Part shown: positions 1-64,000 of the stretch, piece by piece
Layout: every line of letters starts with the position of its first letter
Numbering within the stretch: position 1 is the first letter of the stretch
DNA from: Amphibalanus amphitrite
Taxonomy: Eukaryota > Arthropoda > Thecostraca > Balanomorpha > Balanidae
Length of the DNA stretch: 64,000 nt
Assembly: GCF_019059575.1 (NCBI RefSeq)
Contig: NW_024881567.1
Coordinates: 777,001-841,000 of the forward strand
Direction of reading: 5' to 3'
Notes under the pieces: generated by a model
Told to the model about the DNA's origin: nothing
Database searches by the model: none
What the model saw: only the letters and a program-made list of their open reading frames with translations
Made by a program: the position numbers and the translations under genes

Positions 1-896
1 TCAAAAGGGAGCTGGACAGGAAATTATCTAGAATGTAGTGTGTGGCTCCACGCGCAGTGCGCACACTCATTCAGCCACAGCCACAGTCTGTCGCCCGGCG
101 CCGCCCCCCCCCCCCCCCGGGCGCCAGGTCATGCATGTGACGTCACAGCGCCCCGGGCTACGGTCGCCCGGCGCTGGCCGGCGCTCACCGTCACCGGCCG
201 ACGCCGACTGATCATCGGCCGAACATAACTACGCCGCATAAGAGAAGGAGGTTATCATAATTGCATGGAAAACAAGGTGGCAAAGTCACCCCAGCTGACC
301 TCCATTTCACCTACTGACATTGCCACCCCCAATTATAAACAGAAGAAATCGATGAATGCATTTTCCTTTGATCACAATAGCATCATAGTCATGTGATAAT
401 CACGCAGTTAAAACATCCCAACCACAGCTGTTTTCAAACATGATTGTATGCAAGAAAGTTTGAACCTCTATAAATCCGCCGTTTTATATAGCTCAATTAA
501 ATGGAGCATAGTTGTTTACAATTTTATTGTTACTGAGCAAATGCATTCGTTTTTCAAAGAGTCAATAATTGTCTTTCATTTATGCAGCAAAAATAATGAC
601 TAGCGTTGCAAAATATCACTGTAGGTAGGCCACTTTAAAATATTTTCCAGAAAAGTGGCAAAGTCACCCAGCTAGGCAAAGTCGCCCCCGTTTACGGTAC
701 GGCTTTGATGACCTGAACTGACCTTGACCTTTGCAGATTGTGTCAATTATTTTCTCCAACGCGGTTTGGAGAAGGGGCAGTTTTTGGAACTCTGAATGGC
801 ATGTGTGTCATCAATAAAAGTGTGTAATTCCTGCAGACTGTTGGCAGTATTGGTGGATAGTGCCCACACTGATAGCGGTCGGCGCGCTGTTGGCAG
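1..896. other. non-coding flank, no gene recognised
   Basis: The first 240 bases are GC-rich with a long C tract near 105-119 and a CRE-like TGACGTCA near 138; no convincing exon or core promoter was found. From about 272 to 700 there are two direct copies of GTGGCAAAGTCACC. The segment closes with a TACGGTA end that resembles the terminal sequence of the repeat family at 15671 and 35752, so it may be a truncated copy. From 701 to 896 nothing is recognised. Confidence 0.4.
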
Positions 897-1020
897 GAAG
901 CGTCTGCGCCGAGCACGCCGTCACCAGCGGTGGCTGAGCGGCAGCCGCCGGCCGACCGGCTCACCGACGGCCCGGCCGGCGCGCCGCAGCCGCAGCCCTA
1001 CTCGGCTCCGGGTGGCACCA
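897..1020 (+). CDS. possible proline-rich linker exon of the masquerade-like gene
   Basis: One frame is open from 876 to 1020. It encodes a Pro/Ala-rich linker (residues such as PSTPSPAVAERQPPADRL and PQPQPYSAPGGT) and ends at a good donor, ACCA|GTGAGT, in phase 1, the phase used by the other linker exons of this gene. Possible acceptors are GTTGGCAG (end 896) and CTGATAG (end 875); neither has a strong pyrimidine tract. Base composition is clearly more GC-rich than the flanks. A neighbouring frame contains a hydrophobic stretch resembling a signal peptide (VPTLIAVGALLAG), but it lacks a Met and hits a stop at 935. The exon joins the next one in frame only if the alternative acceptor at 14740 or 14743 is used. 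It could also be non-coding GC-rich sequence. Confidence 0.3.
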
Positions 1021-1027
1021 GTGAGTG

Positions 1028-1079
1028 GCACACACACACACACACACACACGCACGCACGCACGCACGCACGCACGCAC
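1028..1079 (+). repeat. CA / CGCA microsatellite
   Basis: An alternating (CA)n run is followed by (CGCA)n. It begins directly after the putative splice donor at 1021 and leads into the minisatellite. Alternating purine-pyrimidine of this kind can adopt Z-DNA. Confidence 0.9.
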
Positions 1080-4000
1080 CAGGCCGGCACACTCCACAAT
1101 CCACACACACCAGGCCGGCACACTCTACACACACCAGGCCGGCACACTCTACACGCACCAGGCCGCCACAATCCGCACACACCAGGCCGGCACACTCCAC
1201 AATCCACACACACCAGGCCGGCACACACCACACACACACCAGGCCGGCACACACCACACACACACCAGGCCGGCACACTCCACACACACCAGGCCGGCAC
1301 ACACCACACACACACCAGGCCGGCACACACCACACACACACCAGGCCGGCACACTCTAAACACACCAGGCCGGCACAATCCGCACACACCAGGCCGGCAC
1401 ACTCCACACACACCAGGCCGGCACACACCACACACACACCAGGCCGGCACACACCACACACACACACCAGGCCGGCACACTCTAAACACACCAGGCCGGC
1501 ACACTCCGCCCACACCAGGCCGGCACACTCTACACACACCAGGCCGGCACACACCACACACACACCAGGCCGGCACACACCACACACACACCAGGCCGGC
1601 ACACTCTACACACACCAGGCCGGCACACTCCGCCCACACCAGGCCGGCACACTCCACACACACACCAGGCCGGCACACTCTAAACACACCAGGCCGGCAC
1701 AATCCGCACACACCAGGCCGGCACACTCCGCCCACACCAGGCCGGCACACTCTACACACACCAGGCCGGCACACACCACACACACACCAGGCCGGCACAC
1801 ACCACACACACACCAGGCCGGCACACTCTAAACACACCAGGCCGGCACAATCCGCACACACCAGGCCGGCACACTCCACACACACCAGGCCGGCACACAC
1901 CACACACACACCAGGCCGGCACACTCTAAACACACCAGGCCGGCACAATCCGCACACACCAGGCCGGCACACTCCACACACACCAGGCCGGCACACACCA
2001 CACACACACCAGGCCGGCACACACCACACACACACACCAGGCCGGCACACTCTAAACACACCAGGCCGGCACACTCCGCCCACACCAGGCCGGCACACTC
2101 TACACACACCAGGCCGGCACACACCACACACACACCAGGCCGGCACACACCACACACACACCAGGCCGGCACACTCTACACACACCAGGCCGGCACACAC
2201 CACACACACACCAGGCCGGCACACACCACACACACACCAGGCCGGCACACTCTAAACACACCAGGCCGGCACAATCCGCACACACCAGGCCGGCACACTC
2301 CGCCCACACCAGGCCGGCACACTCTACACACACCAGGCCGGCACACTCTAAACACACCAGGCCGGCACAATCCGCACACACCAGGCCGGCACACTCCACA
2401 CACACCAGGCCGGCACACACCACACACACACCAGGCCGGCACACTCTAAACACACCAGGCCGGCACAATCCGCACACACCAGGCCGGCACACTCCGCCCA
2501 CACCAGGCCGGCACACTCTACACACACCAGGCCGGCACACTCTAAACACACCAGGCCGGCACACTCCGCCCACACCAGGCCGGCACACACCACACACACA
2601 CCAGGCCGGCACACACCACACACACACCAGGCCGGCACACTCTAAACACACCAGGCCGGCACAATCCGCACACACCAGGCCGGCACACTCCACACACACC
2701 AGGCCGGCACACACCACACACACACCAGGCCGGCACACACCACACACACACCAGGCCGGCACACTCTAAACACACCAGGCCGGCACAATCCGCACACACC
2801 AGGCCGGCACACTCCACACACACCAGGCCGGCACACACCACACACACACCAGGCCGGCACACACCACACACACACCAGGCCGGCACACTCTAAACACACC
2901 AGGCCGGCACACTCCACACACACCAGGCCGGCACACTCTACACACACCAGGCCGGCACACACCACACACACACCAGGCCGGCACACACCACACACACACC
3001 AGGCCGGCACACTCCACAATCCACACACACCAGGCCGGCACACACCACACACACACCAGGCCGGCACACACCACACACACACACCAGGCCGGCACACTCT
3101 ACACACACCAGGCCGGCACATTCCGCCCACACCAGGCCGGCACACTCTACACACACCAGGCCGGCACACACCACACACACACCAGGCCGGCACACTCTAC
3201 ACACACACACCAGGCCGGCACACTCTACACACACCAGGCCGGCACATTCCGCCCACACCAGGCCGGCACACTACACACACCAGGCCGGCACATTCCGCCC
3301 ACACCAGGCCGGCACACTCTACACACACCAGGCCGGCACACACCACACACACACACCAGGCCGGCACACACCACACACACACCAGGCCGGCACATTCCGC
3401 CCACACCAGGCCGGCACACACCACACACACCAGGCCGGCACACACCACACACACACCAGGCCGGCACACACCACACACACACCAGGCCGGCACACTCTAA
3501 ACACACCAGGCCGGCACAATCCGCACACACCAGGCCGGCACACTCCACAATCCACACACACCAGGCCGGCACACACCACACACACACCAGGCCGGCACAC
3601 TCCACACACACCAGGCCGGCACACACCACACACACACCAGGCCGGCACACACCACACACACACCAGGCCGGCACACACCACACACACACACCAGGCCGGC
3701 ACACTCTACACACACCAGGCCGGCACACACCACACACACACCAGGCCGGCACACACCACACACACACCAGGCCGGCACACTCTAAACACACCAGGCCGGC
3801 ACACACCACACACACACCAGGCCGGCACACACCACACACACACCAGGCCGGCACACACCACACACACACCAGGCCGGCACACACCACACACACACCAGGC
3901 CGGCACACTCCACAATCCACACACACCAGGCCGGCACACACCACACACACACCAGGCCGGCACACACCACACACACACCAGGCCGGCACACACCACACAC

Positions 4001-5219
4001 ACACCAGGCCGGCACACTCCACAATCCACACACACCAGGCCGGCACACACCACACACACACCAGGCCGGCACACTCCACACACACCAGGCCGGCACACAC
4101 CACACACACACCAGGCCGGCACACACCACACACACACCAGGCCGGCACACTCCACACACACCAGGCCGGCACACACCACACACACACCAGGCCGGCACAC
4201 ACCACACACACACCAGGCCGGCACACACCACACACACACACCAGGCCGGCACACTCTACACACACCAGGCCGGCACACACCACACACACACCAGGCCGGC
4301 ACACACCACACACACACCAGGCCGGCACACTCTAAACACACCAGGCCGGCACACACCACACACACACCAGGCCGGCACACTCCACACACCAGGCCGGCAC
4401 ACACCACACACACACCAGGCCGGCACACTCCACACACACACCAGGCCGGCACACTCTAAACACACCAGGCCGGCACACACCACACACACACCAGGCCGGC
4501 ACACTCCACAATCCACACACACCAGGCCGGCACACACCACACACACACACCAGGCCGGCACACACCACACACACACACCAGGCCGGCACACACCACACAC
4601 ACACCAGGCCGGCACACACCACACACACACCAGGCCGGCACACTCCACACACACCAGGCCGGCACACTCCACACACACCAGGCCGGCACACACCACACAC
4701 ACACCAGGCCGGCACACACCACACACACACCAGGCCGGCACACTCCACACACACCAGGCCGGCACACACCACACACACACCAGGCCGGCACACACCACAC
4801 ACACACCAGGCCGGCACACACCACACACACACACCAGGCCGGCACACTCTACACACACCAGGCCGGCACACACCACACACACACCAGGCCGGCACACACC
4901 ACACACACACCAGGCCGGCACACTCTAAACACACCAGGCCGGCACACACCACACACACACCAGGCCGGCACACTCCACACACCAGGCCGGCACACACCAC
5001 ACACACACCAGGCCGGCACACTCCACAATCCACACACACCAGGCCGGCACACTCTACACACACCAGGCCGGCACACTCCACAATCCACACACACCAGGCC
5101 GGCACACTCTACACACACACCAGGCCGGCACACTCCACACACACACCAGGCCGGCACACTCCACACACACCAGGCCGGCACACTCCACACACACCAGGCC
5201 GGCACACTCCACACACACC
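1077..5219 (+). repeat. 4.1-kb CACCAGGCCGGCACA minisatellite
   Basis: A tandem array of roughly 22-27-bp units. Each has an invariant core CACCAGGCCGGCACA followed by a short variable spacer: CACCACACA, CTCCACACA, CTCTACACA, CTCTAAACA, ATCCGCACA, CTCCGCCCA or TTCCGCCCA. By length the array holds about 170 units. Spacer order is itself repeated: landmarks near 3702, 3778, 4252, 4328, 4845 and 4921 show higher-order blocks of about 550-593 bp. The strand is extremely C/A-rich and free of stops over long stretches, which produces many long spurious open frames on both strands. It ends in degenerate units near 5219. Confidence 0.97.
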
Positions 5220-5252
5220 AGACCGCAACCAATGGCAATCTAATCGGCTGAC

Positions 5253-5310
5253 CCAGTCCACACCCAGTCCACACTCAGTCCACACTCAGTCCACACTCAG
5301 TCCACACTCG
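5253..5310 (+). repeat. CAGTCCACACT short tandem repeat
   Basis: About five 10-11-bp units of CAGTCCACACT/CAGTCCACACC. It lies just after the large minisatellite and is distinct in sequence from it. Confidence 0.85.
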
Positions 5311-6263
5311 TCATCAAATTCAGGTTAGCTCATAGTTACCTTAGTGAAGATTCAAGTCATAAAAAACATTTGAACTGAAAAAAAAAACACCCGTCCCGTG
5401 GCTGCTTTGGTACAACGTTAGACTCCCGGTGCAAAGAGCTCGGACGCCAGTCCCTCCGGCGCTCAATATGCATATGAGACTCCTGACTGGGATGGTCTGC
5501 GGTTGGTAGGAGCAGCCGCAGCCATTTGAAGTCAGTTGCGTAGTGGGACCGACCGTGTCTGGCTTTGATGGGCACTCTTTAACTTAACCCTCGCCCGTAT
5601 TGGTGTTTTGCCAGTCGCAAACGTATAAGGGGGGAGGTTCCGTTGGACCCCCCTTGCCGTTTGGCCCATGATCGGGCTTGAGCTTCGCGAAAAAAAAAAC
5701 GAACGTGCTGCCGATGACGAGAGGAAGCCGATAATACCCAATTTTAAGAGCCTAGGTCCTTGGTTTACCTTCCAGGTCAGGTCAATGACCCAATAGCCGG
5801 GAAAATCGGGACCTGTTGGAACGTCGCAAAGTGTGGCTGCTATGGGATTTTTCGGAGTGCTGATCACGAGTATCATGTTAGTTTTGATCACACATGATGT
5901 CTTCATGCATGTAGGTCAGGTCAGGTCAACCAGTAGGGATCCTGCCGGGTAATCGTAGTACGTGTCAACCGCCTCTGACAGCTTCGTAACATGTTACGAG
6001 GGCACCAAAACTACTACGTAAATGTTCAAATGGTTCCTGTTCTGTGCGAACAAGGTGTATGTCAAAGCGATAGCGCAAGAGTAACAGCGTATAAAAAAGG
6101 AATGTGTTACACCGATGAAATCTCCGAAGGTTGGGACTTTTCAATTTAGACAATCACTTTTCTTTAGAATTGTGATTTTCTATTGAAAATTCCAACCTGA
6201 GCTACCTCTCTAGGGAGACATTTGCGTTTCAGCTGCGACTTTGGACATCTTGATACCCTCAAA

Positions 6264-7639
6264 CAGTGGCGGATCTAGGATTTAAGTTTAGGGGGGGGCA
6301 AACATTGCGCCGCCAGGCAAGTCGGCGAGAATTTCAAACGTCCAGTCTTAGGAACAAAAAAAAAACGAGCTACCCCTATTTTTCTCCTCGGATTTCGGGA
6401 TTTTTTTTTGATTTTTTACATTTTTGTCAGTCCGGGCAAGCCAGGGCAGCGCAAAAAAATTTGCAGCCACCCTGACTCCGGGAGATAGTTAGAGAATAGC
6501 TCACCGGCGCTATGGACGGTCCGTCCTCTACCTCCCGCATCACCTCGGCAAGACCTCGTCCGAAAGGTCCGCCCGCGCCGGTTCTCAAGGGCTTCTGTAT
6601 CCGGACACCGATAAGGGTCGCAGCAGCAGGTTCATGTGTAAATGCCCACGACCAAAGGCCACATCAGCGTATCTGCGATACTATACGCAGTCAGGGTTGC
6701 CACATAGTTAAACGTATAAGTATTAACAGTTGTTTCCGGTAATAGAAAATGATATCAGTCGATTAAGAATCCCAACGTGGTGCCTATACCTATCACTGTT
6801 CATAATTTGGTTTAGGTGTCAGTTATCTGGTTGTTTTAGGTAGTTATTGATGGAAACACCTTTGGTTAGCATTAACCAAGCCCATAGGCCATATAAACAC
6901 ATTGACCAATAGCGGATAACCACTGGCGGATCCAGGCGGATGCCAGGGGTGCCAAAATCAGTAATCAGGGTGCCAAAACTGAGTTTGGCACCCCCTTTCG
7001 CTCCTCAGTCCTGCATACACATAGGTATGCAGCTCTTGTAGAGACTCTCGGACTTTGGCACCCTTTTGGCACCCCCTTTGGAAATGGCTGTATCCGCCTC
7101 TGGACATAACTAATGTAGCCACAGTGGAAATGCTAGGTACTAATGGATATTTAGACCCACCAATATTTTTTCAGCTCCTACACCCATGCTATCTAACAAT
7201 AAAATATTATGCAAACACTTCTTATATACCCATGCAAACCCACTGCACTGTCCAACCGCTCACCAGTGTGGTGACCCCTGACCCCACTGGCGTCTGGCGG
7301 TCTGCTGTTGACGGTTTGTTTACTTGGTTCAAGGTTTCAATAAATCGTGTTATTTTATTTTTTTTTTTGGTAGCAGTAGCAGTAGTAGCACTGCTGATGG
7401 ATGATGGACTGACATTCATGGGGCGGAGGACTTTTTATCAGCTCACAACTTAATATCACGAATATGACAACCTTCTAGTCCTCCATTTATTTCACATTTT
7501 CTTTTCAAACACCATATTTTTAGCATTCAAGTTGTAGTTTTTTAGGGGGGGGGGGGGGCAAAAAGATATGTTTTCCCAGAGGTTTTTCGTTTAGGGGGGG
7601 GGCAATTGCCCATTTTGCCCCAACGTAGATCCGCCACTG
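6264..7639. mobile_element. non-autonomous hAT-like element with 8-bp TSD
   Basis: The terminal inverted repeat is CAGTGGCGGATCTAGG at the left and TAGATCCGCCACTG at the right. It is flanked by a perfect 8-bp duplication CCCTCAAA (6256-6263 and 7640-7647), the length typical of hAT. The internal sequence has G-runs next to both ends and no transposase frame. A second, smaller hAT-like element sits inside at 6921-7102. Confidence 0.85.
6921..7102. mobile_element. nested 182-bp hAT-like MITE
   Basis: The left end CACTGGCGGATCCAG and right end TGTATCCGCCTCTG are imperfect inverted repeats of the same hAT-type ends as the host element. Flanks CGGATAAC and GACATAAC could be a diverged 8-bp duplication. 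The interior is two G/C-rich stretches with GGTGCCAAA repeats. Confidence 0.6.
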
Positions 7640-7647
7640 CCCTCAAA

Positions 7648-8222
7648 AACGGCTCGTCAGATTTTCTTGCCATTTTCAGCGTTTGGTCCCGCATGGGGTA
7701 GCTACCGGCTGGCATCCTTTCCTTAAAATATAGTTATCCCGTTTTGGGGTAATCGGCACGTGCATTTTCCCATAGGGTTAGCATGGGGGAAAATCTAAAA
7801 TGCGGTTTGCGCAAAATCTGTTCAGTAATATTTGTCCACATTATTAGGGTCAGATCTGGAGCGGGCGCCTTACCTTTTGGGGGGTAATTATTCAAAATAT
7901 AAATGACAAAATTTCGGGTAATCGACGATGACAGTTACCCCATGTTGAGCCTATGGCGATTTCGAAAAATTATTTTCGTTTATTTTGCAAAAAAAAATCC
8001 ACGTTAGATTTTGAAAATGTTCCAATATGTTGTGCACCGGCGTTATGTGAAAAAATTAAACTTACCTTACCTTTGAAAAGGATTGGCTCAAAAACTTGGT
8101 TCATTTATGGTGTTCTAATTGTTTTGGCTCGACGAATGAATTGAAATGTTTGCTTGCGTTTTCGTTTTTTTCTTGATTGGAAAGATCCGGCGCTTTTGTT
8201 TAATGTTGGAGACACAACAGAT
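7648..8222. other. intergenic/intronic, no gene recognised
   Basis: AT-rich sequence with repeated phrases such as TTACCCCATGTTG and GGGTAATCG. It is part of the interior of the larger TTAA-bounded composite. No convincing ORF was found; the short open frames here lack any recognisable domain. Confidence 0.5.
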
Positions 8223-9788
8223 GGGGCATTCCACGATAGATCGACAAAAAAAAATGACACCCACATATTTTATTTTTCGTTTAAAACTGGTCTAAGGGGT
8301 TGTGATGGGCGGGGAAGCCAACTTTGGCAAGGATTTTTTCTTCGAACAACGGTTTCCAAGATATAGATCGGGCAATTCCTGGAGGTCACGTTGCAACCCT
8401 ATTTTTGGCGGCCCATAACTCAGAAACTACTGGTTTTCTATGATAAAAACTTAACATGGTTCAACTCGCAATTAACCAACAAGCATTTTGGCTATCTCGG
8501 ATTTTTAATTTTTGAAACTTTTGATCACGTGACTTCTTGACCTAGTTTTCGAAGAGTGACCTTGATATTTTCCCCACTGAAAGTTGCAATTTTGTCTGAT
8601 GACGATTAAAGCCTTATCAATTGTCATTCATTTGCGATGATAAAAAGAGTGGCTTTCGGCCTGCGTTGACGTCAGGTTAGGTCATTTTTATCACCTGCCC
8701 ATTATTACGAGCGGGAGCAACAGCGAGATCTCGAGAACAAAGCAAGATAACGACAAGCGGTAAACGGCACAGGGTACACACAGATAAGGTCTACAATTTT
8801 TACTGAGGTCATTTCTAGGTCAAGTCAAAGATGACTTCACAGGGGTAAACAAGAGCCAAAATAGCGGCACTGCATAATGTCCATATGTATGCAGTTTTTC
8901 TCGAATAACTTTCGACGCATCCCAGCTAGGAGCAAACTAGTAGCACCATCGTGATCTTCTCGTCAATCCGCGTCGAAACATATGTATGTTGACCTCGAAA
9001 GGTCAAGGTCAAAGTTGACTTTAGGTCACGTGACCTCCTCATATATCATTCAATGCGCCTTGACAAGCTGAACACAATGAGCCCATCCGCGTGGCTGTAT
9101 CTTTAACCTGTAAGGAGTTATTAGAAAAACCTTTTGTGACCTTTAATGACGTCACATGACCTTACAGTTGCCCAAGAGCAAAAAAGGTCCCAAGGCAGTC
9201 AAAGTTGATGGTATATGAAGTCACTCATTATATATTAGGCTATTCCGACGCGTTTTAGTGCGAAAATAAGGGAGCTGATTTTTCCCCAATTGACTTTTAA
9301 TGGGGTGGTCAAGAAATTGATCTGACTTTAGATCATCAATATCGAAATTCAAAGCGAACTGGCGCTAGGCCAAAGAAAACACAATGTTGTCTGTTCCACG
9401 TCTCTTTCGCTATTAGATCAAAGTCGGTACAACCAAAAAAGGAAAATTATTGTCGTGTGTTCGACGGGTGACCTTGGATGACCTTTCAGTGGGTCACTGA
9501 TGCAAGGCTGCACCAGTGTCATCAATAATAGCCTAACTCAACATGATTCCAAAGTATTTGAACCGGTCAGATGCGTTTCGGTGGTAGCCGATAATTCTGC
9601 CACTGACTTATAAAGGACAGGTCACAAAAATGACCTAACCTGAGGTCAACACAGGCCGAAAGCCACCTTTTTATTATCGCATATGAATGACAATTGATAA
9701 GGCTTTAATCGTCATCAGAAAAAAATGCAACTTTCAGTGGGGAAAATACCAAGGTCACTCTTCGAAAAACAGGTCAAGAGGTCACGTG

Positions 9789-10175
9789 TAGAGGTGGCAA
9801 AATGTAGACCCGAGGACCCGGTCCAAAAAAACAGTCTATATGGGTCCAGACCGGTTCCTGGAAATTTTCTGACGGGTCGAACCGGGTTCTACCATAAACT
9901 ATACATCTTGCACACTACACATTATTGCAAAATATGAAGTGAATGAAATGAATGTTTCTTTGCACACAATAGCTCACGAGTATTCCCAGTAGGAAATAGG
10001 CTGTTTTACATGATGCAGCTAATGATACCTACAAGTAGTTTGTATTAATGGACTATGGGGAACGGGTTCAACTGGTTCCGATTCCAACTAAGACCGGGTC
10101 CGACTGGTTCCAGAAATGTCCAGCCGGGTCTGGTTCGAGTCTGGTTCCCAAAATTTCCATCTTTTGCCACCTCTA
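9789..10175. mobile_element. 387-bp hAT-like MITE with 8-bp TSD
   Basis: The terminal inverted repeat is TAGAGGTGGCAAAA. A perfect 8-bp duplication GTCACGTG flanks it (9781-9788 and 10176-10183). Subterminal sequence is full of GGGTC/GGTTC/CCGGTC motifs. It interrupts the right arm of the foldback; the uninterrupted sequence survives in the opposite arm near 8520-8535, so this is a clear insertion. Confidence 0.9.
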
Positions 10176-10298
10176 GTCACGTGATCAAAATTTTCAAAAA
10201 TTGAAAAACCGAGATAGGTAGCCAAAATGTTCGTTGTTTGATTAAGAGTTGAACCATATAAAGTTTTTATCATAGAAAACCAACAGTTTCTGAGTTAA

Positions 10299-11201
10299 AG
10301 GGACTATCCCACCTTCTAAAATGTTGTTAAAACCAGTTAAATTGTGCCCGACTTTATAGATTGGATGACCAGGAACACGGTTCTGGCATTTATTTTTCAT
10401 TAAACATCTTAGGCTTCACAAACTTTCAAATATGTGACGTCACAGCCCAAAATTACCTCCTTCCCCAGGCCACATTACTGTCATAAAGCTGATTCTTTTT
10501 ACTCTGTAGGCACTAGGCACCACAACAAAGTTCAGACCAAGTTTTAAGCGATTTTTCAACGAACAAACCTATTTAAATCAGAATGACTAAACGAGGTGAC
10601 GTCACACTAATGGTCGCTCCATGTTGAAGATAGGGCCTTGTGCAAGGCCCATTTTCAAATGAAGGGAACGAATTTCTTCAACACCAAGAGGCCGCGGGGG
10701 TTGCAACCTAGATAGATAGTGGTTTCTGAACCTCGCCGCAAACTTGGCTATCTCAACTCAAACCCCATGTTAAAGGTGGGATATAGTTCGTTTTTTCTAA
10801 GTTCGACCCTCACTGTAAACGTCTCTTTGAACACAGCACGAGAATTGGTAGCTGAATTACTGAGAAAACTCGTTGGCGCACAGTGATTTCGCAGACGATC
10901 AATTGTATCAAAATTATTTCTACCTGGCTCCTTTTTCCCAGACTCGCAGCCCGGTATTTGCAACCTCACAAGGATCGAGGACTTATCAGGAAGTATAACC
11001 GAACTAATTAGTAAATCGCACGGCGTTTAACGTAACAGTATATGATAGGTGTTAGAAACTTATTTTAAAAATATTAGTTCATATCTCCAATACAAAGTGC
11101 GCTAACCAGTTTTCTCAGTAATTCAGCTAGCAATTCTCGTGCTGTTTCCAAAAAGATGTTTACAGTGAGGGTCGAACTTAAAAAAACGAACTATAGTCCC
11201 T
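10299..11201. mobile_element. TTAA MITE (AGGGACTATCCCACCTT ends), copy A
   Basis: The terminal repeat AGGGACTATCCCACCTT is flanked by TTAA (10295-10298 and 11202-11205). The opposite foldback arm keeps the empty site (GAGTTATGGGCCGCC), which is matched by removing the element and one TTAA. This indicates piggyBac-type TTAA targeting. The interior is nearly identical to 48132-48628, apart from a 410-bp element inserted in its right terminal repeat. There is no ORF. Confidence 0.88.
10784..11193. mobile_element. 410-bp TA-type MITE with ~100-bp inverted repeats
   Basis: The ends TAGTTCGTTTTTT and its complement are inverted for about 100 bp on each side. The target is a TA dinucleotide duplicated at 10782-10783 and 11194-11195. 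It sits exactly within the right terminal repeat of the TTAA MITE; comparison with the uninterrupted copy at 48132-48628 shows the precise junction. TA targeting suggests Tc1/mariner-type mobilisation. Non-coding. Confidence 0.88.
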
Positions 11202-11836
11202 TTAAAGGCCGCCAAACATAGGGTTGCAGCGTGACCTCCAGGAATTGCCCGAGGCTATATCTCGGAAACCGTTGTTCGAAGAAAAAAAATCCTTGCCACA
11301 GCTGGCTTCTCCGCCCATCACAACCTATTAGACCAATCTTAAGCAAAAAATAAAATATGACGGTGTACGGCTTTGGTCGATCTATCGTGGAATGCCCCAG
11401 TTCCTAAATTCGAATTCAGCTCCATAAAGCCTAGAAACATGTTAACCTCGAAAAAGTGACCCGAGATCATCAAAGTACAATGCCCTGATTTTCAGGTGAC
11501 CTTGACACTCACCCTAATGCATGAAATCAACATTATATCACATGTTTGAACGCCATGGAAACCACGAAAAGACTGCCAAAAGCGCGGCTAATGCGAGCCG
11601 TCATACGCCGAATAGCGTTTCCGGACAAACATGGGCTCAAGATATAGGGCTCTTAATATAGGCTCGAGATATAGGGTCAAAGGTCCTTTGGGTCAGGGTC
11701 ATGATATTTTCAGGGTAGGTGTAAAATTGATTAACTCGAGGGTACTAAACGTTCCGTCGCGTTCAGCCTTTTTTATGCGAGTTATTTGCAAAAACCAAGC
11801 GGGGTCCGTTCGGCCCCCCATACGGGCCAGGGTTAA

Positions 11837-13513
11837 AGCCTAAAGGGAGTAGTTCACCCTCTTGATTTTTTGCAATCGATTTATGATTATTATGCTCAAA
11901 TTGATCATGTAATAAAATGAAAATAAAAAGTAATACTAGATGGCCATGTTTGCGCGATAACTGTATAGGTTTTGATAGATGTGTTTGAGGGGGCATTAGT
12001 TTGGGTGTAGCCTAGGAAGTTTAATTTTTATCAGTAATAGTTGGGTGGTCTTCTTGAGATATAAAGGCAGCCCCCTGCACGTGCGCACGCGCTAACTGAG
12101 ACTCTAGATGACTTGTGGCAGCCACCCTTCTAAATTGTTCCTAAAGGTGTACAAAATTTGAGCGAAATCGGCCCAGCCGTTCTTGAGATGTAGAAGCGGA
12201 CTCCTCACGTGCGCACGTGCAGTCGGTCTATCCCACCTGTGACACCTGACCATGTATCGCCAGGTGAGTGTCCTTCCCACCGACAGTCCAAGTTTCAGCA
12301 AAATCGGAGCAGTAACGGCTGAGTTATTGCTAGCACAATTTTATGTTCTTAACTGGCGAGCTTAATGTTTGAAGTGTTTTCGAATTCCCCTCGGCAAGAG
12401 GTGCTTTCCGTCGGTGCTTCATGTTGTCAAAGGTCAATGGCCTGCCTGCCTAAGCCATCGATCGGATTTTGTCGAAAAATACCCGTAACGTTAACAAACC
12501 ACGGTCGTACGCTTGAGTCATTTTAACAAAAGTTTATTAACTTTTCGATAACGTTTTGGGTGGATATTGGTCAGAAAAGAATGCTCTTTCCAAATATGTA
12601 TGTTTCATAGCCAGTGATCAACGTTTTCAATACGTTTTGATGTTGTAAAGGACATCGCGCTCCGCGCAAATCCAATTTTCAAATTAAATTTTCATTATTA
12701 AAGAAATGGTACGGATCATCACTTTTTATTTCCTTCCCTCTGATTACACGTGCATTCGCCTGCAAAATGGCACAACATTCATTTCATTCGGTTAAACCGT
12801 TTTCCAGCGGCATTGATTTTTCCGTCGCAATGCACGAAATCGGCAATTTTTCACAACAGAGGCTCTTGCCTTGCACGTGGCGGGTACTATGCCACTTCCT
12901 TGTACCGACTCGATAGGCCCATCCCTCCTCTATCCATTGGTGGCAACCGCTTCTCGCTACGACCACCCATTGCGGAGATATCAAGCCGGAAAGCTAGCCG
13001 TGTCGGCCTGATTTTCGGCCGACCGCCGGTCTCGCCGACCCCGTGTTATCCCTATGGAAGCGCCCTTTTGCACGTGTTGACGGCGCACCCCTGGCCCGAT
13101 CACGCCTAAATTTTAATACTAAGCCCCCCCCCCACGCCCACAGATTCGGCATGCCAAATTTCACACCGATACGCGGCGCCTTTCAGGCGCAATAAGACAC
13201 ATAAGGCTGACGGACGCGGGCACGGATGGACGGACATGTTATACCTAATTCATAATGTAGATTTTCTATTTTTCAGGAAGAACTATATTCACTATAAAAT
13301 AATGTTTGACGCGGAAGCTTATTTTTGTTTATTAGCTTCCATAACAAAAATAAGCTTCCATAATGTTTGACGCGGAAGCTTATTACGCGTTACCCAATCA
13401 TATTGCGTAGTTAAAACATACGCATGCTGCATTGGCTGTAATTTTATCTCAGGAGCGCCTTTTAACATAAGCTGCATGCTGATTGGCTGACGATGACATG
13501 GCTGCATTCCTCA
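11837..13513. other. no gene recognised; dispersed repeat fragments
   Basis: This contains phrases shared with 24440-24900, such as CGAAATCGGCCCAGCCGTTC and CACGTGCGCACGTGC, so it is probably old dispersed repeat. Near 13299-13390 a short palindromic duplication of AATGTTTGACGCGGAAGCTT occurs twice around inverted AAGCTT sites. The short open frames show no domain. Confidence 0.5.
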
Positions 13514-13517
13514 TTAA

Positions 13518-14448
13518 CCCTCGCCCGTAAACGGTGTTTTGCCACCTTCGCCCATGCAGGGTGGCATGGGCGACTGGTGCAGGGTTGGTGCGACCCCCCC
13601 CCTGGCGTTTGAAAACGGAGCGTCGTAGAGCTTAGCGGAAAAGACCAACGGATTGCTCTCAACGAGATCTCGCGATTGGTGGTATATTTTTGGTCCTAGG
13701 TCAACATTTGACCTACTTATGACCGGTCAAAGGTCAATTTTTCGGGAAAATCTAACTTTTTCAGATTTCTGCGCCGATTACGGCAAAACGGTAAGAGATA
13801 TCGACTTGAAACCTTCACTATCGTGATCCTTGATCAATTCTCTATCGTTTGGTGTGTATTTCGATGTCATAACTCTAAAAATGATGCGTTGGGAGCATCG
13901 GAAGTCTGCAAGGTCATTTGTGCATTGGGTCACGTCAGGTATGTGACGTCACTGACCTGACCCTGACCCAAAATGAACTACAAGAAACAACCGACGATGC
14001 CTGAAATGGATAGCAAATTCGAATTCAGGGCATCAAAATACCCCGAAAAGGCATACAAGTGCAAGAAGTCATTACAGGTCAACCGAGGTCACTGACCTTA
14101 TCTTGACCTTAAGTAACCTTCAAAATGTCAACGGACATTGTGCCAATGTCAAATCAGCCAGTTGTGATTCTAAAACAATCCATCAGTGTGTCAGGTCAGT
14201 CGGCATTTATACCAATGTGAAGCAATCTCCAATTTAGCGTAAATCTGGCCGGAGGTTGTTCCCTTTATGACGTCATAACTCCGTGACCTGACATGACCTT
14301 GACAAAAAAAATACCAAAAGTTGCGCAAAGGATGCCCCAGAGGGTGCTGAAAATTTGAGCAAGCTATCTGAAACGGTTCGGCGTGTAGCTAAGAAAAACC
14401 TCGGGGGGGGGGGGGGGGGGGGGTTGCACCCCCCTACATGGGCGAGGG
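13518..14448. mobile_element. 931-bp TTAA element with CCCTCGCCC ends
   Basis: Bordered by TTAA at 13514-13517 and 14449-14452. Termini are CCCTCGCCC at the left and GGGCGAGGG at the right, followed inwards by C-runs or G-runs. A homopolymeric G tract (14404-14423) lies near the right end. The interior contains several TGACCT/AGGTCA hexamers and no coding frame. It belongs to the same family as the 5588-11832 ends and fragments near 41270. Confidence 0.75.
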
Positions 14449-14714
14449 TTAAGACACATTTATGAGAAAGACACTCTGGGCCGTAAAAGCTTCTGATTTG
14501 TGCTAGTCTCAGGTCAAACTACAAAACTACTATTCCAGTTCAAAACCCCATGTTAAAAGTTAACTATTTCCTGGTCATCTAAATTATCCAATGAGCCGGT
14601 ATTGCAGGTAAGATTTGGTCTTTATACGCATTACGCAACAAGCTCTGCTTCGCGTTGATTCCTGGTACGTCAATCTGTCCATTCATACATTTGAAACAAA
14701 ATTGATCCTATCAG

Positions 14715-14962
14715 AAATATGACCGAGTGCCGTGTGCCAGCAGCCATCTGCCCGGGCGTCTGCGTGGCGCGCCGGATTGCCGACTATTGCGACGCGGCGC
14801 TGGACCTGCCGGGCGTGTGCTCCAGCGACCAGCGCTGCTGCGTGCCGGCCGACCTGTTTGACGGCGTGGACCAGGCACCAGAACAGTTTGTCATCCTCGG
14901 GAAAAAGCCGGAAACCGCCTCTGCCGAGTCTGAGCCGGAGCCGCAGCAGGAGTCCACTGCAG
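14715..14962 (+). CDS. masquerade-like gene, exon with first visible clip-like domain
   Basis: The exon encodes one disulfide-knotted clip-like domain: a CPGVC pair, a central Cys in IADYCDAA, then GVCSSDQRCC closing with the adjacent Cys pair. A Glu/Pro/Ser-rich linker follows. The pattern matches the N-terminal domains of masquerade-type serine protease homologues, secreted arthropod proteins involved in cell adhesion or in innate immunity. The donor GCAG|GTGAGT at 14963 is strong and in phase 1, fitting the next exon at 46269. The acceptor is less certain: ATCAG (end 14714) gives phase 2, whereas CCAG (end 14740) or CAG (end 14743) gives phase 1. The sequence is markedly GC-richer than the surrounding intron. 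No signal peptide is present, so the true start lies upstream. Confidence 0.8.
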
Positions 14963-15276
14963 GTGAGTCACTGGCACCCGGCCGGACCGATTGACCACAG
15001 GTCAGTCCGACCTGAATCCGGGTTCACATAAACCGGCTTAACGTAAAACTTTGTTCCTGGCCAAAATTGCCAGATGTAATGACCCCCGGCTCCAGACTGG
15101 CTTTAGGCTGGCGGAGCCAAGGCCATATATATAGTATAGGGCGGAGCAAAAAAAAAAAAAAGGATCATGCTGCGCATCAGTTGATGCATCGCAGCGAGGA
15201 AAACACTTCAGAAATGATCCGTGTGTTATGACGCTTTTTATCGAACATTATTAATAAAAAAGATGCAAGGCCTCAC

Positions 15277-15352
15277 ATGACCTCGTCTGGCCCCGTGGTG
15301 CAGAAACCAGGGGTGGGGGTGGGGGTGGAGTCTGTGGGGGTTCGAGCCCCTA
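15277..15352 (+). repeat. possible tRNA-derived SINE head
   Basis: An A-box-like stretch, GGCCCCGTGGTGCAG, is followed about 40 bp later by GGTTCGAGCCC, a good match to the RNA polymerase III B box. G-rich sequence separates them. No acceptor-stem pairing is seen, so it is not a functional tRNA. A second, weaker tRNA-like stretch (TACAACGTTAGACTCCC) is near 5411. Confidence 0.35.
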
Positions 15353-16094
15353 GCTTCATAGAAGTAGAAAATGCACTGGCCAGCCAGCAATTTGGTTTAG
15401 CTCAAGTCCGTTTTTTTCCCGGCAACTCCGGCGTGCCAGATTTGGGCCGCGCCGGTGTAAACGGAACGCCTTCGGAACAGGGGTTTTGGGTCAATATGGA
15501 TCTATTCCGGTTACCAGTCTTTGCAGTAGCGCTCCGGAGTTGGTATGATTTCGGGCCGCCGAGTCCGGCACAAGTCCGGCTCCCTGCCACCCACAGTGAA
15601 TTTTCTTTTTTGTTTCTTCTTTTTTTACATTGATCTGTGTCATGTATTTGAAAAATGTACTTCTTGCATACCGTAAAGTGGGGCTATTTGAAACGGATTT
15701 TACAGTTTTGACCTCTCCCTTTAAGACGGTTCATATATCTTATAGCATGTAAATTGCAAAAATGTAGTTCTCTGTGAGCTCTTCCATATAGATGCATTTT
15801 GGTTCAGCTAGTAATAATGATTATGGCTATTTTTTTAGTTAAAGCCTATCTCAAATAGGTTCCCACCCCATAGGGTGGGGCTATTTGAGGCAATTTTAAT
15901 TGCAAAGAAATTGAAGAAAATCGGTCACGTGTCTTCTTCAAGCCTTACATCCCAAATGACCACAATTCAAAACAATGGCCGAAATACACATTATATAGGT
16001 GAATAGAGTCACAAAACAGATAGTAAAATCGTCCGTAGAAACATGTCGCATTCTATGTCGTACCCCTGTTTGCCAGATCCCTTAAAGGTAGTTG

Positions 16095-17690
16095 AGCCGC
16101 GTATCTGGCATCTGCTGAGTTTTACTTTACCAACATTGCCGTTTAAAGTTAGAAGCGTACAAATGAATGCTGCCTCTAACGCCTGTCTATGTTTCTTTTT
16201 TAATCCTTTACACAAAATTGAAGTTCCGTTCCAGTCTGGAAGGTGACCGGCCTCGTCCACATGCTGTACAAATGCATTAGATAATCTATGATTTCTAAGA
16301 TCACCCCTGTGCTCCTCTGCCCGCGTATCTATGCCTCTAAACGTTTCCCCTATACTAGATGCCGGCAGCGCTCTTGCGTTGCCTTGGGCCAGAATTGGAG
16401 GAACGGTACTGAGGGCACACACCGGGCCAAACCACCGAAACCCAGACTGAGCTTGGACTGAACCTGAAACCAAACGAAACATCCCAAAAATGCTTCGAAG
16501 CACGTGAGATTGGTGCGGATATCTTCCTACAGTATGGTATGAATTAACTGCACGTGCATAGTTCATGTCCCAGGCACCCCAGTGCAGTCATTTTCATAAC
16601 CTCATGTAGCGTGTGTCTAGTTCTATCAGTGTACCGACTTTTGTGTCGCTAGATCGACGTTTCCCGGGATCAGAGGATCCCTAGTCAAAACCGTTATCCG
16701 CCCCCCGCACGCGCAGCTTGCACCCCTGGGATATTATCTCGCCGGAATGCTACGACTCAATGTATTCTTCTTATGACCTGCAAGTTTTGAACCAGTTAGA
16801 GCGGCCGTTTACCCTGCAGGCGTGGCAACGCACGAAGGGGTGCAATCGGCTTGCACGTACCTAGCTCATGCACCACAGAGTTTAGCTCAACCAAATGTGC
16901 ACTATTTTGGAGGCCTTGCCTGAGACTACCATTGAACCGATTTTGAGGTTGATAGCTCAAAATTTCTTTGAGCCAGAGGACCTCACGTCAAAACGGTTTT
17001 CCGCCCCCAGCACGTGCAGCCTGCACCCCTCGCAGACGGTGACCCCCTGGAAACTGGTTCAAGGTGTTACCGATGTGTCCCGCCAGTGTGGCTTTGTCCG
17101 TGACCTCGGGTTGACCTGTAGCCTTGACAAAAAAATTCGTGTCACCGAAACTTTGAAGCGGAATAGCATGTGCCACGAAGCACTGAGCGAACCGAGGCCA
17201 GTACCAAAAGTTTACCTCGCCGGAGACGAGTCTAACGGTCCCACTTTCGTCCCGATCGGTCCACCCATTTTGACTCCAGGTCCAAAAAGGCTTGGACAAA
17301 CTCACTCACATACTCACTCACATACTCACTCACATACTGACAAACAGGCTTGGCCGAACTTTTCTTCAGCGACCCACCAATGGGAATTTCCGGATGCAAA
17401 AGCAGATGCATGCTTTTGATCCTCCAATTCTGGATAACTTGTATCGCAGGCACCACATGAATTTTGTAAATCACACTGTCTTGGTTCTTGATCGCTTTCT
17501 TTCTTCTTGAATGGACTAGGTTCTTGATCGTCAGACCGGCTGGAGATGAGATATTCATTGTTCCTTTCACGAATCTTTCTATAACTTCTGCTTCTTTTGA
17601 CATAGGTACTGGGAGGTAGTTCTTTTTGTCTTCATTTCTTTCTCTTGCCCTTCTTCGAATCTTGATCGCTTTCTTTTCTAAGCTATTGTT
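16095..17690 (-). pseudogene. decayed Penelope-like element, C-terminal GIY-YIG region in two pieces
   Basis: On the minus strand, 17690-17440 encodes a segment ending NQDSVIYKIHVVPA. It aligns in order with RRRANSVVYQIPCGGC, just before the endonuclease of the intact element at 21198-22987. The continuation lies at 16355-16095: GETFRGIDTRAEEHRGDL and GLKKKHRQALEAAF correspond to GETYRGLKTRVTEHKRDL and GLKRSHRKILESAL. About 1.05 kb separates the pieces and looks like an insertion. Reverse transcriptase sequence is not seen here. This is an older, separate PLE family member. Confidence 0.7.
16389..17433. mobile_element. possible 1.05-kb insertion with 14-bp inverted ends
   Basis: CCAGAATTGGAGGA at the left and TCCTCCAATTCTGG at the right are exact inverted repeats, placed where the decayed PLE reading frame is interrupted. 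Inside are a short ACTCACAT tandem (about 17300-17336) and fragments such as CGTCAAAACGGTTTTCCGCCCCC, seen in diverged form twice. No TSD was identified, and no transposase. Confidence 0.4.
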
Positions 17691-17923
17691 TTGAATTGTG
17701 GTCATTTGGGATGTAAGGCTTGAAAAAGACATTTTGTAGAAACACATGTGTAGCCAAAATCGGTCACGCCAGATATGATTGTTTAAACGCCATGCAATAG
17801 GAAATTAAATTGTGATCACTAAATTGTTTTTGCAAAGACTGTTACATGTCCTTTATATTCAATCTTTTCCTTTTTCGTAGGACATGACTAGATAAGTGAA
17901 ACTTTTTTAAATATAAAGGTACT

Positions 17924-17990
17924 GTATTATAGAAAGCCTTCGCAAACGCGTTTCGAATATATCATCTTCAGTGCTAGCTTCCCATAATAC
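17924..17990 (-). ncRNA. hammerhead-ribozyme-like motif, PLE1 minus copy
   Basis: Exact reverse-complement counterpart of 23058-23124. The core CTGAAGA and GAA lie within a long closing stem I. It sits in the 3' untranslated part of the minus-strand element, about 75-140 bp downstream of the stop codon. Confidence 0.6.
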
Positions 17991-18060
17991 AAAAAGAAAA
18001 TGGTACAAAAGTTCACAACACATCGCAAATACACACGCTGCAATTTTTTCTCTCACAATA

Positions 18061-21000
18061 TCACGGGTAGAATGTTTTTATATACTTCTGAAATGCAAGA
18101 CCGCAAATCGCCCCTCCTAAGGTGTAAAAGCCCCCCTTATGGTTCGTACATGACACACTTTGAATTAATGCCGACTCAAGAATTTTTCTGTGCGATCTCT
18201 TCAGACCTGATTTCACCGCACTGGCTTTATCCCACTTAGGTAGGTGACCCTCTGTTTCGGCATGTAACGTAATTGAGTTAGACAAATTATGATTTATCAA
18301 ATCACGCTTGTGTTCAGTTACTCTGGTTTTAAGCCCTCTGTAAGTTTCACCGATATATACTTTTGGGCAGCCCCCACAAGGAATTTGGTAGACTACGCTG
18401 TTCGCCCTTCGCCGTCCTTCAGTTCCTCCCTTAATCATGTCACCTATTTTTGTTCCAGATTTTTCTATCAGTCTAACACCTGCTTGATTTAACCCTTTTG
18501 CTAAGCATTGCACTTGTTCAGAGTGTGGCACAACAATGACTCGTTTGCTCTTCTGTTGTCTTTCTTCATTTTGGTTCCTTGTATTTGCTTGTTCTTTCTT
18601 CTTTCTTATGCGTTTGGCACTGTTCTTGCATCTAATGAGAAAAGCTCTTGGGTATTTGAGCCGTTCAAATACCTCGAAAATGTGTTTGATCTCATCTGCG
18701 ATGTACTCTTCGCTGCAAATACGGTATGCGCGCAGGAAAAAGCCAATGACGACCCCTGACTTTGTTCTCATGCTATGTGCAGAATAAAAATGAATATAAT
18801 CCTCCTTACTTGTTGGCTTTCTATAGACCGCAAACTTAACACTAACATCTTCCCTGATAATCTTGACGTCTAAGAAGTTAAGTGTTTGGTCTCTTTCTTC
18901 TTCTAGTGTAAATTGAATGCTCCCATGTACTTGATTCAGCTCTTGTAGCTTCACGTTTAGATCCATTTCCTCTGGCGCAATGACCAAAATGTCATCCACA
19001 TAATGATACCATTTTGTATCATTTCCCATCACCTTGCTGAATTCCTCCTCCTCTAACATTTCCATAAATAGGCACGCAGCAACTGCGCTGAGAGGTGAGC
19101 CCATGGCAAGCCCCTCGTTTTGTGCATATTCTTCTTTGTTGAAGATGAACGGATGAAAGTTGAGGCAGAGCTTTACTAAAGACAGATAATCCTCTTTTGG
19201 TAATGGTAATGAATCTTCAGTTAGGCCGTTCAGCGCTTTTTCAAACGCCTTTATAGCGCCGTCGATAGGGACGTTTGTAAATAGCGCCTTGACGTCAAAG
19301 CTCGCTAGTTTTTTCCCGTTAAATTGCGTTTGTTTTAACCGCTCAATGAGGTCCCCTGAATTCCTTAAGTGAGCGTCACTTAAGCTTCCCAGAGTCATTG
19401 TCAACGGTTTGGCTAGTATCTTAGCTAACCTATGGGGCGCACTTGCAATGCCTGACGTAATAGGGCGCATCGGTATGCCCTGTTTGTGAATCTTTGGGAG
19501 CCCTCTCATTTTAGGTGGCAAAGGATCTTGTTCCAATGTGTAAAGTAGTTGTTTTCCTTGTTCAGACTTTTTAAGAATTTTTCGAGCCTCTTTATTGAAT
19601 TTTTCTCCTTCAGCTTTTGCATAACCTGTCTTTTTCTTTTCATATAGGGGAGAGTGGGGCACATTCGTGCATGGGGCACATTCGTTTTCAGCAGTTTATG
19701 GGAACACGAGTGACTGCACGAGCTCAAGGTAAATTATGGAAATATGTCTATCATTGCCGCCCTTCGTTCACCGTAGAAGACAACACTGTACCTGCTGTTA
19801 TGCTTGATAAAAACGCAAATTTGTAATATTCGTGAGCTTTCCAAACTTTTCTCATATCATCCATTTTCGTGATCCTGACTCGGAAATGTGGTTCAGCTTT
19901 TCAAAATTGGGAATGAAGAAGCCCACTCTATTCACGGAACTGCTGCAAACTTGTTTGTTGAAAAAGTGTCATTTTTTCAAAAAGAAATTTTGAAATATAT
20001 TACTAATAACGTTGTGGGGCAGGTTCGTGTACGCACTGCCTGGGGGCACATTCGTGCATATTTTTTTTTAGTTTTGCGATTTATGACTTTATCTGTAGTA
20101 GGTTTCTCTAATGACGCTCGCCTGACTCAGTCTCGACTGCTTGCGACGTCGTGACGAGCAATTCACGCAAACTTGGCGAGGTCACGGAGGCCGGCAGTTG
20201 GCACATTCTTGTTGGCCAGCCCATTCTTTCTACATTTGTTGTGCAATGCATTCTTGTCGAAAGGAATCAGGTGAAATAACCCCCTGCCAATTTCCTTTGG
20301 TAAATTTCTGGTAATGCCCGGTAATTTCTCGAATTTTGCCGGGTGAACGGAAGTGCCCCATCTCTTGAACGAATGTGCCCCATAGGTGGGGCAGTTTCGT
20401 GCAAATGTTCAGAGTTAATAAAAGTCATTTTTTCTAATGGAAGCAATAATTTTATAGGATAACTTTTAAAGAGGAAAACTATCTGCAATAGTTCCTTTCC
20501 ATACTACAATCAACAATTTTGCCATTGCACTAACCAAAGAACAGATATATGGGTTTATCCATTTTTTGCACGAATGTGCCCCACTCTCCCCTACCTTATC
20601 CTTCAAAAGTTCATTCATTTTCTCTAAGTAATCATTCTTGTCCATGACGATGATACTCCCACCTTTGTCTGCTGAAGTAATGATAATAGAATCGTCCTTG
20701 GCTAGTGAATCTAGTGCCTCATGATATCTTCTTGGCAGGCTGCTGTTCTCTTTGTCAGCCAAAATCTTGCAACATGTCACTACTCCCTGAACAAAGCCCT
20801 TGTCAACATTAGTATCGTTATTTTTGTAATTTTTAGCAACGTGTTCAACTAATGACACTTGGTCTTTGCCCGAGTCGAACTTTAAACCATATGAAAGTGC
20901 TTCTTTTTCGCTCGCTGATAGGTTTCTTGACGACAAATTCGTAACTATTTCATTTTTCACGGCTTCACCCCACATGCTCCTGTCACAGAGATTATTCAGC

Positions 21001-21195
21001 TTCCGTTGTAGCCGAGCCTGCTGGTCAATGTTCATTTTGTCTAGTTCCTGTTTGTGTGCCTGCGATAGACCGACACCTTTGCATTCATCTCTTTGTAAAA
21101 TGATTTCATTTCTTAGAGCCTCACACGCTTCTTCCAGGAAAACTTGCGCGGACTTGGTAAATGGTACATCTTTACTTCGGAGATGCTGTGGGGCC
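18061..21195 (-). pseudogene. PLE1 minus copy: RT + GIY-YIG ORF split by a MITE
   Basis: The reading frame runs from about 21195 to 20594 (N-terminal region, coiled-coil-like KNEIILQRDE and DEIT-type segments, ending NELLKDKV). It is broken by the element at 19647-20591 and resumes at 19646 with YEKKKTGYAKAEGEK through to the stop at 18061. The second part has RT motifs SFDVKALFTNV, GLAMGSPLS and YVDD, then the GIY-YIG endonuclease with VVYQIPC and VYIGET. Compared with the plus copy there are a few substitutions (for example FTNV/FTDV) and no internal stops. The N-terminus lacks a clear Met because the copy stops at the head-to-head junction. Confidence 0.85.
19647..20591. mobile_element. 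945-bp TA-type MITE inside PLE1
   Basis: Perfect inverted ends of at least 25 bp begin GGGGAGAGTGGGGCACATTC. The TA target is duplicated at 19645-19646 and 20592-20593. The uninterrupted sequence (CATATACCTTATCC) survives in the plus-strand PLE copy, so the insertion boundaries are exact. GGGGCACATTCGTGCA is repeated internally (near 19673 and 20044). Non-coding; probably mobilised by a Tc1/mariner-type transposase. Confidence 0.92.
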
Positions 21196-21197
21196 GA

Positions 21198-22987
21198 CCT
21201 TTGTTCAGGGAGTAGTGACATGTTGCAAGATTTTGGCTGACAAAGAGAACAGCAGCCTGCCAAGAAGATATCATGAGGCACTAGATTCACTAGCCAAGGA
21301 CGATTCTATTATCATTACTTCAGCAGACAAAGGTGGGGGTATCATCGTCATGGACAAGAATGATTACTTAGAGAAAATGAATGAACTTTTGAAGGATAAG
21401 GTATATGAAAAGAAAAAGACAGGTTATGCAAAAGCTGAAGGAGAAAAATTCAATAAAGAGGCTCGAAAAATTCTTAAAAAGTCTGAACAAGGAAAACAAC
21501 TACTTTACAAATTGGAACAAGATCCTTTGCCACCTAAAATGAGAGGGCTCCCAAAGATTCACAAACAGGGCATACCGATGCGCCCTATTACGTCAGGCAT
21601 TGCAAGTGCGCCCCATAGGTTAGCTAAGATACTAGCCAAACCGTTGACAATGACTCTGGGAAGCTTAAGTGACGCTCACTTAAGGAATTCAGGGGACCTC
21701 ATTGAGCGGTTAAAACAAACGCAATTTAACGGGAAAAAACTAGCGAGCTTTGACGTCAAGGCGCTATTTACAGACGTCCCTATCGACGGCGCTATAAAGG
21801 CGATTGAAAAAGCGCTGAACGGCCTAACTGAAGATTCATTACCATTACCAAAAGAGGATTATCTGTCTTTAGTAAAGCTCTGCCTCAACTTTCATCCGTT
21901 CATCTTCAACAAAGAAGAATATGCACAAAACGAGGGGCTTGCCATGGGCTCACCTCTCAGCGCAGTTGCTGCGTGCCTATTTATGGAAATGTTAGAGGAG
22001 GAGGAATTCAGCAAGGTGATGGGAAATGATACAAAATGGTATCGTTATGTGGATGACATTTTGGTCATTGCGCCAGAGGAAATGGATCTAAACGTGAAGC
22101 TACAAGAGCTGAATCAAGTACATGGGAGCATTCAATTTACACTAGAAGAAGAAAGAGACCAAACACTTAACTTCTTAGACGTCAAGATTATCAGGGAAGA
22201 TGTTAGTGTAAAGTTTGCGGTCTATAGAAAGCCAACAAGTAAGGAGGATTATATTCATTTTTATTCTGCACATAGCATGAGAACAAAGTCAGGGGTCGTC
22301 ATTGGCTTTTTCCTGCGCGCATACCGTATTTGCAGCGAAGAGTACATCGCAGATGAGATCAAACACATTTTCGAGGTATTTGAACGGCTCAAATACCCAA
22401 GAGCTTTTCTCATTAGATGCAAGAACAGTGCCAAACGCATAAGAAAGAAGAAAGAACAAGCAAATACAAGGAACCAAAATGAAGAAAGACAACAGAAGAG
22501 CAAACGAGTCATTGTTGTGCCACACTCTGAACAAGTGCAATGCTTAGCAAAAGGGTTAAATCAAGCAGGTGTTAGGCTGATAGAAAAATCTGGAACAAAA
22601 ATAGGTGACATGATTAAGGGAGGAACTGAAGGACGGCGAAGGGCGAACAGCGTAGTCTACCAAATTCCTTGTGGGGGCTGCCCAAAAGTATATATCGGTG
22701 AAACTTACAGAGGGCTTAAAACCAGAGTAACTGAACACAAGCGTGATTTGATAAATCATAATTTGTCTAACTCAATTACGTTACATGCCGAAACAGAGGG
22801 TCACCTACCTAAGTGGGATAAAGCCAGTGCGGTGAAATCAGGTCTGAAGAGATCGCACAGAAAAATTCTTGAGTCCGCATTAATTCAAAGTGTGTCATGT
22901 ACGAACCATAAGGGGGGCTTTTACACCTTAGGAGGGGCGATTTGCGGTCTTGCATTCCAGAAGTATATAAAAACATTCTACCCGTGA
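21198..22987 (+). CDS. PLE1 plus copy: reverse transcriptase with GIY-YIG endonuclease, 5'-truncated
   Basis: Open for about 596 codons to the TGA at 22985. Visible RT motifs are A (SFDVKALFTDVP, about 195 codons after the frame's first possible start at 21161), B (GLAMGSPLSAVAA) and the catalytic YVDD (YRYVDDILVI, near 22047). A basic region KKKEQANTRNQNEERQQKS follows, then the endonuclease VVYQIPCGGCPKVYIGETYRG with the downstream Arg and EH residues, placing it in the EN(+) Penelope-like class. It acts on RNA templates to integrate its own copy. The upstream ATG/GTG at 21161 lies in the inverted copy, so the N-terminus is chimeric. The open frame suggests recent activity. Confidence 0.92.
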
Positions 22988-23057
22988 TATTGTGAGAGAA
23001 AAAATTGCAGCGTGTGTATTTGCGATGTGTTGTGAACTTTTGTACCATTTTCTTTTT

Positions 23058-23124
23058 GTATTATGGGAAGCTAGCACTGAAGATGATATATTCGAAACGC
23101 GTTTGCGAAGGCTTTCTATAATAC
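23058..23124 (+). ncRNA. hammerhead-ribozyme-like motif, PLE1 plus copy
   Basis: Stem I pairs GTATTAT (23058-23064) with ATAATAC (23118-23124), GGAAGC with GCTTTC, and GCA with TGC, interrupted by small internal loops. The core CTGAAGA is at 23077-23083, followed by a short weak stem II (GATATATTC), then GAA and a self-complementary ACGCGT that could form a dimeric stem III. The predicted cleavage base is T, before TGCGAAGG. An extra base follows CTGAAGA. Penelope-like elements are known to carry such minimal hammerheads with tiny stem III. Confidence 0.65.
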
Positions 23125-23164
23125 AGTACCTTTATATTTAAAAAAGTTTCACTTATCTAGTCAT

Positions 23165-23915
23165 AATTGTCACAATGAACGTTCAACATTTCGTAGGACA
23201 CTTCATTTCGGTAGGGTATAAAATTGCATCACTATATGCTATCATAATAAGGTTATCATAATATGATGTGACCCTAAACTTTCAAAATGACAGGACGATC
23301 ATCAAGGACTATTTTAAAGTCAACGACAGTAAAATTTTGAAAGTAAGTGTTTGTACATAACGTGAAAACAGATATACCGAAACTCGGTGGGGCTATTTGA
23401 GACAGGCTTGCTTCATTATGAAGCACACTGTAATTAATCGAACAAGGCAAAGGGTTTCCCAAAACATTTAAGTGAATGGTCTGCATGATTGCTTGTTCCA
23501 TTGTACATCTCCTTGCGAAGAAATAACAGAAAAATGTTAAACAGTTTTGATTTTATGCCGATTTTCCTCGATCGCTGCATGCTGTATCAATTGGCCGGTT
23601 ACCCTACCACATCAAGTTATTCAAGCACTTGGATAGGCTCATCTAACAGGCAACAAGCTCTGCTTAGCTGATGGGCCCCAGAAAGTTTGGCTATGAACTC
23701 GAGCTCGAATTGACCAGAAATGTTTCCCCACTGCTATTCTGCTGTTTTCCTATGAGTGAATGTTTAAATACCATCTACTAACCAATTATGCATGGTTGTA
23801 TGAATGACTTCTTTCGTAGATGCATTTGGACAGTCATTCGCTGCATTCAGCAATGACTACTCGAGGGCAGCGCTTTTCGAGGAGCGCTGTGGCCCGAAGG
23901 TTTGAACTTTGAATT
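23165..23915. other. no gene recognised
   Basis: AT-rich intronic sequence. Near 23387 it contains CGGTGGGGCTATTTGAGAC, an internal copy of the motif that bounds 15671-35752. No domain-bearing frame. Confidence 0.5.
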
Positions 23916-24440
23916 GTGAAAAACGCCCGCCCGCCGCAAAACGCAAACACCGCAAAACGCACGCCCGAAACGCCAACGCAAAGGTCGCAAAAAATAAACA
24001 AACGCCCGCCGCAAACCGCAAATAAAAAAAAAACGCAAAAACGCCGCAAAACAATAAAACCGCCCGCATCGCACGCCCGCTAACCGCCAACCGAAAACGC
24101 CAGAAAATCGCCCGCCCGCCGCCAAAAAAAAGCACCGCAAAAAAAAACGAAAAAGCGGCCGCCAACCGCAAACAAATTTAACACCGCAAACGACGCAAAA
24201 AAAAGAAAACCGCCCGCATCGCCCGCCCGCCCGCCCGCCGCCAAAGACAAACAACGCAAAAAACACAAAACGCCCGCCCGCCGCAAAACGTAAACACCGC
24301 AAAACGTGTAAAACGCACGCCCGAAAAGCCAACGCAAACGGCAAAAAAATCACCCGATCGCCGCAAACCACACAGAAAAAACGCCGAAACGCCGAAAAAA
24401 TAAAACCGCCCGCACCGCACCGACGCTAACTGCTAACCGA
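23916..24440 (+). repeat. CCGCAAAACGCCCGCC-type low-complexity tandem
   Basis: Degenerate repeats of CCGCAAAA and CGCCCGCC with almost no G/T-rich strand mixing, about 525 bp. The minus-strand frames it produces (Phe/Arg/Cys-rich) are artefacts of composition. Blocks such as CACCGCAAAACG recur at about 360-bp spacing, suggesting internal duplication. Confidence 0.9.
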
Positions 24441-25189
24441 AAACGACTAAATTGAGCGCAATCGGCCCAGCCGTTCTCGAGATCTGGAAGCGCCCCCTGC
24501 ACGTGCGCACGTGCAGTAGCACCTTAACCGCAACACATGGGAATACATGGCCCATGGTGGGTGCCTACCTGTATGCCAAGTTTCAGCGAAATCGCCCCAG
24601 TAATTACAGAGTTATTAAAATGGGAACAAATTTGACACCTCTCGTTGTTGTATTTTGCACGTGCACTGGGGGTGACCCACATGCATCGGGAGTATCCTAT
24701 TTTTGGTAGAAGGGATGCTGCTACCCTACAAAAATTACCGCAAATCAATCGCCCAAGCGGCTGCTGAAATATGAGCCTCTCAAAATCACTACTTTTGCAA
24801 AACAGCTTGAACACCTTTGACTTTTCACGTGGCACGTGCCACGACGGTCACTGAGATGCATCAAAAGTAGTCAATTACGGGGTAGAAGGGATGGGGCTAC
24901 CCAGCAAAAAAGACCGCAGGCCAATCGGTCCAGCGGTTGCTGAGATATAAGCCTCTCAAAAGCGTTACAGGCCGGGCCGGGCTGGGCCGCTCATACTGAG
25001 ATTTTTCCGTTATATTGAAAAGACTTGCTTCGCTCGCTGCGCTCGCTCGCTCGTAATCAGGGGCCCGGGAACGATTTTCAAGTTGGGGGGGGGCGAGCCT
25101 AAAATACCTGACATGATGCATATGAAACAGTGGCATAGCTAGGGGTCTAAGGGGACACGCACCCCCTCCCCCATCGGGTTCAAAGGGAC
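24441..25189. other. dispersed repeat fragments, no gene
   Basis: Three successive phrases of the type AAATCGGCCCAGCCGTTCTCGAGAT / CACGTGCAC separated by about 200 bp, also found near 12090-12300, indicate an old repeat family. A fragment CAGTGGCATAGCTAGGGG near 25131 resembles hAT-type ends. Confidence 0.45.
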
Positions 25190-27930
25190 CCTCGGGTCCG
25201 AGAGGCCCTGCGGCGCCATTTGACCGCTGAGGGTTAACGATGGCCATATTTCTACTTAGAAGGGCCCCGTGGGGCTCGTTAAAGCACCTCATGGGCCCTA
25301 AATAGCCACACTAAGGTCTCCATAAGGGCCCCATGCCGACTTCTGAGGGCCTCTTGCGGCTTTTAAGGACACCTCGGTGGTCTCCAAAGGCCCGTTACTG
25401 GCCTTTGAGAGTAGAGATGCCACAAATTTGCAATTTCATTACCCGCTCCGCCCCGCAGCTACCCCTTGCCCAACCACAACTACCCGCAAGCTGATTTTGG
25501 CTGAGCCGAACCCGCAAAAAAACCCGCAATTTTAAAAACCTGCTTTTGCAAGAAAAAAATACAGCTGGGTCAATGCTAGAGCTATATAAACCTTACTTGC
25601 TTCATTGCTGTGCAGAAAAAAAGACAGCCAAACAAATAGTAAGGACTTGAAGTTGCTATGCTAAGCCCTCAGGAAGTGCACACTGGATAGTGGAAAATGA
25701 ATAATGCATCAATACATTCGAAATGCCTTTCTGAAAAGAGTTCAGTAAAATCTTTCTCTCACCTTACCCTTCAGCATTGGCTGAGGATCAAAATTTCACT
25801 CTGGCTGCCTCTCAATGTTAGGCTTCTGGAATGATATTGTTATCAAAATGAATGTTGATATAAAAAGATATGCGATTTCCAGTTAAAAATAAATAGTGAC
25901 ACGGTGAATAATGAGTATCCAGTCGATCTACACATAAAACAAATCATTCAAAATCCCAGCAAAAACCGTAAATACCAATGAACCACGGATTTCTAGGAAC
26001 ATGCGTCAGAAGCGTCGCCAACAGCTGATTGCAAGAAAGTTACAGCGACTAAATTCTTGCAGCCGTAGTTAGTGCGAACTTGTTGCGAAAACAGCGTTGC
26101 ATAATGCATATTCATGTGCCATTCTGATAAAATTATTTTACACAACAGCTACAGTTTTACAATTCAGAGTTAATTCACCGGTTAAGAAAAAGAGACAGTA
26201 AATACTAAATTAAATGTAATAATTTTATAGATCTGGTCTTGGTAATCCTCTCTGGCTGGTCCTCTCTCAGCATACAAATGATAAGGACATAAGAAGACAA
26301 AAGAAATAAAAGAAATACGTGGTTTTGAAACATGTATAACTGCTATTTTGAGGTATTCAAAAACCAAGACAGAAAAAATTGATTGTAAAATTATTATTGC
26401 GTCATCAATGACAGCTTTCCTTTGCCTCAGAGACCAAAATTGACGCAGTCAAATGCCAATCCTTGTCAGAATGTCGGAAGTGCGCCAGTATTGTATTGCG
26501 TTATGTTTGGGCCGCATGCCAGTCAATATTTTGATTTTTTGTAAGGGTAATTGGTGTGTTATTTTCGTAATATAGGGTGGGACAGAACATAGAGTAGGAT
26601 TAAGGATAGGTAATCAATGAATTTGCATCAAATTTTGTTTAGCTGATAGCTCTTTTTATGCCGACCAGACGCAAATAAAGTAACATGTGGCATTTGCTCT
26701 GATTTTCAACATCTCATTTAAGTCTGGTTTCTTCCATAATGTATATCTAGTGCACACTGCACATAGACTTCAGTTCAGCTTCCTATAAGTTTGCTTTCAG
26801 GTTCTTTTATGTTTTATGGAATGCTTTCATCAGCATTTATTTATGCTTTATAGTTTGTTGCTTGTACCCTCCCTGGTTTGGTCATTGCTGGACTGTGGAT
26901 GCTATTGCTGATTGTTTTCAGTTTTGCATTTGAAATGTGCTTCCTTGATATATTTTTATATTTGGTTCTGTTTTAGAAGTTGTTTTGATGAATATTGTAT
27001 TGTTAACCTGAGCAAATGCACTTGGCATTGTGTTTTGCATCTAAAAAAAAAAATAAAAAAAAATAAAATTTATAGGTTCTTAAGTCTGACCGCCAAATAC
27101 CCGCCACACGACAAGTTTTGCTTCTCGAACCCGCCAAAAACCCTGCGGGTTTTGAAAACCCGCAGAAAGCGGGTTCGCGGGTTCAAAAGTGGCATCTCTA
27201 TTTGAGAGGTCTTACCGGCCTATGAGGGGACAGTTCTAGGGGCATTTCCCACCTGTGATGGTCCCACACTTATTTTTCTGAGGGCCCCATAACGGCAACT
27301 ATGGGGCCCTCGTCGGTGCCTATGAGGGCCCACACCGGTGTGTCTGAGGGCTTCACACCCCCAACTCCGAGTGCCTACACCAGTGCCTATTAAAGCCAGT
27401 GCCTATCGGCGGCTCTGAGGACCCACCCAACACCTGCGCATATAAAGGCCACCCACTGATGACTTGAGGGCCCCACAACGGTGACCCTGAGGGCCCCACC
27501 GGCGTCTGACAGTACCATGCCGGTCTCTAGGACCCCGCAGGACTTCTTCTGCCGACCTAAGCCTAAGGACCCCTTGCTGGTCACTGAGACCCCCTGCCGG
27601 CTTGTAGACAGTTCGCGTCAGCAGCTCTAAAGGCCCCACACCCGTCTGTAACGGCTCTACACCAGCGTCTATGAGGGCCCGGAGCAACGCCTGTAAGGAC
27701 CCTCATCGGCGCCTCTGAGAGAATCACACTAGCACCTCTGATCGCCCACACCGGCACCTGCATGGCGGCCCCATACCGGTGCCTCCCTTACCGGCGGCTC
27801 TGAGGGCCCTACGCCGGTGATTCTGAGGGTGCCACCGATAAATGAAGGCACCACACAAGCCCTTAGTGTAGCTGAGCTTTAATCCCATACCGGCCCTCCG
27901 AGGGCGCCACGTCAGTGCACTCATTGTCCC
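25190..27930. repeat. degenerate GGGCCCC/CTGAGGGCC satellite, split by an hAT element
   Basis: Units of about 40-50 bp containing GAGGGCCC and ACCGGTGCCT occupy 25190-25403 and resume at 27209-27930. The intervening hAT-like element with a perfect TSD shows the two parts were once continuous. Units are strongly diverged. Open frames across it are compositional. Confidence 0.75.
25412..27200. mobile_element. 1.79-kb non-autonomous hAT-like element
   Basis: Perfect 12-bp inverted ends TAGAGATGCCAC / GTGGCATCTCTA. An exact 8-bp target duplication TTTGAGAG lies at 25404-25411 and 27201-27208. Both subterminal regions are packed with ACCCGC/GCGGGT motifs, as hAT transposase-binding regions often are. 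The AT-rich interior carries no recognisable transposase; the open frame at 26912-27205 is short and ends in the terminal region. Confidence 0.92.
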
Positions 27931-28937
27931 ACACCCCTCCCTCACACCCGGAGCGGGTAAACTGTGTTTACCTATAGCAACGATTTTACCACCGTTGTAC
28001 GTTATGTATTTCTCAAAGTTGACCCAAAATGGTCCAGTACAAAATCTGGCCTGCCAAACTTGGCCAAGGTCAGGCCCAAACACGTTTTGGGCAATCAGTC
28101 TCAGTCCATGACTCCAATCTTCGGCAACTACGGTGCAAGGCCGATACTGTAGAATCTTGCAATTTGTACCCTTGACCTGACCTTGACTTTGACCTCAAAC
28201 TTTAAATTAAGTACATGTTTTTAGTTATTCGTGATGAGATCTTTCGATTGGCGTTTGAATTTTCCAAATCCGACCATTAGTTCGGGAGATAACAGGGGGT
28301 AAAATTTACCCCCCCCCCCCAGCCCCGCGCGTTCGGCTGGAGACCCCAGCCCCGCGCGGGTTAATGCATTGGGTGAGCCAAAATTGTTTTACAGTGGCGC
28401 CATTAAAACAAGCTCTCGAACCGATTTAACATCATTTCTTGCATGATGCCTGATGGCTACAGTAAAAAAAGAACAGCTAAAAAAAAACTACAAAAACTAT
28501 GGCATGCCTTTCTGAAAGCTATTGAGCACCCCCAATGATTTTTGGAAAACTACACCCATGTAACCTTTAATAGTGTTTTTTGGTCAACCAAGGTAGACAT
28601 GTTGATTGTCGACTGAGTCAGTGACTGATGAAGCATATTTTAAGCACACATTCATCAGAATAACTAGTTTGGTCACCAGCTAAAGGGTCATTATGTTATA
28701 CCGAATATGTAAATATTGCGTGCTGCTAAAAGTACCTACCATGAACCCACTGCACGTTTATGACTACGACCGATTCACCGCTGTTGCTTATGTCGATCGT
28801 TCGATGCACTTCAGGTAGATGGCGGTAAGTCTTCTCGGGTGCATCGCATCACCATTATCATCAGCTATTTGACATATCCGTTGAGGTTTGACCAGGTGGG
28901 CATCATCGGGATTCTGAGACAGTGGGTTACGCAATCG
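27931..28937. other. no gene recognised; TTAA-element end fragment
   Basis: Around 28305-28362 a C tract followed by CCCCAGCCCCGCGCGGGTTAA matches the right end of the TTAA-bounded family seen at 38697-39884; its left partner is not obvious. The rest is unremarkable intronic sequence. Confidence 0.45.
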
Positions 28938-30726
28938 GCACACTCAGAGAAATATTTACCCTAAAAATATGGGTATTTCACGAGTACCAAATCGGTACTA
29001 TATTTACGGGTCCTTTAACGCCGAGAAAACGTTTATATCTACTCAGTCAGTGTTAGACTACCTAAACTGATTGTATCACATGACCTGCTTTATTGTATAC
29101 ATACCTGCTATTCTTAGCTATCTTTACCTAAAAAATCCGGGTTTTTCACGAGTACCAAATCGGCACTAGTTTTACGGGTTATCCTACCTCCAGAAAACGA
29201 GTATCAATATCCTTCATTGTTTCGCATGAACTATTATTACGTACAAATACCAGTGATTCTAGGGTATTACTAGCCACAAAATCCGGGTATTTTTGGAGTA
29301 CCAAATCGGTACTACATTTACGGGTTATCCTACGCCGAGAAAACAGGTAGCTCAACCTTTTTGCGTCAAAATACCGAATTAATTTGTGTCACATGACCTT
29401 CTCACACGCATACGTACCGAATTTGTTTGTGTCACATAACCTGCTCACACGTATACGTACCACTACCAGTGATTCTTTGGAATTGTTACCTTTAGAGCCT
29501 TAAACTTATCCGAAAGTTATAAGGTGCTTTAACACCATGCTTTATTTGTGCTACACTTGTCGCAGTTTGCTATAAATAGAACAAAACAATGATATGTAAA
29601 ACGGAGTTCGCTTGTTTATTGGGTTCCAACGAGATGGACAGAACCGGATGAAGATCATCGATTTAATTAGGAAACATGTCATGACAAACAAATAATCAGA
29701 TTTTTCGCACGATGTGGACGCAGTCCCTTCCCGCCTACGGCTGTCGTCAGCTGGCGGTCAACCGACCGGTGAGCATTGCCCCGTCCCGTAATGCAAGGTC
29801 TATACTCCCATTCGTACCTGTAAACCGCGTACGACACTCCACTTTTATGGCGCAATGCGCGATATCCGACGGCCCTGGCAGTTAGCTTGTTCGGTCGTCG
29901 ATCCCCATGTTTGTCGGCCGGTTCAGGTTGTCCTGACGCTGGCCGACACTCAGCGTTGCAGTCAGCCAGGATCTGGCCTGGCCTCTGGATCCCAGTGCTG
30001 TTCCTTGACCGCGTTTCTTGACATCCCAGCCCGGTGCTGTTTCTTGTTGATTTGAATGCTTGGTGCCCTTGCACAACACGATCCACCACCACACTCGCCC
30101 GGGAAAGAAAGTCACGTAGCTCACTTCCACAATACACCGCGTGAAACGCGAATAGCACTCGCCGTGCGGCTCCCAGCCTCTTCACACACCCACCACGCCG
30201 GCAACGGCGGTTCAAACTGGCTCATACTGAAAGCGTGCGCGCCAAACACAAAACGCGGAACGATGATTGGTTGAGAGGAACACCCTTCTGCGCATGCGCG
30301 ACCTAGGCCACGCCCCCTGTTAAAATTACTCACAAAAGGTAAATCCACCTTTAAAAAATAAGGAGTCAGAAAACCACATTTAAGTACTTATACACCCTTA
30401 CGAGTTGATGCATGTTACAGGTACCTGTTTTTCAATAACAAGTAGTAGAAAAACATGCTGGTAGAGTAGCCCTATACCACCGATTCTGGTTTGTTAGGTA
30501 GAGGTACCGTCTCTTCTGGGTAATGGTACCCGAATCTGCATGGTACTGTAAACCCATATCAGGTACATTTGCTACAATGTGTGTAAAAAGAACCATAGGT
30601 GTACAGGGACCCAAAATAAAAGGTGTATAACTATTTCTGTCCGAGTTTTAATATCCGGAGAAATCGGGATACCGGTACCCATAAGTGTAAAATTACCCGT
30701 AGAGGGGTAAATTTTTCTCTGTGTGC
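28938..30726. mobile_element. 1.8-kb element with CACACAGAGAAA-type inverted ends
   Basis: The left end CACACTCAGAGAAATATTTA and right end TAAATTTTTCTCTGTGTG are imperfect inverted repeats. Just inside the left end a segment of about 70 bp (TTTCACGAGTACCAAATCGG ... TTTACGGGT ... CGAGAAAAC) is repeated three times, starting near 28975, 29141 and 29288. The GC-rich right half has long but unrecognised open frames on the minus strand. No transposase was recognised and no TSD found. Confidence 0.6.
30245..30312. promoter_or_regulatory. possible GC-rich promoter: CCAAT plus NRF-1-like site
   Basis: GATTGGTTG (inverted CCAAT, about 30265) is followed by TGCGCATGCGC (about 30291), a strong match to the palindromic NRF-1 site. 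The surrounding segment is locally rich in CpG, unlike the AT-rich flanks. It lies inside the 28938-30726 element. No transcript or initiator can be assigned from sequence alone. Confidence 0.25.
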
Positions 30727-30738
30727 AGTATCGTTAAC

Positions 30739-30750
30739 AACATTTATATT
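30739..30750. repeat. 12-bp target duplication of PLE2, left
   Basis: AACATTTATATT, repeated exactly at 35201-35212, brackets the second Penelope-like insertion and defines its borders. Confidence 0.85.
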
Positions 30751-30832
30751 CTCTTAAGGACATGATGTGGAGTTTGTTAATGTAATAGGTAAGTGAATAA
30801 GGACTTTACTCCACAAGAAATCGTTCGGGTCG
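30751..30832 (-). repeat. PLE2 pseudo-LTR, 3' copy
   Basis: Eighty-two bases identical to 33995-34076, comprising the 5' leader, the ATG and the first few codons of the ORF. Its upstream boundary coincides with the predicted hammerhead cleavage site. Confidence 0.88.
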
Positions 30833-30868
30833 GAGCTTTCGAATTGTATTACAAAACTTCGTCAGCGA
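30830..30868 (-). ncRNA. hammerhead-like core, PLE2 main copy
   Basis: On the minus strand: TCG, core CTGACGA (30865-30859), an imperfect stem II with two U-U mismatches, GAA, a palindromic AGCT as minimal stem III, cleavage base C (30833), then CGA pairing with the TCG. Stem I beyond three pairs is not obvious. Downstream of the predicted cut the sequence is exactly the element's 5' end. Confidence 0.5.
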
Positions 30869-31379
30869 GTCGTAATCGGGTTCGAGGGGTATCGGTCGCA
30901 AAATTCAGGACAGTTCGCAGTCGGTAGACAGTGGCATGACACAGATAGTAAAATACATGAAAAGCACGTGACATCCTATGCTAGAACTATTTAACATTTA
31001 TTTAATAAAGAAAAACTAATAGCACTGTTGTACAACTCCTAAACATAAGGTGACTAAATATGAAAGCTTTCAGAAAAGTAATAAAGTGTAATAAATACCT
31101 GCATACCTTAATAAGTATACAAAGGCAATATAAGGAGAGCAAAAGGAAAAAGCTGTATAAAAAAGCACCTTCACACGACATGGACCACAATGAAGGGGGG
31201 GGGGGTGATGAAATAAAAACAATGTGAATATGTGCTCAATGTAAAATACAGTCAAAAGGCATAGAAAGCCTTAACTAACAACATTAAAAGCAAAGTACAA
31301 AGTATGGTAGAAAAGTCATATAAAGTTGCCGTATCAAAGGGGGGGGGGTATAAGACTATAAAAGGTTAAAAAACACGAC

Positions 31380-34007
31380 TTATTGGCGGCACGCACTGCG
31401 GATAATAGGTAACCAGCGATCCTGTAACAAAGCACCTGAGTTTCTGTTCAAATTGGCATCATTTGGCGACACTAACACAGTCTCGCGTCGTCCTACCGTT
31501 CTGATATAGGCAGATTCCAAAAGGAGTCGCATCTGGTGGTGGGCGGCACGGTCGAGGATCTTGGCATCATCAAAACGAGGCGTGCACTGCCGATGGGTGT
31601 TGAATGCTGAGGCGTTGGCTCTGGAGCTCCTCGAACCAGACCAGCAGTCTCGGTGCTCTCTGACTCTCGTTCCCAGCTCCCTGTCCGTCTCGCCGATGTA
31701 GATGACCGGATCACCGTCGACCTTGCAGGAACACTCTATTTTGTAGACCACATTGCTCTCCTGGTGCTTCGGTAGCTTGTGCTTGGTCTTACTGCACAGA
31801 ACCGCTCCAAGTGTCTGAGTTGGTTTGGAGACGAGTGAGACGCCGATCTTGTTTGCTGCTTTTTTCAGTTGGTAAAAGCAAGCACCGGCGAAGGGCACAG
31901 ATATTCTAACCGGCTGCTGACTGGGGCTGGTGTCTGGTGGAGCGGGCAAGGCCCGAGCTTTCAGACGGAGGTCTTCGTTGGTCTTGTGAATGGTGTCGTT
32001 GATGAATGAAGTGGGGTAGCCGTACTGATGAAATTTCCGGCGAATGATGTCCATTTCTCTCTGACGATCTTTTACGCTCGTGCAGTATCTGCTGGCGCGT
32101 ATACAGTCTGATCTGATGGCCGATCGAAGGTATCTTGTCTCAGTGTAGGAGTTGAAGGATGGAACTTGATTTGTAGAACACGCTTTTCTGTACACTTTTG
32201 TCTTATAGCTGTCTTCCATTCTGCTGATCATGATGTCCAAATAAGGGAGTTGTCTGTCTTCTTCTGTCTCTGTGGTGACTTTGATGTTCGGATCTTTGCT
32301 GTTCAGCTGCATCACCCACTCTGTGATGACGTCATCACTGCCTTCAAACAGGACAAGGTAGTCGTCGGCATATCTGCAGAAGCCATGGACTTGGCCTCCA
32401 CAAGCGAGAGCCACTCGCTCCAGGTCACTTTCCCAGTGGCCCATGTAGAGGTCAGCGACCACAGGCGAGTAGCTCTTCCCCATGGCCAGGCCAGTAGTTT
32501 GTTTGAACCATCTCTCTCGGTCCCCGTCTCGAACCACTGCGTGGCAGTTCTTGATGGACAGGTCCAAGAGGTCGGCGATAGCTTCTGGCTTCAGACAGGT
32601 GACGTCATACAGAGCTTCTCTGTGTTCTAGAAGCATGCCTTTGATGAGTGGAATGGCTTTCTGCGTCGGGATGGATGGAAACATCGCTTCCACGTCTAGG
32701 GATACCATGCGGCATCTGCTTGCTGTGTGCTGCATGCTGTTCAGCATCTCTAGCACTTGGAGCGGAGAACTGATGGAATGTGGTGGTCTTGGTAACACTT
32801 TCAAGCAGGTTGTCAGATGTTTTGTCAGCTCATAATCTACGCCGCGGTGGGCTGGGCAGATCGGTCGAAGTTTGAGACTGGAGATCCAGTGGAGCCTTTC
32901 GGCCTCTGTTGTTGGAGGCCCTGTGTACTTGTGGGTCTTCACTAGTCCATAGAAAGGGCCGCTCCGCCCGTGGGTCTTTGAGAGCTGGCGGTAGAGTTTA
33001 TAAGCTTCTTCGTTGTTCTGTTTGAGCTCTAAATCGCGTCGTTTTCCTCGAACAGGGGGACCTGCTAACGCTGTAAGAAGGTGGTCGTTGAACTTCCCTG
33101 CAAAAACTTCAGCTGGGTCACTTGTAACCTCTTCATAAACTGGTGACTGAAGCGATCGCAGCACAGCAGCAGTGTAGTCCTCCTTTTCGATCACTACCAA
33201 GGCTTTTGCTTTGTCGGCAGGGACGATGACTCTGGTTTCATCCTTGGCCAGTGATCTCAGAGGTCGTGAGATGGCTTGTGGCGGTTTAGGATGTTTCTCC
33301 TTGTCAGCACGGGCCAGTATGGTTTCTGCTTTGTTTAGAAAAGTGGTAATGTCGTCACCACTCAGTCCCAGCTGTTCTGCTTTCCTGCTGGCAACTTCGG
33401 AAGCCAGCTGAGCTTTCAAAGCTAGCTCCAAAATGGGTGGTTTGTTCGGAGCTATGGAGAACTTGGCACCCAGCTGGAGGACATTTTTCTCTTCTAAGGT
33501 CAGCGGCTGGCTTGTCAGATTGATGACAGTTGTGGTTGATTCACCCGTTTGTCTAGGGTGTTTACTCCAGAAAGTCAGGCCTCCATTTTCAAAGAGCAGA
33601 TGGCTGAGTTTCTTGGCCTTAACAGCATCACTTTTCCTCAAAGCATCGTTGTACAGAGCTTCACCTCTACTCTCCAGCACGGACATAGCTGCTTCAGAAG
33701 CTCCTCGTCTTCTGAGGCTGTTCTTGATGCCTTGAAGTCGTGCCTTGACGCGGTGAGTCTCTGAGCGTGCTTCATTGAACGCCATTCGTAAGCGACTTTC
33801 TTCAGCGTTTTTCTTCCATTTTCTCTCACGTTCAGTTCTTGTATTGATGGTCAGTCTCAGCCCACGAGGGATTAGTTGTTGATCCCTGCAGTCACGTAAA
33901 AAGGTAGAATTAGATTGGAATCTGGCTAACTTACACATGAGATGTGAGTAGAGGTTAGCCATTGACTTGGCAGACCGTCCTAGGTCAGAAAATTCTCTTA
34001 AGGACAT
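31380..34007 (-). CDS. PLE2 reverse transcriptase with GIY-YIG endonuclease (875 aa, intact)
   Basis: A full ORF from ATG (34005-34007) to the TAA, with no interruptions. A charged N-terminal region of about 300 residues is followed by the RT domain: motif A SLDVEAMFPSIP (about residue 436), GLAMGKSYSPVVADLYMG (about 510) and catalytic YADD in CRYADDYLVLF (about 550). A basic linker and a C-terminal GIY-YIG endonuclease follow, with VVYKIECSCK and VIYIGETDREL (about 750-775), the downstream REH, and a Cys pair near its start. The length and order are those of EN(+) Penelope-like elements. The sequence is clearly different from PLE1, so it is another family. The start is supported by the pseudo-LTR, whose copy stops shortly after this ATG. 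Confidence 0.95.
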   Translation of the reverse strand: MSLREFSDLGRSAKSMANLYSHLMCKLARFQSNSTFLRDCRDQQLIPRGLRLTINTRTERERKWKKNAEESRLRMAFNEARSETHRVKARLQGIKNSLRRRGASEAAMSVLESRGEALYNDALRKSDAVKAKKLSHLLFENGGLTFWSKHPRQTGESTTTVINLTSQPLTLEEKNVLQLGAKFSIAPNKPPILELALKAQLASEVASRKAEQLGLSGDDITTFLNKAETILARADKEKHPKPPQAISRPLRSLAKDETRVIVPADKAKALVVIEKEDYTAAVLRSLQSPVYEEVTSDPAEVFAGKFNDHLLTALAGPPVRGKRRDLELKQNNEEAYKLYRQLSKTHGRSGPFYGLVKTHKYTGPPTTEAERLHWISSLKLRPICPAHRGVDYELTKHLTTCLKVLPRPPHSISSPLQVLEMLNSMQHTASRCRMVSLDVEAMFPSIPTQKAIPLIKGMLLEHREALYDVTCLKPEAIADLLDLSIKNCHAVVRDGDRERWFKQTTGLAMGKSYSPVVADLYMGHWESDLERVALACGGQVHGFCRYADDYLVLFEGSDDVITEWVMQLNSKDPNIKVTTETEEDRQLPYLDIMISRMEDSYKTKVYRKACSTNQVPSFNSYTETRYLRSAIRSDCIRASRYCTSVKDRQREMDIIRRKFHQYGYPTSFINDTIHKTNEDLRLKARALPAPPDTSPSQQPVRISVPFAGACFYQLKKAANKIGVSLVSKPTQTLGAVLCSKTKHKLPKHQESNVVYKIECSCKVDGDPVIYIGETDRELGTRVREHRDCWSGSRSSRANASAFNTHRQCTPRFDDAKILDRAAHHQMRLLLESAYIRTVGRRETVLVSPNDANLNRNSGALLQDRWLPIIRSACRQ

Positions 34008-34076
34008 GATGTGGAGTTTGTTAATGTAATAGGTAAGTGAATAAGGACTTTACTCCACAAGAAATCGTTCGGGTCG
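33995..34076 (-). repeat. PLE2 pseudo-LTR, 5' copy
   Basis: The first 82 bases of the main copy, repeated at 30751-30832. It contains the leader and the start codon. Confidence 0.88.
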
Positions 34077-34607
34077 GTTAGAATATCTGTGCCCCTCGCC
34101 GGTGCTTGCTTTTACCAACTGAAAAAAGCAGCAAACAAGATCGGCGTCTCACTCGTCTCCAAACCAACTCAGACACTTGGAGCGGTTCTGTGCAGTAAGA
34201 CCAAGCACAAGCTACCGAAGCACCAGGAGAGCAATGTGGTCTACAAAATAGAGTGTTCCTGCAAGGTCGACGGTGATCCGGTCATCTACATCGGCGAGAC
34301 GGACAGGGAGCTGGGAACGAGAGTCAGAGAGCACCGAGACTGCTGGTCTGGTTCGAGGAGCTCCAGAGCCAACGCCTCAGCATTCAACACCCATCGGCAG
34401 TGCACGCCTCGTTTTGATGATGCCAAGATCCTCGACCGTGCCGCCCACCACCAGATGCGACTCCTTTTGGAATCTGCCTATATCAGAACGGTAGGACGAC
34501 GCGAGACTGTGTTAGTGTCGCCAAATGATGCCAATTTGAACAGAAACTCAGGTGCTTTGTTACAGGATCGCTGGTTACCTATTATCCGCAGTGCGTGCCG
34601 CCAATAA
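34077..34607 (+). pseudogene. PLE2 inverted partial copy: C-terminal GIY-YIG fragment
   Basis: About 173 codons identical or nearly identical to the C-terminus of the main ORF: the last part of the linker, VVYKIECSCKVDGDPVIYIG and the end QDRWLPIIRSACRQ. It lacks RT and cannot encode a functional element. It results from 5' truncation of a copy integrated in opposite orientation to the main copy. Compared with the main copy, only isolated changes are visible (CAC/CTC near 34093). Confidence 0.92.
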
Positions 34608-35116
34608 GTCGTGTTTTTTAACCTTTTATAGTCTTATACCCCCCCCCTTTGATACGGCAACTTTATATGACTTTTCTACCATACTTTGTACTTTGCTTTT
34701 AATGTTGTTAGTTAAGGCTTTCTATGCCTTTTGACTGTATTTTACATTGAGCACATATTCACATTGTTTTTATTTCATCACCCCCCCCCCTTCATTGTGG
34801 TCCATGTCGTGTGAAGGTGCTTTTTTATACAGCTTTTTCCTTTTGCTCTCCTTATATTGCCTTTGTATACTTATTAAGGTATGCAGGTATTTATTACACT
34901 TTATTACCTTTCTGAAAGCTTTCATATTTAGTCACCTTATGTTTAGGAGTTGTACAACAGTGCTATTAGTTTTTCTTTATTAAATAAATGTTAAATAGTT
35001 CTAGCATAGGATGTCACGTGCTTTTCATGTATTTTACTATCTGTGTCATGCCACTGTCTACCGACTGCGAACTGTCCTGAATTTTGCGACCGATACCCCT
35101 CGAACCCGATTACGAC

Positions 35117-35155
35117 TCGCTGACGAAGTTTTGTAATACAATTCGAAAGCTCCGA
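35117..35155 (+). ncRNA. hammerhead-like core, PLE2 inverted copy
   Basis: Plus-strand counterpart of 30830-30868: TCG, CTGACGA (35120-35126), a stem II with AAT loop, GAA (35145-35147), AGCT, cleavage base C (35152), CGA. Followed by CCCGAACGATTTC, the start of the pseudo-LTR sequence. Confidence 0.5.
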
Positions 35156-35593
35156 CCCGAACGATTTCTTGTGGAGTAAAGTCCTTATTCACTTACCTAT
35201 AACATTTATATTTTCATGAAAAATGTGCTTAGCCTTTAAGTAAAAAGGTGGAAACGATAGATCCAGTGGCGAAGCTATTAGAACTTCAACTTTGTTAAGC
35301 TGCAGGTAGGGGTCCTTTTTGAGCAACTAAAATTGTGTTTTTCTTTGTTTCGTATTTTATGCCAAATTTCTTTCAGAACTTTTCGAAATTTTCAAAAATG
35401 TTATTCAGAGCAATCACTGTTTAATTCCACGTCAGCCTAAGCAAAAATGACGAAAAAAAAACATCAAACGGTTTTCATTTTACAGCGATTTTACTAAACC
35501 ACTACCTACCTTACTGTCTCAAATATCTTCTTAAAATATCTTCTCAAATATCTTCTCAAATATCTTCTATCTTCTGGTTTAAAACGTATCTGT

Positions 35594-35636
35594 AATTATC
35601 GCTGACGAAGCTCCAGGAGCGAAATATTCGATAATT
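35594..35636 (+). ncRNA. hammerhead ribozyme motif of a third, decayed PLE
   Basis: A compact and well-paired candidate: stem I AATTATCG (35594-35601) with CGATAATT (35629-35636), eight perfect pairs; core CTGACGA; stem II GCTC CAG GAGC; GAA; minimal palindromic stem III ATAT; cleavage base T at 35628. One extra A separates the core from stem II, as in the other two. No PLE protein sequence survives next to it. Confidence 0.65.
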
Positions 35637-35757
35637 TTAAATATAACTTTTTGGCTCCTATTTCTGATTTATATTATGAGGCTACTGGTTATTCTTATAT
35701 CAATTATATTGTCTCAAATATCCCCACTGTCTCAAATAGCCCCACTTTACGGTACCT

Positions 35758-36060
35758 TTTTCGCCTGTGGTGCTACGAGGTGAATGTGTATTGTGGTTCC
35801 CATTTCGGGTGCCTAACACCGCCCCTGATTTTACCCCTCAATACAAGGCCTGTATCCGTCCCTGCCTGGTCCAACTCTGGGCCGGATTTGGGCCAGAGCA
35901 TATATATATTATATAATGAGGTCAACTCCGGCGAGGTATGGTTTGGTCTGGCTAGTGCTGGCTATACTCCGAACTGGTCCGGCGCGCCATGGCTATGGTG
36001 CGGCACCGTCCCAGCCCGGCGTGCTACGGCTAGGTCCGGCTGCCTCGTAGCTGCTCTGGC
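35758..36060. other. no gene; CCGG-rich repeats
   Basis: Sequence rich in CTCCGGC/GTCCGGC/TTTGGGCC phrases similar to those near 15420-15590, so probably the same dispersed repeat. No coding frame recognised. Confidence 0.45.
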
Positions 36061-36569
36061 TTACTGTGGCTGAAGCACGGTTGAGTTACGGCACGACCCC
36101 GGCAAGTCCGGCTGTGGTGCGGCCGAACTCCGGCAAGTCCGGCTGTGGTGCGGCCGAACTCCGGCTGGCTGGCTGATAGCTTGTGGAGATGATGCTGCGG
36201 TTAAAAGCCTGCAGTGGGAACTGGGACTCTGCTTATGATGAGGAAGGCGAGCTTTATTTGCCGGATGTTGATGACGCAATTTGCCACTGATCTCGTTTAG
36301 CAGACTGAAGATGGCCTGGCTTAGCTCTTCCAAGGGACTGGGATGAGTGGTTTCGCCGTCCTCCTCACAGGCGCCCTCCTGTTCAATGCCACCCTCTTGG
36401 GCAAAGGCGCCCTCCTTACCAATGCCGCACTCCTGTTGATCGTCATCCTTACGCCCATTAGCGACTTCCTGTTGATGACTTCCCTCCTGCCTATGGATGA
36501 CCTGCTGTTGATTGCCGGCATCCCGCCTTTTAGCGACCTCTTGTCTTGTTGAACGACACCTTCCTGCCT
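36061..36569 (-). other. open frame of unknown nature, Gln/Glu-rich imperfect repeats
   Basis: A minus-strand frame is open for about 169 codons with no Met. The first half has imperfect repeats of the type RQEVAKRRDAG / HQQEVANGRKD / QEGGIEQEGA, followed by a plausible helix LEELSQAIFSLLNEISGKL and a Pro/Ser-rich tail. The tail overlaps a 29-bp tandem (GGTGCGGCCGAACTCCGGCAAGTCC, near 36080-36165) and ends at TAA 36061. The upstream limit is TAG with a possible acceptor reading CTGTAG. I do not recognise the protein. It may be a retroelement remnant or a chance frame over a tandem repeat. Confidence 0.2.
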
Positions 36570-36855
36570 ACAGTGTCCGATAAGTTTCTTTACACCTATT
36601 TTTTCGCATTATTGGTCATTACTTCTACCTGGCTACTACTTCGAGAACAGCGAGAAACTTGATATTGCTATTGGCTTGATGCTTAGTATGTCTTTTATCA
36701 GAGGAAACACTTAACACCCCTCCCCCTCGGCCCAGGCTATTTCAGAGATTGCCCAGGGTGGTCGATCCCACACCCATTTACAATCGTAAGCATGAAGATG
36801 CTTGGATGTTCACAACCAAGGAAGTATGCTGACTACGAGAAATTGGGTCAGTTAA

Positions 36856-37778
36856 CCCTATTAGTGGCAGGGAGGGGGGGGGGTTGTTTTCATCCACCCC
36901 TCAGGTTTTTCGGAAATATCTCCGAAACCGCTGAAGCTACGATGCTGAAATTTTCTGACTTTTCCTAATACTAAATTGGGCACATTCCCTGAAAATTTCA
37001 AGTTCATAACTTTACCAGGGGCGGCTCCAGAGCACTGGGAATTGGGGGGTCCTATTCGTGAAGCGAGTCATTTGGGCGAAGATCACGATGCTGATGTATT
37101 ATAACTGTATGCACCAGTTTTACGAACAGTGAATGAAAGGTATCATGTGATAACATATACAAAGTTATTGTGCATCCTCTTTTGACACGTTTTTGCTATA
37201 ATAGGCGGATCCAGGCGTCCAAAAAGGGGGGTTATGTTTTACCTCCCAACATAGGTGCCCTGACACCGCCTATGCATGACCAATACAATTGTAGTCGTTC
37301 TCTCATAAGAAAATTGTAACATAACAAGACCACCACCACCCTTTTAGACCACCCTTTTTAGAAACAGTACCAACAAAAACCTTATTTACTATACTTTTTG
37401 TGTACCCCCAATCTCAATGATCTGTATCCGCCTATGATTTTTGAAAATGCATATTTTTAGGATCCATGTGAATTCCTGGTTCATTCTCTATCGATCGGCA
37501 AAAGTTGCGTTAAGATTGGTTCAGAAACCTGGCCGTGATAAACAGTCTAAAATGTATCTGCAATTTGCCCGTTTTTACCCCCCTCTACCCCCCTATTGAC
37601 ATTTTTTTAATTTTTATTTTCTTAGAAATGTAGACCACGTTGAGCGAAATCGAATGCCGTTTGAATTTTGAAAATCGGCCCGTTAGATCTCGAGATATCA
37701 AGGGGGGGGGGTCGTAAACAGCCCCCCCCCTGCCACTAATAGGGGTAGCCAGGAGCCTGCCAGTTGCCACTAATAGGG
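36856..37778. mobile_element. 923-bp TTAA element with CCCTATTAGTGGCA ends
   Basis: TTAA at 36852-36855 and 37779-37782. The ends CCCTATTAGTGGCAGGGAGG and CTGCCACTAATAGG(G) are inverted, with the right end duplicated over about 40 bp. Poly-G near the left end and poly-C near the right. A small 240-bp MITE-like stretch at about 37199-37435 (ATAGGCGGATCCAGG ... TGTATCCGCCTAT) is nested inside. No ORF. The right TTAA is shared with a second end starting CCCGCGCGCCC. Confidence 0.75.
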
Positions 37779-37782
37779 TTAA

Positions 37783-38696
37783 CCCGCGCGCCCACTGGGG
37801 TCTGCGTATAACACCCCCTACTGGGGTGGGCTATACATAGCGTAGCCCCTCCCCCTCCTAACTCCGAAACTACTGGGCCGATCGTCCAAATTCAAGCGGC
37901 GTCTGATAGCCCCGGAAAAACTGTCGAACTAAACCTAATTTCATTGACTTCGAGGTCACCGATGACGTCACAGGTCAGGTCAAAGTAAAAACTATCGATG
38001 TCTGGTTAATTCACATTTTGGGCTCTCGCCGCAGTCTTACAAGTCAGATCAAGCTCATTTTGGGTTCACGCACACGTGAATAGATGCTTTAGATACCCTG
38101 AGGGTACCAAGCTTTTACTTTGATTTTTAGGTCAGGTCATCACAGGATCACGGAAATCTTATGTCATGCATCGGTCACGTGACACATGTTTTATGGTCTA
38201 TTTAGGCCATAAATTTCATTCGATGTCTTTTATGACATTCGAGGTCATTTTGAGTTGAATTTAGCTTAGGTCAGGCCACTTCCAGGTCAAAAAAGGTCAA
38301 ATTTTAACATTTTTTCAACAAAAAATGTGTATCGGATGTAGTTTGAGCTCAGGAACATAGTGGTGCTATTTATATTGAAATACGATGTCAAATACGTACT
38401 GATTTTTTTTTTTGATTCATAATTGCAAAATTTTTGCTAACATGCGTATAAATTGGCTATTTTTGACGATATCTGGCTCCAACTTGCTAGAGTAAGTCAT
38501 AAGCATGTGTTCTATGACATATATTCCGTTTTTTTTTTTCGAAAAACCCAAAAATTGAAAGAAAGATAAAAAATAAATTTTGAGTTTTAATCAATATAAT
38601 TTTCGAATTTCTCGGAATTTTGAAAATCCGATAGCGTGGTTTGATAGTGCAGTCTATTTTGAGTCCTCGCATGCGAATTAATTGGATCTAACTTAA
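37783..38696. other. TTAA-family sequence without clear right end; AGGTCA-rich
   Basis: Begins with the terminal sequence CCCGCGCGCCCACTGGGG directly at the TTAA of the preceding element. It contains many AGGTCA/TGACCT hexamers (37960-38300), then AT-rich sequence. Its right end may have been replaced by the insertion at 38697. No gene. Confidence 0.45.
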
Positions 38697-39884
38697 CCCG
38701 CGCCCTGCTGGGGGGGTGTTTGAACACCCCCTTGTGGTTTTTCGCGAATATCTCAAAAACGGCGGCGCGGAGCGCCGCCGTTTTTGGTAAACCTTATCAT
38801 ACATCAATTCTACACATGTTGTGAAAATTTCAGACCAAGGTCATTCAAGGTCAGGTCACCAGGTCACTTGAAGTGACCTCACCTCATAAAAAGTTTCAAT
38901 GTCTGTCTTAGCTACACCGAGTGACCGATCGTTTTGAAACTTTCAGCGATTGCTAAGAGCAATAGCATGTACAAAATGTTTATCTCAGAATTTTGATATC
39001 GATGACCTAAGGTCAGGTCAATTTTGCGACCTCCCCATTATAAGTCAATGGGAGAAAATTGAAATGCGCCTCTTTTGGATGAAAGACATCATAAACACTC
39101 CCAAACACCGAATTACAAGTGGTTTAGACACACTGAACATGAAAATGGTGTCCGTGACCCTTGTTTATGCCCTGAGGTCATCTTAGGTCACGAATGGTAT
39201 CTAACAGTTTTTCGCAAATAACTTTTGATAGAGGCATACTAGAGCGATGAAAACGCCTTAGATGTGTTCAGCTCGACGATACGGATCGACTGATGTGTAT
39301 TATGACCCTTTCCGGTCAGGTCATGACCTTGACCTGAGGTCAAATTTTCAAGTTGACCTTTCAAGGTCAAGTTATAGTTCATTCGATGCGTCTTGACGAG
39401 AGGAACACGATGCCGGTAAAAGTAAGCTTGTACAAGGCTTGGGTCAAAAGTTATTGCAGAAAAACTGTTTCCGAAAAAATCGGCTATTTTTGCAGTTTTT
39501 GCCCCCTGCAGGCAAAACCGTTGACGTTAGGTCAAATCTGAGAGAATTACTCAGAAAGGGTGTTATTAGGGCTATCGAATGCGCTTTTCCGCGGCGCTGT
39601 AGCTCTATTGGTTCCCGAGTTATGCGTTGGCTTCTTGGAAGTTTTCGACATTCGACCTGGAAATCGGCGAAATTTTGCCTTCAATGACCTCTGGTGACCT
39701 GACCTTTGACCTGACCAAAAAATTGACCGAAGTGATTTCGTCATTATTTTTTACGCTCTTTCGAACGCCGCCTTCCGCGTATCGCTACGTGGCCCAGGAG
39801 CCGAGTTACAAGGGGGGGGGGGTGTTCAAACACCCCCCCCCCCCAGCAGGGCGTGGAAATCCAGGACCCCCAGCCGGGCGCGGG
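38697..39884. mobile_element. 1.19-kb TTAA element with CCCGCGCCC ends and TGTTTGAACACCCC palindromes
   Basis: TTAA borders at 38693-38696 and 39885-39888. The ends CCCGCGCCCTGCTGGGGGG and GGGCGCGGG are inverted. Just inside each end is the palindrome GTGTTTGAACACC or its inverse, followed by G/C homopolymers (39811-39820 and 39833-39844). The interior is crowded with AGGTCA-type hexamers in direct, inverted and everted arrangement. Open frames have no recognisable domain. The same left end reappears near 41313. Confidence 0.78.
39318..39329. promoter_or_regulatory. perfect AGGTCATGACCT palindrome
   Basis: Two AGGTCA nuclear-receptor half-sites in inverted arrangement with zero spacing, next to further TGACCT copies at about 39329-39365. 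It lies within the TTAA element. Binding is only a possibility; the match is to the generic half-site. Confidence 0.3.
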
Positions 39885-40061
39885 TTAAAAACTAAGCCCT
39901 TGAGAGCGATTGTCGTGGTTCAATGTTTTGCGCCGAAATCGGCCAAACATGACGTCACTCTGACGTCATTACGGGCCGACGTATGGTAGCTACCAGGTTC
40001 ATATTTTGACACAAGGTGTCAAATTGATGTGATGGTTAGAAGTTATTGCAGAAAAAGGAGA

Positions 40062-40716
40062 GGGGGGCTATTTATCTGAGGGTCAGTTGAAACAGGGCTA
40101 CAGGCCGTTTCAACCGACCCCAGTGACCTTTGCAATGGTTATGTTCAGGGGCTGTGCACATTAAAGGAAATAGTCCACCTTTAAAATGAGGGTTTAAACT
40201 GAAATAGCAGTTTGATTGAGCTCAATTTTTGACCCTTTTATCTCCTGCTTTTTGCTTGAAAGGACACTTTTGCCTGAGATATTCCTCGTTTTCCTCATCC
40301 GCCCATTTTACCATAATTTATGTACTTTATGTCACCTATTATGAGGAACTTTGCACTCTTAGCTTTCCAACGACCTATTGAAAGTAGCATTTGGAAAAGG
40401 AAACCGGACAAAATATCTCCCTAAGAAAAAGATGAAGCCTTAAAGATGAAAACATCCCATTGTTACGGATAGGTGCAATTGACCCCATGGGCTGGTTCTA
40501 TTGACCCTCGCATCGGGGTCATTTGAAACGGGCTTAGAGCTGTTTTATAAGCACGCGTTTGGCAGCAAAATATGTTTGAAACATAATTTCACACATCTTA
40601 AAATAAAGCCAAAAGAGTATATTTTTTCATGGTATTGTGCATTTTTCGATATGACAACTATATCTCGCTGTGAATGTCAATATATAAAAAGTGGTTCAAC
40701 TGGCCCCGCTCTCCCC
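40062..40716. mobile_element. possible 0.65-kb MITE related to the one in PLE1
   Basis: The right end GGCCCCGCTCTCCCC|TA resembles the inverted end GGGGAGAGTGGGGC of the element at 19647-20591. The left end GGAGAGGGGGGCTATTT is a weaker match, with CAGTTGAAAC motifs at corresponding depth. Several TTGACCCC/GGGGTCA phrases are internal. Borders are less certain than in the PLE1 copy. Confidence 0.45.
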
Positions 40717-41269
40717 TATGTCAGTTGGTGCTTCTTTGTTTGGTGTGCTTATTCAAGGGTCAGGTCAAATGAGGTTAACTGAAGTCAAATGACGTTTGTG
40801 CCAATAACTTGTCACATGATAAAGGTAAAACTTTCAAAATGGTATCATTCTGTTCCTCTTGAACAGCCAAGTCAAATGATATGCAACATTAAGCATTTCA
40901 ACCATTTTTATGACTTAAGTTGTACTTAAGATGTGCTTAACTTTTTAAGTACGCTTAAGCAAGCAAGCAAGTATATCATTCGACGCGCCTTGACGTACTG
41001 AGTTCACTGGTGCTTTTGTTTGTGCCCTATCTTAATTAGATCAAGAGTTATAAACGAAAATTTTTGACCTGTTTTAGCGAAATTTTTACATTTATACCCC
41101 CAAACCCCCTTCCCTAAACATTGACCTAGATTAAATAAATATGCACAGGGGAGAGAACTCCAGGGGAACCACCTACCTACCAAATTTGGTGTATCTGGGT
41201 GCCATAGGAGCCGCTCGCGAGGGGGGAGGAATCGCATCGACCCCCCCCCCCTGCCAGGCCGTGTTATGA

Positions 41270-41640
41270 AAAATGCCCTATCAGGGCGAGGGTTATGGGA
41301 TGGTCACTTTAATTCGCGCCCCACTGGGGCTCATGGATTTCCATGCCCTGCGGGGGAGTGTTTGAACACCCTCTTTCTAACCCGGCTCCTGGGCCACGTA
41401 GCGACATGCTGAAGGCGGCATTTGAAAGATCGCCACCAAAAATTCAAAACGATTTCATAGTTAAGTAGCTTATTCTAAATAACGTCTGCAGTGAACCTGT
41501 CTGTCCCTTGCAATATGAATATCACGATTACCTATGGTCAAGCAGCCAGAAAGTAACGCTATTGTCCATTAACATCCGCTACACACACAAGGATAAAACG
41601 TCGCAAAATCACCATGCGAAGAAAACAAACACAGGCACGT
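41270..41640. other. TTAA-family end fragments, no gene
   Basis: AGGGCGAGGGTTA (about 41275-41297) is a right end of the 13518-type family. TTAATTCGCGCCCCACTGGGG (about 41310) with TGTTTGAACACC is a left end of the 38697-type family. The remainder resembles the right inner part of 38697-39884 in inverse orientation. Confidence 0.5.
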
Positions 41641-42141
41641 CACACATACTACTATGGACGTCAAACTCCCTGAGACCCCACTTGTTTGCGATAGTTTTCA
41701 AATGCTTTAACTCTCGTTGACGATGTGTTCTGGCAATACTGAAACTAATATACGAAACTGGCAATGTGTGTTTCCGAACCTGCCAAAACTTTTATTACTA
41801 AGGTATTTTAACGCCAAACGATTCTCATTCACTCGTAATGTTAAATTTCACGGAATGAATCTGCTGTTGGGTAAGGGCTACGCGCTCATGAGGTGGAACC
41901 ACGTAATGACGTCAGCGCTATGCTCCGTCCGCCCTACCCTTCCGGCGCTCCTTGCCCGGCGACCGGTCACTGGCGTCTCGCGCTCCATCCAGAGCTCTGT
42001 TCGCCCCCCGTTTATTTATCAGCAGGCTGCGACCATGCTGCTACTTCTTCGGGCTCCTCATTGGTCGAATTCAAGTGGTCTATTCGTTAGACCAATGAGA
42101 GGCCAAGCTGCGCCAGCAATAACTTCCTTATATGGGGAAAA

Positions 42142-43344
42142 CCACGGTCGTCAAGCTAGATGTAAGTGAATCCTAATCTATAATCTAAGATTCGGAATCA
42201 GGTGAGCCCCTACGATTTGGACCAAACTTGGTCAGTGGATAGTACGTAACGTCCTGATTACGATGCACCCAAAATTTAAGCTCGGCCCGCCATATTTACG
42301 AAGTTACGGATGTTTGAATTTCAAGGTCATTTGGGCGAGCCCCTGCGATTTCTGTCAAAATTGGTGTAGGGATACTCTAGATGCTCCTCATTACGAATAT
42401 CACAAAATTTAAGCTCGGCCCGCCATATTTACGAAGTTACGAAGTTTTGAATTTCAAGGTCATTTGGGCGAGCCCCTGCGATTTGCGTCAAAATTGGTAT
42501 ACGGGCATATTACACCCTCCTCATTACAAATATCATAAAAGTTAAGCTCGGCCCGCCATATTTTTCAAGTTACGGAGTCACAAAGTTTCGGAATTTCAAG
42601 GTCATTGGGAGAGCCCCTCCGATTTTCGTCAAAATTTGTATGCGGACACATTACATGCTCCTCATTACGAATATCGTAAAAGCTAAGCTCGGCCCGCACT
42701 ATTTCAAAAGCTACTGTGGTTTGAAACTCACTGATATTCAAACATCTGTAACTTTTGAAATAGTGCGGGCCGAGCTTAGCTTTTACGATATTCGTAATGA
42801 GAAGCCTGTAATGTGTCCGCATACAAATTTTGACGAAAATCGGAGTGGCTCTCCCAATGACCTTGAAATTCCGTAACTTTGTCACTCCGTAACTTGAAAA
42901 ATACGGCGGGCCGAGCTTAACTTTTATGATATTTGTAATGAGGAGCATCTAGAGTATCCGTACACCAATTTTGACGGAAATCGTAGGGGCTCGCCCAAAT
43001 GACCTTGAAATTCAAACCTCCGTAACTTCGTAAATATGGCGGGCCGAGCTTAAATTTTGTGATATTCGTAATGAGGAATATTCGTATTCGTAATGATATT
43101 CGTAACTAGAGTATCTGTACACAAATTTTGACGGAAATCGTAGGGGCTCTCCCGAATGACCTTGAAATTCAAACATCCGTAACTTCGTAAATATGGCGGG
43201 CCGAGCTTAGATTTTGGGTGCATCGTAATCAGGACGTTACGTACTATCCACTGACCAAGTTTGGTCCAAATCGTAGGGGCTCACCTGATTCCGAATCTTA
43301 GATTATAGATTAGGATTCACTTACATCTAGCTTGACGACCGTGG
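42142..43344. repeat. 1.2-kb inverted repeat of ~115-bp tandem units
   Basis: Each arm is about 600 bp and is made of four to five units containing AAGCTCGGCCCGCCATATTT, TTACGAAGTTACGGA, GAATTTCAAGGTCATT and GAGCCCCTACGATTT. The arms meet near 42745. A hairpin of this length would be very stable and could yield double-stranded RNA if transcribed through, as an intron of this gene would be. Confidence 0.9.
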
Positions 43345-43634
43345 GAAAACCGACAGCACGCTGATATAAAAACAGCGACCGAACAGGGCCCAGGCTTGAT
43401 GGTGGGCGGACGCTAGCTCTGTAGATGATAGCTCTGTGGGCGCTGGTGGATGACATTAAGCTCAGATGGTGCTGGTGGCTCGAGTGTGGCCGAACGTAAG
43501 CCTCTGCCCGGCCTGAATTGACCTTAGCATTATGAGTGAATGAGAAGTACCTTCCATAATCATTTGGCGTCAAAATACCTCAGTAATAAAAGTTTCAGGA
43601 GGTTCTGAAACACACATTTCCAGAATATCGTCAA

Positions 43635-43896
43635 TAGAGATGTCAATCGGATACCAACTTTTTGGTATACCGATACCAAGCCGATACCAACTCGGTATTT
43701 GGTATTTCAGTTCTGATGTGTTTGGTATTTTGTTGGTATCATGAACCCTCGCTAATGTTTAAGAGGCTAAGAAATAGGTAAAAAGTTGGTATTTTCCTCA
43801 TGTTCCCAAGTTGGTTTGGTTTCGGTATTTCTCCACGGTTTAGGTTGGTATATGGTTTGGTATCGGCATTCCGATTTTCCGTAATTGACATCACTA
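43635..43896. mobile_element. 262-bp hAT-like MITE
   Basis: The ends TAGAGATGTCAAT and ATTGACATCACTA are inverted with one mismatch. An exact 8-bp duplication ATCGTCAA lies at 43627-43634 and 43897-43904. The interior is made of GGTAT/ATACC repeats (CCGATACCAA, TTGGTATTT). It interrupts the right arm of the foldback. Confidence 0.9.
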
Positions 43897-44075
43897 ATCG
43901 TCAACGAGAGTTAACGTATTGAAAAATTATCGCAAAAAGTGGAGCCTCAAGGGTTTGACATCCATAGTGGTTCAATGTTTATCAGTATACACTAACATAT
44001 TCAATATTCATCATGTTCATTATCATAAGCGTCTCAAACGTGTCTCGGTCGCGGGTCGCGTTCGAATTGAGCATA

Positions 44076-46002
44076 CACTGAAAAAAATAATGACACCTAA
44101 AAGGGGTGTTTTTTGAAGCGTACCAAAAACGCGCAGTTTTCTGGAGTCCGATTACACCCGGAATCAGACACTTTCTAGGGTATTATGACACTGATTGAGG
44201 GTGTATTTTTATACCGTACGGCGTCAAATGATTCCCGGAATCATACGCCTTATGGAATAAAAATACACCCCAAATCAGAGTCATAATAGTCTGATTCCGG
44301 GTGTAATCTGACTCCTGGAAACTGCGCGTTTTTGGTACGCTTTAAAAAACACCCCTTTTAGGTGTCACTTCAGGGAGTAATCGGATTTTGAGGGTGTATT
44401 TTGATCCCACACGGTGTATGATTCCGGGAATCATTTGACGACATGTGGTATAAAATACACTCCCAACCAGAGTCAGATCACCTCGGGGGGTGTCTGATTC
44501 CGGGTGTAATCGGACTCCTGGAAACTGCGCGTTTTTGGTACACTGAAAAAAATAATGACACCTAAAAGGGGTGTTTTTTGAAGCGTACCAAAAACGCGCA
44601 GTTTTCTGGAGTCCGATTACACCCGGAATCAGACACTTTCTAGGGTATTATGACACTGGTTGAGAGTGTATTTTTATACCGTACGTCGTCAAATGATTCC
44701 CGGAATCATACGCCTGATGGAATAAAAATACACCCCAAATCAGAGTCATAATACTCTAGGAAGTGTCTGATTCCGGGTGTAATCTGACTCCTAGAAACTG
44801 CGCGTTTTTGGTACGCTTCAAAAAACACCCCTTTTAGGTGTCACTTCAGGGAGATAATCGGATTTTGAGGGTGGATTTTGATCCCACACGGTGTATGATT
44901 CCGGGAATCATTTGACGACATGTGGTATAAAATACACTCCCAACCAGAGTCAGATTACCTCGGGGGTTGTCTGATTCCGGGTGTAATCGGACTCCTGAAA
45001 ACTGCGCGTTTTTGGTACGCTTCAAAAAACACGTAGGTGTCACCTCAACGGTGTCAAATGACTCTTGGGATGATTTTTCTATACCGATTCAGAGCCTGTT
45101 CCTGTTAGCGCCACACATCAGCTAATATCAATATTACCGGTACTATTGGTCTCCTATATGAGAAATACCGCGGTAATATTCGAGTGCGGGGATTGGGTTG
45201 TGTGCAGGGGTGAGGGATGCATTCGAACCGAGCTGCGGCGAGGGTATAAAGGGTATATTCATCGCATCAGAAAAACAGGTCGCCTGGGCCCTTATCTTGA
45301 GACCAATAGTATGGTACAACTAACCAACATACCCATGGGTATGTTCTGCTTCTGAAGCTTATAGGAACGATTAGCCAGACTGCAACGAGACTTTAAATGT
45401 AGCTTACATGTGTCTTCACCCTTGCAGCTACAATTTTATCTATTGACGATGACGTCTTCTTTTCAATCAGTCTTTATACCAGATATTGTCAAATGATTCT
45501 CGGAATCATACACCTTATGGGATCAAAATACACTCTCCAACAGAGTCATAATTGCAGTTGTTAACCACGTGACGCAAAGTAACAATACATGCATGTCATT
45601 CTTTATTTTATATGCAACAATAAATTCCAAAACATTTGGGCACGAAATGTATGGCGAAATCAAATTACACCTAATAAGGGAGTCACGGATTGCGAAAACG
45701 CTCAACTGTGTGAAATGACACCTATAGGATATAAAAACTCCTCATGATAGCGTCAAAAACGCTTAGATGTGTCATTTTACACTGACACCGTGCAGGATCT
45801 TTTGACACGACACCTAAAATGGGAGTCAAAATTTTGGGAGTCAAATGACCCTTGGGTATGTGATTCTGACCGAGATCAATTTACACTAAAAAACGGTGTA
45901 TGGACACTGTTTTTCAGAATCGGATTACACCACGGGTGTCAGTTGATTCCCAAATAGGGGATCGTGATTCCCGGGGGGAGTAATTATTTTTTTCCGTGTA
46001 GG
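44076..46002. mobile_element. palindromic element with CACTGAAAAAAATAA ends
   Basis: The left end CACTGAAAAAAATAATGACA and right end TAATTATTTTTTTCCGTG are inverted. The first 465 bp (44076-44540) are directly duplicated at 44541 to about 45020. Each copy is internally symmetrical, with CGGAATCATTTGAC, GGTGTCA and TACACCC motifs repeating in both orientations and AAAACGCGCAGTTT at each side. About 45060-45475 interrupts it. No coding frame. Confidence 0.7.
45089..45475. repeat. dispersed repeat shared with 58505-58640
   Basis: GTATGTTCTGCTTCTGAAGC, CTTCACCCTTGCAGCT and TTTTATCTATTGACG occur in the same order near 58512-58640. It interrupts the palindromic element; its exact ends are uncertain. 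Confidence 0.55.
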
Positions 46003-46268
46003 CTTTCGATTCCCGATCAGGAAGCGAAAGCCTGTGCTCAATGTCGATTTTACATTTACCTTAAATTTTAATAACCCTGACCCAAATTATAACATTTGAC
46101 CCGTGACCTCTTTCTTGGAGCAATTGCAAACCAGAGTGGAGATTTAATATCAGAGCATAAATATTGTATGAGCGTTTCGGTTGTGTTGTGTGTTTGACAA
46201 ATCTCAGTTCAGATCGCCTTGGTCCAATAAAAATGTCAGTCATTTTATTGAGATCTGTTCTTTTTCAG

Positions 46269-46680
46269 CTTCTTCCTCCGTGAAGATTCCAGAGAAGAAA
46301 AAGTGCGCTGGCCAGTGCGTGACGGGACTGTTTTCTTATCTATGTGACCGCGTGGACAACACGGTCAAGTGCAACAACGGTGGCCGCTGTTGCGTGTCTC
46401 GCTCCAGCGCCAACAAAGACCCCGAGCCGACTACCACGCTTAAGCCGAGGCCCGAAGACAAGTGTCCTGGCATTTGCATGCCCGGCTTCATGGCTGCCTA
46501 CTGCAAGGCACCGGCCTTCCTCATGACCGACAACAAGGGCTGCAGCGGCAGCCAGGTTTGCTGCAACAACCAGGGCGACATCAACAAGGAGGATGGGCTC
46601 AAACCAGCCAAGCCTCCGCGGCCTGCCGGCGTCGGCGCATCCCCCATCGGCGCCCTCCTCAATCAGGCGCTGGGTGCCGC

Positions 46681-46711
<31 letters not shown>

Positions 46712-46751
46712 CTCATCGGCCAGCTGGCGCCGCTCGCCGCCTCGCTGCTGA

Positions 46752-46789
<38 letters not shown>

Positions 46790-47006
46790 GGCGGCCCGGC
46801 TGGTCTCGTTCAGGCCGTGCTGCCTGCTCTGCTGGGCGCGGGCGGCGTCAGCAATAGGCCGGCCCGGCCGCCGCCGCCGCCACGGCCGGACCGTGTGGAC
46901 GCCAGTCAGCGGCCGGGCCGGCCGCCGGCGCCGGCCCAGCCGGTCGACCCGCGTCCGCTCTGTCCCGACACGTGCATCGGGCCCTTCCTCTCCTTCACAT
47001 GCTTCA
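46269..47006 (+). CDS. masquerade-like gene, exon with clip-like domains 2 and 3, polyglycine linkers and start of domain 4
   Basis: The acceptor TTTTTCAG and phase-1 entry (G|CT) fit the exon at 14715-14962. Domain 2: KCAGQC ... SYLCD ... VKCNNGGRCC. Domain 3: KCPGICMPGFMAAYC ... GCSGSQVCC. There follows a lysine/proline linker, two polyglycine runs of GGC codons (about 46683-46715 and 46753-46797) separated by LIGQLAPLAASLL, and a proline-rich stretch. The exon ends with the first half of domain 4 (LCPDTCIGPFLSFTCF) at the donor CTTCA|GTGAGT. Paired-Cys spacing and the MAAYC/LSFTCF phrases are those of masquerade-type proteins; glycine-rich spacers are known from crayfish masquerade-like protein. 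Secreted, extracellular. The GGC repeats are a likely source of length polymorphism. Long antisense Ala-rich frames are shadows. Confidence 0.93.
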
Positions 47007-47580
47007 GTGAGTGACCAGTCGCTGGCAGGGCCGGAGCTTCCTTTACAGTTGGTGGGGTGGCTATCCCACCAACTTGCCATTTTGCCCCACCAATAAGCGT
47101 TTTGCCCTTCCAACTTTGGCTGATTTGTAGGACTTTGCTGCTTTGCAAATCAACCTTTTTCGCATTGAGTACCTTTGGAATGTCAGTGTAATGCAAAACG
47201 TTATATCTGTAATGATAAGAATTGATTTAGTGTGGCATTTTATTCAGCTTGACAAAAGGATATTGCAGGTTTGACGAATTTTTGCCCCACCAACTTCCCT
47301 CGAAAAGCTCCACGCATGGTCGCTGGTGGGCTATGCACTCAGTGATTGATATCATCGATAATTGGCGAACATCTTTCTTGCAATAGCTTTGTTTTGTTTA
47401 TGGAGTGCACTTTTCTTGCTTCCACTTGGTAAGAAAGAAAGAGAAACTGATGCCTCATAATAAAAAGCCAAATTTCCAGTATTCAATCGTGTCATTGTCA
47501 AGTAGCCCAACCACGCAGCCATGAAGCCACTTGCGTCTTCCGAAAGCGTTGACAGGTAATTTGTCCGTTACCTTGTGCAG
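47007..47580 (+). other. 574-bp intron of the masquerade-like gene
   Basis: GTGAGTGA to CCTTGTGCAG. It splits clip-like domain 4 between Cys 3 and Cys 4, in phase 1. It contains a duplicated TTGCCCCACCAA phrase and no recognised element. Confidence 0.85.
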
Positions 47581-47922
47581 GTAGTGCAGAGATGACCGAC
47601 CTCTTCAAGTGCCCGTCCAAGAAGGAGCGGTGCTGCGCCAAAAAGTCCAACATTCGCCGATTGCAGCAGCAGCAGCAGCAGTACTATAATACCGGCGTTG
47701 AGTACCCAGAGTACCCGGAGCAGTACCCGGCGCCGCCTGCCGAGTACCCGGAGCAGTACTCGGCGCCGCCTGCCGAGTACCCGGAGCAGTACCCGGCGCC
47801 GCCTGCCGAGTACCCGGAGCAGTACCCGGCGCCGCCTGCCGAGTACCCGGAGCAGTACCCGGCGCCGCCTGCCGAGTACGGACCGGGACCAGAGTACCAG
47901 GCTGGCCTGCCCTCCCGCATCG
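47581..47922 (+). CDS. masquerade-like gene, end of clip-like domain 4 and EYPEQYPAPPA repeats
   Basis: Joined to the previous exon (A|GT = Ser), it completes domain 4 as ...FTCF-SSAEMTDLFKCPSKKERCCAKKS, giving the canonical adjacent Cys pair. A polyglutamine stretch (six Gln, CAG repeats) and then five near-perfect copies of the 11-residue EYPEQYPAPPA repeat (33-bp units, about 47701-47876) follow, then a short tail. The donor ATCG|GTGAGA is in phase 1, fitting the next exon at 57896. An alternative acceptor 9 bp downstream would also keep phase but omits SSAE. The repeat is probably an extended, flexible spacer between the clip region and the protease domain. Confidence 0.92.
47707..47876 (+). 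repeat. 33-bp coding minisatellite (five units)
   Basis: GAGTACCCGGAGCAGTACC plus GGCGCCGCCTGCC, five times with one C/T change (Pro to Ser) in the second unit. In frame with the exon. The near identity of the units suggests recent expansion or homogenisation. Confidence 0.92.
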
Positions 47923-48131
47923 GTGAGATCACAACTGGTGCGGAGGCCAGTGCAAGGCACGCACCACGTGCACATCACCGAACCTCTTGGTCGCTGTGCT
48001 TTTCAAGCAGTACTTTAGTGCGTGTCCATGCACATTGCACAACTGGTGAGCGAGGGGTACCGTGAAATTCTAATCATCACCATAACTCGAATAACCTTTA
48101 GTCTGCTTTTTAGCAGCTGCCGGTCGTTTAA

Positions 48132-48628
48132 AGGGACTATCCCACCTTCTAAAATGTTGTTAAAACCAGTTAAATTGTTCCCGTCTTTATAGATTGGATG
48201 ATCAGGAACACGGTTTTGGCATTTATTTTTAATTAAACATCTTAGGCTTCCCATATTCCAAACACAAACTTTCAAATATGTGACGTCACAGCCCAAAATT
48301 ACCTCCTTCTCCAGGCCACATTACTGCCATAAAGCTGATTCTTTTTACTCTGTAGGCACCACAACAAAGTTCAGACCAAGTTTTAAGCGATTTTTCAACG
48401 AACAAACCCATTTAAATCAGAATGACTAAACGAGGTGACGTCACACTAACGGTCGCTCCATGTTGAAGATAGGGCCTTGCACAAGGCCCATTTTCAAATG
48501 AAGGGAACGAATTTCTTCAACACCAAGAGGCCGCGGGGGTTGCAACCTAGATAGATAGTGGTTTCTGAACCTCGCCGCAAACTTGGCTATCTCAACTCAA
48601 ACCCCATGTTAAAGGTGGGATAGTCCCT
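48132..48628. mobile_element. TTAA MITE (AGGGACTATCCCACCTT ends), copy B
   Basis: 497 bp with TTAA at 48128-48131 and 48629-48632. Inverted ends AGGGACTATCCCACCTT / AAGGTGGGATAGTCCCT. About 95% alike copy A at 10299-11201 without the latter's nested insertion. It ends in the right-hand phrase GCAAACTTGGCTATCTCAAC, also present in 51715-52181. Confidence 0.92.
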
Positions 48629-48632
48629 TTAA

Positions 48633-49071
48633 AGTGCTCAACTCAGCACTGCACGAGCAGCGGAAGCAAAAATCGAACATGATTGGAAGTCTTCCGCCCA
48701 GGGATATTGAATTATGCTTCCGCCTGCATTTTACTTTTGAAAGCTTCGGACCCATCTTTTACCATATGTAAAGGATCAACATCAGTCAATCAGCTTTAAT
48801 CTTTTCGTTTCAAGATATCTTATACTCGCGAATTAAATGTTTCTTAGTGTAATGCAGTTGATTCAGTAAGCTAATTTTAAATTAAAGCAGTCATTTTCGA
48901 TGTGTCTGAATACTGTCCAAGATTTCAGTAGAAGAGAATAATATGGAGTATGAACCTTACAAGAGCATCCTTCAAATCAAATTGCGTGGTTTCCTCACGA
49001 CGAAAAAATTTATGCTACATTTCCGAAATAAAGTGTATGAGAGTAGCTCGAATGGCTGATGTTTCTGAACG
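48633..49071. other. no gene recognised
   Basis: AT-rich intronic sequence without recognised repeats or coding frames. Confidence 0.5.
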
Positions 49072-50347
49072 TACGTGGGGTGAATGAAAAGTTTTGAGCC
49101 TAACACAGTTACAGGTGACGCAGGTTAATGAAGATTTGGTCACACATTTTGCCACTATTTTTAGGTGTGTACACCAAGTTTTGAAGTCCTAGTCCTTTCC
49201 GTTTCGTTTTTAGAGCCCGTTAAAGTGAAGAAGATTACGCGTTCGGTGAAAAGGAAGAAAATCGAGAACCGAGCTTTTATAAAGTATTGCGATTTCAAAG
49301 CCATGCCTTCATCTGAAATTAAAAAGGACCTGAAATTAAACTTATTGGTTGTGGTCCATCATACGACACTGTTAAGGTTTGAGCTGCTAATTTCAAGCAG
49401 GGCAGGAACAGCGTCCAAAATGAACAAAAACGCCGTAGAATGTGAGAAAATCCGATAACATTGACCCTGCTCTTGGGGTGTGGATGCTGGATCCAAGACT
49501 GTGAGCTCATCAGATAGCGGTAAGAATGGACATCTCCCAGGAGCAAGCTGGCGACATTCTTACCAATGGGCATGACTTGAGAAAGTTCTCTGCCCATTGG
49601 GCCTCTCGGCTTTTTGCTGCAGAGCACGGCGAGAGATGTGTAATGACATTTGGCGCTAGTTGAAGCAGATTCTGAGAATTTAAAGTCACTTTTCGCTACC
49701 GATGATAAACTGTGGGTGTTTCACTTCAATCCAGCATGGGAAGAACAGTGGAGTCAGTGAAAGAACGTCTCTACTCTAATCTGAAAAAAATAAATGTCAG
49801 AGTCACAACAAAGAGGAAACTGTTCCGTAATTGGGAAAATAAATGAGGTGTCTTGCAAGTGCACTTCTTTTCAAAGGGTCTTACTGTAATTGCGCATTAC
49901 TAGGATGACCCACTGATGCACTTATGTTAGAAAATCAGGAAGATCAGATGGGCAATGCTGACAAAATTGGTCGTGTTTCACCAGGACAATAAATCGGGGT
50001 ATTTTTCACTGGTTGCAATGTAAACAATCAATTACTAAGCCTTCCAATGTATCCCAAATTGAATCTCTTAACCAGCATTGACATCCTTAGGGTGTCTATT
50101 TCTTTCTAAGCCTAAAGAAAAAACTGACTGGATGACGCTTCACAAAAAATAATGAAGTCATTGACACCGCGAGCACTTACCCAAAATAGCATGATTCAAG
50201 GCGCTAAAAAAGTGAGGAAAAAAGTGCTAGGACTTCACAATTTGGTGTCCACCCATATCAATAGTGGCAAAATATGTGACCAAAGTTTCATTAATCTGCG
50301 TCTCCTGTAACTATGTTAGGCTCAAAACTTTTCATTCACCCTACGTA
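49072..50347 (+). mobile_element. decayed mariner-like element with ~115-bp inverted ends
   Basis: Left arm 49072-49195 (GGGTGAATGAAAAGTTTTGA, AGTTACAGG, TTTTGCCACTATT) is inverted at 50225-50347. The interior is about 1 kb. At about 49683-49755 the plus strand reads SLFATDDKLWVFHFNPAWEE, resembling the mariner transposase motif around its second catalytic Asp (TGDE-WV-HYDP), then a stop. Further on, phrases such as CFTRTINRGIF are weakly compatible. Multiple stops mean it is inactive. Confidence 0.5.
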
Positions 50348-51710
50348 TTGTCTGTGAGGTGGAAAAAGATGAATGCGATTGTGAAAACTGGAAGCTATTA
50401 TTGATCAAGATATTTTTAGGAAAGGAAACGTTTTCCGCATATATTTCCATAGTCCTTTCCTCAATCTTGTATTCTTGCATGCTTACCATAAGCTTTTTTT
50501 TTGGCTTGTTTCGCGACATAAAGCTTCAAATCACCTTTTATTTCGTAAAAGGCATGCTTCGTTACTTTTGCCTATTACCCAAATACGATAGACCATCTAA
50601 TAAGACCAACTTTGTTGAAACTGGTTGCAAATCCCTGTTACAATCCAGCAAATTTAATCAATAATAAGATGCATATTCGATCGCATACCGATATGTTTTA
50701 TCGGGCGCTGCCAGCCAGTGATGCCATCCACATTTTTGCTCCATCCCAAGATCTCGACCAGAATTTCCCAAGATTTTCGTCTCGAATCCCAAGACTACCC
50801 ATCGCATATCCGGAGTACCCCAAGTAAATCCATAGCTTATTTTGGACATATTAGTGTGTTTAGTATTCAACTTTCTCTTCTTCGGGTCCACCCTTGTCCT
50901 TATTGGCGTCTTTACAGCAGCTAATGTACCTAGAGGCCGGGGGGAGGGGGTCGATCGGACTCCTACAGCTGATCGGTTCCTGACCGAGTATAAGAGCTTC
51001 AGATGCTGGCCTAGACAACATGAAGCCGGTGGTATCTGATATTATGGTCAGGTCATTCGTCGATCGTCAATGGTGGGTCAAGGACCCAAAATACAAAGTT
51101 CGAATCTGTTAGAACGGCCTGGAAACAAAGTCTGTGGCATTTTGGATTTATTTCGAAATTTGTCTCGTGACACATTTGGAGAAGCTAGGGTCAGGTGAGG
51201 TCAGGCTGATTTTTAGTGTTTTCCACCACTGAGTTTTGAGATATGGGCTCCAAAACAAGCTCTTAAAAGCTTATGTGAATCCAGAAATCGAAAAGCCTAT
51301 GCTGTGAATCTGCGCGTAAGCCAGTGCCCGCTGGGGCCCATGAATTTTCAAGCCGACGATGGCGAGGGGGTCTAAACCGACCCCCACCAAACACGATTTG
51401 GTAGCACTGTAATGACGCCTGCTGGGCGTGAAGTTTTCCCTTCACCATAGGGTTTACACACAAATTGGTCAAAGTTTGAGCCAGGATATACTAGTCTAAA
51501 AATGCAAAAAACGAACAAATTTTGGCATCAATAGATTCAGCATTTCATCGTGTGCCTCAAACCGTCCATCATTTGGCCTCAAAGGAGGTAAAAATTGTTC
51601 AAAATCGAAGTTGAAAAGATGCTTTCTGAGCACATAATCTGGTAGCAATCACGTGACCTGCTATAAGCAGCTTATCGATAATTTACAAACATAATCATTA
51701 AAATGTTGCT
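50348..51710. other. no gene recognised
   Basis: AT-rich. ATCCCAAGA phrases near 50744-50815 recur in 52956-53030, perhaps a dispersed or paired repeat. A TTAA-family-like GC-rich patch with CCCGCTGGGGCCC and GGTCTAAACCGACC lies near 51325-51385. Confidence 0.45.
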
Positions 51711-51714
51711 TTAA

Positions 51715-52181
51715 AGGGACCCTCCCACCTTCAAAAAAGTTAATGAATTGGCATGAAAGTGATGTCGCTCGGTTCAGAAAGAGCAAAAACGAATATCTAC
51801 CAAATTTCATCGAAAAATATTCACCGGTTTTCAAGATATTAGACTTTTACTTTTGTTTACTTTTTGGGATCTCCGCTGTTCCTAGCGACTTTATTTGAAA
51901 GTGCGGCATTTGTTGCGCGCAAAGCAGCATATACCACCGCGTGCTGCAAAACGTTTTAGTCAAACATTTAACGGACGTTCGAAAGCCTGATGACGTCATC
52001 AGATTTCCGTAATGGTTAAGAGATAGGGACCACGCTGGTCCCACCCTGCAAGTAAAGGGAAGAAATTTCTTGAACACCATAAAGCTGCGGGGGTTGCGAC
52101 CAGGATAAATGGTGGTTTCTGAGCCTGGCCGCAAACTTGGCTATCTCAACTCAAAACTAATGTTAAGGTAGGAGGGTCCCT
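51715..52181. mobile_element. TTAA MITE, related subfamily (AGGGACCCTCCCACCTT ends)
   Basis: 467 bp with TTAA at 51711-51714 and 52182-52185. The ends AGGGACCCTCCCACCTT / AAGGTAGGAGGGTCCCT are inverted. The right 150 bp align with copies A and B (GCAAACTTGGCTATCTCAAC, GGGGGTTGC, GGTGGTTTCTGA), and the left half is diverged. Confidence 0.9.
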
Positions 52182-52185
52182 TTAA

Positions 52186-53989
52186 ACAACATTAATCATA
52201 CATTTTGAGCTTTCAGTACTTTAAATAAGGTCAAAACATCACAAAACACAAAAGTTAATACAATAGTCACGTGGGTGTCAGGAAATGTCACAGGTGCGTC
52301 AAATTTGTGACTGGGGCTTTACTTTCAAACATCGGATCTACCTGTTTCTTATAGGTATCTTGGTCTAAACGAGGACCTAACTCGTCCCCTGGACTATATA
52401 GTTACAAGACGTCAGCAGTGTTGTGAAGGTCGCAAGGTTACGCTTTGATTATTTTTGGTCTAGCAGAGCCCAGAGGTCAGGTGACCAGACACTTTTCCGA
52501 GGTCAAAGACAAATTGCCCTTATTTTGGTTCGCGGTCAACGGATAAGCCTCCATAGAGCAAAACCGTAAAATGAAACGCTTTGTGCGGGAGCCGCTTTCT
52601 GAAATATTTTTTGGGGCATAATGTTTGTAAAAGCTTTTCATAGCCATCCAACATCATGCCGCCAAACGACCCATCCCCGTTGATCGGTAGTTGGAAATTA
52701 AACAAATGAGCGCCAGTTGCGAACAGCGACTGAAAGCTGCTACTATACCCATAACAAGTAATGGTACAAAAATAATCCTGCGACCTCGGGAAGATAATGC
52801 CTGCAAGAAACATCGCAAGCTTCGTCCGTTACTTCAATATGTTTGAATGCTATTAACCGTCCGTGAGGCAAATCCATCCTAAGTTTATTATCGACCAAGG
52901 AAAAAAGCATTCGACAGCATGAGAAGACAAAGTGAAATCAGCTTCTGCCAGATCCCAAGATATGCAGCGCAAATCACAAGATCCCAATGTTAATGTTCAA
53001 ATCCCAAGATCTTGGGACAAATCCCAAGGAATGGCATCGCTGCTGCCAGCACAACTGGCCGAAAAAGTGGCTCGTTATGTTTTTACATCTCAACTCACGT
53101 GCAGATACATTTAAAGCGCTTTAAAGGTAAATTGTCAGCTAAAATACAAAATTTGATATTTTGTAGAATCAGCACTCCACTTTACGAAACTGAAATCAAA
53201 TTTTGGAAATTTATTCTGAGTCACGAGTAATTTAATGTTGAAATTGGGATTTCACCTACTTTTGTACTATTTTTACGTTAAAACCCACCAGATTCCTCAA
53301 CTATCACTATATTTGAATCGCGTGAAATCGGAGCTTCTCTACAAAACTTCAAATCAAAAAATTAATTTACGATTTTGCTGAATATCAACATAATAATTTC
53401 ATCCTAGGCTATGAAAATTCTGTAAGTACTACCAGTTAAATTATTTTCAAAATTTCGCATTTTTCATTTTGCAAAAAGAAAGCAGAAATCGATTCGCCGA
53501 TGCTGTGGCTTTGGAGATTAGCGCCACATTAGCACCATTCACTCAGCGTTGGCGCCGGAATTCCCGGCTTTGGACCCGGCGAATCGATACGCCGCAAAAG
53601 TAGGTAAACAAAGCCGGTTTGACGAGATTCAACGTTCGGGTATGGTACGAAGGCATTTGGTTGTGTGTTGGTATCATTTCTTGCCTTTTTCTTTAAATGT
53701 GGAACGGGCGTGAGGCTTATATTGAAAAAAATAACGTTGTAGCTTGCCTTCGGAAATTGCGTGATAGATGTATGAAGTGCGCCATTCAAGGTGACAATTT
53801 CGCCGTCGGCCATCATGAAAATAGTGATGAAGGCTTTTCGCACGTACTATTTTAGACTCGCAAGCGACTCTGGAATCATTTATAGAAAGATCGTGTTTGA
53901 AGAATCCGGTAAGGCTGAAACCTGCACAGAACGACTTCTAAAATTCGAATTGTGCAATCTTATAAAAATGAAAAAGGTGATAGTTTCCC
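52186..53989. other. no gene; right end of another TTAA MITE near 53989
   Basis: AAAGGTGATAGTTTCCCT|TTAA at 53972-53993 is a diverged right end of the MITE family. A candidate left end, TTAAAGGTAAATTGTCA, lies near 53121. The flank GACCGGCAGCTGCTAAAAA matches, in inverse, the left flank of the copy at 48132. The rest is unrecognised. Confidence 0.45.
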
Positions 53990-54120
53990 TTTAAACGACC
54001 GGCAGCTGCTAAAAAAGACTATAGACAACAAATTGCGCGGCGGGCACTTTCTTTACGAGTCGCCGCACACAGCTGCTGGCATATCATTCCTGTTGGATCT
54101 ATCGTGGAATGCCCCATTCC

Positions 54121-56023
54121 GGGCATTCCACGATAGATCGTACCAGGCCCGTCACCCTCATCTCTCAGATTTTAATGAAAATCGGTCCTAGGGGTAATCA
54201 TAGGCCCCAAAGACGCCTGGCAAAATATCAGACTTCTCAAATCAAAACTTTTTGAGTTAAATTGCATTACATTTTTTTAACTTCGGTATGTAACGGTGAG
54301 TTTGATGGCCTATAACTCAAGAACGGGTTAAGCAACCAACAAAAAGTAAACAACACTAAGCTTCCGATGAATCAAAAATTAATATTACTATTTAAAAATT
54401 CCAAAGAAAAAATTTCATTATTGAACAAAAACCATATTCTTTTTTCATTTGCCTCTATTGACTTTTGGGACCAAAATTTTTCACATTTTTATTTTTCAAA
54501 ATAAACTTCATGTCATTGCAAATCGACATGCGAAAAATTAAGAAGGTGTTCTTTCTGTAAGTTCCTCATTTTCCCGCAAACAAAATGGGTTTCGGAGGGG
54601 TTGATACGACCCCAGCACGCCGTTTCGCTTCTAATTGAGCTAGAGCCTCGCGGAAAAAAACAAGCGTGTGTGCCGTTACAAGTCGCAGCGATTGGTACCC
54701 GATTTTAAGGTCTCAGGTTCACCGGTAGCGTCTGAGGTCAGGTCACGTGACTGAAGTTACGGGTTCGGTTTTTAGTAAATAACTTCGCAAAAAATGGCCG
54801 CAGAGCCGCGATTTTGGCATCATTGTGCTCGCCTAGCTCAGGTGCATCGAATGGTATACTTTTTGCTAGGATGAGGTCAACTTAAGTAGTTGACCTCGGG
54901 TCAAGGTCAGGTCAGAGCCCCTCAGGTCACGAAGCTGGGCAAAGGGTATCATATGGCATATCATTCGATTCGGAAGGTCTTCCCGAGTCCATTGGTGGCT
55001 TTCCCGACCCTCTTGCTCCATTTGATCGGGAGTTATTGACGAAAAACTCGTAAGACTCTAGTGACGTCATAAATGACGTCACGCAAGGTTAACAATGCAA
55101 AAGTAAAGCATTGAACTTTGCAAGGAGTGCATAAAATCACGATACCATGTACGTGGGATAGTTTTAGATCATTCTCGGCGCCAAAATAACAGTTTTTATA
55201 TTTCCCCATTGATTTATAACAGTGATGTCACGTGACCGACCTGACCTCATGTAACCTTGAAAAATTCCCAGATATACAAGTTGTGAGACCTCTGGAGGAC
55301 ACCATGTATGCGTCCTGTAACTTTCATCTCGGACAGCTATGGTCATTGGCGTCCAAAACAATGTCAGAACCAAACAGCCTTTTTCACCCTCGCGCTTATA
55401 GGAAAGAGGATTGGATAAACCCTCTTTTCACTTTTTTCAGATGACTCAGACTTAAATTGAAATTTCAGTAACCCGTGATGACACTAGGCAGCTTTACCAC
55501 GCCATTTGTAAGCTCCCCTCCCGAAATCACTATTCGAAACCGTTATCGTGACGTAAAATAAATACATTTATAGAAAGAACACCTTCCTATTTTTTTGCAT
55601 ACTTCTTAACAATGAGCCAAATGTTTTTTTTTTTAAAGAAATAAAAATTCCAAAAAATTTGGTCCCAAAGTCCAAAAAATGCAATTGAAAGAAAACTCGA
55701 TATGTCATATATCAAAAATAGCGTATTTTTTCGAAATTTCAAAAATACATATTAATCTCTGTTTCATTGCATGTTCAATGTTATATAACATTTGGCATTT
55801 GAATAATCCGTCTTAGAGTTACAGCCCGCCAAACTTAGCGCTGCAAAGCAAGATCGAAAAAATGTTATACACCATAACTCAAAAAATACTTATCTGATAA
55901 GCCTGAAATTGTTACAGGTGGATTCAGAGCCCCTGATTACCCCTGAGACCAATTCTCGTCAAATTCCGAGAGATGAGGGTGTCAAATTGGAAAAAAGCGG
56001 TACGATCTATCGTGGAATGCCCC
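54121..56023. mobile_element. 1.9-kb element with GGGCATTCCACGATAGATC ends
   Basis: GGGCATTCCACGATAGATCG at 54121 is inverted at 56004-56023. These are the same ends as the foldback 8223-11398. A lone end in opposite orientation abuts the left side (54095-54114). The interior includes G-rich TTAA-family-like sequence (54590-54660) and AGGTCA hexamers (54730-54920). No transposase. Confidence 0.65.
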
Positions 56024-56414
56024 AGTGGTCTCATGTCATAGAGATCTTATATACATATATAAGATCTCTATGTCTCAAGTCACCGCTGTTGGACGTTTGG
56101 CCTTCCGACTGCCCCGTGAACTGCACGGTTTCACCTCGCCAGTGACGCTCCCGGCTCCGACCGTGCGCAGTGCACTCAGCGTGAATGCAACAGGATCGAA
56201 TAGCATGCACTTCACCGGTCACATCTTCGGACAAATAAGCAGACATCACACATATAACTAGTAAACTTGTCCTTACAAAACGTCACATTAATAAAATAAA
56301 ATCACTTTCAGCCTGCAGGGATATCTTGATACACAACCGTACTGGCAACTGTGCAGACTGGACTTCATGGAATAATGTAATATTCAACTAAAAACTTGAC
56401 TCTGGGGCACTTAA

Positions 56415-57384
56415 TCCGGCAGTTGCTGGGGTATTTCGCCACCCGCCGTTTCCTGGGCGGGGGGGGGGGGGGCGTTAAACGCCCCCAGCCGATAGCTCGA
56501 GAACCAATAGGCGCAGCGAAATGCACGAGGCGGCAAACGAAAGAACGCGACGAGACGCTTCAGATGAGTACTTTGAAGTTGAATTTTGAGGTCACAGGTC
56601 GGGTCAAGGTCAGGTCAAACACCTGAAATCGGGCTTTCAGTAGCATGGACTTCAGGACTTCGCAATGGGCGCCTCTCGTCATAAACTCTGTCAAAACTAT
56701 GCAGAATCCTTCATATAAGGCTTACAAGAGTGTCAGCTCCATGAAGGGGTCAGTCAAGCATAGGTCAGGGTCAAGGTCAGGTCAACCGGGTAGGCACATA
56801 TCAATCAAAACTGATAAAATCAAAACTGAAAAAAATAAAAACTGAAAATCAAAACTGATATTTGCAGTCGCCCAAAACACATGTTTTATGGGTAATTTTG
56901 GGCGTAGAACACGATGGTGACATTCATTTTATCATATGTGTACGTGTTTGGTTAAAAAAAATCAATTTAAGAAATGCATGTATCATGGTTGTGAAGTAGT
57001 CAAGAAATTGCCAACATTCAGTTCAAGATTTTGGAAAATGCGGAACGATAATCAATAATCGAAGATAGCCATTTGATTGTTCATGATATTGGCAGTCTAA
57101 TGGCGTTTACGGCATGCCTGTATGTCTATTCTGTGACTTTTTATGATTTCTTGAACATGCCGTTTTTGGTCGAAAACTCAGAAATCATGACATTAAAACC
57201 TTGATATCTCAAAAATTTTCCGACCGATTTTTTTTTTTTTTGAAACTTTGTCACAATCAACTTCAATAAATTCCCTACAGGTACCCAAATTTTGGCGCGC
57301 CTGCGGTGCGCCGTTTTTATGCTAAGGCGCGGCGAAAAAAGTGGGGGCGTTTAACGCCCCCCCCCCCCCCCAGCAACTCGCGGG
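56415..57384. mobile_element. 970-bp TTAA element with poly-G/poly-C and GGCGTTTAACGCC palindromes
   Basis: TTAA at 56411-56414 and 57385-57388. The ends TCCGGCAGTTGCTGGGG and CCCCAGCAACTCGCGGG are inverted. Inside each end are a G or C homopolymer and the palindrome GGCGTTTAACGCCCCC. The interior contains AGGTCA clusters (56590-56790). Same architecture as 38697-39884, with different sequence. Confidence 0.75.
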
Positions 57385-57388
57385 TTAA

Positions 57389-57840
57389 AGGAAATATCAT
57401 TCCCTTTAACATGGGGTTTTGAACTGGAGTAGCAGTTTCGTTGTTTTAGCTTAGACTTACACTAAAAAGGAAGCTTTTGCAGCCCAACGATCATCCTAGT
57501 CAAAGAATAAATATATTTCATTTCTCATTCCGAAATCAGTCCCTTACGCAGGAATTAAGCAGCACACAGCTGGCCTTATGGAAGAATTCCAAAAATTGCA
57601 GCCACCTGTCGCAGAGCCCAGCGTCAGCCAATCAGCATGCAGTTGGCTGCAACTTCTTCTCCGCAAACCTTGGATGGACAATGAATACGATGATAATGCC
57701 AATCTAAGGTGCGGAGTCTCGCGCGTCCTGCTGTTACGATTTCCGAATGACCAATAGCATAGTATTCGCGTTATTCTCGGTTTTGTCGCAAAAAAAGAAT
57801 ACCTACCTACCACGCAGTTTGCAGAGGGATGCGTGGTACT
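57389..57840. other. no gene recognised upstream of the protease exon
   Basis: Right after the TTAA element comes a fragment, ACATGGGGTTTTGAACTGG, whose inverse is near 14538-14560. Then there is unremarkable intron leading to a C-rich pyrimidine tract (57860-57893). Confidence 0.5.
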
Positions 57841-57895
57841 TTGCAATTTTCATCCACTGCTCCCCTCCCCCCCCCCAACTGCCCCTCCCCCACAG

Positions 57896-58145
57896 ATGGC
57901 GGTCCAGGCCACATCCAGGTCTTCCAGACGCCGCCGCCGCCGCCAGCGCACCAGCACACCAATAAGTACGTGTGCGGCGTCAAGGGGGCGCCGGCGCGCA
58001 GCGCCCGCGTCGTCGGCGGCACGGACGCCACGGCCGGCGAGTGGTGCTGGCACGTGGCGCTCATCAACTCGCTCAACCAATACTTGTGTGGTGGAGCGCT
58101 GATTGGCACCCAGTGGGTGCTGACGGCAGCCCACTGCGTCACCAA
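57896..58145 (+). CDS. masquerade-like gene, start of the trypsin-fold domain
   Basis: The acceptor follows a long pyrimidine tract (CCCTCCCCCACAG), with phase-1 entry completing Asp. The exon encodes a short His/Pro-rich spacer ([12 protein letters not shown]), a Cys (YVCGVKG) that normally pairs with the protease domain, an activation site [16 protein letters not shown], and the His subdomain [16 protein letters not shown] with the catalytic His present. Donor AA|GTGAGT, phase 2. The Asp and Ser subdomains must lie in later exons outside the window or unrecognised within it, so catalytic competence cannot be judged. In Drosophila Mas the serine is replaced by glycine. The GEWCW phrase is characteristic of the masquerade group. 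Confidence 0.95.
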
Positions 58146-59010
58146 GTGAGTCGCGCAGCCCGCCGCGGCCGCTCACCAATCAGCACAAACGGCGGCTGGC
58201 GGGAACACGGCTCTCCGGGACGGCACGGCACATTGGCACCGGTTGTTTTCCTAACATTGAGCTGACAGGTCGCTGGCTACATCAGTCAGGCCGAGCACTA
58301 GGGGCCAGCAGGTGCAGCGAAACCTGTGGCGGATTTGGAAATTGTTTGAAATTCAAAAAAAGCATTGAATATGGCTGAGGACTTGTGTCATGCTGATGCT
58401 AGATAGGAATTGTATGCAAGTTGTTGAAGGCAAGCAATGGTATATTTTAGCATTACATACTCGTATTGTAAGTACAGTCCACAGCAGAAGCAATGTGCGG
58501 TTTCAGTCATGGGTATGATCTGCTTCTGAAGCTTAGGAACGATTTGCCAGACTACGATGAAGCTTTTTAATGTTGCTTACATGTATCGTCACCCTTGCAG
58601 CTGCACTTTTATCTATTGACGTCTTCTTTTCGATCACTCCGCATTAAAAATCGCCAGTCATAGCCATCCGTTGAGATTGGCAAAACCGCACATTGCTTTA
58701 GCGGCGGGCTGTAGTCTGTACAATAGTATGTACAGGGTGAGCCATGAAGATTTACCCATCGAAAATTTCACTTTTCAAGGCGAGCTGACAAAGCTATGTC
58801 ATCTTTTACATACATAAAACAACGTTATCTCCTAGCTAAACAATGAAGTCTGTTTTCTGGATGCTCGCATTCTCCCTGTGTTACGCGCCCAAGTCCAAAA
58901 TTCTTACAGAGGTTGGGACGCCAGTCACGTGATCCTTTTCCCAACCCTACTCGCGATTTTCATAAGCCTTGATTTATTCTTGAAACACTTTGTGCAGAGG
59001 CGTTTATTTA
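58146..59010 (+). other. intron continuing beyond the protease exon; dispersed repeat
   Basis: Contains the repeat shared with 45089-45475 (58505-58640). A TA-flanked CAGGGTGAGCCATGAAG near 58732 resembles a mariner-type terminus. No coding sequence seen. Confidence 0.5.
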
Positions 59011-60778
59011 CATATATAAAAATCAAAATGTCCGTATGTATGTATGTATGTATGTGACGCGTCAGTCACGCTTGGCGGGCTATTGCTGTGGAACGGTGTG
59101 AGCTGCGGGGGTGAAATTTTCGACACAAGTCGGACGCGTGCATCTGTTTGTCGTATCAACTTTTCGAGGGGGTGCGTGCAGCGGTGTGCACGTGGCGGGC
59201 GCATCTTTGCAGCATTTTGGGCCGCGGCCGGCGCCGAGCAGACGGCACGCGCCTTAGGCTCAGTTTCTTCGCTTGCAAAACTGGGTGAAATCAGAGCCGG
59301 AAGGTCACTGACCTTTGGCAGTGAATACCAGAACAGGGCACCGCCGGCCATGAGGAGACGCCAAATTTATTCTGGCCATAACTCGGCCGCTACTGGGTCG
59401 ATTTTAATGAAAATTGATTTATTACGCTGCGCGTAATGCTGTCCCTCTAGTCACTTATATAAAAATCAAAACGTCTGTACGTATGTATGTATGTATGTAT
59501 GTATGTAACGCGTCAGTCACGCTTGGCGGGCTATTGCTCCGGAACGGTGCGGGCTGCGGGGGTGAAATTTTGGGCGCAAGTCAGACGCGTGCATCTGTTT
59601 GTCGTATTAAATTTTGGTGGGGGTGGGTTCGGTGGTTTGCACGTGGCGGGCGCATCTTTGCGGGAATTTGGCCGCGGCCGACGCCGATCAGACGGCACGC
59701 GCATTATCCTCAGTTTCTTCGCTTGCAAAACTGAGCGAAATCAGAGCCGGAAGGTCACTGACCTTTGGCAATGAACACCGGAACAGAGCACCGCCGGCCA
59801 AGAGGAGACGCCAAATTTATTCTGGCCATAACTCGGCCGCTACTGGGCCGATTGCAATGAAACTTGGTTTATTACGCTGCGCGTAATGCTGTCCCTCTAG
59901 TTACATATATAAAAATCAAAATGTCTGTACGTATGTATGTATGTATGTATGTAACGCGTCAGTCACGCTTGGCGGGCTATTGCTCCGGAACGGTGCGGGC
60001 TACGGGGGTGAAATTTTCGACGCAAGTCGGACGCGTGCATCTGTTTGTCGTATTAAATTTTGGTGGGGGTGGGTTCGGTGGTTTGCACGTGGCGGGCGCA
60101 TCTTTGCGGGATTTTGGGCCGCGGCCGGTTTCGAGCAGACGGCACGCGCCTTAGGCTCAGTTTCTTCGCTTTCAAAACTGGGTGAAATCAGAGCCGGAAG
60201 GTCACTGACCTTTGGCAATGAATACCGGAACAGAGCACCGCCGGCCAGGAGGAGACGCCAAATTTATTCTGGCCATAACTCGGCCGCTACTGGGCCGATT
60301 GCAATGAAACTTGGTTTATTACGCTGCGCGTAATGCTGTCCCTCTAGTTACATATATAAAAATCAAAATGTCTGTACGTATGTATGTAACGCGTCAGTCA
60401 CACTTGGCGGGCTGTTGCGAGGCGACGGTGCGAGCTACGGGGGTGAAACTTTGGTGCCGAGTTGGACGCGTGCATCTGTTTGTCGTATTAAATTTTGGTA
60501 GGGGTGCGCTCGGCGGTTTGCACGTGGCGGGCGCATCTTTGCGGGATTTTGGGCCGCGGCTGGCGCCGATCAGAGAGCACGCGCATTAGCCTCAGTTTCT
60601 TCGCTTGCAAAACTGAGCGAAATCAGAGCCGGGAGGTCACTGACCTTTGGCAATGAATACCGGAACAGGGCACCGCCGGCCAGGAGGAGACGACAAATTT
60701 ATTCTGGCCATAACCCGGCCGCTACTGGGCCGATTTTAATGAAAATTGATTCATTACGCTGCGCCTGTCCCTCTAGTA
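59011..60778 (+). repeat. four ~445-bp tandem units with GTAT microsatellite
   Basis: Units start at about 59011, 59453, 59903 and 60351, each beginning ATATATAAAAATCAAAA and GTATGTATGTATG. Then ACGCGTCAGTCAC, TGCATCTGTTTGTCGTATTAA, GCACGTGGCGGGCGCATCTTT, CCGGAAGGTCACTGACCTTT, GGCCATAACTCGGCCGCTAC and CCTCTAGT. Units differ by scattered substitutions and (GTAT)n length. Open frames recur in each unit and are shadows of the repeat. It may be a tandemly amplified mobile element. Confidence 0.93.
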
Positions 60779-61480
60779 GTTAATTTATTTACAAAAACTA
60801 ATTTAATGATATTTGAAATTAACAAGCACCTTTTTACTCACAATCTCAAACAAAAGTTAACTTTATTCGCGTTTCATTAATTTAATCAGCTGGCAACCAT
60901 CAACCATCGTCCTCGATGTAGTCGAACTCGGCGCACTCGGATAGTCTTCGAAATTTGTGACGCTATCTTGTTGCTATGGCGACCGGGCAGCGCCTATGTA
61001 TGCTTTTCATTTGTCAACAAGTGCTTGCGGAGCTGCCGCTCACATTTTTTAACACAGTCTTTATGCGTCAGTTTGTGTGACGCGTCATATCTGAAACATG
61101 TTTTGTGAGGCTCCAAAACCATTCAATTCATCTCCTTCAAAAGAAGTGTTTTGTAACATTTTCGATATGTTTTTGGGCCTAATTTCTAGCTCTATTCATC
61201 CTATCTTGCGTGAGGATAGTCATCATTCGGGGACAGTTGAAAGCAAGAAATAACGACGAGGAGAACTGCAGTGGCGTATCCAGGGGGGAGGCCAAGAGCC
61301 CATGGCCTCCCCCTTTGGGATCAGCCATGCAAGTGGGCCCTTTGGCGCAGTGACGTACCCAAGGGGGCCACGGGGCCCCTGAGGTCTAAGGATAACTCAG
61401 GGGGACCAGCGTGACGAAGGCGTTCTGGGTCTCCCTGCCTTAATTCCAGTACTAGACAGAACGTCTTTTACTCGGGAGAA
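60779..61480. other. no gene; hAT-like end fragments
   Basis: At 61271 CAGTGGCGTATCCAGGGGGG and at 61351 CAGTGACGTACCCAAGGGGG resemble hAT-type ends of the 6264 type. No partner end or TSD found. The segment 60840-61200 is unremarkable. Confidence 0.45.
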
Positions 61481-61586
61481 AAACGAATATTTGTATTTGT
61501 ATTTGTATTTGTATTTGTATATTTAAAATCGCCAACAGACAATAAGTCCACTTAAAAGGCGAAGTCAAAGAGACAGTAAAACAGCA

Positions 61587-61635
61587 CACACCCACACACA
61601 CAACACACACACACCTACATACACACACACACACT
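61587..61635. repeat. CA microsatellite
   Basis: (CA)n with interruptions in the LINE 3' region. Confidence 0.9.
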
Positions 61636-61739
61636 GAAGATAAAAACACGTAGGGTTATAAACACAGGAGATGTAAATAAATAAATAATAGCCTAAAAAG
61701 CCTAGTAAACAAGAAACACTAAAAGCACAGCGGATGCGA

Positions 61740-63371
61740 TCACGCCGCTTCCAGCCCTTTCACATAGTTTAAAACGTGTCCTCTAAAAGTGTAGAAACTA
61801 TCGCTAAAAACATCAGCGGGACTTCTAGTTAAAAACACGTTCATGGCCTTCGGTAGTCGGCGCAGAAAACCATCCCCGACGGTCCGTACGCGCCAGGGAA
61901 GCTCGGCGAAGAGCCGCTGTGAGCGGGTTGATCGCGGCGGCACATGGAGCGGAAATCTACCAAGGAGGTTAGAAGAACGGATTTTACCGGCCAGGATATT
62001 CCTCAGGAAGAGCAGGTCGTGTTGGTTTCTACGGACAGACAGTGATGTAATACCAAAATGATGCAGAAGAGAAGGATAGGACAGAGAGGAACATGGCGAG
62101 GACGTGTGGCTATTCAACCACAACAAGAATTTGTGCTGCACACGATCAACCCGCTCTGTGTGGGATTTGGCCGCTCCCGCCCAGACCACGCAACCGTATT
62201 CCAAAATTGAGCGAACATTGGCATAGTAAGTAACGAGTAACGTATGTTTGTTAAATTTCGATCTCTTAGTCCCGGCCTGAAAGGTTCTGATCATCAGGCC
62301 TAGGGCCCTGTTTGCCTGGCATACAATCCGGGACACGTGCGCCGAAAATGACAGCTTGCTGTCAATTGTGACGCCAAGATCTTTGATCTCGTCTACGCTC
62401 TCCAGAACAGCGCTGCCAATACGGTAGGTGGTCCGAACGGGAGCGCGCCGCAGAGTCACACTGAATGCTTTACATTTGGCTGGGTTTAGAGACAGACCCC
62501 ATGTGGCCGACCAGGAGCTCAGCCGGTCGATGTCCGTCTGCAAAGTAAGAGCATCCTGGCGCGTCGTGATTTTCCTGAAGATTTTGGCATCGTCTGCGTA
62601 GAGTAAACATTCTGAGTCTAGATCGGAAGGGAGGTCATTGATAAAAATAGAAAATAGGATCGGAGCAATCAATGACCCCTCTGGATTTCCCGAAATGACA
62701 CTAGTCCATTCCGACGTTTTGCCGTTCAGTGTGACTCTTTGGCGCCTATCGGAGAGGTACGAGACAAACCACATGAGAGCTGAGCCGTGGACGTGGAACG
62801 AATTTTTTAGTTTGTGGATCAAGTAACCATGATTTACACTTTGAAAGGCCGCTGTGAAGTCGGTGTATATCGTGTCTGTCTGGTATCCCTCCGATATGGC
62901 CTCCCACGCCGAGGTCAGAAAGACGGCCAAGTTGCTGGTACATGATCTGCCCGGCACAAAGCCGTGCTGCTCGTTGCAGAGTGCCGGTGCCACGTGCCGG
63001 TAAAGCTGGTCATAAACCACTTTTTCTAAAATCTTTGCGAAGAGAGGCAGCAAGCTAACACTTCTGTAGTTTTCGGCCGACTTTTTGTCTCCTTTTTTGA
63101 ATATCGGCACTATGTTAGCGCGTTTCCAGCGTTCGGGGAAAACTCCAGAGGCGACTGACATGGAACAGATCTTTGTAAGCGGAACAACAAGTTCCTCGCG
63201 GCATTCTAAGATTATTCTGGCGCTTATGTTATCTGGCCCACATGCTTTGTTCTGAGTCAGTTGATTAAGAGCCGCACGGATTGATGATTCGGTGACATAA
63301 AAGTGAGACAGTGAGTCAATGGGATATGACTTAGCATGTGGGATAATGCTGGGAGACGGCTTTGATATCAA
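61740..63371 (-). CDS. LINE reverse transcriptase (truncated ORF2)
   Basis: 543 codons, no internal stop. RT landmarks in order: KACGPDNISARI, SVSLLPLFAKILEKVVYDQL, HGFVPGRSC, TDFTAAFQSVNHGYL (about residue 175), GNPEGSLIAPILFSIFINDL, catalytic LLYADDAKIF (about 257), LSLNPAKCKAF and the thumb region LGVTIDSKLSF. A C-terminal region with ILEYGCVVWAG and RVQHKFL follows, as in jockey/CR1-type LINEs. The usual QGS/T is NPEGS here. The N-terminal endonuclease is missing. The frame is open to its stop TGA at 61740-61742, so the truncation is the main defect. Confidence 0.92.
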   Translation of the reverse strand: MISKPSPSIIPHAKSYPIDSLSHFYVTESSIRAALNQLTQNKACGPDNISARIILECREELVVPLTKICSMSVASGVFPERWKRANIVPIFKKGDKKSAENYRSVSLLPLFAKILEKVVYDQLYRHVAPALCNEQHGFVPGRSCTSNLAVFLTSAWEAISEGYQTDTIYTDFTAAFQSVNHGYLIHKLKNSFHVHGSALMWFVSYLSDRRQRVTLNGKTSEWTSVISGNPEGSLIAPILFSIFINDLPSDLDSECLLYADDAKIFRKITTRQDALTLQTDIDRLSSWSATWGLSLNPAKCKAFSVTLRRAPVRTTYRIGSAVLESVDEIKDLGVTIDSKLSFSAHVSRIVCQANRALGLMIRTFQAGTKRSKFNKHTLLVTYYANVRSILEYGCVVWAGAAKSHTERVDRVQHKFLLWLNSHTSSPCSSLSYPSLLHHFGITSLSVRRNQHDLLFLRNILAGKIRSSNLLGRFPLHVPPRSTRSQRLFAELPWRVRTVGDGFLRRLPKAMNVFLTRSPADVFSDSFYTFRGHVLNYVKGLEAA

Positions 63372-63411
63372 AGAGCGATATCAAAGAGCGATATCTATCA
63401 CAGTGACGAAC

Positions 63412-63517
63412 ACAGAGGGCCCCTAACTACCTGAGAGCCCCTGGCTACCTGAGGGGCCCCCTGGTTACCTGAGGGTCCCCCTGGTCACCTGAGGAGCCCC
63501 TGGTTATCTGACGAGCC
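63412..63517 (+). repeat. CCCCTGGTTACCTGAGG tandem repeat
   Basis: Five or so units of 18-21 bp (GCCCCTGG/CTACCTGAG) between the LINE and the mariner-type element, slightly diverged. Confidence 0.85.
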
Positions 63518-63521
63518 CGTA

Positions 63522-64000
63522 CAGGGTGTCCCAAAAATAATGTCACACCTTTCCAACGTCAATTTCATGAAAATAACAAACATGAGAAGCGCGCTTTTCT
63601 TACATATGCATCCCACCTTCTCCCTGATGCAGGCAAGCATACGGAACCGGACATCAGACATCAACATGTCTAGCTTCTGTGGACTGATCTTGGACCAGGC
63701 AGATCGAACGTTCCTGGTCAGCGTGCGTTCAGGTTATCCTGGCGCCGTTTTGCTCACCTCTTACAGGACGATCGCCCAAAGATTTTCTATCGGCGACAGA
63801 TCGGGGCTATTCACCGGCCATTTGTCCTTCTCCCAGAATGCTGGGAAGTTCGATCTGTACCAGTCCTTCGTCGTTCTAGTTCGATGAGCCGGGGCGCCGA
63901 CTTGTTGAAAGATGGCCCTGGACATGTTCAGCAGAAGTTTTCGGCTGGAAACGTGGCTTGTTGGGCTTCAGCTTTAGAGACATCCTCCGGTACCGATGGA
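63522..64000 (-). pseudogene. mariner/Tc1-type transposase fragment and terminal sequence
   Basis: The element terminus TA|CAGGGTGTCCCAAAAATAA lies at 63520. On the minus strand, about 63960-63755 encodes FQQVGAPAHRTRTTKDWYRSN and WPVNSPDLSPIENLWAIV, the conserved region around the last two acidic residues of IS630/Tc1/mariner transposases (Asp in NSPDLSP and Glu in IENLW). After ...IVL there is a stop, then a frame with further stops. The remainder of the element, including the first catalytic Asp, lies beyond 64000. Inactive as read. Confidence 0.8.

Follow-up and report, generated by a model that had tools for sequence, protein, structure and literature searches.

Genomic arm ends of a Penelope-like element in Amphibalanus amphitrite suggest insertion from uncut and, less often, hammerhead-cut RNA

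The R2 and L1Tc retrotransposons carry a 5' HDV-like self-cleaving ribozyme that is thought to define the 5' end of their RNA. The element described here, PLE2, has a different predicted ribozyme and belongs to a different element class, the Penelope-like elements (PLEs), whose minimal type I hammerheads were reportedly described by Cervera and De la Pena in 2014 and by Lunse et al. in 2017. That PLEs carry hammerheads, a point on which the original prediction for this locus drew, is established (PMC6155905, PMC7761336, PMC7229834). As far as the excerpts of these accounts go, such hammerheads resemble that of PLE2 in their reduced stem III, in their location within the pseudo-LTR and in the expectation that they act as dimers (PMC7761336, PMC7229834, PMC6155905). 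Their role is called unknown in reviews, and a mystery in the text of PMC7761336. Penelope hammerheads are thus already known; unlike those reviewed, PLE2 appears to come with a genomic trace of cleaved templates, and this trace is the point of interest here.

The Penelope elements of the rotifer Adineta vaga are like PLE2 in layout, with inverted pseudo-LTR arms joined head-to-head, a 31-bp tail on one arm and target duplications of ~8-10 bp; unlike in PLE2, no hammerhead is named in the excerpted portion of that report, where the mechanism considered is self-priming with an antisense RNA as template (PMC3846280). Poseidon_Ac (PAc), an element of the Penelope/Poseidon clade from Anolis carolinensis, shares with PLE2 its pseudo-LTRs, a hammerhead close to where the ORF begins and an AT-rich target (PMC11167929). 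According to the available sections of Frangieh et al. 2024 (PMC11167929), reverse transcription of PAc starts in vitro at two internal sites, which explain a 30-40 bp 'tail', and both DNA strands are cut and extended, a pattern that PLE2 resembles. The same sections state that hammerhead mutants of PAc insert normally in vitro, cutting not being needed, that the PAc hammerhead cuts only with protein present, and that no RNA-seq reads ended at the hammerhead cut. The position of the cut differs between the two elements. In PAc it lies 26 bp inside the ORF, with no RNA ends seen there, whereas in PLE2 it precedes the ORF by ~70 nt and coincides with the end of some insertions (PMC11167929, in the sections available).

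The DNA analysed is a stretch of 64,000 nt, hereafter the window, from the forward strand of the A. amphitrite assembly (GCF_019059575.1, NW_024881567.1:777,001-841,000). PLE2 has the minus strand as its element strand and begins CGACCCGAACG; the coordinates of its parts are collected in Table 1. The 82-bp direct repeat on which the original prediction was built is exact, and the second arm is an inverted repeat of the element's 3' third. Because AACATTTATATT is present on both outer sides of the arm pair, PLE2 here is a single insertion with a 12-bp target duplication, made up of a full-length arm and a truncated inverted arm. As had been proposed, the 5' end of the main arm coincides with the predicted cut, but the microhomology at the junction amounts to 3 nt (CGG) and not to 1, so that this end can be placed only to within ~3 nt.

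A single ORF of 889 aa, open between stop codons over 31380-34049, is located between the 82-bp copies. It contains a reverse transcriptase domain (RVT_1, 39 bits, cut-off 29.6, E 9e-10) and, at its C-terminus, a weak Pfam match to GIY-YIG (14.8-15.0 bits, E 0.03-0.04) that falls below the cut-off of 22.6; a GIY-YIG-like YIGE stretch was also seen. A sequence search of the PDB gave no relative at E 0.001. PLE2 shows the pseudo-LTR, inverted arms, optional 3' tail and target duplication by which PLEs are recognized. Searching the 807-Mb genome with the N-terminal region returned 5 matches, the window copy at 100% and the other four at 73%, and the window copy was the only high-identity copy found with this region.

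Table 1. Coordinates and strands of PLE2 features in the window, with the evidence for each
Feature	Position	Strand	Evidence
Target-site duplication, left copy (AACATTTATATT)	30739..30750	.	exact match to 35201-35212
Target-site duplication, right copy (AACATTTATATT)	35201..35212	.	exact match to 30739-30750
PLE2 left arm, full length, with 3' 'tail'	30751..34076	-	self-comparison and genome copies
Pseudo-LTR 82-bp piece, 5' copy; 5' end at predicted hammerhead cut	33995..34076	-	identical to 30751-30832
Pseudo-LTR 82-bp piece, 3' copy, downstream of predicted cut	30751..30832	-	identical to 33995-34076
Hammerhead-like motif of minimal type, with its predicted cut at 30833/30832	30833..30880	-	descriptor match; no Rfam match
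Upstream cluster zone, half of other copies' arm 5' ends	30898..30912	-	28/56 ends
PLE2 ORF	31380..34007	-	RVT_1 E 9e-10; GIY-YIG 14.8 bits, under cut-off 22.6
5'-to-5' junction of PLE2 arms, 3 nt shared (CGG)	34074..34077	.	read from sequence
Right arm, 5'-truncated in endonuclease region, without tail	34077..35200	+	99.6% match to 31912-30779
Second hammerhead-like motif, PLE2 right arm; predicted cut between 35152 and 35153	35120..35152	+	descriptor match

The hammerhead-like core that had been noticed beside the 3' copy of the repeat was recovered with a descriptor consisting of CTGANGA, 6-30 nt, GAAA, 0-8 nt, UH and a stem I of at least 3 bp. This core, CTGACGA...GAAAGCTC (written out, CTGACGA...GAA-AGCT-C), spans 30865 to 30833 and ends directly before CGACCC, placing the predicted cut where it had been expected. 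The descriptor matched 5 times in the window, compared to a mean of 0.27 over 100 simulated 64-kb sequences (first-order Markov); two PLEs account for four of the matches, each close to the 3' end of an arm, and the fifth is at 35602-35628 on the plus strand. The minimal type I core (CUGANGA, GAAA and UH, with stem I joining both sides) was found in PLE2, in a second PLE (PLE1) and in a third repeat, and a more distant PLE2 relative, family D (L010-L013), has the same core as PLE2. Stem III is self-complementary in all versions seen (AGCU, AGCGCU, ACGCGU and AUAU), as would be expected of minimal hammerheads acting as dimers.

Covariance models, proposed as a check, gave no support: at gathering score no Rfam family matched anywhere in the window, and no hammerhead matched at the PLE2 site (30700-31000) up to E 10. 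Minimum-energy folds of PLE2 monomers and dimers likewise did not form the hammerhead. All hammerhead versions have an extra nucleotide ahead of stem II, which counts against them, and subfamily B (~92% identical to the window copy in the hammerhead region) has just 2 bp of stem I beside the core.

PLE1, at 17884-23164 of the window, likewise has two inverted arms, and these are 99.5% identical along 1763 bp. Its hammerhead-like motifs (17971-17945, minus; 23077-23103, plus) are each ~60 nt before the 3' end of the arm, and their stem III is ACGCGU.

Copies in the same 807-Mb genome served as the test set, and 93 loci, some of them overlapping, were examined. A pattern made of the 25 nt that follow the cut, with up to 3 mismatches, occurs at 364 places in the genome, 100 of which were listed. 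Anchored extension yielded 99 arms, and setting aside the 21 that extend upstream beyond -100 left 78; merging like flanks reduced these to 56, a count that is approximate because the merging rule also joined some facing palindrome arms. Ends beyond ~+3 are under-sampled, since one search and one pattern started at +1.

Half of the de-duplicated 5' ends (28/56) are 65-79 nt upstream of the cut, and the templates of these arms therefore kept an uncut hammerhead. This upstream cluster probably corresponds to the RNA 5' end or transcription start. One end is further up, at -83, and 22 are scattered from -62 to +4. Among the scattered ends, that of L031, at -51, probably belongs to the upstream cluster, displaced by a small duplication. 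Ends near the cut but off it (-3, -5, -6 and +4; -1 in family D, at L011; +2 in C188) count against the use of cut RNA. The remaining 5 of the 56 are at the cut and represent 6 arms from four insertions including the window, the two arms of C783 having been merged.

Eleven loci (L044, L046, L048, L049, L060, L068, L075, L076, L084, L086 and L090) have one common PLE junction at -71, with …GCTACAT before ATTTTGCG, embedded in a longer stretch that all of them share. This junction is a single PLE insertion carried by another repeat.

Among the loci examined, cut-site ends are thus found in three insertions other than that of the window. In C783 both arms start at the predicted cut, with 2 nt of shared sequence at the junction, and the palindrome GGGTCGACCC stands between 11-nt repeats (GCTTGAAACGG). 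In C90, too, the cut is the exact start of both arms, which are separated by 10 nt of filler and share no bases, and in C15 it is the start of one arm. Numbered from the cut, the window arm ends at 0, owing to its shared bases, and C783, C90 (twice) and C15 end at +1. The expectation of a common 5' end was borne out in these insertions but not at four other loci with the 5' half of a related element (~71-73% identity), where the 5' end of that arm is not at the cut base. In family D, the element continues upstream past the hammerhead in L010 and L012, the main arms of L011 and L013 start at about -39 and -27, respectively, and it is the facing arm of L011 that starts at -1.

Exact anchors were also counted genome-wide. 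A base other than C precedes CGACCC at 9 places. Five of these carry a point mutation in an otherwise intact motif, three are arms already described (C15 and the two of C783), and the last is C267, whose upstream part could not be read. At 5 places CGACCC is preceded by a C that has no T ahead of it, namely the window, C193:394869, C193:406416, C266 and C1397; C193:394869 (L093) is a copy that was not cut and in which some bases are altered. Two loci, C783 and C188 (+2 and +9), have facing arms whose anchors are 6-36 nt apart; for a distance of 37-67 nt there is only C578, where both arms start beyond the cut.

The 2 nt at the cut hold 5 de-duplicated ends, and the remaining 67 positions of the interval -64 to +4 hold 22; the Poisson P for this excess is 6e-4 when ends are counted and 5e-3 when insertions are. 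Leaving out the window, which raised the hypothesis, 3 insertions remain and the insertion-level P is ~0.03 by arithmetic from the same count. A peak of 5' ends at the cut is therefore likely, though not certain, and it suggests that self-cut RNA was the inserted template in a minority of insertions. The earlier proposal that the integrated template was cleaved RNA holds to this extent, with C783, C90 and C15 starting at the same point, and does not extend to the larger number of insertions, whose ends are upstream.

The cut-site ends might instead be ordinary 5' truncations, or joins at short microhomologies, in which the hammerhead is not involved. Scattered ends are numerous (22/56), the cut-site ends come from only 4 insertions, and nucleotides are shared at the junctions of the window (3) and C783 (2), all of which favours this explanation. 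It does not fit the junction of C90, where filler and no microhomology separates two arms that both begin exactly at the cut, nor the presence of a second such pair in C783. Among 22 facing pairs read by hand, 2 are of this cut/cut type, compared to 0.23 expected under random pairing (P 0.008), and we consider truncation rather unlikely, without thinking it negligible. Both arms are in the upstream cluster in 10 of the 22 pairs, and no pair combines a cut end with an upstream end (2.9 expected, P 0.015). The two ends agree within 3 nt in 10 of the 22 pairs, where 4.0 would be expected (P 5e-4). Because facing arms agree and mixed pairs are absent, both arms of one insertion seem to derive from templates of one kind.

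RNA beginning at the cut base could also arise by a process other than ribozyme cleavage, such as a second transcription start or a protein nuclease. The cluster at -79 to -65 shows that other RNA ends are recorded in the same way, and ribozyme activity here is predicted from sequence alone; such a process would leave unexplained, however, why the ends coincide with the very bond at which the hammerhead is predicted to cut, and we regard it as improbable. If folded stem I had blocked the reverse transcriptase, synthesis would be expected to stop before entering the stem, on its 3' side, and not at its first nucleotide. We infer that ribozyme cleavage made the cut-site ends. It is very unlikely that the four insertions merely inherited their 5' end from one old cut-site copy multiplied in larger repeats, since, although such multiplication does occur (one junction at -71 in 11 loci and one at -28 common to 6), the flanks of the four differ and the target duplications of the window and C783 are clear and different, that of C90 being approximate.

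The 3' ends of the arms bear on the origin of the pseudo-LTR. Both 3' ends were readable in 18 of the 22 facing pairs, and in 17 of these 18 one arm ends 69-82 nt past the cut and the other 42-53 nt past it; L047 is the exception (58/48). The difference is the tail known from earlier work on PLEs. The original prediction had attributed the 82-bp repeat to read-through of a tandem template, and random read-through was rejected as its source because the 3' ends cluster at two points. By analogy with the Anolis element, the length of the repeat fits internal initiation ~80 and ~50 nt past the cut, with no need for random read-through, and reverse transcription probably began internally in this way at the 3' end of the 3' copy. 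Each DNA strand seems to use a different one of the two initiation sites.

On balance we think it probable that PLE2 inserts by reverse transcription on two strands, and that the genome records both uncut templates, which are commoner, and hammerhead-cut ones. The two target strands would be cut 12 bp apart, and reverse transcription would start on each of them. Synthesis would begin inside the RNA, ~82 nt past the cut point for the left arm and ~49 nt past it for the right, and head toward the RNA 5' end. The left arm would pass an uncut downstream hammerhead, copy the whole unit, and run off where the hammerhead of the upstream unit had cut, whereas synthesis of the right arm would stop early, in the endonuclease region, after which the two cDNA ends would be joined 5'-to-5'. 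In the window template the downstream hammerhead must have been uncut. Once copied, it would be held in an RNA-DNA hybrid and could not fold, while the upstream hammerhead would still be free to do so. Genome-wide, two kinds of template would be in use, uncut RNA beginning ~73 nt upstream of the cut and, more rarely, hammerhead-cut RNA.

A more general reading, which we put forward only tentatively and would not ourselves count on, is that PLE insertions record the state of their template, with both arms made from one RNA or one kind of RNA, either uncut (beginning ~73 nt upstream) or cut. The hammerhead would then be a switch on what is inserted. If so, a cut just upstream of the initiation site would give 82-nt stubs, and a cut one unit further up would give a unit-length copy whose 5' end lacks the pseudo-LTR's upstream portion.

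The PLE2 counts agree with the Anolis work, in its available sections, on uncut RNA as the main template, and seem to add that cut RNA is used as well (PMC11167929). That work, the sole in vitro study found, reports that cutting is not needed and that no cut ends were seen in RNA (PMC11167929, in the sections available). Cut-site ends, present on both arms in two insertions, would be evidence from a living genome for the use of cleaved RNA. Among the titles and abstracts listed in the literature searched, there was no report of PLE 5' ends at a hammerhead cut. Counting 5' ends would make the role of PLE hammerheads testable in any PLE-rich genome.

The third repeat (~35577-35710) has a hammerhead-like motif at 35602-35628 (+) in which stem I comprises 8 bp or more and stem II 4 bp. 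Compared to the Hammerhead_HH9 model it scored 14.3 bits (gathering 52, E 0.43), which is sub-threshold. Genome-wide, no case was found in this family of both arms at the cut, nor of a single arm in which the base preceding the cut differs from T; both results, resting on exact copies, are weak negatives. A family whose hammerhead is better than that of PLE2 thus gave no cut-site ends, which counts against the use of cut RNA.

With 40 of 176 candidates scored, the genome contains at least 52 matches to the third repeat, many of them as facing inverted pairs. Among the matches listed, the starting point is 35589, which is 40 nt upstream of the cut, in 25 of 52 and 35577 in 22. Elsewhere in the window, 800-5330 is a long tandem repeat that is open in several frames on both strands, with HTHTRPAHTT-like translations, and a 546-aa open frame at 61740-63380 (-) resembles, by eye, a non-LTR reverse transcriptase.
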